From NCBI RefSeq assembly GCF_019428685.1, contig NZ_CP080095.1:2604001-2668000 (forward strand): DNA of 64,000 nucleotides, read 5' to 3'. Positions 1-64,000 of this stretch are shown in pieces. Within the stretch, counting starts at the first letter, position 1, and each line of letters begins with the position of its first letter. The notes under the pieces are model-generated. The model was not told where the DNA came from. It did not search any database and worked only from the letters and a program-made list of their open reading frames with translations. The DNA is from Paraburkholderia edwinii. GTDB taxonomy: Bacteria > Pseudomonadota > Gammaproteobacteria > Burkholderiales > Burkholderiaceae. The translations under genes were made by a program, and so were the position numbers.

Positions 1-436
1 GGGCGTCGGAATTCGCCGCCTCGGCAAGGCGCGCATGCTCGAGCGGCAGAAACAGGCTGACATCGCCCGAACTCGGGTTAAGCGTACCGACAAAAGCGAC
101 CACGAGCAGAGGCCATAGCGACGACAGACTTGCAAATGCGAGACCCGTGGCCGCCATCAGTCCCGCCGCAATGAGCAGCAGTGCGCGTTGCGGATAGCGA
201 TTACCCAGCAGGCCAACCACAATCGTTGCGATAGCCGACCCGACGAGCGTAGCGGTGCTGATGACGCCCACGGTCAGCTGCCCGAAGCCAAGCGCCAGCA
301 GATACGCAGGCAGCAGGACCGCGATAAACCCGTCGCAAAATCCGCGCATGCCGCGTGCGGCGAGCAGTAGCCAGGCACTCCGTTCGGCGCCCGCTGGCAG
401 GAACGACATCGATAGCGCTGCGCGGAAGGGGATCAT
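1..436 (-). CDS. MFS transporter, N-terminal part (runs off the window)
   Basis: Reverse-strand reading frame beginning at an ATG at 436 and open to base 1, giving about 145 residues. The protein is very hydrophobic, with at least four predicted membrane segments. An Arg-Gly-Met-Arg-Gly-Phe-Cys-Asp-Gly stretch near residues 28-36 opens the first helix, as in many major facilitator proteins. It starts 33 nt after the DoxX-like gene on the same strand, so it is probably the last gene of the chromate operon. The substrate cannot be told from this fragment. No strong Shine-Dalgarno is seen before the chosen ATG, so the exact start is uncertain. The C-terminal half lies outside the window. Confidence 0.7.
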   Translation of the reverse strand, partial: MIPFRAALSMSFLPAGAERSAWLLLAARGMRGFCDGFIAVLLPAYLLALGFGQLTVGVISTATLVGSAIATIVVGLLGNRYPQRALLLIAAGLMAATGLAFASLSSLWPLLVVAFVGTLNPSSGDVSLFLPLEHARLAEAANSDA

Positions 437-469
437 CGCTGTGTACTCAGGCGTGGGTGACAGTTTCTG

Positions 470-952
470 TCAACGTTGCGAATGCATCTGTTTCACCCCT
501 AGCTTCCGGGACAGCCAGTAGTCCACCGACCATCGGCCGCTGCCGGTACCGATCAGATCGTCGAGCAGCAGCGCGGTGCCGAGATACAGCGCACCGTAGC
601 CCCAGTTTCCATGCGGGACGATGTACCCGTCCGTGAAGTCTCGCAGCCAAGCGAAGGAGCCCGCGGCATTCCCAACCGCTCTCAGACCGAAAATGATGAC
701 GGCCGGGCAGGCAGCCAGCCTGATGCCAAGCCCGGCAAGAAAACTGATGCCCGCGACGATCTCGACGGCACGCAGTGCGCTGCCAATCCATGCGCACTGC
801 GCCACCGTTTGCGATACGGTAAGCACCTGCCCGATACCGCCATCAAGCGGAAAGAGGAGCAGCAAGCCAAATGTCAGGCGCATGGGGACGACCCATTGGA
901 CACTGCTAGTACTGACAGCAGCGAGCAGCCCGGATCGTGTCAGCCATCTCAC
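470..952 (-). CDS. DoxX-family membrane protein
   Basis: A 160-residue integral membrane protein with about four hydrophobic segments, starting around residue 24 (MRLTFGLLLLFPLDGGIGQV). The size and glycine-rich helices fit the DoxX/DoxD family, often linked to redox stress and found near respiratory or superoxide functions. The start is a GTG at 952, chosen because an AAGGAG ribosome site lies 6 nt upstream. It follows the superoxide dismutase gene by 54 nt and precedes the MFS gene by 33 nt, all on one strand. Its position behind an exported SOD suggests a role in envelope oxidative stress during chromate exposure; that is inference. Confidence 0.7.
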   Translation of the reverse strand: MRWLTRSGLLAAVSTSSVQWVVPMRLTFGLLLLFPLDGGIGQVLTVSQTVAQCAWIGSALRAVEIVAGISFLAGLGIRLAACPAVIIFGLRAVGNAAGSFAWLRDFTDGYIVPHGNWGYGALYLGTALLLDDLIGTGSGRWSVDYWLSRKLGVKQMHSQR

Positions 953-1006
953 AGTGCTCTCCTTGCTTCGGCGGTCTCTCTATCGAATGACGTCGTCGCA
1001 TACATC

Positions 1007-1741
1007 TCATGCGGTCCGGCGCGACGGCATCGCCGCCTGCAGCCGGAGCGCCGCGTTGTCCCAGTTGACGATACTGAACAGCTGGTTGACGTACTCGTTG
1101 CGGCGGTTCTGGTGCTTGAGGTAATAGGCATGCTCGAAGACATCGAGGACCAGGATCGGCTGGATGCCCCAGGCGGTGAGCTTCTGGTGGTTCTCGCACT
1201 GCAGGATCATGAGCTTGCCAGTCGCCGGGTGAAAACCGACGACACCCCATCCCGAAGCTTCGACCGCGATCGTCGCGGCGACGAGCTGCGCCTTGAACTT
1301 CGCGTATGAGCCGAAGTCCCGGTCGATTGCCTTCGCGAGATCGCCCTTCGGCTCACCGCCCTTGCCGGATATGCTGGTCCAGTAGATCGTGTGCAGAATG
1401 TGGCTGGAGAGCTGGAACGCGAGTTCCTTCTCGTAATACTTCACCAGCGCAAAATCGTTGGTATCGCGCGCCTTCGCCAGCGCGTCTTCGGCCTTGTTCG
1501 CCGCGACCACCGCCGGCTTGTGGTGAAAGGTGTAGTGCAGTTCAACCGTACGCGCATCGATGACCGGTTCGAGCGCGCCGTAGTCGAATGGCAGGGGTGC
1601 CGCTGCGTACTTGCCGTCGGCATCCACGAGCTTGTCGGTGTAGACGGCGCTGTCTGCCGCGAAGACCGTTTGTGCCTGAGCCAGCATCATCCCGGCGCCG
1701 ACCGCGGCAGAGTTATGCAGAAAGGTACGACGTGTTGCCAT
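1007..1741 (-). CDS. chrC: Tat-exported Fe/Mn superoxide dismutase of chromate operon (ChrC-like)
   Basis: A 244-residue protein that converts superoxide to peroxide and oxygen. Residues 1-30 form a twin-arginine signal (MATRRTFLHNSAAVGAGMM, then A-F-A-A-D), so the enzyme should be exported folded. Metal ligands of the family are visible: a His in the LHYTFHHK helix, a His in LSSHILH, and the Asp/His pair in LDVFEHAYYL. The first helix is unusual (FHHKP rather than the common HHxxY), so the first ligand is less certain. The start at 1741 has GAGGA 4 nt upstream. It sits 31 nt behind chrA, as chrC does in chrBACF operons. Metal choice (Fe or Mn) cannot be read with certainty. Confidence 0.85.
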   Translation of the reverse strand: MATRRTFLHNSAAVGAGMMLAQAQTVFAADSAVYTDKLVDADGKYAAAPLPFDYGALEPVIDARTVELHYTFHHKPAVVAANKAEDALAKARDTNDFALVKYYEKELAFQLSSHILHTIYWTSISGKGGEPKGDLAKAIDRDFGSYAKFKAQLVAATIAVEASGWGVVGFHPATGKLMILQCENHQKLTAWGIQPILVLDVFEHAYYLKHQNRRNEYVNQLFSIVNWDNAALRLQAAMPSRRTA

Positions 1742-1772
1742 GTGTTCCTCACAGATTCGCGCACGCGTCCGG

Positions 1773-2960
1773 TCACAGGGCGTGCAGGTGGACAAGCGGA
1801 TAGACGACAAGACCAACGACGGCAGCTGCCACGACGATCACGGGCTCCTGGAGCTTCCTGAAGCGCCACAGCAGCAATACGGTTGCGAGCGCGAGCAGCG
1901 CGGTCGGCCAGTCGATGACCGAGCGCTTCGCGATGACGACTACTGAGCCTGTGATTGCGCCGACCGCCGCAGCCGTTATGCCATCGACGAACGCTTTGAC
2001 GCCGGGTAGCCGCCCGTACTTCTTGAAGTACGGTGCAGGCAGCACCGTGAACAGGTAGCAGGGCAGGAAAGTGCCCAAGGCGGCCACGCAGGCGCCGGCA
2101 AATCCCGCGACGAGGTAACCGATGAAGCCGACCGTGATGACGACAGGCCCCGGGGTGATCATCGCGACGGCCACCGCGTCGACAAACTGTCTGTCGTTAA
2201 GCCAGTGATGGTCGGTGACGACACCCCCATAGAGGAATGGCACGATCGCGAGGCCCGAGCCGAATACGAATGCCCCTGCCTTTGCGAAGAACACACCGAG
2301 CTGGCTGAGCAATGACAGATCGAGCCCGCTTGCGATGCCGCTCAATGCGGGCGCCTGCGCGATCGCCGCGGCGTTGAGCCCACCCCTCCCTAACCATTTC
2401 GGTGGCGCTCTCCGCAACCAGTTAGCCAGACCACCCGCGATGAACAGCCACGCGATTTCCGATTCCGTGACGACCGTCACGGCGGCCAGCGTCAGGTAGA
2501 TCACCCACAGCAGCCTGTCTGCGCCGAGGGTCTTCGTCGTGAGCTTGTACGCGCTCATCGCAATGATGCCGACGACCGCTGCGCCTACGCCATAAAAGAC
2601 CGCTTGCATCCACGACAGCCCGCCAAAGTGCGCATACGCCCAGCCGAGCGCGACGACCATCAGGAACGACGGCAGCACGAAGGCGAGACCGGCTACCGTT
2701 GCACCCACGATCCGGTAATGCACGTAACCAAGATAGATGCCGAGCTGCGCGGCGAGTGGGCCGGGCATCATCTGCGCCAGCGCCAGACCTTCGCGGTAGT
2801 CCGCGTCGGTAATCCAGCCGCGCGCTTCGACGAGATCGCGACGCATGTATCCGACGAGCGCCACGGGGCCGCCAAACCCGAAGGTGCCGAGCTTCAGCAT
2901 GTACATCGCCATCTGGCCAAGCGAATAGCCGGGCGCGGTCGCAGTCGTCGCAGTGCTCAT
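1773..2960 (-). CDS. chrA: Chromate transporter ChrA (CHR family)
   Basis: A 395-residue inner-membrane protein of the long-chain CHR family, which expels chromate from the cytoplasm. Two homologous halves are visible: the first carries the hallmark KLGTFGFGGPVAL near residue 23 and QMMPGPLA near 63; the second repeats them as FAKAGAFVFGSGLAIVPF and MITPGPVVI. About ten membrane segments are expected. Its ATG overlaps the chrB stop by 4 nt, implying translational coupling. The SOD gene follows 31 nt later. Expression should be set by the ChrB operator upstream of chrB. Confidence 0.93.
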   Translation of the reverse strand: MSTATTATAPGYSLGQMAMYMLKLGTFGFGGPVALVGYMRRDLVEARGWITDADYREGLALAQMMPGPLAAQLGIYLGYVHYRIVGATVAGLAFVLPSFLMVVALGWAYAHFGGLSWMQAVFYGVGAAVVGIIAMSAYKLTTKTLGADRLLWVIYLTLAAVTVVTESEIAWLFIAGGLANWLRRAPPKWLGRGGLNAAAIAQAPALSGIASGLDLSLLSQLGVFFAKAGAFVFGSGLAIVPFLYGGVVTDHHWLNDRQFVDAVAVAMITPGPVVITVGFIGYLVAGFAGACVAALGTFLPCYLFTVLPAPYFKKYGRLPGVKAFVDGITAAAVGAITGSVVVIAKRSVIDWPTALLALATVLLLWRFRKLQEPVIVVAAAVVGLVVYPLVHLHAL

Positions 2961-3937
2961 GAGCGCTTTCCGGTGTCGCTGGATTTTTCGCTTGCCACGA
3001 AGTGCGTGTACATGGAATCGAGCACGCGGCTCATGTCGTCCAGCAGGTCGTCGTCGTCGGCTGCACGCTCGCGGGCGCCGGCCATGATGGCCTCAAAACC
3101 GGTCGCTTCCGGCACGGACGCGCCACCCACGTCCAGCGAGTGGACCATGGCGGCAAGGCGCAGTAGCGCCGGGTCCTTGTCGAGACCGAAGCTTGCAAGC
3201 AGGACTTCAAACGTGACGCGCTCGTCCACATGGGTAAAAGCCGCGCCATCGAAATCGAAGCCCAGCGCATCGGCCGGGCAGGCGTCGGGTGAAGTCAGCC
3301 AGATGAAGCGCGCGTTGCGGTCAATGAAGCGGCGGATAAGCCAAGCGCTGGCGACGCGGTCGACCCACATCCGCCGGCGGGTCGCCCACGTGCGGCCCTG
3401 ATAGTCCGCGACTGACAGTGAGCGAATAGCGCGATTCGCCGCGTGCGGTTCACCAGGCGACAGCACCGTGTCGACGTGCGCGACGAAGTCCTGCCAAGCC
3501 ACTTCGGCGCGTGTGGCCGTTTCGCCTGGGAAATAGTCGATGGTGACGATCGTCTCGTAGTCCTTGCGCAAGCGCCGCAGCAGTTTCGTCAGATCGGCCG
3601 CCGTCTGGCCAGCCACCGTCTTGCGGGCCTCGGAAAGCGCGCGGATGAACCCGTCGTACTCGTCGACGCGGTCGAAAAGGGCACGGAATTCGGCCTCCTG
3701 CGACGCATCGAGGCTCGGTGCCCGCAGCAGCCACGCGCTGCCGCCACTATCGGCAATGGAGGCAGTCAGTTCGCGCAACGCGCCTTCGCGCTCCTCGCTG
3801 TAGGGCAGCAGATAGATGCCGTCGCGCAGGACGGCGCAGCCCTTTGCTTTTAGAGCGCGCCAGAAGCGCATGCGCGCCGTCGCGTTCTCGGTGGGAAGCG
3901 TAAGGATCAGGAGTGACCAGGTCAGGACGGGGCTCAT
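2957..3937 (-). CDS. chrB: Chromate-responsive regulator / resistance protein ChrB
   Basis: A 326-residue protein with the two usual ChrB parts: an N-terminal DNA-binding-like region (SPVLTWSLLILTLPTENATA, then RMRFWRALKAKGCAVLRDG) and a C-terminal ChrB domain from about residue 150 (AIRSLSVADYQGRTW, RRMWVDRVASAWLIRRF, FTHVDERVTFEVL). In characterised operons ChrB senses chromate and controls its own operon. The start at 3937 matches the family start; a longer ATG at 3967 would translate through the operator and is rejected. No Shine-Dalgarno precedes 3937; the palindrome abuts the ATG directly, so the message may be leaderless. ChrB overlaps chrA by 4 nt. Confidence 0.9.
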   Translation of the reverse strand: MSPVLTWSLLILTLPTENATARMRFWRALKAKGCAVLRDGIYLLPYSEEREGALRELTASIADSGGSAWLLRAPSLDASQEAEFRALFDRVDEYDGFIRALSEARKTVAGQTAADLTKLLRRLRKDYETIVTIDYFPGETATRAEVAWQDFVAHVDTVLSPGEPHAANRAIRSLSVADYQGRTWATRRRMWVDRVASAWLIRRFIDRNARFIWLTSPDACPADALGFDFDGAAFTHVDERVTFEVLLASFGLDKDPALLRLAAMVHSLDVGGASVPEATGFEAIMAGARERAADDDDLLDDMSRVLDSMYTHFVASEKSSDTGKRS

Positions 3938-3971
3938 GTAGATGATGCTACATCTCGGTAGCGTCATCTAC
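3938..3971 (-). promoter_or_regulatory. chrB operator/promoter: 14-bp inverted repeat abutting the start codon
   Basis: Arms GTAGATGATGCTAC (3938-3951) and GTAGCGTCATCTAC (3958-3971) are reverse complements at 13 of 14 positions, with a 6-nt spacer. On the minus strand a TTGTAG and a TAGCAT, 17 nt apart, lie within this block and could be -35 and -10 elements. Transcription would then start at or next to the ATG at 3937. A repressor bound here would cover the promoter. ChrB is the obvious candidate ligand; this is inferred from position. Confidence 0.75.
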
Positions 3972-4118
3972 AAGTTAACTTTTTGCCCGTCCTCACCGGC
4001 TCCGCACGGCCGGCTCAGAGGATGGACTTCGCTGGTTTGCGCGGCGTGGTCGTTGAGCGATTGTTCATGAACTAGTGAGGCTGTTCACACTGATGCGTCG
4101 GGCGTCCGCTTCCACTTG

Positions 4119-4159
4119 CGAAGGGGCCGTTCGCGTGCGTTGATTGACGGTCCCCTTCG
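4119..4159. repeat. Inverted repeat (hairpin) in intergenic DNA
   Basis: CGAAGGGGCCGT (4119-4130) and ACGGTCCCCTTCG (4147-4159) pair with a single bulged base, around a 16-nt loop. It lies between the chrB operator and the recombinase gene. There is no T-tract on either side, so it is not a classical terminator. It could be a relic recombination or regulatory site. Confidence 0.5.
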
Positions 4160-4256
4160 TGTCGAACAGCGACCACTGGCACACGCGCACACTTAATCTC
4201 CCGCCACCCGGAAGGAGATCGTCACGGAGACGCAGAGTTGCCTCACTAGTCGTCGT

Positions 4257-4850
4257 GTGCCCTGGAATAAGGGCAAGCTCACCGGACAGAAACCGCCGCT
4301 GAAGCTGCCCGAAATCTGGGCCATTCGCACCCGGCTGCAGATGTCATCGAACGTCCGCGAACTGGCGATGTTCAACCTCGCGATCGATAGCAAACTCCGG
4401 GCGTGCGACCTGACGCGATTGCGCGTGCAGGACGTCTGTCACGGAAGTCACGCTGCATCCCGCGCGACAGTCATGCAGCGAAAAACACAGCGGCCAGTGC
4501 AGTTTGAAATAACCGAGCAAACAAGGCAGAGCATCGAGGCCTGGATCGCGGCGCGTGGACTGAAATCCGCGGACTATCCTTTCCCGAGTCGTGTGCATTC
4601 ATCGCCGCATCTCTCGACGCGGCAATACGCGCGGCTGGTACATCGATGGGTCGGGTCCATCGGACTGGACGAGACGGCGTACGGCACTCACACCATGAGG
4701 CGCACGAAGGTTTCGCTGATCTACCGCCGCGCAAAAAATCTTAGGGCAGTGCAGTTGCTGCTTGGACATACGAGGCTCGAGAGTACAGTCCGGTATCTCG
4801 GTATCGAGGTAGACGATGCGCTCGAAATGGCTGAGCAAACCGAAGTCTGA
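4257..4850 (+). CDS. Tyrosine recombinase / integrase, small single-domain type
   Basis: A 197-residue catalytic domain of the phage-integrase family. Visible active-site residues are R48 (SKLRACDL), H145-x-x-R148 (THTMRRTK), H171 (LLGHTR) and the nucleophile Y180 (TVRYLGI); K76 may be the beta-hairpin lysine. No N-terminal SAM-like DNA-binding domain is present. The listed start is a GTG at 4257 with no good ribosome site. A strong GGAAGGAG at 4210-4217 lies 6 nt before an in-frame ACG at 4224, with coding-like codons between (ETQSCLTSRRVPW), so the ancestral start was probably an ATG there. No att sites are evident. The gene is isolated from any phage module. Confidence 0.75.
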   Translation: MPWNKGKLTGQKPPLKLPEIWAIRTRLQMSSNVRELAMFNLAIDSKLRACDLTRLRVQDVCHGSHAASRATVMQRKTQRPVQFEITEQTRQSIEAWIAARGLKSADYPFPSRVHSSPHLSTRQYARLVHRWVGSIGLDETAYGTHTMRRTKVSLIYRRAKNLRAVQLLLGHTRLESTVRYLGIEVDDALEMAEQTEV

Positions 4851-4859
4851 GTCGCTCCC

Positions 4860-4890
4860 GGCCGGACAGTAAACCGGGTACTGTCCGGCC
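4860..4890. terminator. Perfect 12-bp hairpin after the recombinase gene
   Basis: GGCCGGACAGTA (4860-4871) and TACTGTCCGGCC (4879-4890) form a perfect stem with a 7-nt loop, 9 nt after the recombinase stop. No run of T follows, so termination would be weak or Rho-assisted. It might instead be a recombination-related site, given the neighbour. Confidence 0.5.
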
Positions 4891-5069
4891 ATGAGCGGTC
4901 GCTTACGCCTGCGATCCGAACGTCGGTTAAGGGGTTGTTACCGGCCGGTAACGCAAAGTCGTATTGCATCGTGGCGTGTCGGCATCCTGTCGGTTAGTCC
5001 GTACCCGGCGTGCTGAAGCTGCTGCAAACGAAATGAGCGCACCGCGAAATGTGCCGCCGCCCGTCCCCG

Positions 5070-5324
5070 TCAATCCGGTTCGAAGGCCAGCTTGCAGTCA
5101 ATGAATGCCCGTGCGCGCTTTTCTCCATAGTCGAAAGCCCCGTCTGGGGAAATGAAGTCGAGACGCTCGGGGAAGCTTTCCACGGTAGCGAGCAGACCGT
5201 CTCGCGCGCAGACCGACCACCATACCGTGTAACGGCGCTGGATGCCACTGAACGAGAGGGCACGGCTTACCGCTACCCGCACTTCGATCGCGTACCCGCG
5301 ATAGGCTTCGCACGACTGGCGCAT
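5070..5324 (-). CDS. Small hypothetical protein (YRG...FPERxDF family), copy 1
   Basis: An 84-residue protein with no domain I recognise. It has a clear sequence relative at 20368-20721: both share a YRGY/YRGC start, a Trp-rich strand (RYTVWWSV against FRVSWTVF), SFPERLDF/SFPERFDF, and an A-F-x-YG-x-x-RA-x-x-FID end. The ATG at 5324 has a GGGGG stretch 5 nt upstream as a possible ribosome site. The layout of short strands followed by an Ala-rich helix suggests a small alpha/beta fold. The genes at 10529-10792 and 32387-32617 are more distant members. Function unknown. Confidence 0.65.
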   Translation of the reverse strand: MRQSCEAYRGYAIEVRVAVSRALSFSGIQRRYTVWWSVCARDGLLATVESFPERLDFISPDGAFDYGEKRARAFIDCKLAFEPD

Positions 5325-5484
5325 GACGCCCCCCGTTAAACGCAAGTGATGACGCCTGCCCAATGCGCATCTGACGTGCCAGGCTGGCCTGTTTCGGGAA
5401 GTTCCGGTGAGCAGTGTGGCGGTCTGGTCTGTTGGACAACACCTGATACGAGTGACGCCCACGTCGTGGTCGACAGCCGGCACG

Positions 5485-5868
5485 TCACAGCTGCGCGTCA
5501 ATAGAGGTCTTGTCGAGTACCGACCATACCTCGCGGATCCTGTCGTCCTGGAAGGCGTAGATGGCATTCTCCGCAAACGAGATGCGCTTTCCGCGCGTGG
5601 GCAGTCCAAGGAAAGTGCCCCTTGGCGTACAGTTAAAGACCAGCCGGCTCGCGAGGAGAGGGGGCTGCGATACGAGCTTTGCCAGTTCAAAGTAAACATC
5701 CGGGATTTCATCGCAAAACTGCGTCATCATTTTGCGATAGCCCGAAAGTCCGATCTGTTTGTCGTTGTACCTCAGATCATCGACAAAGTGTTCGAGCGTC
5801 GACCAGTCCTGCCGGTTCAGGCAGGCGATGAAACCGCGATAAACGTCGGACTGGTTTACTTCAGCCAT
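5485..5868 (-). CDS. SnoaL-like / ester cyclase family protein
   Basis: A 127-residue protein with the NTF2-like cone fold expected of SnoaL-type proteins. It shows an N-terminal helix (VNQSDVYRGFIACLNRQDW), then LEHFVDDLRYN, GLSGYRKMMTQFCDEIPDVYF in the middle, and the terminal strands ISFAENAIYAFQDDRIREVWSVLD. Members of this fold bind small hydrophobic ligands; many have no known substrate. The start ATG at 5868 gives the family's usual length. It stands alone with gaps of about 160-190 nt on both sides. Which reaction it performs, if any, cannot be told. Confidence 0.75.
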   Translation of the reverse strand: MAEVNQSDVYRGFIACLNRQDWSTLEHFVDDLRYNDKQIGLSGYRKMMTQFCDEIPDVYFELAKLVSQPPLLASRLVFNCTPRGTFLGLPTRGKRISFAENAIYAFQDDRIREVWSVLDKTSIDAQL

Positions 5869-6059
5869 GATGGTCCCTTGGGAATCCAGACGGGTTGGAA
5901 TCGCGCGTGCTGTCAGTATCCCGATTGCGATGGCGGCTACCAGGCAAGGGCAAACGTCACGCCCACGCGGGCCATCGACGACGTCGTCGGATAACCCATT
6001 CTATCGTGGTGTCGTCGCGCAGTTGATGCGGTCACCGGCAATTCGATGAAACCCGTTCG

Positions 6060-6593
6060 TCACGGCCAGCTCGGGGCGTGCACCGGCTGCCATCTCGCAG
6101 CGCACGGATTCTGGCACTGTAGGGCAACCCGTGCGAGGACGCCGGACGTCGGGCGTGGCGTCGAAGCGCAGCGCGTATTGGAGCGTGTACCGGCTTCGGC
6201 TGCAATGGCAACCGCAAGCCGTGCGAAACTGGCCGGCTTGCGCATGAAATGCGTCCAGTACCGGACGCCATCGACCAAAGGCTCGGGCGCGGCCGAGAGC
6301 ATGACGATGGGCAGGTCGCGATGCACAGGATGCGTGCGGATCTGCCGGCAAAACTGTGCGCCGTCAGTCCCGGGCATTTCAAGGTCGGTCACCACGCACT
6401 GGATGGATTCGTCGTCCAGGATAACCATTGCCGTGGACACGTCGCCAGCGACGGCCACCTCGTGGCCGTCGCTTTCGAGTGCATTTTGAAGCGCGAAAAG
6501 ATTTTCGGCGTCATCGTCGACCAGTAACACCTTTGCCACGGCTTGGGCTCCCGACGGCTTGTTGCTCTTTACTACTGCCAGTAGCCGCGCCAT
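6060..6593 (-). CDS. Single-domain response regulator with an unusual C-terminal tail
   Basis: The receiver domain is clear: VLLVDDDAENL (acidic pocket), VVTDLEMPGTDG (phospho-acceptor Asp in TDLEMPG), IVMLSA (switch Ser) and MRKP (conserved Lys). From the ATG at 6593 the protein has 177 residues; a GTG at 6539 with GGGAG upstream would give 159. The ATG directly follows the TAG stop of the upstream glycine-rich gene, so coupling is possible. About 55 residues after the receiver are Arg/Pro/Cys-rich with no domain, as if a shorter protein had lost its stop. No kinase is adjacent. The output is probably protein-protein. Confidence 0.75.
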   Translation of the reverse strand: MARLLAVVKSNKPSGAQAVAKVLLVDDDAENLFALQNALESDGHEVAVAGDVSTAMVILDDESIQCVVTDLEMPGTDGAQFCRQIRTHPVHRDLPIVMLSAAPEPLVDGVRYWTHFMRKPASFARLAVAIAAEAGTRSNTRCASTPRPTSGVLARVALQCQNPCAARWQPVHAPSWP

Positions 6594-6875
6594 CTACTGC
6601 ACCGACGAGGCAGCTGCGCCGGAAGCGCCCCTTGTCGGCGTAGCCGTGCGCGACTGCGACTTCATCGTGTCGTTGCCCTTCGAGCCCGACGTGCTGCCGG
6701 TCGTCCCGTGGGCGTTTGGCGTACTCATGCCGGTCCCGCCCTGGCCGGCGCTACCTCCCGCACCACCGCCGTTTCCTCCGCCACCGCCGGCACCCTCTGC
6801 GTACGCCGCACCCGCGAACGCGGCACACATCAGCGATGCAATGACCGCTCCGTACACTTTCTTCCTGGTATCCAT
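6594..6875 (-). CDS. Small secreted glycine-rich protein, copy 1
   Basis: A 93-residue protein. Residues 1-24 are a Sec signal peptide (MDTRKKVYGAVIASLMCAA, FAGAAYA). After the expected AYA cleavage site comes a Gly/Ala-rich low-complexity chain (EGAGGGGGNGGGAGGSAGQG), then Ser/Thr. The start at 6875 is fixed by an AGGGAGGACCT ribosome site. The stop abuts the response-regulator start. A relative lies at 22721-22993 with the same plan. No function is known for such proteins; export to the periplasm or beyond is the only safe inference. Confidence 0.75.
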   Translation of the reverse strand: MDTRKKVYGAVIASLMCAAFAGAAYAEGAGGGGGNGGGAGGSAGQGGTGMSTPNAHGTTGSTSGSKGNDTMKSQSRTATPTRGASGAAASSVQ

Positions 6876-6951
6876 AGGTCCTCCCTGATCTTGCCCATCC
6901 TGCAAGTTTCCTTCATTGCCCGTGTACAAACAGGTGCGCGCGGCTTGCGGT

Positions 6952-7173
6952 CTACGGCCGATTCTGCGTTGCCCGTTTGTCCGGAGTGGCGTCACCAGGC
7001 GACGGCTCCGCCGGCGTTTCCTCGTCCGGCACATCGTCGTCCGGATCGGTGCCGGGGAGATCTGCGTCGTCACCGTTTCCGACCCCGGTCACGGGCAGGT
7101 CGTCTTCCTCGCGCTGGTCTTCCGCGCCCGGCTGGTCATCAGGAGTGCGTTGCATATCACGTTGCGTTGCCAT
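6952..7173 (-). CDS. Small acidic disordered protein
   Basis: A 73-residue chain rich in Asp, Glu, Pro and Gly with no hydrophobic core (for example GNGDDADLPGTDPDDDVPDE), so probably disordered. The ATG at 7173 follows a GAGGTGA ribosome site, which supports translation. The protein at 24617-24838 is similar in style but not clearly homologous. It lies upstream of the glycine-rich secreted gene on the same strand. Function unknown; a stress-linked role is only suggested by the neighbouring catalase. Confidence 0.55.
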   Translation of the reverse strand: MATQRDMQRTPDDQPGAEDQREEDDLPVTGVGNGDDADLPGTDPDDDVPDEETPAEPSPGDATPDKRATQNRP

Positions 7174-7364
7174 GGCTCACCTCGCTCGGTTAAAGGCATC
7201 TCCATAACCGCAATCGCCGTGCCGCAGACGGCCAGCGCGGCGCGCCGGCATGAGGTCGTCGGTTGCATTTGCTGACCCGCGATGAAGCACGCGCGAGTCG
7301 ACCAAGGGCCCGTTTCAGGCACAGGCCATGCGCGATGTCGTTGCCCAACCAGAGGGAGGCTCTC

Positions 7365-8273
7365 ATGTTCATGCACAACAGACGGTTGCAATACACGGTG
7401 CGCGTCAGCGCAACGAATCCCGGACTCGCGAACCTGATGCTCGAACAGTTCGGCGGACCACAAGGCGAACTCGCCGCCGCCATGCGCTATTTCACCCAGG
7501 CAGTGGCCGAGGAGGACCCGGGTCGCAAGGACATGCTGTACGACATTGCGACCGAGGAACTCAGTCACCTTGAGATCATCGGTTGCCTCGTCGCGATGCT
7601 TAACCGCGGCGCGAAAGGAGAACTGGCCGAAGCGGTGGACGGTCAGGCGGAGCTCTACCGCAAACTCAATGGCCCAGGCAACGACAGCCATGTGACGCAA
7701 CTCCTGTACGGCGGTGGGCCGCCGCTCACCAACTCAGGCGGCGTGCCGTGGAGCGCCGCGTACATTGACACGATCGGCGAGCCGACCGCCGACCTGCGCT
7801 CGAACATTGCCGCGGAGGCCCGCGCGAAAATCGTCTACGAACGATTGATCAACGTGACTGACGACGCGGGCATCCGCGATGCGCTGGGGTTTCTGATGAC
7901 CCGCGAGGTCGCGCATCAGAAGTCCTTTGAGAAGGCGCTGTATGCGATTACGCCCAACTTCCCGCCGGGCAAGGCGCCCCCGATACCGGAATTCCCGAGC
8001 ACCTACTTCAAGATGTCGCACGGTGGCGATGTCGTGCAGGCGCCGTGGAACAGCGGCACCGGGCTGTCGATGCAGCAGGGCGAACCGGCGGTGGACGGTG
8101 GCGACGGCAATGCATGGGTTGGCCTCGATGCCGCGGAAGAGTCGGCGCTCACGGAGATGTCCGGGCGGCTGCAATCGGACCCGTCGAGCGATCCGGCAAC
8201 TGGTGCGGAACTGGGCAGCGATCCGGCAGGCGTCGGCGTCGAAGAGGCTGACGCACCCGCACCGAAACGTTAG
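7365..8273 (+). CDS. Manganese catalase, copy 1
   Basis: A 302-residue non-haem dimanganese catalase that disproportionates hydrogen peroxide. Ligand motifs fit the family: EELSHLEIIG (Glu and His), AEARAKIVYERL (Glu) and REVAHQKSFEKAL (His). The ATG at 7365 is set by GGGAGG 6 nt upstream and by identity with the second copy at 33818. The last 60 residues are a Gly/Asp/Pro-rich tail seen in both copies. It is followed 50 nt later by a YciE-type ferritin-like gene, a linkage repeated in block 2. There is no signal peptide, so it is cytoplasmic. Confidence 0.92.
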   Translation: MFMHNRRLQYTVRVSATNPGLANLMLEQFGGPQGELAAAMRYFTQAVAEEDPGRKDMLYDIATEELSHLEIIGCLVAMLNRGAKGELAEAVDGQAELYRKLNGPGNDSHVTQLLYGGGPPLTNSGGVPWSAAYIDTIGEPTADLRSNIAAEARAKIVYERLINVTDDAGIRDALGFLMTREVAHQKSFEKALYAITPNFPPGKAPPIPEFPSTYFKMSHGGDVVQAPWNSGTGLSMQQGEPAVDGGDGNAWVGLDAAEESALTEMSGRLQSDPSSDPATGAELGSDPAGVGVEEADAPAPKR

Positions 8274-8323
8274 AGACCGGACCGCCGGTTACCGCCTCAC
8301 CCTATTCTTCAATGGAACCCATC

Positions 8324-8818
8324 ATGACAGTCAAATCAATCAACGACCTTTTTGTTCATTCGCTTTCCGACATTTACAGTGCGGAAAAGCAGATGACCAG
8401 GTCGCTGCCCAAACTTTCCCGCGCCGCGAGCCACGCCGATCTGAGTGCGGCGTTCATCACTCATCTGGAAGAAACCCAAGGTCAGATCGAACGGATAGAT
8501 CAGGTGGTGGAAAGCTGCGGGATCCGCCTCAAGCGCGTCAAATGCGTGGCGATGGAAGGCCTGATTGAGGAAGGCCAGGAGCAGATCGACGAAATCGAAA
8601 AAGGTCCAGTGCTGGACGCCGCCCTGATTGCGGCGGCACAAAAGGTCGAGCACTACGAAATTGCCGCCTACGGATCGCTGATCGCGCTGGCCAAACAGCT
8701 CGGTGAAACGCACGCGGTCACGCTGCTGCTCCAGACGCTCAAGGAAGAAAAGGCCACCGACGAGAAGCTGACGCTGCTGGCTGAAGAAAAGATTGCCGCG
8801 GAAGCGCTGGGCAGGTAG
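8324..8818 (+). CDS. YciE/YciF-type ferritin-like protein (DUF892), copy 1
   Basis: A 164-residue four-helix protein of the DUF892 family. The hallmark opening is present (INDLFVHSLSDIYSAEKQM), followed by FITHLEETQGQIERIDQV and, late, KVEHYEIAAYGSLIALAKQLGE. The Glu/His positions could bind a di-metal centre as in ferritin-like proteins. I chose the ATG at 8324 over 8312 because it matches the paralogue at 35292 and has GGAA 6 nt before it. It probably shares a transcript with the Mn-catalase. Family members are induced by osmotic or oxidative stress. Confidence 0.88.
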   Translation: MTVKSINDLFVHSLSDIYSAEKQMTRSLPKLSRAASHADLSAAFITHLEETQGQIERIDQVVESCGIRLKRVKCVAMEGLIEEGQEQIDEIEKGPVLDAALIAAAQKVEHYEIAAYGSLIALAKQLGETHAVTLLLQTLKEEKATDEKLTLLAEEKIAAEALGR

Positions 8819-8862
8819 TGAAGTACGACAGGCATCGCCCGGCCAAACGGCGACAGCCAAGC

Positions 8863-8893
8863 GGCGAAGCGGGCGCGTGCTGCCCGCTTCGCC
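8863..8893. terminator. Strong hairpin between convergent genes
   Basis: A perfect 12-bp stem, GGCGAAGCGGGC (8863-8874) with GCCCGCTTCGCC (8882-8893), has a 7-nt loop. It lies between the ends of the YciE gene (+) and the hypothetical gene at 8915-9298 (-). No U-run follows on either strand. Its place suggests a bidirectional terminator. Confidence 0.65.
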
Positions 8894-8914
8894 GGTGTCT
8901 CGCCTCAGGCAGCT

Positions 8915-9298
8915 TTACTGGAGTGGCGGTATTACTCCGAGTTTTTCGGCAAGCGCTCGTTCGTACACGCCAAAGTTCAGGTCAACTTCCTCCTGCGTGA
9001 CGACCTGCACGTCAACGTTGACCTGGTCGGGCAGCAGGCCCATGACTGTGGCAATCGCGCTCTCCAGTTGTGGCGCACACAGCCGGTCTTCCGCCAGTGT
9101 CGTTCCGACCGTGATGTCATAAGCCCTTTCCAGCCGGAACACGATATCGACGATGCGCGCACGCGCGCTCATGTTGTTGTCGATCGCAAGGCGTGTCACG
9201 TCGGCCAGCCGCCGCATCACCCTGGTCGGAAAGCCTTTCGTTGAACGCAACCTGATCCGATGTCTGCCCAACGTTTTCCAGCCCGTGTCGAATTCCAT
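8915..9298 (-). CDS. Hypothetical protein divergent from hsp20
   Basis: A 127-residue protein I do not recognise. The start at 9298 has GGAG 8 nt upstream; a longer frame reaching 9472 would run through the hsp20 promoter and is rejected. The first part is basic (TGWKTLGRHRIRLRSTKG), followed by alternating strands and helices (ARARIVDIVFRLERAYDITVG) and an acidic end. It is soluble and probably cytoplasmic. The 258-nt divergent spacer to hsp20 holds the heat-shock promoter, so it could be co-regulated; that is a guess. Confidence 0.6.
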   Translation of the reverse strand: MEFDTGWKTLGRHRIRLRSTKGFPTRVMRRLADVTRLAIDNNMSARARIVDIVFRLERAYDITVGTTLAEDRLCAPQLESAIATVMGLLPDQVNVDVQVVTQEEVDLNFGVYERALAEKLGVIPPLQ

Positions 9299-9384
9299 GG
9301 CGTCGCTCCGTGCTGTTTTTTCGAGCGCTAGTGTATGGACCGCCGACGCAATTTCAAGGGCGAATTTTTCAGTCTGGTGCCCCC

Positions 9385-9410
9385 CTTGAAATCCCGGTGA
9401 CCCCTCATAT
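9385..9410 (+). promoter_or_regulatory. Sigma-32-like promoter of hsp20 pair 1
   Basis: CTTGAAA (9385-9391), 11 nt, then CCTCATAT (9403-9410). This is close to the heat-shock consensus CTTGAAA / CCCCATnT. It lies about 150 nt upstream of the hsp20 start. The leader that follows shares blocks with the leaders at 37383-37516 and 43118-43253. Confidence 0.7.
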
Positions 9411-9556
9411 TTTCCGTAACGCTCAGGCAGCCGTTCGGCAGTGCTCCCGCACATGAACGCTGTGTGTTTCAACCCTTGATTGTCCGTGGCACGGGGACAA
9501 CCGGACTGAAGCGCGTACGCCGGTTCGTCTCCCCGCCGTCAGAGGAGCAAGCAACC

Positions 9557-9994
9557 ATGAGTGATCTCTATTTTCGAACCGACCTGTTTGGCGAGCTCGA
9601 CCGGCTGCAGCGGCAGATGTCGGGCCTCTTCGAAGGCTTTCCTTCCAGCCTTCGTTCAAGCCGGATGGGCACCTTTCCTCACATCAACGTCGGCACGACC
9701 GACAGCACGATCGAGATCGTGGCGTTCGCGCCTGGCGTCGATCCCGCGAAACTCGATATCTCTATCGACAAGGGCCTGCTGTCGATTGCCGGCGAGCGGT
9801 CCACACGGCAGCCCTTGCCGGAAGGCACGCGTCAGTACGCGCAGGAGCGCTTCAACGGCAGCTTCCGGCGGGTAATCGAACTGCCGCAACAGGCCGATCC
9901 CGACAAGGTGCAGGCGCGCTACGTGGATGGGTGCCTGCTGATTACCGTGGGCAAGCGCGAGGCGTCGAAGCCCCGTGCCATTACCGTTGAATGA
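9557..9994 (+). CDS. Hsp20/alpha-crystallin small heat-shock protein
   Basis: A 145-residue small chaperone that holds unfolding proteins in oligomers. The N-terminal arm is LFGELDRLQRQMSGLFEGFP. The alpha-crystallin domain spans about residues 40-135 (IEIVAFAPGVDPAKLDISI, RFNGSFRRVIELP, DGCLLITVGKRE). It ends with a short R-A-I-T-V tail. GAGGAG lies 11 nt before the ATG at 9557. The next Hsp20 follows 12 nt later. Its nearest relative is at 37517, with the same pair arrangement. It should be induced by heat from the promoter at 9385. Confidence 0.93.
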   Translation: MSDLYFRTDLFGELDRLQRQMSGLFEGFPSSLRSSRMGTFPHINVGTTDSTIEIVAFAPGVDPAKLDISIDKGLLSIAGERSTRQPLPEGTRQYAQERFNGSFRRVIELPQQADPDKVQARYVDGCLLITVGKREASKPRAITVE

Positions 9995-10006
9995 AGAGGT
10001 GACATC

Positions 10007-10414
10007 ATGAGCGACAACACCCAGATCACCCAGCACGACCCGAACGCAATGACGCGCGCGGAACCGGACGAAGCACGACGCCGCGTCACGCTGATGCCGG
10101 CTGTCGATATCGTCGAGGACGCACATTCTGTTACGGTGTGGGCCGACCTGCCGGGCGTGCAAAAAGACAGGCTCGACATCAGGGTTCACGACGGCAGCCT
10201 GACGATCGATGCGGAATCCGTGGTACCGGTGACGCCGGACCTGCGGCTGTCGCACGCGGAAATACGGGCGCCGTATTTCTCGCGCCGGTTCACGGTCAGC
10301 GAAGACTTTGATACGTCGAGAATCGACGCGGTTCTGAAGGACGGTGTGCTCAAGCTGACCATTCCACGCCGCGACGAGGCGAAGCCGCGGCGCATCGAGG
10401 TGCGCCTGGGATAA
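10007..10414 (+). CDS. Hsp20/alpha-crystallin protein, second of pair 1
   Basis: A 135-residue Hsp20 of a different subclass from its neighbour. The alpha-crystallin core begins near residue 30 (MPAVDIVEDAHSVTVWADLP) and ends with GVLKLTIPRRDEAKPRRIEV. It lies 12 nt behind the first gene; GAGGTGAC before the ATG serves as ribosome site. Two unlike Hsp20 subunits made from one message may co-assemble, as in other bacteria with paired small heat-shock genes. It matches the gene at 37973 almost throughout. Confidence 0.92.
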   Translation: MSDNTQITQHDPNAMTRAEPDEARRRVTLMPAVDIVEDAHSVTVWADLPGVQKDRLDIRVHDGSLTIDAESVVPVTPDLRLSHAEIRAPYFSRRFTVSEDFDTSRIDAVLKDGVLKLTIPRRDEAKPRRIEVRLG

Positions 10415-10528
10415 GCGCCGCGCCAGCGGGGCATTCCGGCTGCCGGGCTTCGCGGCGCGGCAGCGGGCGCATTGCGTGATGACGGACGGGCTTTGTCTTC
10501 GACCAGACCGGTTCGCCGCGATCCATGA

Positions 10529-10792
10529 TCACACGCGCTCCCGGGCAACGAAAGTGCAATCTGCGAACGAATGTGCTCGCTGTTCGGCGAAGCGGGCGGC
10601 CTCCTCCGCGGAGACAAAGTTCACCGGCTCGGTGGAGCTGGCGATGACGTTCGCGGAAACAAAGGGGCCCTCTTTATGGAGAAACCACGAAACGCCATAG
10701 CGCGGTTCTGATCCATTGACGGAAGCGCACTTGTGCTTGTTAATGCGTACGAGCACGCCCAGCCCGCGATAAGGCAGGCAATGTACGTCCAT
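10529..10792 (-). CDS. Small hypothetical protein, distant YRG...FPERxDF relative
   Basis: An 87-residue protein with an AGGA ribosome site 4 nt before the ATG at 10792. It shares the plan of the genes at 5070 and 20368: LPYRGLGVLVRINKHK, then RYGVSWFL, then an Ala-rich helix AEEAARFAEQRAHSFADC. It is soluble, with no signal peptide or known motif. It is convergent with the Hsp20 pair. Whether it is a true homologue needs a profile comparison; the similarity is by eye only. Confidence 0.5.
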   Translation of the reverse strand: MDVHCLPYRGLGVLVRINKHKCASVNGSEPRYGVSWFLHKEGPFVSANVIASSTEPVNFVSAEEAARFAEQRAHSFADCTFVARERV

Positions 10793-10932
10793 AATGTCCT
10801 GCTCCAGTTAGGGATGCATACCGTGTTGCGCAATGGTTGTTCCACGGTATGCTGGTAGCTGGCACGCCACGCAAATTCATCGGGTGGCACCAGAATGCCG
10901 GCCTTAGCCAGCATGAATGGGAGGCGACAGTG

Positions 10933-11133
10933 ATGAGGCTGATCGGAATATTGACCGTCGCGGTCGCGATGACAGGCTGTGTTGCTGCTCAGCCTTATGG
11001 CTATGGCGACCCGGCGTACGGCTACGGTCCAGGCTACTACACGCCGGGCACAAGCATCGGGATCGGCGTCGGCGGCAGCAGTTTCAACGGGGGTAGCGTT
11101 GGCGGCGGTGTCGGCATCGGCGTCGGTTTCTGA
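10933..11133 (+). CDS. Small lipoprotein with glycine-rich tail, copy 1
   Basis: A 66-residue protein. Residues 1-16 form a lipoprotein signal ending in the lipobox AMTGC, so the Cys should be lipidated. Next come Tyr/Gly repeats (YGYGDPAYGYGPGYY) and a Gly/Ser/Val tail with GVGGSSF and GGGVGIGVGF. The ATG at 10933 follows GGGAGGCG. A near-twin is encoded at 28822-29025 on the other strand. It is likely anchored in the outer membrane; the function is unknown. Confidence 0.75.
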   Translation: MRLIGILTVAVAMTGCVAAQPYGYGDPAYGYGPGYYTPGTSIGIGVGGSSFNGGSVGGGVGIGVGF

Positions 11134-11319
11134 TGCCAGTGATCGACAACCGGTCGTGACAACGCGTGCCGCTCATATCGTCGTGGGCGGAGTTGTCAGT
11201 CGGTTCATGACGCACTGGCTTGATGCTGGGAGCAATCGCCGGCATGCACCTGCATTGCGCGCCCAAGCCGATAATCTGCGGGATGTCAGCACGCAGCGGA
11301 AATATGCTGCAACGCAGCC

Positions 11320-11659
11320 TTGGTCAGCTCGATCTTCTCGTTGAAGAAGGCTTCTGTTCGAACCGTACCGACCTGATCCGGACGGCCATCCTCAATCAGC
11401 TCGCGCTACACGCTCAGGTCGTTCAGAGACGGTCACACGCCGCGCGCTCGTGCTCGGCATGCAGCATTTTTCCAGACAGGACCTTAAGGCAGTACGCACG
11501 GCGCACGAGCGCCTCGATATCCAGGTGCTCGGGCTGGCAAGCATTGCTGCTGACGTCTCACCGGAACTTGCGCGCGCAACGATTGGAAGTGTCGCGGTGC
11601 TGGGGGCATTTCACAGGACGCCTGCCGTCAAGGCGGCGATCGCCGACCGTATCCGGTAA
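11320..11659 (+). pseudogene. CopG-like regulator relic (truncated, frameshifted)
   Basis: This stretch is a close copy of bases about 53403-53744, the intact CopG-like gene. The N-terminal 27 or so residues are missing. The first readable part (LDLLVEEGFCSNRTDLIRTA) breaks where one G is lost in the run corresponding to TTCAGGAGA. The rest continues in another frame (MQHFSRQDLKAVRTAHERLD to AAIADRIR). The palindromic operator that precedes the intact copy is absent. It is therefore a dead partial duplicate. Confidence 0.85.
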
Positions 11660-11707
11660 CCACACGACGCTCAACCCGGCATCCACTTTGCTCACGGGGA
11701 CCCTACC

Positions 11708-11828
11708 ATGAAACTGAATGACGGATTCCTGAACTCGATGCACGAAGCGATGGCCTTGTTGCGTACACGCGGCCCTGCCGAAGCGACGGCCGCAATACAA
11801 CGCGCGCTGCGCGGCGAAGGCACTCGCC
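11708..11828 (+). pseudogene. 5' fragment of the PHB-depolymerase-like esterase gene
   Basis: The first 40 codons (MKLNDGFLNSMHEAMALLRT and on to ALRGEGTR) match the start of the esterase at 53790 with few changes. Homology stops sharply at about 11828, 15 nt before the end of the response-regulator gene on the other strand. With the relic at 11320 this shows that a piece of the 53.4-53.9 kb locus was copied here and cut by a rearrangement. Confidence 0.85.
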
Positions 11829-11842
11829 CTCGATGGACCGCA

Positions 11843-12220
11843 TCAATGCCCGCATGCAGCCAGTGCCTTGAACAGGAGGTCGTGGTCAAACGGCTTCTGG
11901 CAACGCGGATGGTGGCGGTAGCGGCCGTCGACCGCGTTCGCCCCGTATCCCGTCGCGAAGACGAACGGGATGTGTCGTCGCGTAAGCGCGTCCGCCACGG
12001 AGTATGACTTTTCACCGTTGAGGTCGACGTCGAGAATCGCTGCGTCGATCTGCTCCTTGCCTTCCTCAACGAGCGCAACCGCTTCGCGCGCCGCAGAAAC
12101 TGGTCCCACAATGCTTGCGCCTGCGCCTTCAAGCACGGCGGTCAGTGCGAGCGCGACCAGGTAGTCGTCCTCCACTACCATGATCCTCTGTCCTTTAAGC
12201 AAATCGGCTGATGTTGCCAT
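11843..12220 (-). CDS. Response regulator (single receiver domain)
   Basis: A 125-residue stand-alone receiver. Pocket residues: MVVEDDYLVAL, phospho-acceptor in AAILDVDLNGE, switch Thr in FVFATGYG, and Lys in RCQKPFD. The ATG at 12220 lies 11 nt after the hybrid kinase stop, with GGGAG touching it. A second ATG at 12181 has AGAGG 6 nt upstream and could be the real start. Such receivers often pair with HWE kinases and act in general stress or blue-light-type signalling. Its 3' end borders the esterase relic. Confidence 0.85.
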   Translation of the reverse strand: MATSADLLKGQRIMVVEDDYLVALALTAVLEGAGASIVGPVSAAREAVALVEEGKEQIDAAILDVDLNGEKSYSVADALTRRHIPFVFATGYGANAVDGRYRHHPRCQKPFDHDLLFKALAACGH

Positions 12221-12231
12221 CTCCCGCCTTT

Positions 12232-15200
12232 TTATGCGCGACCGGCCGCTTCGCCGGCCGGCTGAATCGGTATCTCGATGTGACAGGACACGCCGTCAGT
12301 ATTGAAGGCCAGTTTGGTGTTCGCGTGCAGTGTGAATCTCAATGCTTTCTCGATCAGCTGGCGGCCAAATCCGGTCTTGGTCGCATCAGGCGCGGCACGC
12401 ACGCCGCTTTCGACCCAGTCGATTACGAGCGACTCCTGGCCTGACTGCCCAGATTGAATCTTCCAGCGCACTTCCAGTCTTGCCTCCTCGTCCTTCAGAG
12501 CGCCGTACTTGACGGCATTCGTCGCCAGTTCGTGCAGGACCAGAGCGATTGTCTGGACATTGCGAAACCCGAGCGGCACTACCGGGCCATCTATCACGAT
12601 GCGCTCACTGTCCGCCACGCCGAGCGCTTCGAACTCGAGCCGCACGATGTCGTAAAGGTCAATCAGATGGCCGTTCGCCTCGCCAATCAGTCCCTGCAAG
12701 CGTCCCAAGGCGGCGAGGCGACTTCCGAACGTCTCGAGCGCAGGGTCGCCCTCGAGTGTCTGTTGCGCAATCGACTGGATAACCGCGAGCAGGTTGCGAG
12801 TGCGGTGTTGCAACTCCGCGATGAGCACGTTCTGGCGTTCTTCAGCATTTACCATGCCCGTCACATCCACGAACGCCATGACGACGCCGTCGGTCCGGCC
12901 GTCGCCATTCCGGTAAGGGGCGAGTCGCACCAGAAAATGTTCCATGCCGCCTTTGCTGCGGATTTGGAGTTCCCGCGGTTGACTGCTGGCAAAGACCGCC
13001 GCGATGTCCGCCTCCAGCCCGGGCATTTCCAGACGGCTGACCAGTTCCGTGATGGGGCGGCCGCGATCGACGGGACGAATATGGAAAATGCCGTCCATTG
13101 CCGGTGTGAATGAACGGATTACAAGGTTGCGGTCGAGAAACACCGTGGCGACCGCCGTGCTCTCGAACAGGTTGTGGAGATCGCTGTTCGACCGGTCCAA
13201 CGCGTCAATCTTGCCGTTCAGTTCCAGATTGACCGTGTGCAATTCCTCGTTGAGCGAGACAAGTTCTTCCTTCGATGCCTCCAGCTCTTCATTCGATGAT
13301 TGCAGTTCCTCGTTGACCGATACGAGTTCCTCGTTCGACGATTTCAGTTCCTCAAGCGCTGTCTCATACTCCTCGATCATCGACTGGAGCCGCTCGCGGG
13401 TATCGCGCAATTCCTTTTCCACCTGCTCCGCCGTGCCGTCGTGCATCGCCTGCGCCCGCGCGAGCGCCTCCTCACGGGTCAGCACGGGTCCCTGGTCCGC
13501 GAAGACCACGAGATACATGCGCTCGCTCTGCGTGTGCTCGCTCAGCGGTTCCACCGTCAGGCTCACTACCTGTACACGACCGTCTTCACCCTCGACAACT
13601 ACGCCATCGCGGGTAACCGGGCGGCCGAGCTCCACAGCCTCCCGGAATACCGATCGCAGATCCAGGCTGAGCCCTTTGCGGGCCATTGCGAACAGCTGCC
13701 GGGTGGGCACGCCGGGCGCCGCCTCCAGATACTTGCCCGTACGTCCCGAGTAATACACCACGTCGCCGTCCCGGGTGACAAGCACGTGAGGCGGCGTGAA
13801 GCGCTCAAGAATCTGGTGGTTGACCGCGTGGCGCAGCGCCGCGCCACCTAACGTCGGCCGGCCGGGCGCGATCCCGGTCACGTTGCCGACCTTCAGGGCT
13901 GACACGGCCAGTGGCACACGAAGCTGCGGCGCAACGTCGGCGCGGCGCCGGAAAGTCCGATACTTCTTTTCGACAGGAACGAAAAGCTCGTCGAACTGGC
14001 TGACGTTCTCGGAGGTGCCGAGAAAGAGGTAACCGTCAGGCCGAAGCGCATAGTGGAATGTCGGGATGACCTGATTCTGGATCTCGGTACCGAAGTAGAT
14101 AAGAAGGTTGCGGCAGGAGACCAGGTCGATGCGCGAGAAAGGTGGGTCGCGAATGACGCTATGCGGGGAGAAGATGCACAGGTCGCGTACTTCCTTGGTC
14201 AGGGTGTAGCTGCTGCCGTCTGAAACAAAAAACCTGCGCCGCCGCTCTTCCGACACGCCTTCGAGTAGCGGTAGCGGATATCGCGCGGCACGTGCGACTG
14301 CGAGCGCACCTTCGTCGATGTCAGTGGCAAAGATCTGCACGCGTGGCGCAGCGGCGCGCTCGTCGATGTGCTCGCGCAGAAGCATGGCGATCGAATAGAC
14401 TTCCTCGCCCGTTGCGCAACCAGGCACCCACACGCGCACCGTATCGTCGGCCCCGCGTCCCTCGAACAGTTTTGGCAGTACAACATCCGCAAGGTTTTCG
14501 AAGGCTTGTGCGTCGCGGAAGAAGCTCGTAACGTTGATGAGGAGGTCTCGAAAAAGTGCGGTTACTTCCCCCGCATCGGCCGCCAGACGCGCCACATACG
14601 CTTCAGGGGTTTTGAGTTCCACAACCTGCATGCGTCGCTGCACGCGACGCAGGAAAGTCTTGACCTTGTAGCCGCCGAAGTCGTGTCCGACCTGGTTACG
14701 CAGGATTGAATAGATTGCTTCGCGCGCCTCGTCATACTTCGTCGCCGTGGCAGCTTCATCGGCTTCCCCGACCAGTCCGTCGAGCATGAATACACCCGCT
14801 GCGAAGCTGGCAAGCTTCGCTCCCATCTCCCCTACGGGGATTGCGAGATCAACCAGCCCGGTAGAAATCGCGCTGTTGGGCATGTCTGCGTGGAGCGGAC
14901 CGAACCCGTCGGTCGCCTGGGCGAGCGTCAGTCCGCCGCGTTCCTTGATGGCCTTGATGCCAAGGGTGCCGTCGGAATCGCCTCCCGAGAGGATGACGCC
15001 GGCGGACAGCTCACCGGCATCGACCGCAAGCGCGCTAAAGAAAAGATCGACCGGCTTGCGTTCCCGCCGCTGTCTGTCCTGCGCCTGAACATGAAGTACG
15101 CGGTTCGAGACACTCACCACGGCGTCTGTCGGCAACAGGTACACGTTATTGACCTTGATGGGCGTGCCATTGGCAATGGCATGCACCGGCATCGCGGTGA

Positions 15201-15372
15201 AGCGCGAGACGATCTCGGGAAGCATGCTCTCCCGATCAGGGCTCAAGTGGGTAATGATCACGCACGCGATGCCGGGGTTTTCGGGCATGCCGCGAAAAAA
15301 ACCTTCCAGTGCCTCGACCCCGCCTGCGGAAGCCCCGAGCCCTACGATTGGAAAGTCGTTGTTCGGTGTCAT
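12232..15372 (-). CDS. Hybrid CheB-CheR-PAS-HWE histidine kinase
   Basis: A 1046-residue multidomain protein. The order is: CheB methylesterase domain (about 1-190; catalytic S15 in GASAGG, H42 in ITHLSPD, Asp in LSGGDSDGTLG); CheR methyltransferase domain (about 210-480; SAM motif VPGCATGEEVYS); PAS-like region; a long coiled coil (about 640-740, repeated S-x-N-E-E-L units); a second PAS (FHIRPVDRGRPI); and a C-terminal HWE/HisKA_2 kinase with its His in LIAELQHRTRNLLAV. There is no membrane segment. It phosphorylates, presumably, the receiver encoded 11 nt downstream. Its ATG overlaps the stop of the ParD-like gene. Confidence 0.9.
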   Translation of the reverse strand: MTPNNDFPIVGLGASAGGVEALEGFFRGMPENPGIACVIITHLSPDRESMLPEIVSRFTAMPVHAIANGTPIKVNNVYLLPTDAVVSVSNRVLHVQAQDRQRRERKPVDLFFSALAVDAGELSAGVILSGGDSDGTLGIKAIKERGGLTLAQATDGFGPLHADMPNSAISTGLVDLAIPVGEMGAKLASFAAGVFMLDGLVGEADEAATATKYDEAREAIYSILRNQVGHDFGGYKVKTFLRRVQRRMQVVELKTPEAYVARLAADAGEVTALFRDLLINVTSFFRDAQAFENLADVVLPKLFEGRGADDTVRVWVPGCATGEEVYSIAMLLREHIDERAAAPRVQIFATDIDEGALAVARAARYPLPLLEGVSEERRRRFFVSDGSSYTLTKEVRDLCIFSPHSVIRDPPFSRIDLVSCRNLLIYFGTEIQNQVIPTFHYALRPDGYLFLGTSENVSQFDELFVPVEKKYRTFRRRADVAPQLRVPLAVSALKVGNVTGIAPGRPTLGGAALRHAVNHQILERFTPPHVLVTRDGDVVYYSGRTGKYLEAAPGVPTRQLFAMARKGLSLDLRSVFREAVELGRPVTRDGVVVEGEDGRVQVVSLTVEPLSEHTQSERMYLVVFADQGPVLTREEALARAQAMHDGTAEQVEKELRDTRERLQSMIEEYETALEELKSSNEELVSVNEELQSSNEELEASKEELVSLNEELHTVNLELNGKIDALDRSNSDLHNLFESTAVATVFLDRNLVIRSFTPAMDGIFHIRPVDRGRPITELVSRLEMPGLEADIAAVFASSQPRELQIRSKGGMEHFLVRLAPYRNGDGRTDGVVMAFVDVTGMVNAEERQNVLIAELQHRTRNLLAVIQSIAQQTLEGDPALETFGSRLAALGRLQGLIGEANGHLIDLYDIVRLEFEALGVADSERIVIDGPVVPLGFRNVQTIALVLHELATNAVKYGALKDEEARLEVRWKIQSGQSGQESLVIDWVESGVRAAPDATKTGFGRQLIEKALRFTLHANTKLAFNTDGVSCHIEIPIQPAGEAAGRA

Positions 15373-15593
15373 GCTTTTTCCCGCGTTATCGCGGATCTCC
15401 GCGTAGAGCGTGCGCCGCGCTTTCCATCGCTACTGCTGTCCTGTCTTGGATGCGTCGTTTGCTGTTCCAGCAGCCGGAGCCCTGCGCGCACGACCTCGCT
15501 GGCCGTGCTGTATCGACCTTCAGCGATTTCCGTTCTGACGAAAGAAGCGAGACGTTCCGTCAGGCTGACGCTCAAAGCGTGCTTGCTGGGCAT
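15369..15593 (-). CDS. ParD-like ribbon-helix-helix protein
   Basis: A 74-residue protein resembling type II antitoxin ParD: an N-terminal beta strand (KHALSVSLTERLASFVRTEI), then GRYSTASEVVRAGLRLLEQQ, followed by a basic tail. Ribbon-helix-helix dimers bind DNA and repress their own promoter. Normally a ParE toxin follows. Here the stop TGA overlaps the ATG of the hybrid kinase instead, and no parE is seen. It may be an orphan regulator of the kinase operon. The inverted repeat at 15610-15634 sits just upstream. Confidence 0.75.
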   Translation of the reverse strand: MPSKHALSVSLTERLASFVRTEIAEGRYSTASEVVRAGLRLLEQQTTHPRQDSSSDGKRGARSTRRSAITREKA

Positions 15594-15609
15594 GGCTGCC
15601 TCGAAAAGA

Positions 15610-15634
15610 AAGGGTACGTTTTTATACTACCCTT
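15610..15634 (-). promoter_or_regulatory. Candidate operator/promoter of the ParD-kinase operon
   Basis: Perfect 7-bp arms AAGGGTA (15610-15616) and TACCCTT (15628-15634) flank an 11-nt spacer. On the minus strand the spacer carries TATAAA, a good -10, with ATGACC 16 nt upstream as a weak -35. An operator covering the -10 of a ribbon-helix-helix gene suggests autorepression. Confidence 0.55.
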
Positions 15635-15901
15635 GTTATACAGGTCATGCGGGCCTTTTCATGCGGCACCGCGCGTGACCGTTTATTGTGAATCACGGCT
15701 GCATTGACGCCATCGACGAGGATCCAGCGTTCGAACCGTTTGCAGGCGTTCGCCGGATCCTGCGGCGATAACCAGCCTTATCACGACGGAATTCGCGAAC
15801 GGTTATAGGCGGTAAGGCAGACTGCGCCTTCGCATTGCGGGTAAGATCGACCTGGACCGGATACACATTCGCGTACTTCGTCGTTTCTTCGGGGAAAGAA
15901 C

Positions 15902-17023
15902 ATGCGACTGGCGAACTTCATCGTGCTGCGCATGGAAGAGATTCTTGCGCAATGGGAAGCTTTTGCCGCGACGCTGCAACCGGCGGCCCGAAACATGGAC
16001 CGCCCGGCCTTGCGCGACCACGCGCAACAGATTCTGCAGGCGGTAGCAAAAGACATCTCGAGCCCTCAGACTCGCGACGAACAGCGCGAGAAGTCGCTGG
16101 GAAGAGCCCCGAAACTGATCGACGCGCCGGAGACGGCCGCGCAGACGCATGCATTGCTGCGTGCGCGCGGCGGTTTCAGCATCAATCAGCTGGCGGCGGA
16201 ATACCGCGCATTGCGCGCCAGCGTTCTGCGTTTGTGGCTGGACAGCAGTGCGGCTGAAGTGTCAGACCTCGATGACATGATCCGCTTTAACGAGGCCATC
16301 GATCAGGCCGTCACCGAGTCCGTTGACTTTTTCAACCAGCAGATCGAACAGGCCCGCAACCTCCTGCTGGGTATGCTCGGGCACGACATGCGCAGCCCGC
16401 TGCAGACGATTCAGATGACTGCGGCCTATCTTGCCGCGCTCAACGCGGGCGAGAACGTGACGGAAGCCGCTGCGCGACTGATCCGGAGTGGCGCACGTAT
16501 GCAGTCGCTTCTCGATGATCTCTGCGATTTCAATCGCATCAAACTCGGTCTTGGTATCAACATCGCGCCTGTCGATGTCGATCTGACAGATGTGTTCGCT
16601 GACGCCGTGGACCAGTTGCGTGCGGCGCACCCGGACCGCCAGATCGAACTGGATGTAGCGGGGGATGGGCGAGGTCGCTGGGATGGCGTGCGCTTGCAAC
16701 AGTTGCTCGCCAATCTGGTAGCGAACGCATTGAAATATGGGAATCAGGCGACACCCGTGCGCGTTGCGTTGACCGGCGAGCAAACCGGGGTACTCATCGA
16801 GGTGACGAATAGTGGGCCGGCCATTGACCGGCGGACGATCGAGACGATTTTTCATCCTCTCAGGCGCGGTCCCCAGGAGGACAACAACTCGGGCGGCCTC
16901 GGGCTGGGACTCTACATCGCGGCCGAAATCGCGAAGGCTCACGGCGGGAGCATCGAAGCGAGATCTGACGAGGCCAGGACGGTATTCGCAGTTCGCCTTC
17001 CGCGCCGTCCCGAAGACGCGTAG
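15902..17023 (+). CDS. Sensor histidine kinase (cytoplasmic)
   Basis: A 373-residue kinase without membrane segments. Residues 1-150 form a helical input region (FIVLRMEEILAQWEAFAATL; FSINQLAAEYRALRASVLRL). The H-box is LLGMLGHDMRSPLQTIQM. Further on are the N-box LLANLVANALKYG, and the G-boxes NSGPAID and SGGLGLGLYIAAEIAKAHGG. No receiver is fused or adjacent. The protein encoded at 44992-46109 is a paralogue with the same plan. The ATG at 15902 follows GGGGAAAGAAC. The stimulus is unknown. Confidence 0.9.
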   Translation: MRLANFIVLRMEEILAQWEAFAATLQPAARNMDRPALRDHAQQILQAVAKDISSPQTRDEQREKSLGRAPKLIDAPETAAQTHALLRARGGFSINQLAAEYRALRASVLRLWLDSSAAEVSDLDDMIRFNEAIDQAVTESVDFFNQQIEQARNLLLGMLGHDMRSPLQTIQMTAAYLAALNAGENVTEAAARLIRSGARMQSLLDDLCDFNRIKLGLGINIAPVDVDLTDVFADAVDQLRAAHPDRQIELDVAGDGRGRWDGVRLQQLLANLVANALKYGNQATPVRVALTGEQTGVLIEVTNSGPAIDRRTIETIFHPLRRGPQEDNNSGGLGLGLYIAAEIAKAHGGSIEARSDEARTVFAVRLPRRPEDA

Positions 17024-17340
17024 GTTTTGCGAGCTGTGCGCTCCATTTCCGCGGCCGACGTCAGCGGGACCGCATTTAATTCATCGCGGTCGCTTGCACG
17101 TCGCCACGTCGTGATCGCAATAGACGCAGGGTCCAGGTATGCAGGAGCCGGGGCGCAAATTTCGCCCTATAGGTAAAGGCCGTGGCCTTGCGGGAGAGAT
17201 TCGTGTCGATGTCCGCTCTCACGCAGACATCGGGCGTTCACTGGCTGTTTCGCAGAGACCGCTCAGGGTCGTCCTGAGCCGATCGCATGAGACACCTGCC
17301 GGCCAGCAGTTGAAGGGTGTGAAGGTCCGCTTTGCTGGCT
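17024..17340. other. Intergenic, no feature seen
   Basis: This 317-nt stretch lies between the ends of the kinase gene (+) and the DMT exporter gene (-). I find no convincing coding frame, T-tailed hairpin or repeat in it. Confidence 0.5.
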
Positions 17341-18312
17341 TTAGCGAACGTTGCTCCGTTGGGCTCCGTTACCCTCTTCGTTGCGGGAAGCCATCGTGAG
17401 CGCGAGTCCGGCGAGAACGAGAGCCACTCCGAGCACGAACGACGGGCCAAGTCTGTCGCCGAACATGAATGATGCAGCGGCGATCCCGAAGACCGGCTGA
17501 AGGAACTGAACACTCGCGGCAACGCGCGCTGGAACGATACGCAGCAGGTTGAGCCAGAGAAACAGCCCGGCAACAGTCACAACCACTCCGAGATACACTG
17601 CGGCTGATACACCCGGCGTCGTGACGTGAAACGGAACGTGCCACATCTCCCAGAGCGCCCACGGCAGCAGTGCAATGAAGCCGAACAGCGTACTCCAGGC
17701 GGCTACCGTCGCAGTGCCGTATGCTGACGTGAGCTCGACACTCCAGACGTAATAGAACGCAATCGCAAGCGCGGACAGCAACACGCAAGATGCGCCGGCC
17801 GCAGTGGTCTCGGATATCGTCGCTGCGCCGTGCCCACGGGCGAACGCGACCAACGCGATGCCCGCAAATGCGGCGAGCAGCCCCAGCTTTTGCCAACCGG
17901 ATACATGCTGCTTGAGGCGCAGCGCGGCAAAGAACACGATAAAAATTGGAATTGTCGCGGAGATTATCGTGCCGACCGACGCCGAAGTGCCCGTGACACC
18001 AAAAGTCTGCGCAACCTGTCCGATGCCGATGCCCAGCACCCCCAGCATGGCAACGCGCGGCCATGCGTACCGCGGTAAGGGATGCCGGCCTACCGCGAAG
18101 ACGAGCAGTAACGGCACGGCTATGGCAAAGCGCATCGCAGTCAGCGTCAGTGGCGGCAGCGACTCAAGCCCCAGTTTGGTCACGGGGATCGATAGCCCCC
18201 ACATCACCGCGAGAATCAGCAGTGCGCCCAAACTGCGAAGCGTGGTCGTCCCGGCTGCACGGTCTTTAACGACGGCTCCGGAACAGGCGTCAGTTAGGCT
18301 TTGGCTCGACAT
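17341..18312 (-). CDS. EamA/DMT-family exporter
   Basis: A 323-residue transporter with ten expected helices in two EamA repeats. The first begins LGALLILAVMWGLSIPVTKL with the family's P-x-x-x-x-x-x-RF (LPPLTLTAMRFAIAVPLLL); the second holds YYVWSVELTSAYG and ends FGDRLGPSFVLGVALVLAGL. Such proteins export amino acids or metabolites. The gene is divergent from a LysR-type regulator 104 nt away, which may control it. Its substrate cannot be read from sequence. The start has no clear ribosome site. Confidence 0.88.
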   Translation of the reverse strand: MSSQSLTDACSGAVVKDRAAGTTTLRSLGALLILAVMWGLSIPVTKLGLESLPPLTLTAMRFAIAVPLLLVFAVGRHPLPRYAWPRVAMLGVLGIGIGQVAQTFGVTGTSASVGTIISATIPIFIVFFAALRLKQHVSGWQKLGLLAAFAGIALVAFARGHGAATISETTAAGASCVLLSALAIAFYYVWSVELTSAYGTATVAAWSTLFGFIALLPWALWEMWHVPFHVTTPGVSAAVYLGVVVTVAGLFLWLNLLRIVPARVAASVQFLQPVFGIAAASFMFGDRLGPSFVLGVALVLAGLALTMASRNEEGNGAQRSNVR

Positions 18313-18366
18313 TGGCGTTAGCGCGGAATGGACATTGAATCGAGATATTCGGGGCAGCGCAGATCA

Positions 18367-18393
18367 CTGACAAACGATTTGTCGTCATATAAT
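18367..18393 (+). promoter_or_regulatory. Promoter of the LysR gene
   Basis: CTGACA (18367-18372) and a perfect TATAAT (18388-18393) are separated by 15 nt, 23 nt before the ATG at 18417. The spacer is short, which suits an activator-dependent or self-regulated LysR promoter. Confidence 0.5.
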
Positions 18394-18416
18394 GCGTGAG
18401 CGAAACTCACACGTAA

Positions 18417-19334
18417 ATGGCTCCTATGTTCGATCGGCTTCCGCCGCTGCAAACTCTGCGCGCGTTTGAAGCGACTGCCCGACTACTGAGCATGACGCTG
18501 GCCGCCGAGGAACTGCACGTGACCCACGGCGCAGTCAGCCGACACATCAAGACGCTAGAGAATCATCTGGGTGTTCCGCTGTTCCGCCGCCTCACGCGCC
18601 GGATTGTCCTGACCGATGCGGGCGCAGAGTTTCACTTTGCTGTAGCCCGACTACTGGGCGAACTGACGAGGGAAGCCGAGAGCCTGCGCGGACACGACAG
18701 CATCGCAAGCATGACCATCAGTACGAGCGTTTCGTTCGCGAGCAAGTGGTTGGCGCCGCGCCTTCATCGCTTCAAGGCGATACATCCGGAACTCGATGTG
18801 CATCTCGACGTGACCGATCGCAATGTTGATCTGGACGATGGTCAGGTCGATGCAGCCGTGCGATACGGCGGCGGTCGCTATCCTCGCGTCCAGTCGGAAC
18901 GGATTCTCGAAGAAACCGTGACACCGGTTTGTAGTCCAAGCTATCGCGAGGAAGTCGGCGGGTTGACGAATCCGGCTAGCCTCACACGTTGCACGCTGCT
19001 GCATGAAGACCGGATGTTGGCCAATTGGGAACAGTGGTTCGCTTATGCAGACGTGGGCAGGAGTCGCAGGGGGCGAGGGGCCGCATACAGTCATGGAAGC
19101 ATGGCAATCGAGGCAGCCATCCGTGGCGAAGGCGTAGCCCTCGGACGCAGTGCTCTGGTCGGCGATGACATCGCGGCTGGACGCCTTGTCGCGCCGTTCC
19201 CTGACATCCGTCTGAAAGTCGAGCGCGGCTATGATCTGGTCTATCGCACCGGTAATCGCGATCATCCCAAGGTCCGCGCGCTGCGCGAGTGGTTAGCAGG
19301 TGAAGTAAAGCAATTTCTTGCAGATACGAGATGA
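18417..19334 (+). CDS. LysR-family transcriptional regulator (GcvA-like)
   Basis: A 305-residue regulator. The winged helix-turn-helix is at about residues 8-65 (LPPLQTLRAFEATARLLSMT, AAEELHVTHGAVSRHIKTLE, LGVPLFRRLTRRIVLTDAG). The effector domain follows, with FASKWLAPRLHRFKAIHPEL and DAAVRYGGGRYP, typical of the GcvA/AmpR branch. It is transcribed away from the DMT exporter and probably regulates it. An ATG three codons further on is an alternative start. Confidence 0.9.
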   Translation: MAPMFDRLPPLQTLRAFEATARLLSMTLAAEELHVTHGAVSRHIKTLENHLGVPLFRRLTRRIVLTDAGAEFHFAVARLLGELTREAESLRGHDSIASMTISTSVSFASKWLAPRLHRFKAIHPELDVHLDVTDRNVDLDDGQVDAAVRYGGGRYPRVQSERILEETVTPVCSPSYREEVGGLTNPASLTRCTLLHEDRMLANWEQWFAYADVGRSRRGRGAAYSHGSMAIEAAIRGEGVALGRSALVGDDIAAGRLVAPFPDIRLKVERGYDLVYRTGNRDHPKVRALREWLAGEVKQFLADTR

Positions 19335-19412
19335 GTGGCCACGGCCGACGCTTCGTTTCAACGACCGGTATCCGATCGAAAGCCGTCGCCTTCGGCCGGT
19401 GCATCGAGCGGC

Positions 19413-19446
19413 TGAAACGGGTTGATGAGCGACAAACGCGTCTGTC
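19413..19446 (+). repeat. Dispersed repeat R1, copy a
   Basis: This segment (GAAACGGGTTGATGAGCGAC and on) matches 46297-46329 with a few substitutions, both intergenic and in the same orientation. The match covers about 33 nt. Homology around it is patchy. Confidence 0.6.
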
Positions 19447-19483
19447 AAAAAGCGGCCAATCAGAGACTTTCGCGTCAACGCAC

Positions 19484-19539
19484 TGAACGTCCGTTTAGTG
19501 GTCGATTTCGGGCGATCGCATTCGGGCAGTAGCCGGTCA
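19484..19539 (+). repeat. Dispersed repeat R2, copy a
   Basis: It contains TGGTCGATTTCGGGCGATCG followed by a CGGGCAGT/CCGGTCA tail. It matches 46838-46890 (TGGTCGGTTTCGGGCGACCG...) closely. Both copies follow an R1 copy on the same strand. Confidence 0.65.
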
Positions 19540-19832
19540 AAAAACGACCATCGCCGGTGAGGTCCGAACGCCACTCTGCGACGCGTAACCGACTTATGGG
19601 GTTTGCACGTGCGTTAGAGAAGCCGCGCGTGCCGGCGGCGGATGTGCTCGATCTTTTCTAACTGTTCGCAAAACCAATTCCGAAGGTCGTCGGGCACGCC
19701 ATAGCTTTTCCCGCAGGCCACGCCTCGACAGGTTGCCTCCCGACGATCAGGAATAGCGTTTGCACAAATGTATCAGCCCGTCCATTAGTCCATCGTCTGC
19801 TGGCCACACAACTTGATATCGAGGAGTCGAAC

Positions 19833-20330
19833 GTGAGCGAATCTGTGATGCTGGAAACCGGGAAAGCGCCAAAAACATCCGCTCGTCATAGCGCGTCGGC
19901 ACTCAAAGACGTGACCGGATTGACCTCGGTCTATGTTGCAGCTGCCGAACAACTCGCCGAACTGAATAGTCGTGCGATCCATACGACGCTAGACGAGCAA
20001 CGTGCGATCGCGCTGCAAGCGGCCGAGGAACGGTCGCTGTTAGGTGCATGGCGGCTGCAGGCCAGTTATGCGCTTGCCGGGAGCGCGAAAGCTGCGGCGT
20101 ATCTACGGCATGTTGGAGACATCCTGCTTGGCGCTTATGCGGACGCCGTGAATGAAGCTGAAAGTTCGTTCAATCGAGGCTTCATGGCCATGACTGGCAT
20201 GGCCGACAACGTGGCAGTCGGTGCCGGTTCGTTAATACTGCAGCCCGGCTCGACACTCGCGACCAGTCAGGAGCAAACTGCACGAATCGTGGATGAGAAA
20301 GGTGAAGTGGTCGCGTCGCAGCGCGAATAG
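19833..20330 (+). CDS. Phasin-like granule-associated protein
   Basis: A 165-residue, almost wholly helical and amphipathic protein, as expected of phasins that coat polyhydroxyalkanoate granules. The core is VAAAEQLAELNSRAIHTTLD, then QAAEERSLLGAWRLQASYAL and HVGDILLGAYADAVNEAESS. The start is a GTG at 19833 with GAGGAG 7 nt upstream. The window also carries two PHB-depolymerase-type enzymes (53790, 60870), which fits a storage-polymer role, but they are far apart. Length is near the usual 180 residues. Confidence 0.75.
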   Translation: MSESVMLETGKAPKTSARHSASALKDVTGLTSVYVAAAEQLAELNSRAIHTTLDEQRAIALQAAEERSLLGAWRLQASYALAGSAKAAAYLRHVGDILLGAYADAVNEAESSFNRGFMAMTGMADNVAVGAGSLILQPGSTLATSQEQTARIVDEKGEVVASQRE

Positions 20331-20367
20331 CGACGAACCTGTCAGGCAACGCCTGTTGGAGAAAGTC

Positions 20368-20721
20368 ATGGCCAGCCGGTCCTATGGTCCGTACCGCGGT
20401 TGCGATATTGAAGTACATGTCACTCAGGCAAAATCGCACGCGCTCGGGGGTACATGTCATCGCTTTCGCGTGTCGTGGACAGTGTTTTCTCCAGACAACC
20501 CGGACTTGCGAGTCGCCAGTTTCCCCGAGCGCTTCGATTTCCTTTGTGATCAGGACGCGTTCAGGTATGGAGCGAATCGAGCGCACACCTTCATTGATTC
20601 GATCCTCACCGTTCCCTCAAAAAGACGGATTGTAAAAGGCAGCAACCCCCAGAATTTGGTCAAGGCGCACGGGGCGGAGTCGTTTGCGCCACGTTCAAAG
20701 GTGCAGCACCGGTCGCGCTGA
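20368..20721 (+). CDS. Small hypothetical protein (YRG...FPERxDF family), copy 2
   Basis: A 117-residue protein; the first 88 residues match the product of 5070-5324 (GPYRGCDIEVHV, HRFRVSWTVF, ASFPERFDFLCDQDAFRYGA, RAHTFIDS). The extra 30 residues at the C-terminus are basic and low in complexity, perhaps from loss of an earlier stop. The ATG at 20368 has GGAG 7 nt upstream. It lies 37 nt after the phasin-like gene and may share its message. No known function. Confidence 0.65.
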   Translation: MASRSYGPYRGCDIEVHVTQAKSHALGGTCHRFRVSWTVFSPDNPDLRVASFPERFDFLCDQDAFRYGANRAHTFIDSILTVPSKRRIVKGSNPQNLVKAHGAESFAPRSKVQHRSR

Positions 20722-20888
20722 CTGGAACGAATGTCGCGTTCGCCTCCGTACTGAGAAATTCCAGTCGCGACGGGCCGTGTTCTCTCGCATTAGCGTCATC
20801 GCCCGTCGTCATCGTAAAGCAGCCGAAGTCCGTCTGTTTGTTCGTTATGGGTTTCCGAAAGTAGACATCACTCTCGCTGGAAACGCAC

Positions 20889-22220
20889 ATGCGCCTGTTC
20901 AATCGCTTCGCTTTCCTGGCCGCTTTTCCGCTTGCTTCGTGCGCGCTCGGACCATCAGGTTCGCATGATATCGGCTTCGGCTCGTCGCCCACGATACCAC
21001 CTCCAGAGTCGACGTTGCTTCCAATGGTGAATATCGCTCCCGTTCATGCGCGCCCCCCGGGGTTCCGGCCCACCGCTCCCCCAGGCTTCGACGTCACCTT
21101 GTTTGCGGCCGGTCTCGCGCATCCGCGCTGGCTCTACACTTTGCCCAATGGTGACATACTGGTTGCGGAAAGCGACGCGCCCGAAGAACATGATGAAGGA
21201 AGTGGCCTGGCCGGCTCGATCAGGCGGCAGATCATGAAGCGCGCAGGCGCAGGTCTGCCGAGCCCGGATCGCATCGTGCTCCTGCGTGATCGGAACGGCA
21301 GTGGGGCCGCCCAGATGCAAACCGTTTTTCTTCGCGGTCTACGCTCGCCGTTTGGAATGGCGTTGATTGGCAGTCAACTCTACGTAGCAGATACAGACGC
21401 TCTATTGCGCTTCGACTATGTCGCAGGTGCTACCTCGATCGAAGGCCCCGGCGTGAAGGTTCTCGACCTGCCCGCAGGCCCGATCAACCATCACTGGACA
21501 AAAAATGTAGTCGCCGACCGCTCTGGAAAACATCTGTACGTTACGGTGGGATCGAACAGCAACGCAGGCGAAAACGGAATCGACGCGGAACAGGACCGAG
21601 CGCGAATCCTCGTGCTGGACGTCGACACCGGTCGAATGCGGCCTTATGCGACGGGCTTGCGCAACCCCAACGGACTCGCCTGGCAACCGGACAGCGGTGC
21701 GTTGTGGACGACAGTTAACGAGCGGGACGGTCTGGGCAACAACCTGGTTCCGGACTACATGACCGCTCCGAAAGAAGGTGCGTTCTATGGCTTCCCATAT
21801 AGCTATTACGGCCAGCATGTCGACGCACGCGTCACTCCTCAACGACCCGATCTCGTGGGAAATGCCGTTGAGCCCGACTACGCCCTTGGCAATCATACGG
21901 CTTCGCTAGGCCTTGTCTTTTACACCGGAAAATCGTTCCCGGCGCGGTATCGTGGGGGCGCATTTATTGGGCAGCATGGATCATGGAACCGCAAACCGCA
22001 TGCAGGCTACAAGGTGCTATTTGTGCCTTTTGTCGATGGAAAACCTGCCGGCGCACCGGAGGATTTCCTGACCGGGTTTCTGACGGCGGACGAACACGCC
22101 GTGGGCCGACCCGTCGGTGTGGCGCTGGACGCGCATGGGGCCCTGCTCGTTGCTGACGACGTGGGTAACGCGGTCTGGCGAATAGTGCCGCGTGACAATG
22201 AGGAGCCGGCGGGCAACTGA
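20889..22220 (+). CDS. PQQ-type sugar dehydrogenase-like lipoprotein (sorbosone dehydrogenase family)
   Basis: A 443-residue exported protein. Residues 1-18 end in the lipobox PLASC, so it is probably a lipoprotein. The mature part is a six-bladed beta-propeller of the GDH-B/YliI/sorbosone dehydrogenase type: [90 protein letters not shown] and [14 protein letters not shown]. Relatives oxidise aldoses or sorbosone with PQQ in the periplasm. No PQQ synthesis gene is nearby. Actual substrate and cofactor use are unproven. Confidence 0.85.
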
Positions 22221-22720
22221 CGCTCCCCGGCCGCTTGCCTCGGAGGAGTCGGAAGGCGATGGATGACCCGCGTCCGGCAGATTGCGGACCCTGAGATCGC
22301 GCGGCGCAAGAATCGCGCGTCTCGCTGGTCGCGCGGCTTGTCTCGCACGCCTCACATTTTGCGCGATAGGCCGCCGATGGCACCCCTGTGAAATGGTGAA
22401 CGAAGCCTCGTTGTAATGCAGTGGTCAAGCGGTGAAAATTTGCGCCGGTGAAGACCCAGAGTCAACCCGAATGCCGTTCGAACGGCGGCTAATTTCCGCT
22501 ACGCCCGGAATAACGCGCGTCCGCAAATGCAGCGCTAAGAAAAATCGGATTGCTAATAGAGACCGCAGCTGATCGAGATGATCGATACGATGGAGACGAT
22601 GGATGAGACGCTCGCGGCCCGGCTGAGGATTAACCCTGCGGCATGGCGATTGCGCAAGAAAAGCGCGAGGCTATTTTCCCACCGGGTCATGGCGATCGCC
22701 GTTAGCACGAGGAGACAATC
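22221..22720. other. Intergenic, no feature seen
   Basis: Half a kilobase between the dehydrogenase and the small secreted protein. Short open frames exist but lack ribosome sites and coding character. No strong hairpin with a T-tract was found. Confidence 0.45.
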
Positions 22721-22993
22721 ATGCAATTCGGTACGAAACGAATCCTGTTTTTGTTGCTGGCACTGATCATGTCAAGCGCGGCTCACGCGCAGGGCGGCGG
22801 TGCGGGTGGCACTGGGGCGGCGGGCGGGGGACAAGAGGAGACGCGCACGGGAACGCCCGCAACCGGAGGCGGGGCCGGCGCCTCGGCTCCAGGCGCCACG
22901 GAGAAGTCCGGCGGGACGTCACAGAAACAGATGCAAAAGGGTGGGACCGGTTCCGCCGCGCCCGATGCTGGCGTAACAAAAAAGGCGTATTGA
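22721..22993 (+). CDS. Small secreted glycine-rich protein, copy 2
   Basis: A 90-residue protein of the same design as the one at 6594-6875. The signal peptide is MQFGTKRILFLLLALIMSSA ending AHA, then a Gly/Ala chain (QGGGAGGTGAAGGGQEE), Thr/Pro-rich segments and a lysine-bearing end (GVTKKAY). GAGGAGACAATC precedes the ATG at 22721. It should be exported; the function is unknown. Residue bias makes homology to the other copy hard to prove. Confidence 0.7.
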   Translation: MQFGTKRILFLLLALIMSSAAHAQGGGAGGTGAAGGGQEETRTGTPATGGGAGASAPGATEKSGGTSQKQMQKGGTGSAAPDAGVTKKAY

Positions 22994-23024
22994 AGTCGTC
23001 GCGTCGATCCTTCGTCCCTCGCGT

Positions 23025-24194
23025 TCACGGCTTCAAGACGACCTTAATGCAGCCGTCTTCCTTGTCGCGGAACGTCTTGTACATCGCAGGCCCGTCTTCG
23101 AGCGGCACCGAGTGCGTGATGACGAAGGAGGGATCGATCTGACCTTCCTGAATGCGCCGCAGAAGATCGTCGGTCCAGCGGTTCACGTGCGTTTGCCCCA
23201 TGCGCCACGTCAAGCCCTTGTTCATCGATGCGCCCATTGGAATCTTGTCGACGAGGCCGCCATAGACGCCCGGCACCGAAAGCGTGCCGGCCGGGCGGCA
23301 CACGTAGATCATTTCACGCAGCACGTGTGGCCGGTCAGTCTCGAGCATGACCGCCTGCTTGGCGCGATCGTACATCGAGTCGACCGAGCGCGTTGCATGC
23401 GACTCCATGCCGACCGCGTCGATGCATTTTTCCGGGCCCTTGCCGGCAGTCAGTTCGTGCAGCCGCTCCAGCACGTTTTCGTTTTTGAAGTCGATGGCCG
23501 TCGCGCCGCCCGCACGCGCCATCGCGAGACGCTCGGGCACATGGTCAATCGCAATCACCTGTCTGGCGCCGAGCAGCACGGCGCTGCGTATCGTCATCTG
23601 CCCGACCGGGCCCGCGCCCCAGATAGCGACGGTATCGGTCGGCTCGATATCGCATTGCACGGCGGCCTGCCAGCCAGTCGGAAAGATATCGCCGAGAAAG
23701 AGCACCTGCTCGTCGGTCAGTCCGTCGGGAATCTTCACGTGCGTCCTGTCGGCGAACGGCACTCTCACATACTCGGCCTGACCGCCCGGGTAGCCTCCTG
23801 TCAGATGGGTATAACCGAACAGTCCTGCCGTGGTATGCCCGAACAATTTGTCGGCCGCTTCCTTGCTGCGATTCGTGCGCTCGCACACCGAGAAATTACC
23901 GCGCCTGCACTGGTCGCACTCGCCGCAAATGATGGTAAACGGCACGACAACCCGGTCTCCCACCTTTAACGCTTTGTTTTCGCTCCCCACCTCGACGACT
24001 TCGCCCATGAATTCGTGGCCCATGATGTCGCCGTGCTTCATGCCGGGCATGAAGCCATCGAACAGATGCAGGTCCGAACCGCAGATCGCGCATGTCGTCA
24101 CTTTCACGATGGCGTCTCGCGGATGTTCGATCTGCGGATCCGGCACGGTGTCGCACCGGATGTCTTTCTTGCCATGCCATCTGAGCGCTCTCAT
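23025..24194 (-). CDS. Zinc-dependent alcohol dehydrogenase, formaldehyde-dehydrogenase type
   Basis: A 389-residue medium-chain dehydrogenase. Catalytic zinc: [10 protein letters not shown] (Cys) and GHEFMGEV (His-Glu). Structural zinc: the four cysteines of [16 protein letters not shown]. Rossmann motif: WGAGPVGQM near residue 185. The length and the insert [20 protein letters not shown] fit the glutathione-independent formaldehyde dehydrogenase-like branch, which oxidises aldehydes or alcohols with NAD. The ATG at 24194 has GGGAG 9 nt upstream. It is monocistronic and convergent with the preceding gene. Confidence 0.9.
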
Positions 24195-24616
24195 ATTCGG
24201 TCTCCCTGACCTGATCTTCGTTGCGATGAGCCAGCATTCGATGTTCCGCGACAAGCCGAATACGGTTGCGACTTCAACCAGAACCGGTCGTGCAGCTTCA
24301 CGCCTCGCTGGATGTTATACGGCGCCGCCTCGCGTGCGCTGATGATGATCTTGCTGTCGTGGGCGCGTCGACTGGCCTCACCCCGTCCCGGAGTTGCCTT
24401 GTAAAAAAGGCGTTCCGCGAGGTAAACCCCCTAATGCGGTTTTTCCGGGTGGCTAACGAATTGCGAAAGGCCGATATGGCGGTCCGCTTCAGCGGAAAGC
24501 CAGCGTCCGCGCTGTTTTCCCGATGCGCCCGGAACCGCGCGTCCAGGCATTGCCAATGCTGCAGTGGCTATGCGTGCCATTGCGTCACGCATTCGGTACA
24601 TCGAAAGGAGCGAATC
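24195..24616. other. Intergenic, no feature seen
   Basis: This 422-nt spacer separates the divergent dehydrogenase and a small acidic protein. It must hold promoters for both, but I cannot point to convincing -35/-10 pairs. Confidence 0.4.
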
Positions 24617-24838
24617 ATGGCGACGAAGGAACAAGGGCCCAACACGGGGCAACCGGACGACTCCAGCAAGAACAGCGAGGGCGGCACCAGCAGCACGGGC
24701 ACGTTCGAAACCGATATCTCCGAGACGGGAGAAGACGGCACGACGGTGCGCCAATCCGAAGTCAGCGAGAAAGACCTGACCGAGGCCAAGCCGTCGTCGG
24801 ACGAAGGCGGCATGAAAGACGCAGGAAAAGGCCCGTAA
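24617..24838 (+). CDS. Small acidic disordered protein
   Basis: A 73-residue hydrophilic chain rich in Ser, Thr, Glu, Asp and Gly (SSKNSEGGTSSTGTFETDIS), with no hydrophobic core. The ATG at 24617 has AAAGGAG 6 nt upstream, a strong ribosome site. It lies ahead of a stress-type SDR gene and a CsbD/ElaB-like gene on the same strand, and may belong with them to a general stress group. I know no domain for it. Confidence 0.6.
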   Translation: MATKEQGPNTGQPDDSSKNSEGGTSSTGTFETDISETGEDGTTVRQSEVSEKDLTEAKPSSDEGGMKDAGKGP

Positions 24839-25043
24839 CAGGAAAGTGGCAACGCTCCGGCACGACGGCTGCCGGAGTATCGCCACAGCCCGCAACGCAC
24901 CCCACCCAGCGCGAAATGAACGCGGTCGGCGATTTGCCAGCTCTCGAAGCGGTACTTCTAGCGGACGCGCCGGCTCGCAGCTTGCTGGCCATTATCGGAC
25001 GCCGGATCATTCTGTGCCCGGCGGAGTGCCTTAGGAAGCCACT

Positions 25044-25910
25044 ATGAACGACACTCAACAGAAGGGGCAATCGACGCCTGCCCAGCCGCAGGATCAGGTG
25101 CCTGGCCGCACCGAACCGATGCACCCGAAACCGGACCACGGCGAGCAAAGCTATCACGGCTCCGGGCGCCTCGCCGGCAAGGCGGCAATCATTACAGGCG
25201 GCGACAGCGGCATCGGGCGAGCAGTCGCGATCGCGTTCGCGCGCGAGGGCGCCAATGTACTGATCGCCTATCTGAACGAAGACGACGATGCGCGCGAGAC
25301 CGCACGTTGGATCGAGGAGGCGGGCCGCAAGGCGGTGCTCGTGCGCGGCGACATCACGGACAAGATGCATTGCGATGAAATTGTCGAACGTGCGGTGCGC
25401 GAATTCGGCAAGCTCGACGTGCTCGTCAACAATGCCGCCTATCAGATGACCTACCCGTCGATCGAAGCGATCAGCGACGACGAATGGGACCGCACCTTCG
25501 ATACGAACATCAGCGCGATGTTCAGAATCACGCGCGCCGCCGTCAGGCACATGAAGGCCGGAGGCTCGATCATCAACACGGCATCGATCAACGCAGATAA
25601 ACCGAATCCGGGTCTGCTCGCCTACGCGGCCACGAAGGGTGCGATCCAGAATTTCACCGCGGGACTGGCGCAGGCGCTCGCGGAACGCGGCATACGCGTG
25701 AACTGCGTGGCCCCGGGGCCGATCTGGACGCCGCTGATTCCGTCGACCATGCCCGAGGACAAGGTCAAGGAGTTCGGCAAGCAGGTGCCGATGAAACGGC
25801 CGGGGCAGCCGGTCGAAGTCGCGCCGCCGTACGTGATGCTAGCCTCCGACGAAGCAAGTTATATCTCGGGTGCGACCGTGGCGGTCACGGGCGGGGCGCC
25901 GATGCTTTAA
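25044..25910 (+). CDS. Short-chain dehydrogenase, general-stress (YghA/GsP39) type
   Basis: A 288-residue SDR with a 45-residue hydrophilic N-terminal extension characteristic of the YghA/general stress protein 39 group. The cofactor motif is TGGDSGIGRAVA (about residues 51-62), with NNAA at the NNAG position and catalytic Ser/Tyr/Lys in TASINAD and YAATKGA. It ends with SYISGATVAVTGGAPML. NAD(P)H-dependent reduction of a carbonyl is expected; the substrate is unknown. GGAAGCC precedes the ATG. The next gene follows 51 nt later. Confidence 0.92.
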   Translation: MNDTQQKGQSTPAQPQDQVPGRTEPMHPKPDHGEQSYHGSGRLAGKAAIITGGDSGIGRAVAIAFAREGANVLIAYLNEDDDARETARWIEEAGRKAVLVRGDITDKMHCDEIVERAVREFGKLDVLVNNAAYQMTYPSIEAISDDEWDRTFDTNISAMFRITRAAVRHMKAGGSIINTASINADKPNPGLLAYAATKGAIQNFTAGLAQALAERGIRVNCVAPGPIWTPLIPSTMPEDKVKEFGKQVPMKRPGQPVEVAPPYVMLASDEASYISGATVAVTGGAPML

Positions 25911-25961
25911 GTTCGCTGTCCTTCGCGGCTGCACGCCGCACAGATACTGAGGGAGTCAATC

Positions 25962-26225
25962 ATGGAGACGTCAAAGATAGAAGGTACGCTTCAAAAGAGC
26001 GCTGGGTATGTAGAAAAAACGCTCGGCGATGCGCTTGGCGATACCAGCGCACAAGTGAGCGGGAAGGCGAAGGAACTCACCGGTAAGGCGCAGAAGCTGT
26101 ACGGAGACGTAAGGGGCGTAGTGAAGGACTCTACGGCTGAGCGTCCTCTGATGGCTCTCGGGATTGCGGTCGGGATTGGCTTTGTGTTGGGAATGCTGAG
26201 GGCGGCCAACCGGACCGAACGGTAA
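25962..26225 (+). CDS. CsbD/ElaB-like small stress protein with C-terminal membrane segment
   Basis: An 87-residue protein with a CsbD-like amphipathic start (METSKIEGTLQKSAGYVEKT, SGKAKELTGKAQKLYGDVRG) and a hydrophobic C-terminal segment (LMALGIAVGIGFVLGMLRAA) ended by Arg residues. That tail resembles YqjD/ElaB, which anchor to the inner membrane in stationary phase. It follows the SDR gene on the same strand. A long-range role in envelope stress is plausible but unproven. Confidence 0.75.
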   Translation: METSKIEGTLQKSAGYVEKTLGDALGDTSAQVSGKAKELTGKAQKLYGDVRGVVKDSTAERPLMALGIAVGIGFVLGMLRAANRTER

Positions 26226-26466
26226 AACCGGCGCAGCGACGGCAATACCGTGTGTACCGGCCTACGCCAGGCACGGGCCTGGGTGTGAAACACTTGAACA
26301 GTTATGCGAGGGAGGCGGCCGTGACCTCTGGTAGACATGACTGACGAGGTTAAGTCTGGCAAAAAAGGAGCGGAAGCACTTCCCGGCGGTGCGTTGCCGT
26401 AGCCGTCCGCCTCGCGATTCGATACGCGAAGCGGGCGGTGAATGAATCGACTGATGGGCATCTACC

Positions 26467-26781
26467 GTGGACGGGCACTTGATACTCCGGTTGATACTCT
26501 CCGCCTTTACGCTTCTGCTCGCCGGATGCGTCGTAGGCGGGATGCCACCATACACCGGCCGGCATCTGAGTCCGACCGAATGCCGCGACTTGGCCGCGCT
26601 CAAGAGCAACGCGCCTCCCACGTTTGCACAGCACCAAAGCGAACTGGTGGCGCTGCGAAAAGCGGGCTACAACCCGTCACCATGGTATGACGACCCGTAC
26701 TACCCTGATGATCTGCAAGCGGCGCAGCGTCTTGTCGACTATTGGTTCCAGACGGAGTGTCAACTACCGCCGCCCGGCTGA
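26467..26781 (+). CDS. Small lipoprotein, hypothetical
   Basis: A 104-residue protein whose N-terminus ends in the lipobox LLAGC near residue 20. The listed start is GTG at 26467; an in-frame TTG at 26479 would leave a more typical signal (ILRLILSAFTLLLAGC). The mature chain has a conserved-looking core (LSPTECRDLAALKSNAPPT, LVALRKAGYNPSPWYDDPYY) and a terminal Cys. It is convergent with the membrane protein at 26876. No known domain. Confidence 0.6.
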   Translation: MDGHLILRLILSAFTLLLAGCVVGGMPPYTGRHLSPTECRDLAALKSNAPPTFAQHQSELVALRKAGYNPSPWYDDPYYPDDLQAAQRLVDYWFQTECQLPPPG

Positions 26782-26875
26782 ATGGATTGGCAGACAGAAA
26801 ACGGGCGACGCCTTCGGCGGCCTGTTTTCAGGGTGACCGTCTTCGCGTCCATGCACGGCAGACATAGCGCCCTGG

Positions 26876-27595
26876 CTAGCGCACCGGTCGCGGCCGAACA
26901 TCATCCGGCCCGTCGTTGGACCTCCCCCCTGTCGCGGACGTCGATCGGGCGGCGCCGCTTTCGATCGTCGGCTGATGCCGGAACCCGAGGCCTCCCGCGC
27001 CGAGCGCTATGATGGCGCCAACGAAAAGGGCGGCCACGGAGAACCAGCTCGCGCGGGCCACAGCGCGTGCCGCGGTGTCTGCCGCCTGTCGCGCGTCAGC
27101 TTCTGCTTGCGGACTGGATGCCGCAGCGGTGGCGGACGCGATAGTGCTTCGCGCCTGTTGCGTCAGGGAAGCTATTGCGTCATTTCCTGCGTTGGACTGG
27201 GTCGCGGCGGCGCCTGCTGTGGCACCGGCCGACGCCACGTTGCCGGCGACGCTGACTGCGCCCCCAATCAGTGTTGCCATCTCGAAGACGACAAAGAGAA
27301 TCATGACCGCCCATGCCAGGAGGCCATGCAGCCAACCAAGTACCGGCGCGCAACGACCCGCAAAATAGGCTCCGCCAAATACCGATGCAACGGTTGTCAC
27401 AATGAGCCAGACGCCGGACCCGAAGCCGAATCCCCGCGTAGGGTTCGGCTCGGACAAAGGACTGAGCAGCGATGCACCGATGGCCGTACCAAGGACGCTC
27501 ATCACCAGATAAATCACGAGCGAGATAACGACGCCCGTAAACACCGCGCCCCAGGAAACGCGCGGCAGTCCATCTTGTGTTGCTAATAGTCGCAT
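26876..27595 (-). CDS. Hypothetical membrane protein with Ala-rich central helix
   Basis: A 239-residue protein. Three or four membrane segments occupy the first 120 residues (WGAVFTGVVISLVIYLVMSV, GVWLIVTTVASVFGGAYFAG, LLAWAVMILFVVFEMATLIG). An Ala/Ser/Gln-rich extramembrane stretch follows, then one more segment (WFSVAALFVGAIIALGAGGL) and a hydrophilic tail. The ATG at 27595 has GGAG 7 nt upstream. Similar small membrane proteins are common in Burkholderiaceae; the role is unknown. Confidence 0.75.
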   Translation of the reverse strand: MRLLATQDGLPRVSWGAVFTGVVISLVIYLVMSVLGTAIGASLLSPLSEPNPTRGFGFGSGVWLIVTTVASVFGGAYFAGRCAPVLGWLHGLLAWAVMILFVVFEMATLIGGAVSVAGNVASAGATAGAAATQSNAGNDAIASLTQQARSTIASATAAASSPQAEADARQAADTAARAVARASWFSVAALFVGAIIALGAGGLGFRHQPTIESGAARSTSATGGRSNDGPDDVRPRPVR

Positions 27596-27960
27596 GATCA
27601 GTCTCCAGATTTTGCGATATCAAGAAATCGCCGGGAAGTCCGACGACCACGAGCCCGCAAACGACATTCCACAAGTTGCGCGCTTCTACGGGCAGCAATG
27701 GGCGTCGACTGGCAATACGTCGGCAGCGATTTTGCACGGTAGATTCCGATCAAGGCACAACCGCCGAACGCTCACGAATCTGCTTGGCCGTCGGATGCAT
27801 GCATGCGTGCGTCGCTCGTCGGGCGGTGCGCCATCGTGTGAGACGCCGGCCCTGAGACGGTCTACATCGGGAACGCGAGATGCGCCGGATGGGCGATGAG
27901 TCGTGGTCCCGCTACACGTTTGCCCGCAGCGATGCGAGCTTGCCACCATCCGGAGCTGAT
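27596..27960. other. Intergenic, no feature seen
   Basis: A 365-nt gap between divergent genes. No coding frame has both a ribosome site and protein-like composition. Confidence 0.45.
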
Positions 27961-28668
27961 ATGACCGACACTCGAACCGTCGACATCTACCGCTACGACC
28001 CCGACGCGGACGAGCGCCCGCGCGTACAGCGATATGAACTGGATCTCGGCCACGACGAGCGCATGCTGCTCGATGTGCTGGGAAGACTCAAGGCGATGGA
28101 TGAGACGCTCGCGTTTCGACGCTCATGCCGTGAGGGCATTTGCGGCTCGGATGCAATGAATATCAACGGGAAGAACGGGTTGGCCTGTCTTGCCAATATG
28201 AAGGAGCTACCGAAACAGATCGTACTGCGGCCACTGCCGGGTTTGCCCGTGATCCGCGACCTGATCGTCGACATGACACCATTCTTCAAGCAATACCATT
28301 CGATCAGGCCGTGGCTCGTCAACGATGATCCGCCGCCTGACCGGGAGCGCTTGCAGTTTCCGGACGAACGGGACCAGCTGGATGGCCTCTATGAGTGCAT
28401 TCTGTGTGCGTGCTGCTCGTCGTCGTGTCCTTCGTTCTGGTGGAACCCGGACCGCTTCGTAGGCCCCGCCGGCCTGTTGCAGGCATACCGTTTCATAGCG
28501 GACTCTCGCGACCAGAATACGGCCGCCAGACTGACGGATCTGGAAGACGCGTATCGGCTCTTTCGCTGTCGAACAATCATGAACTGCGTCGATGTCTGCC
28601 CCAAGGGGCTGAATCCGGCGCGCGCGATCGGCGAAATTCGGTCAATGCTGACCCGCCGAGCAGTATGA
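27961..28668 (+). CDS. sdhB: Succinate dehydrogenase iron-sulfur subunit-like protein, orphan
   Basis: A 235-residue protein matching SdhB along its length. The [2Fe-2S] motif is CREGICGSDAMNINGKNGLAC. The two cluster-binding motifs of the C-terminal domain are CILCACCSSSCP and CRTIMNCVDVCPKGL. In complex II it passes electrons from the flavoprotein to quinone. The start at 27961 has GGAG 7 nt upstream. No sdhC, sdhD or sdhA is near, unlike the normal operon, so this is a second or relocated copy. Whether it joins complex II or another oxidoreductase cannot be decided here. Confidence 0.88.
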   Translation: MTDTRTVDIYRYDPDADERPRVQRYELDLGHDERMLLDVLGRLKAMDETLAFRRSCREGICGSDAMNINGKNGLACLANMKELPKQIVLRPLPGLPVIRDLIVDMTPFFKQYHSIRPWLVNDDPPPDRERLQFPDERDQLDGLYECILCACCSSSCPSFWWNPDRFVGPAGLLQAYRFIADSRDQNTAARLTDLEDAYRLFRCRTIMNCVDVCPKGLNPARAIGEIRSMLTRRAV

Positions 28669-28821
28669 AAGCAGGAGTTCCGGCGCAGCATTGCCATGCC
28701 GGTGTGCGTGGATGACGGTCGCGTCGCTGGCGTCCCGATCTGCAGCAATGAACGGTCGTTGCCCGGCTAGAGCGGCGCAGAGCCCCGTGGCACATTGAAA
28801 CAGGGCAGAAATCATTGTCGT

Positions 28822-29025
28822 TTAGAAACCCACGCCTACGCCGACTCCGCCTCCGACGCTCCCTCCGCCAAAGCTGCTTCCACCCACGCCCACACCTATC
28901 GCAGTACGGGGCGCGTAATAGCCGGGACCATATCCGTAGTACGGATCGCCGTAACCATTTGGCTGCACAGCAACACAGCCGGCAACGGCTGCTGCCAAGG
29001 TGAGGATACCGAAAAGCCTCATCAT
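28822..29025 (-). CDS. Small lipoprotein with glycine-rich tail, copy 2
   Basis: A 67-residue near-twin of the product of 10933-11133. It has the signal MMRLFGILTLAAAVAGC with lipobox AVAGC, Tyr/Gly repeats (YGDPYYGYGPGYYAP), and a tail ending GGGVGVGVGF. Two adjacent ATG codons (29025, 29022) can serve; AGAGG lies upstream. Membrane anchoring is expected; no function is known. Confidence 0.75.
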   Translation of the reverse strand: MMRLFGILTLAAAVAGCVAVQPNGYGDPYYGYGPGYYAPRTAIGVGVGGSSFGGGSVGGGVGVGVGF

Positions 29026-29334
29026 GATCAGCCTCTCTGCAGCCCTATGAATTGCGGCTGCGCATGAACATGATGCACCGGAATCAGCAGGGTGACATCC
29101 AGCAGTGACGCGTTCGCACAGATTCGAACGGGGCGGTGGCACCGCCGGGGGAAGATGACCGGCGATGCGTAGCGGCGATGCACGAGGCCTTCGAAATTTG
29201 AGGCACAGCGGTTGCGTGAGTAAGCCTGACGCACGGGAATGCCTCATGTGGAAGGATCTGTCGCGGAGGGATTGTTCGAATCATTCGATTGCTGGCTGAA
29301 TTTCGCGATGCTGAGACGCGATGAGGAGACTAGC

Positions 29335-29604
29335 GTGGTACGACGGAAAATTAAAGGCGCGCGTAACGGCAAGATGTACGCGGAGTCGCCCGACGACTAC
29401 GCGGTGTATCTGACGGCATCGCGTACTGCAGGCGGCCAGTTCTTCGGCAGGTTGGAGGTTGTGCGCAAGACGGATGGCAAAACCATCTACCCGTATGATG
29501 GCGCGCTGGAAATCGGGCCGTTTGCCACCGTCGAGGAGGCACGTCGAAGCGCTACAAACCTGGGCGGGATGGTCATTGACGCTGACCTGAAACATCCCGA
29601 ATAG
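29335..29604 (+). CDS. Small hypothetical protein (DUF6723-like)
   Basis: An 89-residue protein. The GTG start at 29335 has GAGGAG about 8 nt upstream; longer frames lack this. It shows DYAVYLTASRTAGGQFFGRL, then EVVRKTDGKTIYPYDGALEI, GPFATVEEARRSA and an Asp-rich end. The pattern resembles a Burkholderiaceae family I recall as DUF6723; I am not certain. It appears to be a small alpha/beta protein of unknown function. Confidence 0.6.
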   Translation: MVRRKIKGARNGKMYAESPDDYAVYLTASRTAGGQFFGRLEVVRKTDGKTIYPYDGALEIGPFATVEEARRSATNLGGMVIDADLKHPE

Positions 29605-29719
29605 TTATCAAAGCCTGTCACTGATCCAGGCTCGCGCGAGGTATCGAAAGCGGGGGATTGTCGACCGTCGCACGGCGCCCATCACGGCTTGCCACATGTC
29701 TGTGTGGCGTCGGGCCGGC

Positions 29720-29941
29720 TTATTCGTTGCCAATTGCCTTGGAAACGGCAGCAGGGCTATCGAGCGGCTCATCCGCCAAGGCCGCCAGCGCCTCCATCAC
29801 CTCTTCGTCGGCACCATTTTCCTTTGCAGTTTTGAGCAGGCTCTCTTTGGTGGCCGGATAGGCCGCTCCTTTAAGCGCTTTTTGCACATCGATAAATTTT
29901 CTGATCTGCGGATTCTTCGCATTCGATTGATCGGATGCCAT
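29720..29941 (-). CDS. DUF2795 protein
   Basis: A 73-residue protein with the DUF2795 pattern: a predicted N-terminal helix (IRKFIDVQKALKGAAYPATK), then SLLKTAKENGADEEVMEAL and a short tail. The fold is a small helical bundle of unknown function, often found beside stress genes in Burkholderia and actinobacteria. The ATG at 29941 has GGAGGAC upstream. Confidence 0.75.
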   Translation of the reverse strand: MASDQSNAKNPQIRKFIDVQKALKGAAYPATKESLLKTAKENGADEEVMEALAALADEPLDSPAAVSKAIGNE

Positions 29942-30142
29942 AGCAGTCCTCCAGTGGATATGGATTTATCTGCTGGCGCATCGGGCGTGCCACGTCCTGC
30001 GCAACCCCGCCAAGGCACGGGTGTAGGAAGAGGCTCACGCTTCGGCCTTTCCTGCAAACACAAAGGGGCACGTCAATTGCAGCGTCACCTGTGTGCGATG
30101 GCGCTTCGTCTAGCCGACTCAATCACGATTCAGGGGGCAAGC

Positions 30143-30757
30143 ATGGCTGCACGCAAACCGGCATCGAAATCTGCTTCCGCCGCACGACCGCCAAAAGGCG
30201 GTGCCGAACGCACCTCAGGACGCTTGGCGCGCAAGGCGTCCAATCTCAGCGATGACGCAAATAGCAAATCGACCGTGAGCGTTTGCGATTGCGTTTGCAC
30301 CGCGCTGATCAACCTTTACGACCAGAGCGCGTTGTCGTCGGCAGCGCTCGGTTCGATTCTCGAAGCGTTCGAGCCGTTAGGTCTTCCGTGGCACAGCGCA
30401 CAGGCGCAACGGCGTTCGAAGGACGGCTCGAGCTTGCGGGACGTGATAGCACCTTTTGCGAAACAGGTGCGGGAACGATCGAAGCGAAGCGCGGAGGCTG
30501 TCGAACGGTTACTGGCCGTGTACGAAGTGCCCGCGGCGCTTCCCGATCACCCCGCGTCAGGTCGCTCCCGCAAGAGGCGTTCGGCTCGCGCGGCGACCGA
30601 GCGCGGCGATGAAGACACGGTTGATCAGTTATCCGCTTTTGCATCACACACTTCGGCCCGCGCAAGGGCAGGTGTCGCCACGCAAAAAACGGAGCGGAAA
30701 AAATCGGGCGGGCTTGCGCCGTTCTTGCGAGCGCTTCCGCCGCGCCGCGCGCAGTGA
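30143..30757 (+). CDS. Hypothetical basic protein
   Basis: A 204-residue protein I do not recognise. The first 50 residues are Lys/Ala/Ser-rich (AARKPASKSASAARPPKGGA). The middle has a more ordered part with a CDCVC motif and LINLYDQSALSSAALGSILE, then helices rich in Arg/Glu. The C-terminus is again basic. It could bind nucleic acid, on charge alone. The ribosome site before the ATG at 30143 (GGGGGC) is weak, so expression is less sure. Confidence 0.45.
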   Translation: MAARKPASKSASAARPPKGGAERTSGRLARKASNLSDDANSKSTVSVCDCVCTALINLYDQSALSSAALGSILEAFEPLGLPWHSAQAQRRSKDGSSLRDVIAPFAKQVRERSKRSAEAVERLLAVYEVPAALPDHPASGRSRKRRSARAATERGDEDTVDQLSAFASHTSARARAGVATQKTERKKSGGLAPFLRALPPRRAQ

Positions 30758-30784
30758 CGCTTTGATCGGACCGCGTCGGGCGAG

Positions 30785-31393
30785 TCAACCAGCAGATTTC
30801 CCGGTCTTGTCGGGCGCCGTTGGATAGGGGCGCAGCGCCTCCGGCGTGCGCATGTCACGTGGCATCTGAAAATCGGCCAGCGCTACGCCGCGCATCGCGT
30901 CTGGCGCTTGTGGAAAGCCGCTGCGCGTCGAGTAGTCGCGTAACGGACGCACTACGGAGTTGTGCCGGCCCGTTCTCGATGACGCGGTAACACCTGCCGC
31001 ATAGATGTCCAGCGCGCCGACGCCGACCAACGCAGTGCCGACGGCTAATACGCGGCGGCCCGCTCGCGCGCTGCCGGTTTTCGCCGCAGCTGTAGCACTG
31101 CCAATATCGAGCAGGTCGCCTGCCACACGAGCCCATAAGAATCGTTGCGGCTGCCGCGAGGTGAGAATGCCGATGCCGCACACAATTTCGCGCAGCCCGT
31201 ACAGCCGCACGGTGGTCGGGCGCGCATCGATTCCCGCCGTACGCGACAGCGCGCGCGGCGCGCACAGTTCGGCAATGCCGAGCGCAATGCTGAGCCAGCC
31301 AAGCTGGCGTGCGACGCGTGGTAAGGCGACGGCATCGTGGGGGAGGGACACTACGGCGGCATTGCGCGGCACGTCAGAGGAGTTATCGCTCAT
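30785..31393 (-). CDS. Hypothetical membrane protein
   Basis: A 202-residue protein with hydrophobic segments near residues 30-50 (LGWLSIALGIAELCAPRALS), 65-85 (LYGLREIVCGIGILT), 90-105 and 115-135 (VLAVGTALVGVGALDIYAAG). The last 60 residues are hydrophilic and Pro/Arg-rich. The segment order resembles membrane proteins often annotated as cyclase/dehydrase-associated in this group; that is memory, not search. It is convergent with the basic protein gene. Confidence 0.65.
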   Translation of the reverse strand: MSDNSSDVPRNAAVVSLPHDAVALPRVARQLGWLSIALGIAELCAPRALSRTAGIDARPTTVRLYGLREIVCGIGILTSRQPQRFLWARVAGDLLDIGSATAAAKTGSARAGRRVLAVGTALVGVGALDIYAAGVTASSRTGRHNSVVRPLRDYSTRSGFPQAPDAMRGVALADFQMPRDMRTPEALRPYPTAPDKTGKSAG

Positions 31394-32386
31394 GGGTTTG
31401 CTCCGTCGAAATATCTCGCGTATTCCGCATTACCTGTGCTTTACGCCTGAAACGCCCCAGTGGGATTCGCGCTAGCGTTTTGCACATGCGCCTATGGAAA
31501 TTTCAGTTCCCTCATGGGTAGCTGCGACTGCCAGTATCATCTCCCATGTGCAGTCAGTCCTCGCATCCTGTGTGCCCGTACCGGCGGTCAGCGAAACATA
31601 GGCCGTTAGGTCTCCTGTTTCAGGTGTCGCCGCTGGTGGCGTTGGACTGTCCCATGCGCATTGACATACACCACAGCTCAGGCCTTCCTGGCGGCCGCTC
31701 GCGCCATCGACCTTCTTTGGCAACTCGCCGATGCGTGTGCCCTCGTCGATCCGCACCTGTTCAATGCCGACCTGCCGCTCGTCGCCGACGCAGCTCGTCG
31801 TTCTCCTGCGGACCGCGGGCATCACCGCTCCGTTTCACGCAAAGTGCGAACCTGCGGCGCCAGCCTCCCGTCAACCGCTTGCGAAAATGCGCAGGGGGCA
31901 GGTGCTTCGGCGCGGCTCCGATTGGAAAGGAAGAGATCGACCGTCCGCAGACAGTAGCGCTCACGTCCGAAACGGACGCAATACGTACAAGCCGCGCCAG
32001 TTAAACATGGCATAGCCTGCTCATGTCCGATTCATCGGCGCAAACACCGTTCATGAACACCTCGGGTCTGGCCCATGTTCCGATTTAGGAATAAAGGGTT
32101 TCGCCGTCAGTATTTCAGTGGAGGCGAACAGTTGCGTCGGTCATAATCCGCGGCGCCGAGCGCTGCTACAAAACTTCAAAGGGGTGTGGATGGACAAGTG
32201 CGCCAAGACGCTTTCGCCAACGCGCCTGAAAGCGGACACGTCGCGGAAATAGCGCACTGATCGAACAAGGACGCTCGTTCACAATTGCGACCTACGTGCG
32301 CATCGTTGGCAGCTTGCATCGCATGCGTGGCCGGCCTGCGCGTAGGTTCAGATCGACGTAAGTGCGACCCGGATACCGGAGGGGAC
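31394..32386. other. Long intergenic stretch, unresolved
   Basis: Nearly 1 kb without a gene I can support. Several short frames on both strands have coding-like GC3 but no ribosome site and no family resemblance. It may be decayed coding DNA. No repeat from elsewhere in the window was recognised here. Confidence 0.4.
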
Positions 32387-32617
32387 GTGCTGTTTTATCA
32401 CCATGGGGTGGCGATCCAACCATCTGTGACGAAGACTGGCCACACCTTTGTCGCGCGTGTTTCCATTCTCGAGGAAGATGGGGAAGCCACTTCGCTGGGC
32501 AATCTGGGATATTTTGCGAACCGGCAGTCGGCATTTGCTTTCGCTGTGCGCTGCGGAACCGCCTTCGTGGACGACGAGCCAATGCCCGCACCGCCGTGCA
32601 AGCTGAGACACACCTGA
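32387..32617 (+). CDS. Small hypothetical protein
   Basis: A 76-residue protein from a GTG at 32387, chosen for the GGAGGGG ribosome site just upstream. It has alternating strand-like pieces (VLFYHHGVAIQPSVTKTGHT, FVARVSILEEDG) followed by NRQSAFAFAVRCGTAFVDDE, an Ala-rich helix. This layout recalls the YRG...FPERxDF proteins at 5070 and 20368, without clear identity. Function unknown. Confidence 0.5.
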   Translation: MLFYHHGVAIQPSVTKTGHTFVARVSILEEDGEATSLGNLGYFANRQSAFAFAVRCGTAFVDDEPMPAPPCKLRHT

Positions 32618-32724
32618 CAGAACGGGCTCCAGCGCAACGCGGACCAGCACCGGGCAGGGAAGCGTGAGCGTTGTGCCCGCTTTCCGCAGCAGTGGTCCGT
32701 AATGGATGGTCGTCCATAGCAGTC

Positions 32725-32955
32725 TCAGACATCAAGTCGCTCCACCGTCACGGCTCCCGCCACTTCAGCTTCGACCAGTTGCCGGCAAAACAGGTTGACC
32801 GGGCGCGCATCGTCGCTAACGACGTAAAGCACGATCATGTTCCCGCGCCGCACCGTCTGCGCCACCGATTCCATTTCGGGATGTTGACGAAAAGTGTCCT
32901 GCAATGCGGCGAGCGTCGCCGTAGGGGAAAGTCGGATATGAAGCCGGGTGAACAT
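32725..32955 (-). CDS. Small hypothetical protein
   Basis: A 76-residue protein. The ATG at 32955 follows GGGAGGCGCAG, a good ribosome site, and is preferred to one five codons earlier. It shows FTRLHIRLSPTATLAALQDT, then VAQTVRRGNMIVLYVVSDDA, a beta-alpha-beta type pattern. It is 39 nt ahead of nothing on its strand and lies downstream of the DUF4142 gene region. I recognise no family. Confidence 0.5.
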   Translation of the reverse strand: MFTRLHIRLSPTATLAALQDTFRQHPEMESVAQTVRRGNMIVLYVVSDDARPVNLFCRQLVEAEVAGAVTVERLDV

Positions 32956-32994
32956 CTGCGCCTCCCGCATGGCGCCCTGTAGCGGCTCGACTCG

Positions 32995-33564
32995 CTACTC
33001 GGCTACGCCTTTCTTGCGCGCCAGTTCCTGTGCCATCTGGTAGTGGTGTTTGATGGTTGGCAGGGCCTTGCGGGCCGCCTGCCGGATCGGGGCGACCTGA
33101 CCGCCGCTCGCTTCGCGCTCGAAAGCGGCGATCGCTTCCCGGTGGCCCTGCAGCCCGACCGTGGCGATGTACGCGTCATCGAACTGCTTTCCCTTCAACG
33201 GCTGCAGGCTTTCCAGTACCGCGCGGTCCGGACCGCTCTCCGGGACCTTGAAACTGGCCGGCAAGGCTGCCTTGAGCTCACTCGCGAGCCGCTTATGGTC
33301 TTTAATCATCTCTCGCGCGAAGGCCTTGACGTCGTCGTCCTGACTGTTGCTCATGGCCAGTTTTCCCGCAGCGATCTCCGTCGCCGACGACATGTCGGCC
33401 ACTCGCACAAAACCACGGTCGGTTTCTGGCGAGGCAGTGTCGGCTGTGGTTTGCCCCTGTGGGCCTTGGGCAGTTGCTGCCGGGTTTTGCGCGGGCACCG
33501 CGGTCGCAAGCATGCCAGCGCCAGCAACAAAGACAGCACATAGCGAAGTGCGTAACGTCGACAT
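32995..33564 (-). CDS. DUF4142 exported ferritin-like protein
   Basis: A 189-residue protein with a Sec signal (TSLCAVFVAGAGMLATAVPA). The DUF4142 helical domain then runs from about residue 50: FVRVADMSSATEIAAGKLAM, DDVKAFAREMIKDHKRLASE, QFDDAYIATVGLQGHREAIA, and a final helix with LPTIKHHYQMAQELA. His and Glu residues lie on facing helices but no metal role is proven. Location is the periplasm. It is divergent from the second Mn-catalase, in keeping with a stress theme. Confidence 0.85.
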   Translation of the reverse strand: MSTLRTSLCAVFVAGAGMLATAVPAQNPAATAQGPQGQTTADTASPETDRGFVRVADMSSATEIAAGKLAMSNSQDDDVKAFAREMIKDHKRLASELKAALPASFKVPESGPDRAVLESLQPLKGKQFDDAYIATVGLQGHREAIAAFEREASGGQVAPIRQAARKALPTIKHHYQMAQELARKKGVAE

Positions 33565-33817
33565 GGTGCTTCTCCCAATGAGGAACAGTCGCTCGCGTGG
33601 ACAAAGAGACGGCCCGTTGCGCCGGGCCGGGCGCGCACGCTAGGACGCGCAAAACACCGCTGCTCCAGACGGAGCCCAACCGGAGCAGCCGGAGGTCAAC
33701 TGTCCTCAGCATGCCTCGTGCCGACCTTAAAGCGACTACCTTCCGTCCGTTCCTGCATCTTCAGGGGCGTAGGCACACCCCATGCGCAATCGTGAGAGCC
33801 CAACCAAGGAGGCTCTC

Positions 33818-34702
33818 ATGTTCATGCATAACAGACGGTTGCAATACACGGTGCGCGTTGGCGTCACCAATCCCGGTCTCGCGAACCTGATGCTGGAGCA
33901 GTTCGGTGGCCCGCAGGGCGAACTCGCGGCCGCCATGCGCTATTTCACTCAGGCCGTAGCCGAAGAGGATCCGGGCCGCAAGGACATGCTGTACGACATT
34001 GCGACCGAGGAGCTCAGCCATCTGGAGATCATCGGTTCGATCGTCGCGATGCTCAACCGCGGCGCCAAAGGTGAGCTCGCCGAAGCAGTCGACGAGCAGG
34101 CGGAGCTGTACCGCAAGCTGAACAGTGCAGGCAATGACAGCCACGTTACGCAGCTGCTTTACGGCGGAGGCCCCCCGCTGACCAATTCGGGCGGTGTGCC
34201 CTGGACGGCGGCGTATATCGACACGATTGGCGAGCCGACCGCGGATCTGCGCTCGAACATCGCAGCGGAAGCGCGCGCGAAGATTGTCTATGAGCGGCTC
34301 ATCAATGTGACCGAAGACCCCGGCATCCGGGATGCGCTCGGCTTCCTGATGACACGCGAAATCGCGCATCAGAAGTCGTTCGAAAAAGCACTGTATGCGA
34401 TCACGCCGAACTTCCCGCCGGGAAAGATGCCGCCGGTGCCGGAATTCGCGAGCACCTACTTCAAGATGTCGCATGGCGGCGAGGCGGTCGAAGCACCGTG
34501 GAACAGCGGCACCGGCCTGTCAATGCAGGACGGGGAACCGGCGGTCGACGGCGGCGACGGCAACGCCTGGGTCGAGCTGGACGCGAGCGAGCAGACATCG
34601 CTCACCGCCATGGCCACACGTCTTCAGTCGGATCCGGAAAGTGACCCGACAACGGGGGCGGAACTGGGCAGCTCGGCGGCGCCCCCCGAGGACATCAAGT
34701 AA
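33818..34702 (+). CDS. Manganese catalase, copy 2
   Basis: A 294-residue dimanganese catalase, very close to the product of 7365-8273. It has the same ligand motifs (EELSHLEIIG, AEARAKIVYERL, REIAHQKSFEKAL) and the same Gly/Asp-rich tail, slightly shortened. AAGGAGG lies 6 nt before the ATG at 33818. Two DUF892 genes follow at 31 and 48 nt, forming an operon. Having both copies points to block duplication, or to import of one. Confidence 0.92.
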   Translation: MFMHNRRLQYTVRVGVTNPGLANLMLEQFGGPQGELAAAMRYFTQAVAEEDPGRKDMLYDIATEELSHLEIIGSIVAMLNRGAKGELAEAVDEQAELYRKLNSAGNDSHVTQLLYGGGPPLTNSGGVPWTAAYIDTIGEPTADLRSNIAAEARAKIVYERLINVTEDPGIRDALGFLMTREIAHQKSFEKALYAITPNFPPGKMPPVPEFASTYFKMSHGGEAVEAPWNSGTGLSMQDGEPAVDGGDGNAWVELDASEQTSLTAMATRLQSDPESDPTTGAELGSSAAPPEDIK

Positions 34703-34733
34703 CACTCACCCACCGCTGATGCCGGAGAAAGTT

Positions 34734-35243
34734 ATGACCACCCCTCAGGAACATCTGGTTGACTGGCTGCGCGACGCGTACGCCATGGAAAAGCAGGCTG
34801 AAACGATGTTGCGGGCCCAGTCGGGGCGCCTCGAGAATTACCCGCTGCTGCGCGGGCGAATTGACCAGCATATCGAGGAGACGCTTGCCCAGCAGCAGTT
34901 GCTGGAACAGTGTCTTGACCGCCTCGGCAGCAGCCCGTCAGCGATGAAGGACCTCACCGCGAGAGTGAGCGCGTTCATGCAGGGTGCGGGCGGGATGGCG
35001 GTCAGTGACGAGGTGGTCAAGGGCGGCATGGCGGGCTATGTGTTCGAACATGTCGAGATCGCCGCGTACACCGCTCTCATCGCCGCGGCCGATGCGGCGG
35101 GCGACGCGGAAACGCGGCGCGTCTGCCAGCAGATCCTCCCGCAGGAGATCGAGATGGCCCGCTGGCTGCTTGAGCACCTGCCGGAGACGGTGACGACGTT
35201 CATGACGCGCTCGGCCGCTGGCAGCGATGAGGCGAAACGCTGA
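34734..35243 (+). CDS. YciF-type ferritin-like protein (DUF892)
   Basis: A 169-residue DUF892 protein of a different branch from its neighbour: EHLVDWLRDAYAMEKQAETM at the start, RIDQHIEETLAQQQLLEQCL in the middle, YVFEHVEIAAYTALIAAADA and EIEMARWLLEHLPETV at the end. Glu/His positions for a metal pair are kept. The ATG at 34734 has GGAG upstream. Block 1 at 8.3 kb lacks this gene, so it was lost there or gained here. Confidence 0.85.
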   Translation: MTTPQEHLVDWLRDAYAMEKQAETMLRAQSGRLENYPLLRGRIDQHIEETLAQQQLLEQCLDRLGSSPSAMKDLTARVSAFMQGAGGMAVSDEVVKGGMAGYVFEHVEIAAYTALIAAADAAGDAETRRVCQQILPQEIEMARWLLEHLPETVTTFMTRSAAGSDEAKR

Positions 35244-35291
35244 CGACCCGCCAAAGACCCTTCGCTTGAATTGTTTCTGGAGAACGCAACC

Positions 35292-35786
35292 ATGACTACC
35301 AAGACCGTCAAAGACCTGTTTATCCATTCGCTATCGGACATCTACAGCGCCGAAAAGCAGATGACCAAGTCGCTGCCGCAGATGGCTCGCGCAGCGACAA
35401 ACGAGGAACTGAGCGCCGCCTTCATGACCCACCTGGAAGAGACGCAAGGCCAGATCGAGCGGATCGACCAGCTGGTCGAAGGCGCCGGTATCCGGCTCAA
35501 ACGTGTCAAATGCGTCGCGATGGAAGGACTCGTGGAAGAAGGACGCGAGGAGATCGAGGAGATCGAAAGAGGACCGGTGCTCGACACGGCGCTGATCGCG
35601 GCAGCACAAAAAGCCGAGCATTATGAGATTGCTTCATACGGCTCGCTCATTGCGCTCGCGAAGCAGCTTGGCGAGAACGACGCGGTCAGACTGCTTGGGG
35701 AAACCCTGAAGGAAGAGAAGGCGACCGACGAAAAGCTCTCGCTGCTGGCCGAGCAGAAACTGGCAGCAGAAGCACTGGGCAAGTAG
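35292..35786 (+). CDS. YciE/YciF-type ferritin-like protein (DUF892), copy 2
   Basis: A 164-residue protein nearly identical in plan to the product of 8324-8818 (VKDLFIHSLSDIYSAEKQMT; FMTHLEETQGQIERIDQL; KAEHYEIASYGSLIALAKQL). The start at 35292 has GGAG upstream. It ends at TAG, immediately followed by the AGGAG of a tiny downstream frame, so translation may be coupled. Stress-related function as for copy 1. Confidence 0.88.
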   Translation: MTTKTVKDLFIHSLSDIYSAEKQMTKSLPQMARAATNEELSAAFMTHLEETQGQIERIDQLVEGAGIRLKRVKCVAMEGLVEEGREEIEEIERGPVLDTALIAAAQKAEHYEIASYGSLIALAKQLGENDAVRLLGETLKEEKATDEKLSLLAEQKLAAEALGK

Positions 35787-35794
35787 GAGTCCGT

Positions 35795-35938
35795 ATGCGG
35801 CAGTTACGTCCCTCTCCCGCAGCTGTCCATACGGCACCCATCCACACTTGGACCGCGAACCGTATCAGGCGCGCGCTGCTCGCCTATCAGGTCGGCGTCT
35901 GGGTGCTGGCGATCTTCATCTCGTGTCAGGTGGGGTAG
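35795..35938 (+). CDS. Very small membrane peptide (tentative)
   Basis: A 47-codon frame starting 9 nt after the YciE gene, with AGGAG 5 nt before the ATG. The N-terminal half is polar (RQLRPSPAAVHTAPIHTW), the C-terminal half a single hydrophobic helix (LLAYQVGVWVLAIFISC). Position, ribosome site and composition favour a real one-pass peptide, but no relative is known to me. Confidence 0.4.
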   Translation: MRQLRPSPAAVHTAPIHTWTANRIRRALLAYQVGVWVLAIFISCQVG

Positions 35939-35942
35939 CGCC

Positions 35943-36541
35943 ATGGAACGGATGCCGCTCGGGGCGCTACGGCCGACACAGATGACGGTCGGCATGGATT
36001 ACGTCGAAGCCAAGGCGCTGATTACCGCGCGTTTGCCCGGCGACGAGCTCGAACGCTTCATGACAGCGCATGCCATCAGGATTGCACTCGGGCCAGACGG
36101 TGAGGCGTTTATCGTTGACCATCACCACTGGGCACGCGCGTGGTACGACCTCGGCTATCTGGATGCGCCGGTCACCCTTGTCGCGGACTTCGGTGGCACA
36201 GGACGCGAACAGTTCTGGCAAAAATGGAGCGCAAAGGCCGGGTGCATCCATTCGACGCGAGCGGCAAGCGTCACGGCGTTGAAGCACTGCCTCTGAGCAT
36301 CGCGGGGCTTACCGACGATCCGTTCCATAGCCTCGCGGCCTTTGCGCGGCGGGCGGGCGCCTATCGCAAGCCGAAACGCGCTTATGCCAGTTTCGTGTGG
36401 GCCGACTTTCTGCGCCAGCATGTCCCGTTTGCCGGCAGCGGCAGAGGGGCCTTTTCGCTGGCGCTGGTGCAGTCAATCAGTGTTGCACGTAGCAAGGCGG
36501 CGGCAGCGATGCCGGGCTATATCGCTCAGAAAAGGCGCTGA
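35943..36541 (+). pseudogene. ParB-like (ParBc_2) protein gene, frameshifted
   Basis: The first frame gives a ParB-like core (QMTVGMDYVEAKALITARLP, AFIVDHHHWARAWYDLGY) up to FWQK. It then breaks at a run of five A near 36220 where six would keep frame. The next frame continues the family sequence: MERKGRVHPFDASGKRH, LADDP-like LTDDPFHSLAAFARRAGAYR, YASFVWADFLRQHVPF, to the stop at 36541. One missing A explains the break. Proteins of this small ParB-like type occur singly and have no proven role in partition. Confidence 0.75.
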
Positions 36542-36659
36542 ATGCGATTGCGGATCGAGCCGCAATGGAACGCTTCGCGTGCCGTCTGTCCCAACCTCAC
36601 TCAGCAATTGACGCGGCCCGGTGCCTGACATCGAAGGACCCGAGGTCTTGCCACGGCGA

Positions 36660-36922
36660 GAATGGCTGCGAGCAGCGGTGCGCGTCTGATGCTGATCGCG
36701 CGCAACCAGCAGGCGCTTCAGGCTCTCGCGCAGGAATTATCTGGCAAGGGTGCGGACATCGACTTTGCGGTCGCGGACGTCAGCGATTCCGGCCAGTTGC
36801 AGATGGCGGCGACCGGACCATTGCCCGTTTCGGCGGCTTCGACACCTGGATCAACAACGCGGGATTTTCGATCTATGGCCGATGTCTTGATGTGCCCGTC
36901 AGCCAGCAGAGGGAGCTGTCCT
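36660..36922 (+). pseudogene. Short-chain dehydrogenase fragment
   Basis: A piece of an SDR gene: AASSGARLMLIARNQQALQA, LSGKGADIDFAVADVSD in one frame, then, after a frame change near 36810, FGGFDTWINNAGFSIYGRCL. The Gly-rich cofactor loop and the catalytic Tyr-Lys are both gone. It sits between the broken ParB-like gene and the Hsp20 cluster and is clearly a relic. Confidence 0.75.
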
Positions 36923-37354
36923 GCAGCCCGCGAGACCGCTGAGCGCGAGCGCGTAAATGCGCCCGCCGCACCCGCCGGGTCTCGCGCCTGAGCCGCAGCA
37001 ATCGGTGTAGCAATGCGGCGCGTGGATCTTCCGGCCGGTTTCGCTGTCATCTGCAATGGCCGAAGGGATCGCCTGATGCCGCCTTGAAGTAGCCGGCCGC
37101 GCGTGCGACAAGGAGTCCGCGCGACGCGCGCTATCTGCGAGGCCATGTCACGGGTCAAGTGTCGCACTACCCAAGGGCCCCCTGGAGTTGAAACGCCTGA
37201 GTGGGAAGCCACCGAGTCGAGCGCAGCAGCACGCTGTGCCAGTCCCGTGATCAGCTCCGTATCTGATTTCACGTGTCCTCCAGTCGCAGTCTTGTTCCGC
37301 CGTGATGCCCGAAACCGGCGAAAAATTTTCAAGGTGCGCCGCCTACTTTTGCCC
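36923..37354. other. Intergenic, decayed sequence
   Basis: About 430 nt between the SDR relic and the Hsp20 promoter, with no credible gene. A GCGAGACC/GGTCTCGC inverted pair with about 40 nt between the arms lies at its left end, of unknown meaning. Confidence 0.4.
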
Positions 37355-37382
37355 CTTGAAATCCTCGCCCGAGCGTCTATCT
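37355..37382 (+). promoter_or_regulatory. Sigma-32-like promoter of hsp20 pair 2
   Basis: CTTGAAA (37355-37361), 13 nt, then GTCTATCT (37375-37382). The -35 matches the heat-shock consensus; the -10 is weaker than in the other two copies. The leader to the ATG at 37517 shares blocks with the other hsp20 leaders. Confidence 0.6.
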
Positions 37383-37485
37383 TTGGTTTCGCTCAGGCAG
37401 ACGCGCGGCTCGCAACACCCCGTGCGCTGCGTGTTTCGATTTGTTTTGCCAAATGGCAGGCGAACTGGAGCGCGTAGGCCCGTTC

Positions 37486-37514
37486 GCCTCCCGTATCATT
37501 CGAGGAGAACTACA
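37486..37514 (+). promoter_or_regulatory. Candidate RNA-thermometer hairpin over the hsp20 ribosome site
   Basis: In the transcript GUUCGCCUC can pair with GAGGAGAAC at 8 of 9 positions (one G-A mismatch), around an 11-nt loop. The stem covers the whole Shine-Dalgarno GAGGAG of the hsp20 gene at 37517. This resembles ROSE-type thermometers, which open on heating. It is a hand-drawn fold, not computed. Confidence 0.4.
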
Positions 37515-37516
37515 TC

Positions 37517-37957
37517 ATGAGCGATCTCTACTCCGGATCTGACCTCTTCGGCGAGTTCGACCGACTGCAACGGCAGATGGCGAACTTCTTCGGTACTTTC
37601 CCCTCCAGCCTTCGGGCGAGCCGCTTCGGCGCGTTCCCCCCGCTCAACATTGGCGCTACCGACGAGTCGATCGAGATCGTCGCCTTTGCACCCGGCATCA
37701 ATGCGGCGGAACTTGACGTATCCATAGACAAAGGTCTGCTGACCATCAGCGGTGAGCGCAAGCCGGCACAGCCGGATACCGGCGAGGACACGCGTCTGTA
37801 TGCGCAGGAGCGTTTCCGTGGTGCGTTCCGGCGGGTGATCGAACTGCCTGAGAACGCCGATCCCGACAAGGTTCAGGCGCGCTACGAGAATGGCTGCCTG
37901 TCGATCACTATCGGCAAGCGCGAATCCTCGAAGCCTCGCGCGATTACCGTGCAGTAA
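37517..37957 (+). CDS. Hsp20/alpha-crystallin small heat-shock protein
   Basis: A 146-residue Hsp20, closest to the product of 9557-9994 (SDLFGEFDRLQRQMANFFGT; IEIVAFAPGINAAELDVSID; RFRGAFRRVIELPENADPDK; SSKPRAITVQ). The alpha-crystallin domain covers about residues 45-135. GAGGAG precedes the ATG, inside the proposed hairpin. The partner gene follows 15 nt later. Expected heat-induced from the promoter at 37355. Confidence 0.93.
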   Translation: MSDLYSGSDLFGEFDRLQRQMANFFGTFPSSLRASRFGAFPPLNIGATDESIEIVAFAPGINAAELDVSIDKGLLTISGERKPAQPDTGEDTRLYAQERFRGAFRRVIELPENADPDKVQARYENGCLSITIGKRESSKPRAITVQ

Positions 37958-37972
37958 CCCCAGGAGCCGAAA

Positions 37973-38380
37973 ATGAGCGATACCACTGAACTGAGCAAAC
38001 GCGACCCGTCGGCCGTCACGCGCGCCGGGCACGAGCCGTCCGGGCGACGGATGACGATTACTGCTGCCGTCGATATCTACGAGGACAGTCAGGGCGTCAC
38101 ACTTTGGGCCGACCTGCCAGGAGTTACCCGGGACAAGCTTGATGTGCAGGTCCATGACGGCAATCTCGCCATCGAGGCTGAGGCTGTCGTGCCGACACCG
38201 GCAAATCTGCGGCTCCAGCATGCCGAGGTCCGTGAGCCGCGCTTTGCGCGCACGTTCACGCTCTCCCCGGACTTCGACACATCGAAGATCGAGGCCAATC
38301 TGAAGGACGGCGTACTGAAGCTCACGATCCCACGCCGGGACGAGGCGCGCCCGCGGCGGATCGAAGTGCGTACAGGCTGA
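37973..38380 (+). CDS. Hsp20/alpha-crystallin protein, second of pair 2
   Basis: A 135-residue Hsp20 matching the product of 10007-10414 (ITAAVDIYEDSQGVTLWADL; LPGVTRDKLDVQVHDGNLAI; GVLKLTIPRRDEARPRRIEV). It has the same two-subclass pairing as in block 1. CAGGAG lies 8 nt before the ATG. The two subunits probably assemble together or share clients; this is inferred from tandem conservation in both blocks. Confidence 0.92.
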   Translation: MSDTTELSKRDPSAVTRAGHEPSGRRMTITAAVDIYEDSQGVTLWADLPGVTRDKLDVQVHDGNLAIEAEAVVPTPANLRLQHAEVREPRFARTFTLSPDFDTSKIEANLKDGVLKLTIPRRDEARPRRIEVRTG

Positions 38381-38719
38381 AAGTCGACACGTGGGGCAGC
38401 GACGGCAGGAAGCACAGCCGGTGGCGTCTGCCTGACTGCCCCATCCGACAGCCGAGGCCCGAATGAGCCAGTCGTTCCGGGTTGCCCGTGGCCGGGATCG
38501 TGACGGCCGATTGCGCTGCACAACATCCACGACGGTGCTCACCGCCGCATAAGCGCGGCGCGATGCGCTGTCTTGCGCCCGTCAGGCGGATTGGAAAGTG
38601 AACAGTCGCGGGCGCGAGCGCAGTGTGGTCCCGGGGCCCGGTCCGGACGTTGGCGGTGGAAAAGCAGCGGTGCCGTCACCGGGATACGGCTCTCCTGCCA
38701 GCTTCCAGAGGAGGAAACG

Positions 38720-39289
38720 ATGAAACCCGATCCAAGAAAGTGGAATCCCTTCAAGTTCCTTCGCGGGGATGTCCGCAAGTCCGATGCGGACAGCGCGGAG
38801 AGCGCGCCGGCGGCCGAAAAGGAACAATGGTGGGCCTTCCTGCCCGACACTGCGCGATTGTTCTCACGAGAGCCATGGCGCGCAGTGGAGGATTTTTTTC
38901 ACGACCCGTTTGCAGGCCGTAGCGCGCTCGAGCGATGGTTCGGCGACTTCAGCTCATCGCGCTTCCAGCCGCGCATCGACGTCGTCGATGAGGGGCCCGT
39001 GCTGCGCGTGACCGCGGAACTGCCCGGGATGGATCGCGACGATTTGAAGGTGAGCGTCGAGGACGGCGCAATCGTGTTGCGCGGGGAGAAAAAGCAGGAT
39101 GTGCGAAGCGAGGAAAACGGCTGCTACCGGCTGGAGCGTGCTCATGGACGCTTCGTGCGCACGATCCCGATGCCCGACTACGCCGATCCGGGACGCGCCC
39201 TGGCAAAGTTCGACAACGGGGTACTCACGTTGACCGTGCCGAAAACAGAGCCGGCACCGTCCACGAGTCGCACAATCGATATCGGCTAG
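38720..39289 (+). CDS. Hsp20-family protein, long N-terminal arm
   Basis: A 189-residue protein. Residues 1-85 form an unusual Trp- and charge-rich arm (WNPFKFLRGDVRKSDADSAE, AFLPDTARLFSREPWRAVED). The alpha-crystallin domain follows (RIDVVDEGPVLRVTAELPGM, DAIVLRGEKKQD-like strands, FDNGVLTLTVPKTEPAPS). GAGGAGGAAAC sits just before the ATG at 38720. No sigma-32 motif was seen in its own 340-nt upstream region, so it may read through from the pair. The tRNA-Lys gene follows 43 nt later. Confidence 0.9.
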   Translation: MKPDPRKWNPFKFLRGDVRKSDADSAESAPAAEKEQWWAFLPDTARLFSREPWRAVEDFFHDPFAGRSALERWFGDFSSSRFQPRIDVVDEGPVLRVTAELPGMDRDDLKVSVEDGAIVLRGEKKQDVRSEENGCYRLERAHGRFVRTIPMPDYADPGRALAKFDNGVLTLTVPKTEPAPSTSRTIDIG

Positions 39290-39332
39290 GGCGAGCATGC
39301 GAAGCGCCATGGCGGCGGACGAGAATAGGACT

Positions 39333-39405
39333 GGGCCGTTAGCTCAGCTGGTAGAGCAGCGGACTTTTAATCCGTTGGTCACTGGTTCGAATCCAGTACG
39401 GCCCA
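39333..39405 (+). tRNA. tRNA-Lys (UUU)
   Basis: A 73-nt cloverleaf. The acceptor arms GGGCCGT and ACGGCCC pair perfectly. The D-arm AGCTCAGCTGGTAGAGC, anticodon loop CTTTTAA (anticodon TTT) and T-arm CTGGTTCGAATCCAG are standard. The discriminator base is A at 39405, and the 3' CCA is not encoded. Such tRNA genes are common island integration sites; a ParB-like relic abuts the 3' end. Confidence 0.95.
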
Positions 39406-39783
39406 CATGAAAGCACGCATCTGATGCCACCCGGCAAAGGTCGACGCATATCGCACGGCGTGGTCCATCGAACCGCGTTCAATCTCACACCAGAATTCCT
39501 GATAGCGGGCACCGAGACGTCGGGCCGCCTCATAGCGGTGAAAGTGACTGGCAAGCCAGAAGTGGCAGCCATCAAAGAAGACTTTCATTGCCGGCCGCGC
39601 CGCGCGCATGGAACCGCTGCGGACGGCAGCCATGGCTTCCTGCAACGCGGCATCGTCGAACGATGCCTCACGGTTAAACTCAACGTCAACCGAGAGCTGC
39701 AAGAACTTGAGGTAGTCCAGACTGAGCACGCCAGCAGGTAGTCGGGCTGACGGGTGGGCAGGCAGATGAGGAGAGCCGGGCAT
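39379..39783 (-). pseudogene. ParB-N-like protein remnant fused into the tRNA-Lys 3' end
   Basis: The frame carries a ParB-like nuclease-type core: ASFDDAALQEAMAAVRSGSM, MKVFFDGCHFWLASHFHRYE, AARRLGARYQEF. It normally continues further, but here it runs into the tRNA gene (ending A-V-L-D-S-N-Q, the usual signature of a read-through tRNA) and stops inside it. The C-terminus is therefore lost. It looks like the left-over edge of an element inserted at the tRNA. Confidence 0.65.
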
Positions 39784-39871
39784 CGCGATGTCAGGCTATT
39801 CTGGGTAACGATAAAGACGGAAAGCCTGTCCGTGCCGGGCTTTCCCTTCCGGCCGGACCAGCCAGCCCGGT

Positions 39872-40126
39872 TCACTCGCCAGCCATGAGATGGCGAATCA
39901 CAAGTGCGGGGTCAGCGATATCCAGAATGAGCCTGCGCATGATTCGCCGACGCATATGTTCCTCGTCGAGGGTCCAGGGCGCCCCCTTCTCGCTGAGATA
40001 ACGCGCGAGGGCGTCCTGGTTGTCCAGTCCGGCGGGAAGATCGAGGCGCACAGCAAGGAGTCCCGCCACGACGTCGTCGATCTCGACTTCAAGCGGCTTC
40101 GTATCAATGTAGAGCTTCAGTTTCAT
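39872..40126 (-). CDS. Small hypothetical protein downstream of groEL
   Basis: An 84-residue protein (MKLKLYIDTKPLEVEIDDVV, LDNQDALARYLSEKGAPWTL, RRIMRRLILDIADPALVIRH). It begins 106 nt after the groEL stop on the same strand and may be read from the groESL promoter. It has mixed alpha/beta composition with no signal or known motif. The spacing and a hairpin in the gap could also mean separate transcription. Confidence 0.6.
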   Translation of the reverse strand: MKLKLYIDTKPLEVEIDDVVAGLLAVRLDLPAGLDNQDALARYLSEKGAPWTLDEEHMRRRIMRRLILDIADPALVIRHLMAGE

Positions 40127-40184
40127 GGTCGTTCACGCGCAAAAAGCGGCGCCGCGCGACGCAGACCGCGGGCACCGGGCCAAT

Positions 40185-40213
40185 TGCACCGGCCGCGACT
40201 GTTGGCCGGTGCA
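40185..40213. terminator. Hairpin after groEL
   Basis: Perfect 10-bp stem TGCACCGGCC (40185-40194) with GGCCGGTGCA (40204-40213) and a 9-nt loop, 20 nt beyond the groEL stop. No T-run follows directly. It may attenuate rather than fully end groESL transcription. Confidence 0.5.
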
Positions 40214-40232
40214 TTCAGGAAACGCCGCTGGA

Positions 40233-42249
<2,017 letters not shown>

Positions 42250-42356
42250 TTCCATCTCCTGAGCGATTAAAGGATCACCAATAAGGGAATCCGGCTGCGG
42301 GTACGGGGGCATGGGGGAAGCCTCCGCGCAGCCGAGCCAATGTCTGGCGGAAAGCG

Positions 42357-42385
42357 AAATAGAGGCGCGCATCGCGCCCTTCAAG
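42357..42385 (-). promoter_or_regulatory. Sigma-32-like promoter of groESL
   Basis: On the minus strand CTTGAAG (42385-42379), 14 nt, then CTCTATTT (42364-42357), close to the heat-shock consensus. It lies about 108 nt upstream of groES. No CIRCE element (TTAGCACTC inverted repeat) was seen, so HrcA control is unlikely. Confidence 0.55.
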
Positions 42386-42419
42386 TGGGCTTGAAACCGG
42401 CTCTTTGTAACAAATTGTT

Positions 42420-43058
42420 TCAACGTGAGAGCAGGATGCGATGAACGCTGCCGAGGCGATAAACCGTACGCCCACGCCCGTCAGGCCGGCGTGGCGCTGG
42501 TGAAACCGGACACGGTGGCCGACGTCCGCCGTCGGCATCCAGGGTGTCGTCCGGTTCGTTGGGCGTGTCCCACAGGCCGCCCTTGACGGGGCGGAAGAGC
42601 CAGCGCAGATACCCTCTGCTCGCGGCAAGCTGCATCAGGTCTTCTCGATCCGTATCGTCACCGAGAAGCTGCTCATCGCGAGTCCTGTACTCGCCGTAGT
42701 CGCCGAACGCCTGCCTGCAGGCGAGCGCCTCGGCAGCGCTTGCACCGATCACGTTGCAGCCGCGCTGCTCGACGCGTTCGACCTCCCACGCGCCGGACTG
42801 CCAGGCAGCGTCCAGCAGCATGGCGTCCACGGTCTCGAAGCTGTGCCAGGGCGCATCGAGCTGCACGGTCGAGCCCGGAACCGGTCGTGGCGGTAACTCG
42901 ATGCCGGGCAGGACAAGCGGCGTTGCGCGCCGGAATCCGTGCCAGTGAAGGATTGCGATGAGCGGTGTATTCACCTGCGCTGCCGCCGTCACGGTGACGG
43001 CAAAGAGCGGCAGGCGCACTGTGTCGATCTGCTCCTTAAGCCTGTCGAAAAGGTCCAT
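42420..43058 (-). CDS. Hypothetical protein, heat-shock cluster
   Basis: A 212-residue protein. The ATG at 43058 has GAGGC upstream; longer frames run into the hsp20 promoter. The N-terminal part reads [20 protein letters not shown] and [20 protein letters not shown]. The middle holds [20 protein letters not shown] and [21 protein letters not shown] recall similar Burkholderia proteins with loose annotations but know no function. The C-terminal 40 residues are low in complexity. It is upstream of groESL on the same strand. Confidence 0.65.
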
Positions 43059-43089
43059 GAAGCCTCCCGATTGACATGTTGCAGGGCCT

Positions 43090-43117
43090 CTTGAAATTTC
43101 CGTTACGTGCGCCATTT
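43090..43117 (+). promoter_or_regulatory. Sigma-32-like promoter of a broken hsp20
   Basis: CTTGAAA (43090-43096), 13 nt, then CGCCATTT (43110-43117), nearly the heat-shock consensus. The leader after it carries the same conserved blocks as the other hsp20 leaders. The promoter now drives only a truncated hsp20 and the small gene behind it. Confidence 0.65.
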
Positions 43118-43253
43118 TACGCATCGCTCAGGCAGTCGCGATAAGCGCTGCGTGTTTCGATTTGTTTGTCGGCGGGGCTTCCCACGGGCAGACGGACTGG
43201 AGCGCGTGGTCCAGTTCGCCTTCGTGAGCGGCCCCGGTTCCAGGGAGCCAGTC

Positions 43254-43443
43254 ATGAGCGATCTCTTCAGCGCCGGTCTGCTGGGCGAATTCGATCGTCT
43301 GCAACGGCAGATGGCCAGGGTCTTCGCGGGCTTTCACGCAAGCGTGCGCGCCACGCGCAGCGAAACCTTTTCACCCGTCAGTGCAGCACCGACGACAGCG
43401 TAGAAAGATGGTCGCGTTTGCGCCTGGACTCCTTCCGGCAGCA
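43254..43443 (+). pseudogene. Hsp20 remnant (truncated, frameshifted)
   Basis: Starts like the other Hsp20 genes (MSDLFSAGLLGEFDRLQRQM, ARVFAGFHASVRATRS), then stops at codon 50 (TAG at 43401). In a second frame the family sequence goes on: STDDSVE, and after another shift MVAFAPGLLPAA. The rest of the alpha-crystallin domain is missing. The good promoter and ribosome site show it was once an active gene. Confidence 0.85.
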
Positions 43444-43496
43444 TTTTTCTTGCACCGTGCCCCTGTTTGCGGGGCCATGTCTTACAGGAGACGAAA

Positions 43497-43805
43497 ATGC
43501 TCAGCCCGCACGAATTTGCGACACTGATGCTGGTTCGTCAGGCGCCGGACCAGCTCGACATGGACCGCGCCGAACTCGACACGCTGCTCGAACGTCAGCT
43601 GGTCATGCTCGAACATTGCGGCAAGGGCGCACGCCGCGCATACCTGACCGGGAAGGGCCGAACGTTCCTCGACGCGCTACAAGCGGTGAGCGCAATACCT
43701 CGAAGCCAGAAGACCAGCCGCGCTGGCGGTGGGGCAAGGCCAAGCCCGTCCCCCACGCCGGGCAGCCAACCGACGGACAGCGTAGAGCCGCGACATGCAG
43801 GCTGA
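43497..43805 (+). CDS. Small hypothetical protein behind the hsp20 remnant
   Basis: A 102-residue protein with AGGAG 7 nt before the ATG at 43497. The first 75 residues resemble a small helical domain (SPHEFATLMLVRQAPDQLDM, LDTLLERQLVMLEHCGKGAR, YLTGKGRTFLDALQAV), perhaps winged-helix-like from the late strand pattern. The tail is Ser/Pro/Gly-rich. It may be expressed from the heat-shock promoter at 43090. Function unknown. Confidence 0.6.
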   Translation: MLSPHEFATLMLVRQAPDQLDMDRAELDTLLERQLVMLEHCGKGARRAYLTGKGRTFLDALQAVSAIPRSQKTSRAGGGARPSPSPTPGSQPTDSVEPRHAG

Positions 43806-44460
43806 ATGGTTGTGAGATCGCAACGCCTGACTTGTCATCTCCGCAGTCGTCTGTGAGCGAGGTTACCGTGCAACTCTCCGGTGACACGTCGTCGCGGCAG
43901 TATCCCCTCCCATCGATCTCGCCCGAGCGTAAAGGTCGAGGAATGACAAGGTGCTGCACTTAAAAGACTGGCAGCGAATTCCGCGTGTCCGGACACGTTT
44001 CGGTCACGACGCTCAACCGGAGGGTCATAAGCAAACGAGCGGCGTCATCGAGTATCACGACGCTGCGCGCCTTGCTGCCGGTCGGCCACGACATAATTCG
44101 CTGATGCGTCGCTCGCGCCGGAGCGACTAACACAGGTGTCTTACTGGCAAATTTCTCGCGTCAAGAACGTCACGCCATGTCGTGGCGGTCGGTTTTGAGA
44201 TGACCCTACGTGTCGCTGAATGCCATGTAGAGACTGGATTGCCCGCGCCCTGCGGGCTTTTTCATTTCAGCCGGGCATCGCTGGAGGTTAAATACAAATA
44301 TCTCCAAAAGACCACTGCGCCCGCCGCGTTCGTATGCCGATCGAATCGAGCAGCACGCGGCCACGAATGGTCATTGGCACTCGGCTCGAGAACGTCTGCA
44401 AATGGAGTGACGAAATGCTACTGCGGAAGCGTGTGTAGTCCGCCCGAGGATGGTTTTGCG
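43806..44460. other. Intergenic stretch with palindrome and orphan terminator
   Basis: About 650 nt with no gene I can support. It carries the perfect palindrome CGTGTCCGGACACG (43983-43996), flanked by GAATTCCG and TTTCGGTC, which may be an insertion-element relic, and a Rho-independent terminator listed separately. Confidence 0.5.
44241..44262 (+). terminator. Rho-independent terminator without an upstream gene
   Basis: GCCCGC (44241-44246), 5-nt loop, GCGGGC (44252-44257), then TTTTTCATTT. This is the best classical terminator in the window. The nearest plus-strand gene ends at 43805, so the transcript it ends may be a small RNA from about 44100-44260. Confidence 0.7.
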
Positions 44461-44886
44461 CTACTGGCAGATCTTCTCGAGCAGGCGCAAAAGAGGATCC
44501 GGCCCGCCGCCCTTCTGACAGTACGCATCAAACCCCGACACGACGCCAGCCGGCCCGGCGACGGATTCGTCAAGGGCAGTAAATGCGATGAGGATGGTAT
44601 CTCGCGTCGCAATGTTGTGGCGCAGGCGTCGGGCGAGGGCATAGCCGTCCATTTGCGGCATGTTGATGTCCAGCACGGCGACATCGGGCACCCATGCCGC
44701 TACCATGTTTAATGCTGAAGGTCCGTCCAGCGTGTACACCGTCTCGTATCCTGCGATGATCAGTGATGCAGTGATGGCTTCCGCACCGGGACGGTAATCA
44801 TCGACGACAAGAAGCCGCCGGCCTTGCGGCCCCCCGGGTGACAGCCTACGCGCTGTCCATCTCCTGGTGTTTGCAGAATTCGCCAT
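44461..44886 (-). CDS. Response regulator (single receiver domain)
   Basis: A 141-residue receiver: RRLLVVDDYRPGAEAITASL, phospho-Asp in VAVLDINMPQMDG, switch Thr in IAFTALDE, and a late Cys-Gln-Lys-Gly (CQKGGGPDPL) where Lys-Pro is usual, so the Lys-Pro step is altered to Lys-Gly. No output domain. It is divergent from the sensor kinase at 44992 and is likely its partner, now with a broken kinase gene. Confidence 0.85.
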   Translation of the reverse strand: MANSANTRRWTARRLSPGGPQGRRLLVVDDYRPGAEAITASLIIAGYETVYTLDGPSALNMVAAWVPDVAVLDINMPQMDGYALARRLRHNIATRDTILIAFTALDESVAGPAGVVSGFDAYCQKGGGPDPLLRLLEKICQ

Positions 44887-44991
44887 ACATAGAATGCAAA
44901 TGGTTCGATAGGTAATGGCAACCGGCTGCCAGGCTGGTTGCGCCCGACAGAGAGCTTTCTCGTATGAGCAACGACCGTACCGGGGGAATGC

Positions 44992-46109
44992 ATGAGCCTC
45001 GCCGACTTCATTGAAGCTGATCTGCCCGGTCTGACTGACGACTGGACCCGTTACGCGCTTGTGCTCAGCCAGGAGGATAGCCAGCTGACCGAAACTAGCT
45101 GCGTGACTCGGCGACTGACATCCTGACGGCGATCGCGACGGATTTGCGTGAGGCGCAGAGCGGCTCGCAGCAGGAAACCAAATCGCGCGGCGACAAGGAC
45201 GAGCTGAATTCCCCCTTGAACCGGGTCGCGCGTCTGCACGCGGAGGATCGCCTGTCGCACGGTTTCAGCATCGACGATGTGGTTGCCGAGTTCCGTTCCC
45301 TGCGCGCGACGGTGCTGCGCCGCTGGCAGAAAACGTCGCCCGCCGGTACCGCGGCGTTCCAGGAGATGATCCGGTTCAACGAGGCGATCGACCAGGTGCT
45401 TGCCGAGTCGGTGCGTCACTACGCACACCGCACTGAGCGTATCCGCGACCTGTTCGCTGGCGTCCTGGCCCATGACCTGCGCTCGCCACTGGGCGCAATA
45501 CTCAATGCCGGCGAAGTACTCTTACACGACGAGGGTCTCTCTTCTGGCGGCGCGAAGGCGGTGGCCTTTGTTCAGCGCGGCGCGATGCGGATGAAACAGA
45601 TGATCGACGATCTGCTCATCTTCACGCGCACCCGGCTGGGCGACGCGCTGCCGGTCAGTTTCACACCGCAGGATATGGGGCGGATCTGTCGCGATGCGGC
45701 GGACGAAGTGCGCGCGTCCTACCCCAATGCCCATATCGAGCTGCGTCTGGCCGGTGAACTCCGGGGCAGGTGGGACGGTAGCCGGCTCAGCCAGTTGCTG
45801 GCCAATCTGCTGACGAACGCTGTGCGCTACGGAGCAGGTCCCATCGTTGTCGAAGCCGCCGGTCATGATGGCCAGGTGACCCTGGTCGTATCGAACGAAG
45901 GCAATCCGATCCCGGAACGTGCGATGCCCACGCTGTTCGATCCGCTGACCCGGGCGGGGCCGGCCGACCGGCGTGGTACGGCAGCAGGCATGGGGCTGGG
46001 CCTGTACATCTGCCGCTGCATTGCTAGCGCGCACCAGGGAACGATAGGGGTCGCCTCTTCAGAAAACGGCACTTCCTTTACCGTCCGCCTGCCATGCTCG
46101 CCCGCATGA
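44992..46109 (+). pseudogene. Sensor histidine kinase gene with a 5' frameshift
   Basis: A paralogue of the kinase at 15902-17023. The ATG at 44992 begins MSLADFIEADLPGLTDDWTR and stays open to DSQLTE near 45093, then goes out of frame and stops. The other frame carries the rest: LRDSATDILTAIATDL, the input helices FSIDDVVAEFRSLRATVLRR, H-box VLAHDLRSPLGAIL, N-box LLANLLTNAVRYG and GMGLGLYICRC to 46109. A 1-nt loss near 45094-45098 explains it. A TTG at 45144 could restart a shortened kinase, but no ribosome site supports that. Confidence 0.75.
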
Positions 46110-46437
46110 TGCGGCCGGCAACCGGTTCAATTGGCGCGTCGGCTCGTCCGATGGCGCATCACCCTTGTACTTGGGTCCGTCACATCCGCATGAGTCATGT
46201 CGTGGTATCCGATATCGCTAATCTTCGCGGCGGGCTGTCTGCTGCGGCGCGCTTTCGAGCGCCGGGGCGACATCCGACAAAACTGACGGAAGCGCAGAAA
46301 CGGGTCGACGAGAGACAAATGCGTCCGTCGAGGATCGGCCATGAGCGGACGGTCGACGGCGCTACGTAGATCGTTGACGATGTGCCCTTGGTTCAGGCAT
46401 TAAACTATCGTCCCCCGTAAACAGTAATGAAATCCCG
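46110..46437. other. Intergenic with dispersed repeat
   Basis: A 328-nt gap; apart from repeat R1 copy b (46297-46329) and scattered GGTCGACG pieces I see no feature. Confidence 0.5.
46297..46329 (+). repeat. Dispersed repeat R1, copy b
   Basis: GAAACGGGTCGACGAGAGAC and on to CGTCCGTC; matches 19413-19446 with about five changes. Confidence 0.6.
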
Positions 46438-46767
46438 GTGGACTCCTCTATGGCTTGTGACCACTGTGCAGACCTTTGCGTACGCTACGCAATCAGATCT
46501 CTTCGCGAGCTACGCAAGGCGATACAAATCGCCGCAGAGAACATCGCTGCTAAAACACTCGAAGAAGTGATTCCCGACCGCACTTTGGATTCAGTCTCGC
46601 TCGTTGAACTCGAGAAAGGCTCCGCTTGGGACGACTACGTCGAGTACCATTTTCGTTGTCTGTATTGCGACGAAACCTTTTGGTTGCACGCAGAAACGTA
46701 TCACGGCAGCGGAGGGTACTGGGAACCGAAAAACTCTGCATCGGTACGCGAAAGCATTGCCAATTAA
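46438..46767 (+). CDS. Hypothetical protein with two CxxC motifs
   Basis: A 109-residue protein from GTG 46438 (or ATG 46450). It has CDHC near residue 7 and CLYC near 74, which together could bind one zinc. Between them is a helical part (YAIRSLRELRKAIQIAAENI, KTLEEVIPDRTLDSVSLVEL); after it FWLHAETYHGSGGYWEPK. No family recognised. It sits between two dispersed-repeat copies, with GC slightly below its neighbours. Confidence 0.6.
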   Translation: MDSSMACDHCADLCVRYAIRSLRELRKAIQIAAENIAAKTLEEVIPDRTLDSVSLVELEKGSAWDDYVEYHFRCLYCDETFWLHAETYHGSGGYWEPKNSASVRESIAN

Positions 46768-46837
46768 GTGCGAGCGGCCATGACGTCCGTTGCGCCGTTT
46801 GCGTCGATGGGTTTGAATGTCCGTTTTGGGAAAGCGT

Positions 46838-46890
46838 GAATGTCCCTCTGTGGTCGGTTTCGGGCGACCGCATCGGGCAGTGACCGGCCA
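46838..46890 (+). repeat. Dispersed repeat R2, copy b
   Basis: Contains TGGTCGGTTTCGGGCGACCG and GGGCAGTGACCGGCCA. Matches 19484-19539. The copies lie 3' to an R1 copy in both places. Confidence 0.65.
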
Positions 46891-46946
46891 ATGGGCGTCG
46901 TTCGACGCTGCGCAGTCTGGTTCCGCCCGCATCCCTAAGCGATCAC

Positions 46947-47624
46947 TCACGGATCTTCGGCGAAGAACCACGCCGCCATCGTCCGTGCCAGTTCGAGCAC
47001 GACCTCCGCGTCGGTCCGTCCGGAGGACGCGCGCACGTGAAACGAATGATCTGCGTCGTCCACCACATGCAGCGTGGCGCGTGGCCCCAGCGTCTTGACG
47101 ACCGGCCTCAGCAGGTGAAGCTCTGCCAGCTTGTCGCGCGTGCCCTGCAGAAAGAGCATTGGCACCGTGACATCCGCCAGGTGTCGTGCCCGCTCCACGC
47201 CGGGCGCGCCCGCCGGGTGCAACGGGAACGCGACGAAAGCGAGGCCACGCACGCCGTCGAGTGGGGAGATGGCCTGGGCCTGGGACGTCATGCGGCCGCC
47301 ATACGACCTGCCGCCGGCGAAGAGCGGCAGGGCTGGCAGCCGCCGGCGGGCCTCCGCGACGGCTGCCTGCACGGCAGCATGTGCCACGGCCGGCGAGTCC
47401 ACCCGCCTGGAGCCTCGCTCCATGTACGGAAACTGGTAGCGCAATGTGGCGACATTGACAGCCGCAAGCGCGTCGGCCAATGACGACATGCCGGCGTGCT
47501 GCATGCCCGCCCCGGCACCGTGCGCGAAGACATACAGGGCTCGCGCGCCCTCCGGCACTCGGAGGAGCGCAGAGACCTTGGTGCCGTCGGGCAGTGCCAA
47601 GGAAAGCGATTCTGGGTCGTCCAT
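46947..47624 (-). CDS. Alpha/beta hydrolase, dienelactone-hydrolase-like (KANL3/Tex30 type)
   Basis: A 225-residue hydrolase. The nucleophile elbow is FAGGRSYGGRMTS with Ser as nucleophile; the oxyanion region is VFAHGAGAGMQH. The Asp and His of the triad are probably in FLQGTRDKLAE and VDDADHSFHV. Small soluble enzymes of this type cleave esters or have unknown substrates. The ATG at 47624 gives the family length. It stands alone between a repeat and the arabinose-type cassette. Confidence 0.85.
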   Translation of the reverse strand: MDDPESLSLALPDGTKVSALLRVPEGARALYVFAHGAGAGMQHAGMSSLADALAAVNVATLRYQFPYMERGSRRVDSPAVAHAAVQAAVAEARRRLPALPLFAGGRSYGGRMTSQAQAISPLDGVRGLAFVAFPLHPAGAPGVERARHLADVTVPMLFLQGTRDKLAELHLLRPVVKTLGPRATLHVVDDADHSFHVRASSGRTDAEVVLELARTMAAWFFAEDP

Positions 47625-47846
47625 CGTTTCAGGTCGTGTCGTTGTGGCCTTAGCCCCGATTCTGCATCAATGAGGCATCGGGGAGCGTTTGTGGCGGCCT
47701 CCGGCAAGGCATTTTCGCGGCCACCGCTCGTCGCGCTCGCGGTAACTCAATAGAAGAGGGTTTATTTGCCGCAGTTTCTGAGTTGATACGTTGTCCTGGG
47801 CCGGTATAGGCGGGAGCATCAAGTACTAACGAGGACTATGCCGCGT

Positions 47847-48893
47847 TCACGTTCGGATCCAACCGCGTCGCGCCAGGAACGACATGTTCGCGGAGCGCCA
47901 TTTCCGGCCAGACGTCGTTTCGAAAAGCAGATAAATAGCGGTTAGCGCCAGGATACCTGTAAAGGGTTGGTATAGCCGCACTTCCTCGAGAATGCCGAAG
48001 ACGAAAATGCTCAGCGTATACAGTGTCATCGTAATGCCAATAGCGAGCAGATTCTTTGCTTTCTCGCGATATCCCACGTATGTGCATGCAAGGAAAACGA
48101 CAATGATCATTGCGTACAGGATGGCAAATTTATTGCCCGTGAGAAGCACCGTCCCGTTATCCAAGTGATGGAAATGATTTTCGAATTTCTCATGTAACGT
48201 ATCTGTGCCCACGCCGGCTAGCATCGATGCCTTGAAGAGTACTTTTCTTAGCACCTCGGTGATCGCAATGCTCGCGACAACGAGACCTGTGCCCCACGTC
48301 AATGGACGAACTGCTATCCGCTGACCGAATACGATCGGTGAGACACCCCTCAAGATCAGGAACAGCCCAATAAAAATGCAGGACTCCCGGTTAAGAACAA
48401 AAATAACAAACAGGATCACGAATGGAAGAATGCCGGCGCTTCTAACGGCAAACAGAAAAAGCATAGTGAGCGTCACCGATTCGATGAAGTCCCAAGGATA
48501 GCTAAAATAGTGTATGCAGCACACCCATAGCACCGACGATGAGACAAGCGCTAGCACAGTAAGGCTGACCTTGCGGGTCAGTAAATAGGCACAACCGCAT
48601 AAAGCGAAATTTTCCAACATGAGGAATATCTTCGCAAATTCGTTGTACGGATTCTGCGAGACATTCCTGAACAGATCCAACAGGTACGGGCCAAGAAGTC
48701 GATTCTGAAAGGCTCGCCAGTGGGGCGTCCCGCTCAGGACTCCGTCCGAGGCGGCAAGCAACATATCCATATTAGCGACATGCTTTCTCGCCCAGAAGAC
48801 ATATTCGATCCACGTGCAACACGCGACACACAAAAGCAATGTCACAACACCAAGCGGAAGCATTGCGCTTCTTGTGTAGCTCGTCGGATTCAT
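47847..48893 (-). CDS. Polytopic membrane protein, possible GT-C glycosyltransferase
   Basis: A 348-residue protein with about nine or ten membrane helices and lower GC than its surroundings. After the first helix a periplasmic loop reads MDMLLAASDGVLSGTPHWRA, then FQNRLLGPYLLDLF; later VLNRESCIFIGLFLILRG. Arg-containing NRLLGPYL and RES/RET-type motifs occur in membrane glycosyltransferases that use lipid-linked sugars, so a transferase role is possible. It is the last gene of the cassette with DprE1/DprE2/UbiA homologues, 80 nt after UbiA. The exact acceptor is unknown. Confidence 0.6.
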   Translation of the reverse strand: MNPTSYTRSAMLPLGVVTLLLCVACCTWIEYVFWARKHVANMDMLLAASDGVLSGTPHWRAFQNRLLGPYLLDLFRNVSQNPYNEFAKIFLMLENFALCGCAYLLTRKVSLTVLALVSSSVLWVCCIHYFSYPWDFIESVTLTMLFLFAVRSAGILPFVILFVIFVLNRESCIFIGLFLILRGVSPIVFGQRIAVRPLTWGTGLVVASIAITEVLRKVLFKASMLAGVGTDTLHEKFENHFHHLDNGTVLLTGNKFAILYAMIIVVFLACTYVGYREKAKNLLAIGITMTLYTLSIFVFGILEEVRLYQPFTGILALTAIYLLFETTSGRKWRSANMSFLARRGWIRT

Positions 48894-48972
48894 TTTTCCA
48901 CGCCTGAGGAGATTTGAGCAAAACGGGTTGGCAGTGTTCACTGCCGCACACCGCGTACCAATCGTCGACTCA

Positions 48973-50394
48973 TCAGATCGCCAGTACCATGAACACACCG
49001 CACAATCCGATCACCGCGCAACTCACACGATCCTTGAACGTGAAGACGATGGGGTCATCGTGCATCTGTCCGCGAAAGGCGAGCATCCAGATGCGGCTTA
49101 CCCAATAAAGCGTCAGTGCGAACACAGGCCACAGCATCTGCGGATGCCGGTAGAGCAGCTTGAACTCGGGTGAATTCAAGTAAAGCGCGAGCACGAGTAC
49201 GGCGAGATAGCCAGCCGCCGTGCCGTAGGAGCGCAGGATCGACATGTCCTGCGTAATGTACCCACGCCCAGCCGCCTCCGTCTTGCCCTGCTGAAGCATG
49301 GCCTCGAGTTCGACATAGCGTTTGAGCATGGCGAGACTGAGGAAGATCGGCACGCTAAAAAGAATCAGCCAGTAAGACAGTGAAATGTTGTTGCATTCGC
49401 CGCCGGCGATCACACGGACCGTGTAGAGGCTGGCTAAGGTGAAAACATCGATTAGCGCGATCCGCTTGAGTACAAACGAATAGGCCACCGTGGCGGTCAT
49501 GTATGCAATGAGCACCGCGCCGAATTGCCACGGCAGCAAAGCAGCGATCCCGAGCCCGGCAACGAGCAGCACAATCGTAAGCACGATACCGAGCGAGAGT
49601 GGCAGCTTGCCCGATGCAAAGGGGCGGCTCTGCTTGCGAGGGTGGCGCCGGTCGGCATCGAGATCGAGCATGTCGTTCAGCAGATAGACCGATGACGCGG
49701 TCAGGCTGAACGATGCAAACGCGAGACAGGACGCGAGCACTGCCTGTAAGTCGTCGAAACGGTGCCCCAGGAGTAGCGGCAAAAAGATCAGAGAATTTTT
49801 GACCCACTGATGCACACGCATTTCTTTGAGCATGAGCGGAATCAGACGACGTTTCTCTTCAAAAAAGACGATTTCGGCATTTGCCTTGCGTGCGATTTTA
49901 GCGATCTGCCGGTTCCCGACAACGATTGCCAGACGTGCGCGCTGCCACACAGGTACGTCTGCGCGCGCGTCGCCACAGTAGTCGAAGCCGTGGTCGCCGA
50001 ACTGCTTGACGAGGGCTGCAGCCTTAAGTTTCCCGCTCAGGTTCATGCTCGCGTTGCTTGCGAGTACGCCGTTGAAAAGGCCGAAGTGAGCCGCCACCTG
50101 GCTTGCGAATCGCTGGTTGGATGCCGTGCATAGGTAGAGCGGCCGGCCCGCCAGGCGCGCTTCGCGCAAATAGTCGACCAATTGGCCGTTATAGGGCAAC
50201 ACACCCACATCGAGCGTCACACGCAGTGCGATTTGTTCCTTTAGATAGGCCTTGCCCCGCAGCAGCCAGAACACGCAAAGGAATATCGATAGTGGCTGCC
50301 GTTTGAGCAGCACGAAGAAACTCTCGAACAGAAAATCAGCCCGTGTGAGCGTGCCATCCAGGTCCACACACAGTGGAACTGCGGGATCTGACAT
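48973..50394 (-). CDS. HAD phosphatase-UbiA prenyltransferase fusion (DPPR synthase-like)
   Basis: A 473-residue fusion. Residues 1-190 are a HAD hydrolase: CVDLDGTLTRADF (D11-x-D13), LCTASNQR and DYCGDARADVPVW. Residues 195-473 are a UbiA-type membrane prenyltransferase: NDMLDLDAD (240-248) followed by HPRKQSRPFASG, and YSFVLKRIALIDV (305-317). In mycobacteria separate proteins do these steps: UbiA (Rv3806c) joins PRPP to decaprenyl phosphate, and Rv3807c is the proposed phosphatase. Here they are one chain. The start follows GAGGGTATC. A 219-nt gap parts it from gtrA. Confidence 0.85.
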   Translation of the reverse strand: MSDPAVPLCVDLDGTLTRADFLFESFFVLLKRQPLSIFLCVFWLLRGKAYLKEQIALRVTLDVGVLPYNGQLVDYLREARLAGRPLYLCTASNQRFASQVAAHFGLFNGVLASNASMNLSGKLKAAALVKQFGDHGFDYCGDARADVPVWQRARLAIVVGNRQIAKIARKANAEIVFFEEKRRLIPLMLKEMRVHQWVKNSLIFLPLLLGHRFDDLQAVLASCLAFASFSLTASSVYLLNDMLDLDADRRHPRKQSRPFASGKLPLSLGIVLTIVLLVAGLGIAALLPWQFGAVLIAYMTATVAYSFVLKRIALIDVFTLASLYTVRVIAGGECNNISLSYWLILFSVPIFLSLAMLKRYVELEAMLQQGKTEAAGRGYITQDMSILRSYGTAAGYLAVLVLALYLNSPEFKLLYRHPQMLWPVFALTLYWVSRIWMLAFRGQMHDDPIVFTFKDRVSCAVIGLCGVFMVLAI

Positions 50395-50488
50395 ATCGAT
50401 ACCCTCTCGCGCTTCTTGGGGGGCATGGCAGCGAACGCGCTATGCCGAACTCACGGAATAACCGTAGGGCATGGCTGTGCAGGAATCT

Positions 50489-50502
50489 GTACGCCAGCGT
50501 AC
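50489..50502. repeat. Short palindrome upstream of the HAD-UbiA gene
   Basis: GTACGC-CA-GCGTAC in the 219-nt gap between the gtrA-like and HAD-UbiA genes, about 95 nt before the latter's start. It could be an operator for an internal promoter. Confidence 0.35.
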
Positions 50503-50613
50503 GAGAGTACGTCGAAAACAGTTGTCAATACTTACAGAATATGCTTTGCGGTTAAATCGACACGACACATGCGAAATGACCGATGTTGAAAAAGGTCAAG
50601 GGCAACCACCCGA

Positions 50614-51027
50614 TCAGGCAAATACGAAGCGCTTGTCGAGTTGGTACTTTGCGATGTAACCGAGCGTGAGGCCGATCGCCCCGCCGGCAAGGCGTGCCGT
50701 CTCCGAATGAAAGAGCGCTTGAGCGGCAAATTCCATGGCCCAGAAGACTGCGGTGGTGGCAAGTCCCATGACGACGTAGCGTGCGAAGGTCTGGATACCG
50801 TGCGCCACGCTGCGGTGCTCGTAGTGGAAAATCCATCCCTTGTCGAGCGCATACTTGACGATGAGTCCCACGCCCGTGCCGATGCACACCGCGAGGGGGA
50901 TTGGAAACGGCCCGTTGTAAAGGCTCCACGCGATCTTCTGGCTAGCGAGATTGGCTGCCATCGAGATGAGCGCGAATAACGCGTACCACGTCACAAGAGC
51001 GGTGCGGCTTGCGACGGCAGTGTTCAC
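50614..51027 (-). CDS. GtrA-family membrane protein
   Basis: A 137-residue protein with four membrane helices: LVTWYALFALISMAANLASQ, AVCIGTGVGLIVKYALDKGW, YVVMGLATTAVFWAMEFAAQ and LAGGAIGLTLGYIAKYQLDK, ended by KRFVFA, the typical GtrA C-terminus. GtrA proteins help move or present lipid-linked sugars; Rv3789, the mycobacterial relative, is encoded beside DprE1. The ATG overlaps the stop of the DprE2-like gene by 4 nt, so the three genes are translationally coupled. Confidence 0.88.
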   Translation of the reverse strand: MNTAVASRTALVTWYALFALISMAANLASQKIAWSLYNGPFPIPLAVCIGTGVGLIVKYALDKGWIFHYEHRSVAHGIQTFARYVVMGLATTAVFWAMEFAAQALFHSETARLAGGAIGLTLGYIAKYQLDKRFVFA

Positions 51028-51764
51028 AGCGAAACTCGCTTAAGCACAAAGCGCGGCAGCGAGCGGACAACAAGCATGATCGCGCTCCAGAACCAAGGGG
51101 TATAGAGCAGGTCTTTACCTTGGGCGACGGCGCGCACGATATCTTTACCTACCTCTTCAGGGGTAGCGACGAGAGGCTTGGGTAGGGCAAGGCCCGCCGT
51201 CATTGGCGTATCGACGAAGCCGGGCTTGATCGTGAGCACGTGCACGCCTGATTTGAAGAGTCGCGCGCGCAATCCTTCGCAGAAGGTTGTGACGGCAGCC
51301 TTTGCAGCGCCGTAGACGTAGTTCGAGGCACGCCCACGGTCGCCCGCCACTGACGAAATCACCGCGATGGTGCCGCTGCGCTGTGCCTCAAACAGGCTGG
51401 CGAGCCGCGTGAGTAGCGCAATAGTGGAGAGCGCGTTGGTCGAGAATTCGTGCAGAGTTGCATCCACGTCGCGCTCGCACAGCGCCTGGTCAGCCAGAGT
51501 GCCGTGCGCGATAAGCACGATATCGATGGAACCAAGGGCCGTGCGGCAAGCATCAAGCATGGCAGCATGCTGCGTGTGGTCGTTCAGGTCGAGCACGTAC
51601 GTATGCACGTCTTGCACGCCGCGCACGCGCAAATCCTGTGCGATGGTGTCCAGCCGCGCGGCATGGCGGCCAGCGAGGAACAGGCGCCCACCGGCTGCAG
51701 CCCATTGCCGCGCGCACGCGATGGCGATGGCAGAAGAGCCGCCAATAATCAGAATGTTCTTCAT
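51024..51764 (-). CDS. dprE2: DprE2-like short-chain dehydrogenase
   Basis: A 246-residue SDR. Cofactor motif: ILIIGGSSAIAIACARQWAA; catalytic residues: ISSVAGDRG (Ser) and YVYGAAKAA (Tyr-x-x-x-Lys). The C-terminal part is hydrophobic (LLYTPWFWSAIMLVVRSLPR), as in DprE2, suggesting membrane contact. In mycobacteria DprE2 reduces the keto-intermediate made by DprE1 to give decaprenylphosphoryl-arabinose. The ATG at 51764 overlaps the DprE1-like stop by 4 nt, an organisation shared with the mycobacterial pair. Confidence 0.85.
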   Translation of the reverse strand: MKNILIIGGSSAIAIACARQWAAAGGRLFLAGRHAARLDTIAQDLRVRGVQDVHTYVLDLNDHTQHAAMLDACRTALGSIDIVLIAHGTLADQALCERDVDATLHEFSTNALSTIALLTRLASLFEAQRSGTIAVISSVAGDRGRASNYVYGAAKAAVTTFCEGLRARLFKSGVHVLTIKPGFVDTPMTAGLALPKPLVATPEEVGKDIVRAVAQGKDLLYTPWFWSAIMLVVRSLPRFVLKRVSL

Positions 51765-53083
51765 GATTGAGTCGTCCGTTTCCAGAAACGCGACATCAGC
51801 GCGGGATCGCGGTGCCGCTCGAGCTCCTGCCACGCAGGGTAAGCCGCGCGGAAATGCTCCCCGCTCATGTGCGCATCTTTGGCGGGATACTGGCGACCGC
51901 CGGCTTCGGCCACGATCGAGTCGAGCCGGGCGAAGAGCTCAGTGTTGCGCTGTTCGTTTTGCGGGAAGTCGAGGGCAAGCGAAACCCCTTCCATTGGAAA
52001 CGAGAGCAGGCCAGGTGAAGGGAGGGGGCCGCAACGCTTGAGTACCGCAAGGAATGAGCCGCTACCATTCCGGGCGATCGTGTGCAGGATCGCGTGTAAC
52101 GCGTCGCACGCGTTCGCAGCAGGTACGACGCATTGATGCTGCTGGAAGCCGTGCCGCCCGTAGATGCGATTCCAGTTGTGGATGTTGTCGAGTGGATAGA
52201 AGAAACTGGTCGGGGCCATGCGCGCGAGTTCGATACCGGGCTTCTGGCGCCGATAGTAGAGTGCGTTGAATGCGCGCACCGTTGTACGGCTAACGGGTGA
52301 AAACGGCAGGACGAACGGCACACTGCACGCGCGTTTCGCCGGAAAAGAGAAGTCACCGTCGTCTGTGTGATCGCCACTCGTGTAGATGCCTCGTCCGAGT
52401 GCTCCGCCGCGCGCAAGGCAATCCACCCACGCTACTCCGTATTCGTGGATGGCCTCCTGGTCGCGTGCGAGGGCTAGGAACTCGTCGAGGTTGGCATAGC
52501 GTGTGCGTGAGACGGCGATGTGGCTCGAGCGTACCGGCATGAGCTGGATTTCTACCCATTCGATCACGCCGGTAAGGCCTAGGCCGCCGATCGTCGCACG
52601 AAAGAGCGCGGTTTCCTCGTTGAGTGAACATTCGATTGCCGGACGGTCGGAGCGCAGCAGCGAAAAGCGACGCACGTGGCGTCCGAACGTACCGCGCACA
52701 TGATGGTTCTTGCCATGCACGTCGTTGGCTACTGCGCCCCCAAGCGTGGCGAACTGCGTACCCGGCGTGACCGGCAGCATCCAGCCATGCGGCAAGGAGA
52801 CGGTGAGCAGTTCACCGAGCGTAATGCCCGCCTCGGCGCGCACGACGCCGTTTGTCCAGTCGGCGCTGATGAAGCGCGCGAGGCACTTCATTGGCAGCAC
52901 CTGACCGGTGTCCGCGAGGCAACTGTCACCATAGCTGCGGCCGTTGCCAAACGCGAGCGTCGTACCGAGCCGCGCGTGGGCGTCGGCCAGGCGCGGCTGG
53001 ATGACATCACGCCAGGCAAGCGCCTCACCCGACTGGTGAGCATAGGGGTAGCGTCCCCACGATTGCAGCTTTGAGGCGTTCAT
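51761..53083 (-). CDS. dprE1: DprE1-like FAD-dependent oxidase
   Basis: A 440-residue flavoprotein that, in mycobacteria, oxidises C2 of decaprenylphosphoryl-ribose. FAD-binding motifs match: GNGRSYGDSC (46-55), GTQFATLGGAVANDVHGKNH (108-127) and FGRHV. The C-terminal substrate part has FYPLDNIHNWNRIYGRHGF and YPAKDAH, whose Lys402 matches catalytic Lys418 of M. tuberculosis. The Cys of the mycobacterial NICVDFP motif, the benzothiazinone target, is Ala370 here (LALDFP). The ATG at 53083 is the family start; longer frames are rejected. Confidence 0.88.
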   Translation of the reverse strand: MNASKLQSWGRYPYAHQSGEALAWRDVIQPRLADAHARLGTTLAFGNGRSYGDSCLADTGQVLPMKCLARFISADWTNGVVRAEAGITLGELLTVSLPHGWMLPVTPGTQFATLGGAVANDVHGKNHHVRGTFGRHVRRFSLLRSDRPAIECSLNEETALFRATIGGLGLTGVIEWVEIQLMPVRSSHIAVSRTRYANLDEFLALARDQEAIHEYGVAWVDCLARGGALGRGIYTSGDHTDDGDFSFPAKRACSVPFVLPFSPVSRTTVRAFNALYYRRQKPGIELARMAPTSFFYPLDNIHNWNRIYGRHGFQQHQCVVPAANACDALHAILHTIARNGSGSFLAVLKRCGPLPSPGLLSFPMEGVSLALDFPQNEQRNTELFARLDSIVAEAGGRQYPAKDAHMSGEHFRAAYPAWQELERHRDPALMSRFWKRTTQS

Positions 53084-53277
53084 GTATAACGACACCGTTT
53101 CGAATGTCCGGCAATGTGCCAGAACATCGGGCCTTCGACAGTGGGCCAGACCACAGTACAAACGGGGGGCATGTCGTTGCGGCGCTTTCTGGTCGTTCTG
53201 CACTCGCGCTACACGCGAATCTTCGCAATGAGGTCTCTTTCCGCCGGCAGCGAAAATATGTTGCATCGCCGCTAAAA

Positions 53278-53315
53278 CCATCCTATAACCATCCATATGG
53301 ATGGTCACTGGATGG
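53278..53315. promoter_or_regulatory. Symmetric four-half-site operator before the CopG-like gene
   Basis: CCATCC (53278), 5 nt, CCATCC (53289), 4 nt, GGATGG (53299), 5 nt, GGATGG (53310). The inner part is the perfect palindrome ACCATCCATATGGATGGT (53288-53305). The array ends 3 nt before the ATG at 53319. Ribbon-helix-helix proteins bind such paired repeats, so self-repression is likely. Confidence 0.7.
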
Positions 53316-53318
53316 AAT

Positions 53319-53744
53319 ATGAAAAAAGCTGCGATTCCCGAGACCCTTCGCACCAAAGGCGGAGAGTCCGAAAAAATCACGATCAATCTCGTTCCCGTAG
53401 ACCTCGGTCAGATCGATCTTCTCGTTGAAGAAGGCTTCTATTCGAACCGTACCGACCTGATCCGAACAGCCATCCGCAATCAGCTTGCGTTACACGCTCA
53501 GGTCGTTCAGGAGACCGTCACACGCCGCGCGCTCGTGCTCGGCATGCAGCATTTTTCCAGGCAGGACCTTGAGGCAGTCCGCACGGCGCGCGAGCGTCTC
53601 GACATCCAGGTGCTCGGACTGGCCAGCATTGCGGCTGACGTCTCACCGGAACTCGCGCGCGCAACGATTGGAAGTGTCGCGGTGCTGGGGGCATTTCACG
53701 CGACACCGGCTGTCAAGGCAGCGCTCGCCGACCGTATCCGGTAG
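53319..53744 (+). CDS. CopG/ribbon-helix-helix regulator
   Basis: A 141-residue protein. The DNA-binding strand and helices are at about residues 20-60 (KITINLVPVDLGQIDLLVEE, GFYSNRTDLIRTAIRNQLAL). A longer C-terminal part follows (RRALVLGMQHFSRQDLEAVR, RLDIQVLGLASIAADVSPEL, IGSVAVLGAFHATPAVKAAL), possibly a ligand or protein-binding domain. It lies 45 nt before the esterase gene on the same strand and is divergent from dprE1. A dead copy of the gene pair is at 11.3-11.8 kb. It likely represses its own operon through the adjacent operator. Confidence 0.8.
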   Translation: MKKAAIPETLRTKGGESEKITINLVPVDLGQIDLLVEEGFYSNRTDLIRTAIRNQLALHAQVVQETVTRRALVLGMQHFSRQDLEAVRTARERLDIQVLGLASIAADVSPELARATIGSVAVLGAFHATPAVKAALADRIR

Positions 53745-53789
53745 CCGCCGCGGCCGAACCTGACATCACTCTGCTTACCGGACCACATC

Positions 53790-54887
53790 ATGAAATTGAA
53801 TGAAGGATTCCTGAACTCGATGCACGAAGCGATGGCCTTGTTGCGTACACGCGGCCCTGCCGAAGCGACGGCGGCAATACAACGCGCGTTGCGCGGTGAA
53901 GGCACTCGGGCGGCGAACGACATGTCGGATGTAACGGTATCCACTCCCGTGGACGCCCCGCTTTACCGGACGAACAGGTACGACGTCCCGCCGCGTGCGA
54001 CGGAATGGGTACCCTCAGATGTCGAAGATCGCGGACATTTCAGCACGCACTCGTATTCAAATGCTGCTGGCCGTCGGCAATATCGGCTCTATGTGCCGGC
54101 AGGGGCCGCGAGCACACCGATGCCGCTCGTTGTCATGCTGCATGGCTGTACCCAGGACGCTGATGACTTCGCAGCCGGAACCCAGATGAATGCGCTCGCC
54201 GAGCGTCACCGGTTTCTTGTCGCGTATCCGGTGCAGCCGAAGCAGGCCAATCCGTCGAAGTGCTGGAACTGGTTCAGGCCGGGTGATCAGTCGCGAGAAC
54301 GCGGCGAGCCGGCCCTGATCGCGGGCATCACGCGCGAGATCATTGCCATGCACGATGTCGACCCTACGCGGGTGTACGTGGCGGGCCTGTCCGCCGGCGG
54401 CGCAATGGCGGCAATCATGATTAGCGAGTATCCCGAACTGTACGCCGCGGCCGGCGTACATTCCGGTCTCGCTGCGCGTTGTGCGCATAACTTGCCGTCT
54501 GCGCTCGCCGCGATGAAAGGCGGCACACATCCCGCAGAGGCGCGACGCGCGCAATGCGATTCGTTTGCGCCGCAACGGCCCATGATCGTTTTTCATGGCG
54601 ATGCTGATGCCACGGTTCACCTGTCGAATGCTGCCCGGATCGTGCGCGGTTTTGAAACACAACACGATGGTGTCGACGAAGCACGTCGTAGCGGGGCGGG
54701 CCGACGTGACTGCACGGTAGTGCGGCTGGTTTCCCGCGGTGGCGTCGATGCCGAGCTATGGACCATTCACGGCGCGCCGCACGCATGGGCAGGCGGCAGT
54801 GCGCGCGGCAGTTATACGGACGCAAGCGGGCCGGACGCGAGTGGCGAAATGCTACGCTTCTTTCTTGATCATCCGCAACGTCCGTAG
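53790..54887 (+). CDS. PHB-depolymerase-family esterase (LpqC-like)
   Basis: A 365-residue alpha/beta hydrolase. The oxyanion region is VVMLHGCTQDADDFAAGTQM; nucleophile elbow GLSAGGAMAA; acid in VFHGDADATVH; His in IHGAPHAWAGG. The 60-residue N-terminal part (LNEGFLNSMHEAMALLRTRG, AATAAIQRALRGEG) precedes the catalytic domain and has no signal peptide, so the enzyme is cytoplasmic or exported otherwise. Relatives cleave short polyhydroxybutyrate or feruloyl esters. Its first 40 codons are duplicated at 11708. Confidence 0.88.
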   Translation: MKLNEGFLNSMHEAMALLRTRGPAEATAAIQRALRGEGTRAANDMSDVTVSTPVDAPLYRTNRYDVPPRATEWVPSDVEDRGHFSTHSYSNAAGRRQYRLYVPAGAASTPMPLVVMLHGCTQDADDFAAGTQMNALAERHRFLVAYPVQPKQANPSKCWNWFRPGDQSRERGEPALIAGITREIIAMHDVDPTRVYVAGLSAGGAMAAIMISEYPELYAAAGVHSGLAARCAHNLPSALAAMKGGTHPAEARRAQCDSFAPQRPMIVFHGDADATVHLSNAARIVRGFETQHDGVDEARRSGAGRRDCTVVRLVSRGGVDAELWTIHGAPHAWAGGSARGSYTDASGPDASGEMLRFFLDHPQRP

Positions 54888-55436
54888 TGCAGGCCAGCGC
54901 CGTGTCGTGCCGGTGCCACTATTCGATTTCATTTTATGGATGTCGTCTTGCACGGCGGCATGCGGAGCGTGGAGTCTCAAACCCTCCCGATCAACCCGCC
55001 GTGACCCAGAGTAGTACTGCTCGATTCGAAGCAACGAGCACTCGTTCGTTCCCGCACTATCCTTGAAGCGCACAACAGGCAACCAGGTGAGCGCATTGCG
55101 CAACTTGAAGAACAGTTTCGCGTGGCGCAGAACAAGTTAGCTCTGCGAGCGTGGTCTGTAATGATCGCTCATGCACGTGCTGGTTTGTCAATCGATATGA
55201 CGGCGCAGTCACGTTTCAGGCACGTTTTGGGCACGGTTAAGGATAGTCGATGCGAAACACTTCGATATAACATAACAACGAATGGTTAATGCTCCCCGGG
55301 AATGGGGTCACTGCTGCTGAGCAGTCGTTCTTCCACAAGCCGTACGTAAGCATCGGCAAGTTACCACGTCATCCGTAGCTTTTCGTGAGTGGGTTTGTTG
55401 GTTCGTGCCGGTCAACAACGTTTTGGAGTACGTCCC
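54888..55436. other. Intergenic upstream of the AraC gene
   Basis: About 550 nt. The right half holds promoter module A. The left half has no gene, terminator or repeat that I can support. Confidence 0.5.
55210..55273 (+). promoter_or_regulatory. AraC-type promoter module, copy A
   Basis: Three direct repeats CACGTT (55210), CACGTT (55221), CACGGT (55232), exactly 11 bp apart. Nine bases after the last repeat begins a 33-bp core (55241-55273) starting GGATAGTCGATG and ending CTTCGATATAACAT, with TATAAC (55266-55271) as the -10. It has no good -35. It points to the AraC gene 164 nt downstream. Confidence 0.75.
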
Positions 55437-56411
55437 GTGACGCCCACCATCGTCGAATATCCAGCCCACGCTTCGCCAGAGCAACGAGAGAAATGGAAAC
55501 TCGAATTGGAGAATCTATATGGCTTGACGTGTCCGTCCGATCCCGAGGAGCATTCGGCAGCCTGGTCTAAATCCTGGTATGCCGGTCAGGTGGGCGTGCT
55601 GGATTCCCGTGTGAAGGATCAAACCCGGGTTTCCCTGCCTCCAGGCAAACACCCCATCAGCGAAGACAGCATGTTCGTTGTGATCATTGCGAGCGGTTCG
55701 GTAGTCATCTCGCAGCATGGCGAGGAAAGAACGTTCACCGCGGGTAGCGTGCTGACCTTAGATCCAGCATGGTCGTATGGGGGGCGTTTTGTTGGTTCGA
55801 CGCGTCTGGTCGCGCTCAGATTGCCCAAACTGGCACTCAAGGCACGTGGATACATCTACGGATCGCGTCGAATCATGGTTCCTGAGCAGTCGTCTTCGGA
55901 CGTCACGCTTCTTAGAGAGATGTTGATCAGCATCGCTGAAAGCAGAGAGCTGCCGAGTCCGCAATTTCGGGAGAAGCTCGGTGAGCAGATGCTGGACATG
56001 ACGGAGGCGTTGCTACAAAACACGACCGGTTCTGCCGTGTCCCGGCGCTCCGACCTGATTCTCGTTCGCGCGAAAGCCACGATTGCGAGACACCTGGGCG
56101 ATTCCCGATTGAACCTCGAGCAGATCGCCGCTGAACTACGCATCTCGGCAAATTACCTGGCGAGGCTCTTTCGAATGGAGGGAGGGACTGCTATGCGATA
56201 CGTTCTAGAGAAACGCCTTGAGAGGGCTCACAGCCTCCTGAAGCAATCCGGTCGACACCGGATGCAAATTCAGGAGATCGCATACCTATGCGGTTTTGAA
56301 TCGCCCTCGCATTTTAGCCGTACGTTCAAGCAGCACTTTGGCGTCTCGCCTCGCGATGCGACGGCACTCTACGCCACTCCAAGCACCCAGTCGTTGAACT
56401 CGATAACGTAG
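55437..56411 (+). CDS. AraC-family regulator, paralogue 1
   Basis: A 324-residue regulator. The N-terminal half is cupin-like (SWYAGQVGVLDSRV, DSMFVVIIASGSVVISQHGE, FTAGSVLTLDPAWS). The C-terminal double helix-turn-helix covers about residues 225-315 (LNLEQIAAELRISANYLARL, IQEIAYLCGFESPSHFSRTF, KQHFGVSPRD). The GTG at 55437 is chosen since the paralogue at 58911 aligns from this point and GGAG lies upstream; 55389 is an alternative. It probably binds the CACGTT repeats of modules A-D. Its 3' end overlaps the convergent SDR gene by 43 nt. Confidence 0.85.
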   Translation: MTPTIVEYPAHASPEQREKWKLELENLYGLTCPSDPEEHSAAWSKSWYAGQVGVLDSRVKDQTRVSLPPGKHPISEDSMFVVIIASGSVVISQHGEERTFTAGSVLTLDPAWSYGGRFVGSTRLVALRLPKLALKARGYIYGSRRIMVPEQSSSDVTLLREMLISIAESRELPSPQFREKLGEQMLDMTEALLQNTTGSAVSRRSDLILVRAKATIARHLGDSRLNLEQIAAELRISANYLARLFRMEGGTAMRYVLEKRLERAHSLLKQSGRHRMQIQEIAYLCGFESPSHFSRTFKQHFGVSPRDATALYATPSTQSLNSIT

Positions 56412-57118
56412 GGATGTTCGTTCGGGCCTGCATTGTTGCGCAGTTGCTTTGCCCGTTCGAGCACAACTTCGTCTGTATCGGAGCCCAGCAGGCGCATCGT
56501 TTCATCGAGGCACTCGCGTAGCGGAATCGCACGAGGTTCTTTGGAGCTGTTCAACAAGTCGGTCTGGGTCCAGGGCGGTACGATCTCGATGACTCGCACG
56601 GAGGTCCCGCGCAGCTTGTAGCGCTGGGACAACGCATAGGAGTGCAGCGCAGCCTTTGTCGAGCAATACACTGCTGAGAGAGCGAACGGAGTAAAGGCCA
56701 ACCACGAGGTGTTGTAGAGAATCGCTGCTTCTTTCTGCCTCTTGAGCTGTTCGATCAGGGCCGAGGTCAGCCTGATCGGACCGAGTAAATTCGTGGCAAT
56801 CGTGGAAGTTAGCAAGTTCTCGTCGATGGTGCCCGCGGCATCGTCAAACTGCATGATGCCAGCGTTGTTGAAGACAACATTCAGGTCTGGATACTGCTCG
56901 ATCAGTGTCTGTGAAGCGGCCGCTATGCTGGACGCGTTCTCGATATCGAGTTCCAGGGATTTCATCCCCGGATTGGCGTGAGTCATTTCGTCCAGGAGGT
57001 TTTTTCGCCGGCCTGAGATGATGACCTTGTTGCCGAGATCGTGAAAAGCCTGCGCAATACCGCGTCCGATGCCCGAGCCCCCACCTGTGATGAAAACCGT
57101 ATTGCCTGTCAGTTTCAT
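56369..57118 (-). CDS. Short-chain dehydrogenase (DltE-like)
   Basis: A 249-residue classical SDR. Motifs: TGGGSGIGRGIAQAFHD (cofactor), FNNAG, YNTSW (Ser position) and YCSTKAALHSYAL (Tyr-x-x-x-Lys). The end is EHPYVIEFNDWVLGVA. This branch is often annotated DltE-like and has unproven substrates. Promoter module B lies 128 nt upstream on its strand, so it should be controlled by the AraC protein. The last 43 nt overlap the convergent AraC gene. Confidence 0.88.
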   Translation of the reverse strand: MKLTGNTVFITGGGSGIGRGIAQAFHDLGNKVIISGRRKNLLDEMTHANPGMKSLELDIENASSIAAASQTLIEQYPDLNVVFNNAGIMQFDDAAGTIDENLLTSTIATNLLGPIRLTSALIEQLKRQKEAAILYNTSWLAFTPFALSAVYCSTKAALHSYALSQRYKLRGTSVRVIEIVPPWTQTDLLNSSKEPRAIPLRECLDETMRLLGSDTDEVVLERAKQLRNNAGPNEHPYVIEFNDWVLGVA

Positions 57119-57245
57119 GGCCGTGTTTCCTGTATGTGCGCTTATGTCGGAGTCGAGGTTGATGCGCTATTGAATCGCGGTCGCATCTTCTGAAGGTGGC
57201 TATGCAGCCGTGATCCCATTCCTGCAGGCAGTAACCATTGTGACC

Positions 57246-57298
57246 ATGCTATATCGAAGTGTTTCGCATCGACTATCCTTAAACGTGACTGGAACGTG
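57246..57298 (-). promoter_or_regulatory. AraC-type promoter module, copy B
   Basis: On the minus strand two CACGTT repeats (57298-57293 and 57287-57282), 11 bp apart, precede by 9 bp the same 33-bp core (57278-57246) with TATAGC as -10. It reads into the SDR gene at 57118. Confidence 0.75.
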
Positions 57299-57366
57299 AC
57301 TGGCGCTGTCGTGTCAATTGACAGACCAGTACGTACACGAGCCCATCCGCGATAACGCCCCAAAAA

Positions 57367-58233
57367 TCAGTCCGGCAACGCTATCGCACCGCGCCTCAGC
57401 ATCAATCGCAAAAGCGCGAGCAACGCGACAAGACAGATACCGAATGCCGCCACGATGTGCAATTCCGGAATTGTCTCGATCAGAAGATGATCGAACGCGA
57501 CAAGCGCGTAAGCGAGCACGGGCAGTCCCGTGTAAAAGCGCGTAGTGCTGTGAACCCGGTATCGCGGCACCAATCGAAAGGCAACTGCGACTATCAGATA
57601 GATGGTGATTGTGGTGACGATCCATCCCACGAAATTCTGGAAGGGAACGCCAAAGTAGGGTCCACCGTTTTCCCAGATCCAGACGCCGGACTTCGCCTTG
57701 CCGGGATCCATCACCGCGTCCCACGCGGTCATCGCTGTCGCAGCGATGAGTGCTCTCGCAAGTACGCCGCTGATTGACCAGGGCGTGCTCGCGTCCTCGA
57801 GGAGAACGTGCGCCACGATCCAGCTTGCATAGACCATCATGAACCAGGCCAACGGAATGATGAGCGGTACGCCCGAAATCTTGACGCCGAGCGCGTCACC
57901 GTAGTGGTAATCGCCGTACACCGTGCCGGTTGCAACACCCACGCACTCGAAACCCCAGGACACGGCGACACAGACGAGCAGGAATAGTAGCGCCCGACGC
58001 CAGCCAAGCACATCGCTGGCGTGCAAGATCGAAAAGGCCGCGAAGAGCACGGTGAATCCGGTAGCGCCCACGCTGGGAAGCGACGCCCCGGTCAAGGCCG
58101 ATAGCCATGTACAGGCATAGCGCAGAAAGATTCCAGCGAGCAGTAACCGCACAAACAATCGCTTTAGTCGAACTGACGCGACTTCACGCAGTCGAGCAGT
58201 ATCGTTGTCTGAAGTGTCAAAGTTGGGTGGCAT
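57367..58233 (-). CDS. Carotenoid-biosynthesis-type membrane protein (DUF422, CruF-like)
   Basis: A 288-residue membrane protein with seven or so helices. The core matches DUF422: FLLVCVAVSWGFECVGVATG, TVYGDYHYGDALGVKISGVP, LIIPLAWFMMVYASWIVAHV, AWDAVMDPGKAKSGVWIWEN and GGPYFGVPFQNFVGWIVTT. CruF hydrates C50/monocyclic carotenoids; many family members in non-pigmented bacteria have unknown roles. No other carotenoid gene is present in the window. The ATG at 58233 is preferred to 58305. It follows the small gene at 58298 by 64 nt. Confidence 0.85.
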   Translation of the reverse strand: MPPNFDTSDNDTARLREVASVRLKRLFVRLLLAGIFLRYACTWLSALTGASLPSVGATGFTVLFAAFSILHASDVLGWRRALLFLLVCVAVSWGFECVGVATGTVYGDYHYGDALGVKISGVPLIIPLAWFMMVYASWIVAHVLLEDASTPWSISGVLARALIAATAMTAWDAVMDPGKAKSGVWIWENGGPYFGVPFQNFVGWIVTTITIYLIVAVAFRLVPRYRVHSTTRFYTGLPVLAYALVAFDHLLIETIPELHIVAAFGICLVALLALLRLMLRRGAIALPD

Positions 58234-58297
58234 AGGATCTCTGATGAAAATAGTTTCGGTAACCGACCAATTCCCGTAGTAACCGCGGAACACAACG

Positions 58298-58552
58298 CTA
58301 TTCAAGATCGTGCGTCCAGTGACAAACCAACCTGCCGTCTTCGGTTTTCTTCCATGTTGCGCGCAGCTTCACTGAGCGCGACGCCAGCGATTCAGGCGCG
58401 ACTCGCGTGTTAATCGATCTTACGGTCGCGAGGCATATCGGCTTCAGCACCGGCAATGCAGCGCCCATCAGGGTGTCCGGAAGTTCGTCGCTACGCCGGC
58501 TGATCACCAGGCGGAGTTCGTTGAGCGCGTTCGTTGTCGTTCGCGTGTCCAT
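58298..58552 (-). CDS. Small hypothetical protein
   Basis: An 84-residue protein with AAGGTGA just before the ATG at 58552. It reads TRTTTNALNELRLVISRRSD, then LPVLKPICLATVRSINTRVA, SVKLRATWKKTEDGRLVCHW. It is soluble with mixed strands and helices and no known domain. It is probably co-transcribed with the carotenoid-type gene. Confidence 0.5.
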   Translation of the reverse strand: MDTRTTTNALNELRLVISRRSDELPDTLMGAALPVLKPICLATVRSINTRVAPESLASRSVKLRATWKKTEDGRLVCHWTHDLE

Positions 58553-58910
58553 AGTCACCTTCGTCTTTAAACGGGAGCGGCATCTAACGACGCACCGCCC
58601 CACATAGACCTTGGGAGTTGAAAACCTTTTCCAAACCGCTTGGGAATTCGGATAAGGCAGCGTATTGCCCAATCGATCATGTCAATCGACAGGACGTACT
58701 CGCCGGTGCGCGAAGTGGACTACGGGAAGATGGTCGGCGCACTTGTACCCATAACAAATGGAACATGACGGCTATTCCAAATCATTGGGTAAACTAAGTG
58801 TGTGATGGTAAAGTCCGACACCCGTGCAGCGCGCCAAAGCGTGATCGATACGTTCGACCACTACAACGCGTCACGACGGTGCAGGCACGGACATCGAGCC
58901 AGGGATCCGG
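58553..58910. other. Intergenic, no feature seen
   Basis: A 358-nt stretch of lower GC between the small gene's start and the end of the second AraC gene. It should contain a promoter for 58552, but none stands out. Confidence 0.4.
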
Positions 58911-59846
58911 TTATGCGCCAGCCGCATCACGAGGGGAGACACCAAAGTGCTGCTTAAACATACGGCTAAAGTGCGATGGCGATTCAAAGCCACAAATATA
59001 TGCGATCTCCTGTATCTGCATGCGGTGCTGACCGACTTGCTTGACGAGGCTATGAGCCCTATCGAGGCGCTTCTCCAGCACGTAGCGCATGACAGTCGTT
59101 CCATCCATTCGGAACAGCCTTGCCAGATAATTTGCCGAGATGCGAAGTTCAGTCGCAATCTGGTCGAGACTCAAACGGGAGTCGCCAAGACGCCTGGCGA
59201 TCATTGTTTTCGCACGCAGAATAAGAATGTCGGATCGTCCGGACACTAAAGAATCGGCCGAATCACCAAGCAACGTTTCCATCATGTCCAGTGTCTGTTC
59301 ACCCACTCTCTCCCGGAATGGCAGGCTAGGCGGTTCCATCTGATTAGCGACGCAGAGCAACAGGTCTCGAAGAAAAGTCACGTCCGGAGACGATAGTTGG
59401 GGAACAATGATTCGACGCGAACCGTATGGGTATCCGCGTGCCTTGAGTGCCTGCTTGGGCACTTTTAAAGCCACGAGACGTGATGAACCGGGAAAGCGAT
59501 CCTGAAATGGCCATGCCCCGTCTACGGTAAGAACGCTACCCGCAGGGAACACTCTTTCATCTCCATGCTGTGAGATGACTAGCGAACCGCTGGCAACGAC
59601 CTTTACAAACACGCAATCTTCGCCGACCGGGGATTTGCCCTGCATCAGGGAGGCCCATGTCTGGCATCTCACGCGGGAATCGAGGACACCTACCTGACCG
59701 GCGTACCAGGTTTTAGACCAGCAGGCGAAATTCTCTGCGAAATCCGACGGACACGTCATGCCACACTGATTCTCGAACTCGTACCTCCATTTCTCCTGCT
59801 GCTTTGACGAAGGATTGGCTGGATATTCGACGATGGTGAGCGTCAA
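58911..59846 (-). CDS. AraC-family regulator, paralogue 2
   Basis: A 311-residue paralogue of the protein at 55437, with the same cupin part (WYAGQVGVLDSRVRCQTWAS, SLVISQHGDERVFPAGSVLT) and the same double helix-turn-helix (LSLDQIATELRISANYLARL, IQEIAYICGFESPSHFSRMF). A TTG at 59846 is the likely start: homology begins there (LTLTIVEYPA) and GGAG lies 9 nt upstream. Unlike its twin, no promoter module is found in the 200 nt before it. The two regulators may compete for the same operators. Confidence 0.85.
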   Translation of the reverse strand: MTLTIVEYPANPSSKQQEKWRYEFENQCGMTCPSDFAENFACWSKTWYAGQVGVLDSRVRCQTWASLMQGKSPVGEDCVFVKVVASGSLVISQHGDERVFPAGSVLTVDGAWPFQDRFPGSSRLVALKVPKQALKARGYPYGSRRIIVPQLSSPDVTFLRDLLLCVANQMEPPSLPFRERVGEQTLDMMETLLGDSADSLVSGRSDILILRAKTMIARRLGDSRLSLDQIATELRISANYLARLFRMDGTTVMRYVLEKRLDRAHSLVKQVGQHRMQIQEIAYICGFESPSHFSRMFKQHFGVSPRDAAGA

Positions 59847-60306
59847 GGAACATCTCCAAACGTTGACCGGCACCAAACCGGAAGTGATTGCGGCGCCGCA
59901 TGACAAACCGAAAATGTGCGAAGCGATCGTGGTCGCGTGGAGCCGATGTGCAGATCAGGTCACTATGAACGTGGCAAGTGCTCCCGCTATCAGTGCCGAA
60001 CTCGGTGTGCCGTTTCGAAGTTCCGAACGACAACAATACATTTTTCGCCCGGCGGGGAGCTTTCAACATACTGAACGTCCGTAAGATTCGGCCTCTGCCA
60101 ACTCCTGTTCAGCGTGTCGGCGCGTACGGAAAACATCTGGAGTGCTAGAGATATTCCGGCAACCTGGAATTGTGATTCCGATGGCGAGCAAGTGCCGGGG
60201 ACGGGAGGGACGGTTCGATGCTACCTCGCACCGGGCGGCGCGAAAGATGAAGCCTTGTCCTGTCGACCGATACGGCAGACCAGGAACGTTTTCATCATGA
60301 ATGAGG

Positions 60307-60348
60307 CACGTTTGAGGATAGTCGATGGGAAATACTTCGATATAACAT
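60307..60348 (+). promoter_or_regulatory. AraC-type promoter module, copy C
   Basis: CACGTT (60307), and an AACGTT 22 bp earlier (60285), then at 9 bp the 33-bp core (60316-60348) with TATAAC. The next plus-strand gene is the secreted depolymerase at 60870, 520 nt away. Confidence 0.65.
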
Positions 60349-60602
60349 CGCCATCGAGGGTTAGCGCATCAAGAATGTGTCCGGGCAGGAGTGGGTGCCT
60401 GGCGCGTACTGGCACGTCTGGCAGCCCCGTTGCTCAGGTAGAGATGATCAAATCATGATCAGGAGCAGGTATCCCATCGCTTGTGCGAGCGTCGAGATGC
60501 GCGTCCACGCTTTCGGTAGCGATTGAAACTTCTTCGGGAAAAACACTAGACAGGGAATCGTCATGGTGACGCTCGCCGACGCTGGGGAGTGTTGACGATG
60601 TC

Positions 60603-60655
60603 ATCGTATATCGATGCATCTCACATCGACTATCGTTACACGTGCCTGATTCGTG
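60603..60655 (-). promoter_or_regulatory. AraC-type promoter module, copy D
   Basis: On the minus strand CACGAA (60655) and CACGTG (60644) are 11 bp apart, followed at 9 bp by a diverged 33-bp core (60635-60603) starting CGATAGTCGATG. No intact gene follows within 750 nt. The most decayed copy. Confidence 0.55.
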
Positions 60656-60664
60656 ACTAAACCG

Positions 60665-60737
60665 TTCCATTGACCGGCACGAAACCGGAAGCTATCGCGG
60701 TGCCCCAGGAAAAACCGAAGATGTGCGAAGCGATCGG
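60665..60737 (-). repeat. Partial copy of the AraC-2 leader
   Basis: About 70 nt matching 59863-59937, the region just upstream of the AraC paralogue 2 start, in the same orientation (shared TTGACCGGCAC, AAACCGGAAG, GATGTGCGAAGCGATCG). It directly adjoins module D. Confidence 0.65.
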
Positions 60738-60869
60738 TTGCAGTTGAATGTGTCTGCGCATGCGCATCTGCTTCGCCTCTGCAATTGACGAACGCTCAAT
60801 CATCCTGATTGGAAGAAAATGGTCCGGTGCCGATCCAGGTACCTGACCGATCTAATCAGGGAGATTGCA

Positions 60870-61937
60870 ATGAATGAATGGGCATTGAGACGGACTGCCT
60901 GGAGGTGGCTCGGTTGCGCGGCGCTCTTAACCGCCGGCATTTTTGCTACGCGCGCGCTGCATGCGGCACCGCTGCACGGCTACGGCGCGGACGCGACGCA
61001 TACTTCGGTTTCAGGGCTATCTTCGGGCGCCTTCATGGCCGCGCAGTTCGACGTCGCGTGGTCGAAGCATCTGGTAGGCGCCGGCATCGTCGCGGGCGGT
61101 CCGTTCTACTGCGCCGGCCTGTTTCCACTTTCGAGTCCCGCCAGCGTCGCGCAGACCCAGTGCATGAATCCGACCGGCAATACGGGACCGCGTGCGCAAG
61201 ACGCACTTAAGGCAGCGCGTAAGTTCGCAGCTGAACAGCGCATCGACGATGTCAGCGGGCTCGCCTCGCAGCGCGTCTATGTGTTCAGCGGTACCCAGGA
61301 CCATATCGTCGCGACCCGTGTGGTCGCACAGGTTCCGCTCTTCTATAAGCTCGCCGGTGCACCCGACGACCACATTCGATATATCGACAACGTGGCAGCA
61401 GGTCATGGGCTCATCACGAATAGCGGCGTGAATAACACCTGCACACTGTCGCAGCCGCCGTTCATCAACAATTGCGGCTTTGAACAGTCGCAAGACATTC
61501 TGCGCTGGATTTACGGCAAGCTGAACGCGCCGACCACGGCGCCCGCGGGCAATCTGCTCAGTTTCGATCAGGGCGCGTTCGATCCCGACGATAAGGCTTC
61601 GCTGGGTCCGACCGGTTACGTCTATGTGCCAACCGCCTGCGCGCAGCCGGGTAGCGCGTGCCGCATTCACGTCGCGTTTCACGGTTGTTTGCAGAACGCA
61701 CAGAAGATCGGCGATCTCTATGCGCTTAGCACCGGCTACAACGAGATCGCGGAGAGCAATCGCATCATCGTTCTTTATCCGCAGGCGGGGACCTCGGCAA
61801 AGAACCCGCTTGGCTGTTGGGATTTCTGGGGCTACACGAGCGCCGATCCGCTAAAGCCGGACTTCTATTCAAAAAACGCGCCGCAGATCGCCGCTGTGAT
61901 GCGCATGGTCAAGCGCCTTTCTGATCGGGCGCGCTGA
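60870..61937 (+). CDS. phaZ: Secreted PHB-depolymerase-family enzyme
   Basis: A 355-residue exported esterase. Signal peptide 1-33 (WLGCAALLTAGIFATRALHA). Nucleophile elbow GLSSGAFMAAQFDVAWSK near the start; acid likely in FSGTQDHIVA; His in VAFHGCLQNAQ or AGHGLITN. Cysteine pairs suggest disulphides outside the cytoplasm. It is of the extracellular type that degrades short-chain polyhydroxyalkanoates. GGGAG lies 7 nt before the ATG at 60870. Promoter module C lies upstream, so AraC control is possible though distant. Confidence 0.88.
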   Translation: MNEWALRRTAWRWLGCAALLTAGIFATRALHAAPLHGYGADATHTSVSGLSSGAFMAAQFDVAWSKHLVGAGIVAGGPFYCAGLFPLSSPASVAQTQCMNPTGNTGPRAQDALKAARKFAAEQRIDDVSGLASQRVYVFSGTQDHIVATRVVAQVPLFYKLAGAPDDHIRYIDNVAAGHGLITNSGVNNTCTLSQPPFINNCGFEQSQDILRWIYGKLNAPTTAPAGNLLSFDQGAFDPDDKASLGPTGYVYVPTACAQPGSACRIHVAFHGCLQNAQKIGDLYALSTGYNEIAESNRIIVLYPQAGTSAKNPLGCWDFWGYTSADPLKPDFYSKNAPQIAAVMRMVKRLSDRAR

Positions 61938-62692
61938 GTGACGATCTCAAGCCAACGTCAAAAGGCGTCCCGCTGAAGGCAAGGGCCAGGGACGTTGGCG
62001 ATACCATTTACAGTTCACAATTGTTGTCAAAAGGATTGTCAGCTCGTCCCTATACTGTGTTGTCAGACTTGAGGCATAGCACCATAAGCTGCAACTTCAA
62101 TCGCGCTTCCTAAGGCGCACTTCAAAGCGCTTCGTGCTAATTGGCTCAGCGGGTCAAAACTACAATAGCTTTTTCCCCAACACCTTCACCACGACAAACT
62201 TAAAGGATTGCAGAGAGGCCGTGGGCATGAGATACCTATAGGCCAGCTTTTCCTTAATGTCGGCATTGCACCTCGCCTTAATGGCATAACGGACTTTCTC
62301 CCGGTAATTTTTCGCTTTCCTGCTCTCATGTCCGCCTATATCGGTAGTTGGTGATATGTGGAAAACGAGTATCTGAATTTTTGTGAACTCTGCACTACTA
62401 CCTGAATACCGGTTCTAGAATTGGCTCCGTGGACGATTTGATCGTTTGCATAACGGATATCCTGCATCACCATGCGGGTTTGATTTCTATTAAAAGTTAT
62501 CGTTTTGTTGTTAAGCATTGCGATATACATATAGTGAAGGTTTTATACATATCCCATTGAAATTCCGTGGTGGGTGGATAAATTCGTCCGTAATTCATGC
62601 GATTACTTCGTCGTCGTTGAATTGAAAATCCATCTAACAAGTCGCGGATAAAAAGATAGGCATGAAGAATATTACTTTATAGGGATTTTGAA
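61938..62692. other. AT-richer intergenic leader of the adhesin gene
   Basis: About 755 nt, clearly lower in GC than the rest. It holds three TTGTCA repeats (62024, 62036, 62060) around a TATACT and a promoter listed separately. No credible gene. The base change hints at a transferred adhesin locus or a heavily regulated leader. Confidence 0.5.
62508..62535 (+). promoter_or_regulatory. Candidate promoter of the adhesin gene
   Basis: TTGTTA (62508-62513), 16 nt, TATAGT (62530-62535), about 158 nt before the ATG at 62693. It is one of several AT-rich candidates in this leader. Confidence 0.35.
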
Positions 62693-64000
62693 ATGAACAA
62701 AGTCTACAAGGTAGTATGGCCGGGACACCGGGAGCGCCAGGCGCAACGCAGCAAAATGAGCGCTGCCGCGATCATGTCGATATGTCTAGGGGCAATGGCA
62801 GTTCCCCAGCAGGCGTCGGCTCAGTATGTTGCGGGACCAGGCGCAACGGCTACCGGTACTGATGCGACAGCGGTTGGCCCCGTTGCAACGGCTGCGGGCA
62901 CCGACGCGACCGCCGTTGGGCCCGGCGCCACGGCGACCGGAGCGAACGCGACTTCATATGGGCACGCCGCATCGGCATCGACCGATAGCGCCACGGCCAT
63001 CGGAGGGAATTCCCAGGCAAGTCAAAATGGTTCGACGGCGATCGGGATCAACTCGCAGGCAACCGGCGTCAACGCAACCGCGCTCGGAGACACAGCGACA
63101 GCGTCCGCAGAGAACGCGAACGCAATCGGGGATTTTTCAACGGCGTCCGGAATTGGTAGCACAGCGCTCGGTGCCGGCGCCAATGCAGTCGCCGATCATT
63201 CTGTTGCCGGCGGATTCGATGCGAGGGCCTCAGGTCTGTCATCGATTGCGATCGGCGACACGTCCGTCGCCGCAAGCAACCAGTCAACGGCGTTAGGGTC
63301 GAGTGCATCGGCGGCGGCAGTAGCTGGAACCGCTTTGGGGAATCAGTCGGTCGTCGCTGCAGGCGCAGATAGCGGCGTAGCGGTCGGAAGCGGCGCAGTG
63401 TCGAGTGGTATCGCGGCCGTCGCGCTCGGTACGAACGCAGGCTCGGCGGGCACAAGTTCGATCGCCATCGGCGCGGGTGGCGGCACGGGGGCCGGACTGG
63501 GCACCCAGGCAACCGGCAATCAGTCGATAGCCATTGGCTTTGGCAGTACGGCAACCGCTCAATCGGCGGTGGTTTTTGGGCCGAACTCCATCGCATCAGC
63601 AGCCAGTTCAGTCGCGATCGGCGACACGGCGACCGCAAACGCGGCCGGCGCGATCGCGATAGGGCAGACCGCCACTGCAACCGGCGGCAAGGCGGTATCG
63701 ATCGGCGTCGGTAACACCGCGTCAGGTGACGGTGCGGTCGCGATCGGCGATCCGAATACCGCGACGGGTACCGGCGCTGTGGCGATGGGCGCAAACAACA
63801 CGGCAAACGGGCAGGGTGCCGTGGCGCTAGGAAACACGTCTGTGGCGACGGGCCAAGGCGCCGTCGCACTTGGCAATGCATCGCAGGCCAACACCGCGGG
63901 ATCGGTCGCGCTGGGCGACACTGCGGCGGTGCAGGCCGCTGGCACGAACGGTGTGGCGCTGGGTTCCGGCGCGACGGTTAGCGTTGCCAACAGCGTAGCG
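62693..64000 (+). CDS. Trimeric autotransporter adhesin (YadA/Hia type), 5' part
   Basis: An open frame of 436 codons running off the window. The N-terminus has the extended signal peptide region of type Vc adhesins (MNKVYKVVWPGHRERQAQRS), then a Sec signal ending QQASAQ. The rest is head-domain repeats of about 14 residues (such as ATAVGPGATATGANATSYGH; TALGAGANAV; VAIGDTATANAAGAIAIGQT), which fold as a YadA-like beta-roll trimer. The stalk and C-terminal anchor lie outside. It should mediate attachment at the cell surface. AGGGA lies 8 nt before the ATG. Confidence 0.92.
   Translation, partial: MNKVYKVVWPGHRERQAQRSKMSAAAIMSICLGAMAVPQQASAQYVAGPGATATGTDATAVGPVATAAGTDATAVGPGATATGANATSYGHAASASTDSATAIGGNSQASQNGSTAIGINSQATGVNATALGDTATASAENANAIGDFSTASGIGSTALGAGANAVADHSVAGGFDARASGLSSIAIGDTSVAASNQSTALGSSASAAAVAGTALGNQSVVAAGADSGVAVGSGAVSSGIAAVALGTNAGSAGTSSIAIGAGGGTGAGLGTQATGNQSIAIGFGSTATAQSAVVFGPNSIASAASSVAIGDTATANAAGAIAIGQTATATGGKAVSIGVGNTASGDGAVAIGDPNTATGTGAVAMGANNTANGQGAVALGNTSVATGQGAVALGNASQANTAGSVALGDTAAVQAAGTNGVALGSGATVSVANSVA

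Follow-up and report, generated by a model that had tools for sequence, protein, structure and literature searches.

Candidate compact GT-C transferase and a probable lipid-linked D-arabinofuranose cassette in Paraburkholderia edwinii

Five neighbouring genes in a 64,000-nucleotide stretch of the Paraburkholderia edwinii genome (the window; contig NZ_CP080095.1) resemble parts of the mycobacterial route to lipid-linked arabinose, which raises the question of what sugar donor this cassette makes, which protein uses it and where the sugar goes. The five genes probably make and use polyprenyl-phosphate-linked D-arabinofuranose, with the last gene encoding a small GT-C transferase whose acceptor is most likely a surface polysaccharide. 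Other bacteria already provide precedents for most of the route; what is new is the last gene, whose product belongs to no Pfam or NCBIfam family.

Organisation and conservation of the locus

The cassette occupies positions 47847-53083 and comprises, in gene order and with a palindrome between its third and fourth genes:

51761..53083, minus strand: DprE1-like FAD oxidase, 440 aa
51024..51764, minus strand: DprE2-like SDR reductase, 246 aa
50614..51027, minus strand: GtrA-family small membrane protein, candidate flippase, 137 aa
50489..50502, minus strand: conserved palindrome GTACGC-TG-GCGTAC, possible operator or promoter element
48973..50394, minus strand: HAD phosphatase fused to a UbiA-type polyprenyl-phosphate phosphoribosyltransferase, 473 aa
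47847..48893, minus strand: compact polytopic protein with a predicted GT-C fold, candidate polyprenyl-phospho-D-arabinofuranose-dependent transferase, 348 aa

The coordinates, shared strand, order and 4-nt overlaps given in the first-pass annotation were all present on re-examination, the overlaps lying at 51761-51764 (DprE1-like/DprE2-like) and 51024-51027 (DprE2-like/GtrA-like). The GtrA-like gene is separated from the HAD-UbiA gene by 219 nt, and the latter from the last gene by 79 nt. An identical gene set and order occurs in genome G026 (83-94% amino acid identity) and in Paraburkholderia sp. C35, and all five genes show dN/dS values of 0.07-0.20 against both, indicating purifying selection; the cassette is therefore not a chance assembly. 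The same dN/dS values, together with its homologues, rule out the last gene as a chance open reading frame. With HAD-UbiA, a GtrA-like protein and a predicted GT-C-fold candidate transferase encoded together, the locus has the composition expected of a three-component pentofuranose system. Genes of relatives were placed with tblastn and a scored gene caller, the latter of which misses or shortens some genes.

Scans of 46900-53800 revealed no excess of sigma-70 promoters (1 versus 2.4 in shuffled sequences) or terminators (7 versus 6.6). A tRNA-linked island was rejected, as the sole tRNA within 38000-64000 is a tRNA-Lys at 39333, away from the cassette edges. The palindrome recurs at the matching place in 10 of 12 gtrA/HAD-ubiA gaps (the exact 14-mer in six, with one or two changes in four), and its 15-base form is found once in the whole genome, compared with none for a reversed-pattern control. 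With two mismatches allowed, the window holds no excess (6 versus 4.3 in shuffles), and the palindrome is notable only in its exact form and place.

The last gene and its probable acceptor

No NCBIfam model matches the product of the last gene, and its best Pfam match is at chance level (DUF3262, E 0.55). Its predicted structure adopts the GT-C transmembrane fold, with a score gap to unrelated folds; a comparison with AftD (7.4) scored below the GT-C block and was not counted against this assignment. On the same model, 30 of the 33 conserved residues fall on the predicted periplasmic face. GT-C enzymes generally conserve an acidic residue in the first periplasmic loop. A 25-sequence alignment yielded no conserved acid in this loop, D43 and D50 both being variable; the acids that do not vary, D135 and E170, lie in later loops. 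In Citrobacter ORF12, the first-loop acid is D31 (PMC11127046). Alignment A1 excludes P0001 (99% identical to the query), the joint alignment excludes P0019 (198 aa) and drops the first 150 residues of the A1 rows longer than 450 aa (P0020, P0021 and P0023), A3 comprises 49 of 101 proteins, and the distance count leaves out 2 short fragment matches of 21 places.

Genomes picked by the last-gene family alone carry a DprE1-like gene in 13 of 17 cases, against a background of 46 of 299 (source genome included). The last gene adjoins the other four cassette genes in six genomes and in two gene orders. The predicted fold, this linkage and this co-occurrence support the first-pass proposal that the gene encodes a GT-C transferase tied to the lipid-linked arabinose donor, and we regard it as a candidate compact transferase of a family unnamed in Pfam and NCBIfam. 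Searches of open-licence PMC papers turned up no account of this transferase family, nor of such a cassette in Burkholderiaceae. A wider GT-C group (mostly 300-410 residues) shares the key residues of the last protein and tracks HAD-UbiA within Burkholderiaceae (15 of 16 genomes versus 20 of 134). It is an evenly balanced proposition that the last gene and this group form an unnamed GT-C pentofuranosyltransferase superfamily, whose donor would be polyprenyl-phospho-arabinose in genomes with DprE genes and polyprenyl-phospho-ribose in those that have HAD-UbiA alone, and whose catalytic set would be built on D135 and E170 rather than on a first-loop acid. If true, this would constitute a new GT-C family that spans Pseudomonadota and extends as far as MAGs of Limnochordia and Chloroflexi, and whose members are annotated as hypothetical proteins in several Burkholderia species.

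Alternatively, the donor module may be as described while the last gene encodes an accessory or polymerase-like membrane protein, and another GT-C enzyme of the genome uses the donor. The last gene is adjacent in only 3 of 10 cassettes of the window's type, its product lacks the conserved first-loop acid, and at least one further GT-C-family gene (PMT_2, 52 bits) is present elsewhere in the genome, all of which would suit such an arrangement. However, the predicted GT-C fold with its gap to unrelated folds, the recurrence of the linkage in two gene orders, the co-occurrence with DprE1-like genes and the clustering of conserved residues on the predicted periplasmic face make it unlikely.

As for the acceptor, which the first-pass annotation gave as pilin, LPS or another glycan, polysaccharide genes stood among the chosen neighbours in six of the eight related loci scanned, including a Wza-like gene with a sugar transferase, an ABC-2 exporter, a polysaccharide flippase and a GT4 gene. 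A type IV pilin acceptor has a precedent in Pseudomonas paraeruginosa, where a D-arabinofuranose cassette modifies pilin (PMC12369383), and one gene of the present genome does exceed the Pfam Pilin cut-off (43.6 bits). This is the only such gene, however, and it lies about 1.9 Mb from the cassette; set against the polysaccharide neighbours, this makes a pilin acceptor rather improbable and a surface polysaccharide the more likely one.

Predicted donor synthesis enzymes

The DprE1-like protein matches the NCBIfam model NF053785 with 347.1 bits (1.9e-103), under its equivalog cut-off of 500, and among PDB chains it finds DprE1 (4aut) at 2.4e-67, whereas the top non-DprE1 chain reaches 2.6e-6. 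It retains an HGKNHH motif beginning at residue 123 and an AKD motif beginning at residue 401. Its Ala370 aligns with a cysteine of the 4aut sequence that we take to be the residue bound by benzothiazinones, and this substitution makes the protein a natural comparison for DprE1 chemistry. The DprE2-like protein exceeds the cut-off of the SDR model NF005489 (358.5 bits; cut-off 267), falls under that of the DprE2 equivalog NF053786 (187.1 bits; cut-off 250) and carries YxxxK from residue 151. A DprE1-like gene is carried by 34 of the 300 genomes sampled from the order (Burkholderiales) and by 46 of 299 from the phylum, the source genome being counted in both, while the NF053785 cut-off of 500 was reached in none of the 300 order or 299 phylum genomes. 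Since that cut-off is unmet here and throughout the samples, our claim is limited to the wider DprE1-like group. The cassette had initially seemed remarkable outside mycobacteria, a view that these counts and the mention of DprE1/E2-containing systems in PMC11127046 do not sustain. In passages of PMC10412643 and PMC12826051, DprE1 is named solely as a mycobacterial drug target.

The sub-threshold DprE1 and DprE2 scores could also mean that the route is right and the final sugar is not D-arabinofuranose, with the DprE-like pair producing another pentofuranose or a keto-sugar; in Citrobacter, a different epimerase yields xylofuranose on the same lipid (PMC11127046). Both DprE partners are nevertheless present here with overlapping genes, the DprE1-like protein matches DprE1 structures far better than any others, and Araf-containing glycans are described as accompanying DprE1/E2 homologues (PMC11127046), so that this variant appears very improbable.

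The HAD-UbiA fusion matches NF006088, the model of fused PRP-PPPRS proteins, over residues 3-473 with 655.2 bits (cut-off 351), and Pfam recognises both UbiA (69.8 bits) and HAD (32.2 bits). The decaprenyl-phosphate phosphoribosyltransferase models score 151.7 (NF008978; cut-off 207), 146.3 (NF008977; 234) and 138.6 bits (NF008976; 474) on its UbiA part, all below these mycobacterial equivalog cut-offs. The fusion also matches PDB 8j8j at 8.6e-33. HAD phosphatases share a motif set that includes a loop-I aspartate nucleophile, and the set is complete in the fusion (D11-L-D13-G-T, LCTAS from 88, GKLK from 121 and GDARAD from 141). Its UbiA active-site residues N240, D241, D244, D248, R359 and E362 have the spacing of those of Citrobacter ORF15 (N247, D248, D251, D255, R366 and E369; PMC11127046). 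The first-pass annotation pointed out that the fusion joins two steps that are separate in mycobacteria; such a fusion is not new outside mycobacteria, one having been assayed in Citrobacter (PMC11127046). The GtrA-like protein exceeds the cut-offs of NF037976 (165.8 bits; cut-off 50) and Pfam PF04138 (31.1; 26.1).

The alternative that the first-pass annotation itself named as fatal to the pathway reading, in which the UbiA domain would act as a prenyltransferase of quinone or haem synthesis beside unrelated sugar oxidases, is suggested by UbiA superfamily membership as such. It can be virtually dismissed, given a score of 152 bits with phosphoribosyltransferase models versus 40 with the haem O synthase model and 30 with that of quinone-type UbiA, generic UbiA scores that are far stronger in the two further UbiA-family genes of the genome (L001 and L002; 225 and 216 bits), and the lead of 4aut over non-DprE1 chains. 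Family and structure matches thus bear out the pathway assignment first made for the first four genes.

Proposed pathway and comparison with known systems

In the preferred reading, in which the cassette makes and uses lipid-linked D-arabinofuranose, the UbiA domain would transfer ribose-5-phosphate from PRPP to a polyprenyl phosphate, probably undecaprenyl phosphate, after which the HAD domain of the fusion would remove the 5-phosphate. The DprE1-like enzyme may then oxidise C2 of polyprenyl-phospho-ribofuranose, with reduction by the DprE2-like enzyme completing the inversion to arabinofuranose. The GtrA-like protein could help the lipid-linked sugar to cross the inner membrane, and the last protein would then transfer D-arabinofuranose to a periplasmic acceptor. 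The most likely acceptor is a polysaccharide of the cell surface, either EPS or the LPS O-chain. If right, a donor synthase, an epimerase pair, a flippase candidate and a compact transferase would constitute a small testable set for Gram-negative D-arabinofuranose addition, and a transferase family unnamed in the databases searched would make surface-glycan pentofuranosylation predictable in Burkholderiaceae and beyond.

The cassette resembles the mycobacterial DPA route (Rv3806c, Rv3807c, DprE1, DprE2, Rv3789 and Emb/Aft) in its putative phosphoribosyltransferase and DprE1/E2 epimerisation, a small membrane protein proposed as flippase and a candidate GT-C transferase. However, its HAD phosphatase is fused to UbiA, whereas the mycobacterial phosphatase is separate and unrelated, its candidate transferase is much smaller, and its DprE1 and DprE2 scores fall under the NCBI equivalog cut-offs. 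Like the Citrobacter youngae O1/O2 system (ORF12, ORF14 and ORF15), it has a HAD (PRP)-UbiA (PPPRS) fusion, here predicted to yield polyprenyl-phospho-ribofuranose, together with candidates for the small flippase, the GT-C transferase and the pentose-setting epimerase described there; it differs in that a DprE1/DprE2-like pair takes the place of the ORF13 epimerase, the flippase candidate belongs to the GtrA rather than the MATE family, and a protein of 348 aa with a predicted GT-C fold stands where Citrobacter is described as having a larger GT136 enzyme with a carbohydrate-binding domain (PMC11127046). The Pseudomonas paraeruginosa pilin cluster PSPA7_6245-6251 also holds Gram-negative D-arabinofuranose donor genes, and its GT-C protein TfpW sits with pilA (PMC12369383); unlike the fusion here, its UbiA enzyme is described as lacking a phosphatase domain (PMC11127046). 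The noeCHOP genes of Azorhizobium and Rhizobium IRBG74, as described in PMC5080398, include orthologues of three of the four decaprenyl-phospho-arabinose steps and, like the cassette, a proposed dedicated transferase (noeP), but they act on Nod factors, unlike the cassette.

Gene layout and the proposed arabinofuranose pathway

The five minus-strand genes that the first-pass annotation had placed within 47847-53083 are all present at those positions, and the 4-nt overlaps it described among the DprE1-like, DprE2-like and GtrA-like genes occur at both junctions. Gaps of 219 nt and 79 nt separate gtrA from HAD-ubiA and HAD-ubiA from the last gene (47847-48893), respectively. The genome (8.3 Mb, two contigs) contains one DprE1-like gene (E <= 1e-40), a single HAD-UbiA over the cut-off and one representative of the family to which the last gene belongs, and a genome-wide search for members of the wider group of related GT-C proteins found none. 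The closest named relatives of the cassette genes come from Paraburkholderia. The last gene has a G+C content of 49.9%, compared with 57-63% in the other four cassette genes, and its dN and dN/dS are also higher than theirs, which would fit a gene recognising a variable glycan. The gap upstream of HAD-ubiA contains the following feature:

50489-50502, minus strand: palindrome GTACGC-TG-GCGTAC, between gtrA and HAD-ubiA

This palindrome, possibly an operator or promoter element, was found in 10 of the 12 gtrA/HAD-ubiA gaps examined. Six copies are exact, and the A/T to G/C changes that distinguish them match on the two arms; in the other four the arms are only partly paired. The genome contains a single copy of the palindrome's 15-base form.

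Against decaprenyl-phosphate phosphoribosyltransferase models the UbiA domain reaches 152, 146 and 139 bits (all below the models' cut-offs), compared with 40 and 30 bits against haem O and quinone models; its best match among solved structures is to the mycobacterial enzyme 8j8j (8.6e-33). HAD-UbiA also keeps, with identical spacing, the residues that PMC11127046 probed in Citrobacter ORF15 (N, D, D, D; R, E; and the HAD nucleophile D). For the DprE1-like protein, solved DprE1 gives 2.4e-67 and the next non-DprE1 chain 2.6e-6. The polyprenyl-phosphate D-arabinofuranose pathway proposed earlier withstands both alternatives, a quinone or haem prenyltransferase and an unrelated sugar oxidase, and is well supported. 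The DprE1-like protein scores under the NCBI equivalog cut-off, which was reached in none of the 300 order genomes and 299 phylum genomes searched. In the alignment with solved DprE1, its residue 370 is alanine where the Mycobacterium sequence has the cysteine known to be targeted by benzothiazinones.

Cassette types and the association of the last gene with donor genes

Among 31 fetched stretches (L034-L064, with the window's own as L063), nine have the window order DprE1-DprE2-GtrA-UbiA, and eight carry UbiA, DprE1 and DprE2 arranged otherwise, with UbiA identities of 47-50%. Another eight (L043, L046, L047, L048, L051, L053, L057 and L058) encode HAD-UbiA at 60-65% and lack a DprE gene within the sequence fetched, as would a ribofuranose-only system; in all eight, the scored gene caller places a polytopic protein of 396-534 residues adjacent to or one gene off HAD-UbiA, making them candidate ribofuranose-adding systems. 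The remaining six are partial, broken or distant. Adding Paraburkholderia sp. C35 (L065) brings the window-type cassettes to ten, three of which (the window, G026 and C35) adjoin the last gene.

One genome scan with a nine-residue family motif yielded 17 loci of the last gene's family, including a weak match of 28 residues (L081). DprE1-like genes (E <= 1e-80) occur in 13 of these 17 genomes, against 46 of 299 phylum genomes (one-sided Fisher P 1.3e-7, a statistic that ignores kinship), and HAD-UbiA over the cut-off in 11. Without C35 and L081, the DprE1-like count is 11/15 (P 2.2e-6, same test, likewise ignoring kinship); leaving out the three linked genomes as well, so that the two genes are not neighbours, it is 8/12 (P 1.5e-4, again ignoring kinship). 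No DprE1-like gene at E <= 1e-80 was found in G060, G065, G067 or G068; G067 and G068 encode a stand-alone UbiA (183 and 188 bits), and G060 has a HAD fragment where a contig ends. The association spans distant lineages, because the linked order UbiA-GtrA-DprE1-DprE2-last gene is shared by Ancylobacter oerskovii, Ancylobacter sp. Lp-2 and a Granulosicoccus MAG. Across the 300 sampled order genomes, the family profile recovered only the window and a weak match in G098 (4.3e-5), located approximately 1 kb downstream of the DprE1-like gene there.

In a Methylococcaceae MAG (L072:9001-9866), a relative of the last gene matches in two pieces overlapping in different frames, and in L061 (genome G008) HAD-UbiA is in pieces. 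In P0110, a 507-aa protein of Paraburkholderia sp. GAS448, a truncated UbiA domain is fused with the latter portion of a wider-group GT-C protein, apparently through a deletion between two adjacent genes.

Precedents, neighbouring genes and comparison with known systems

Assays in PMC11127046 demonstrate that a HAD-UbiA fusion forms polyprenyl-phospho-ribose. The paper also describes periplasmic GT-C transfer and reports DprE1/E2 homologues in candidate systems for Araf-containing glycans. A D-Araf pilin cluster of Pseudomonas paraeruginosa and the arabinosylation of Nod factors are recounted in PMC12369383 and PMC5080398, respectively. HAD-UbiA over the cut-off occurs in 24/59 genomes of the relatives set and 34/150 sampled Burkholderiaceae, and DprE1-like genes (E <= 1e-40) in 34/300 sampled order genomes and 46/299 phylum genomes, the window's own genome being counted in each set. 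Because of these precedents and frequencies, neither the cassette nor the fusion is new, and the earlier view of both as notable outside mycobacteria is not supported. The new part, where the specialist interest lies, is the compact putative GT-C family, unnamed in the databases searched, which leads to a direct prediction that D-arabinofuranose would occur in P. edwinii surface glycans.

Polysaccharide genes lie near the cassette in six of the eight related loci scanned, a count based on neighbours chosen by eye with a leaning towards glycan genes.

Neighbouring genes at eight related loci, by Pfam
L045: polysaccharide export (Wza-like), sugar transferase
L034: ABC-2 exporter pair
L037: GT4-type phosphosugar transferase, CapD-like protein
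L054, L056: GT4 enzymes
L065: polysaccharide flippase, GT2, GT4, ManC-like, GT4-type phosphosugar transferase
L044: asparaginase (not a polysaccharide gene)
L042: carboxylesterase, extensin-like protein (not polysaccharide genes)

The three scanned genes flanking the window's cassette encode an alpha/beta hydrolase, an RHH regulator and a PHB-depolymerase-type esterase. At L034:13554-15020, a 489-aa polytopic protein adjoins the DprE cassette; its residues 16-97 match the model for the terminal beta-(1->2)-arabinofuranosyltransferase of mycobacteria at 48 bits, far below the cut-off of 1050. At L059 (G028:C22), HAD-UbiA, a 399-aa wider-group GT-C protein and a small membrane protein are encoded close to rmlB/rmlA/rmlC-like genes, the rml-like and small-protein roles being read from sequence starts rather than a family search, and this layout resembles a three-component O-antigen system.
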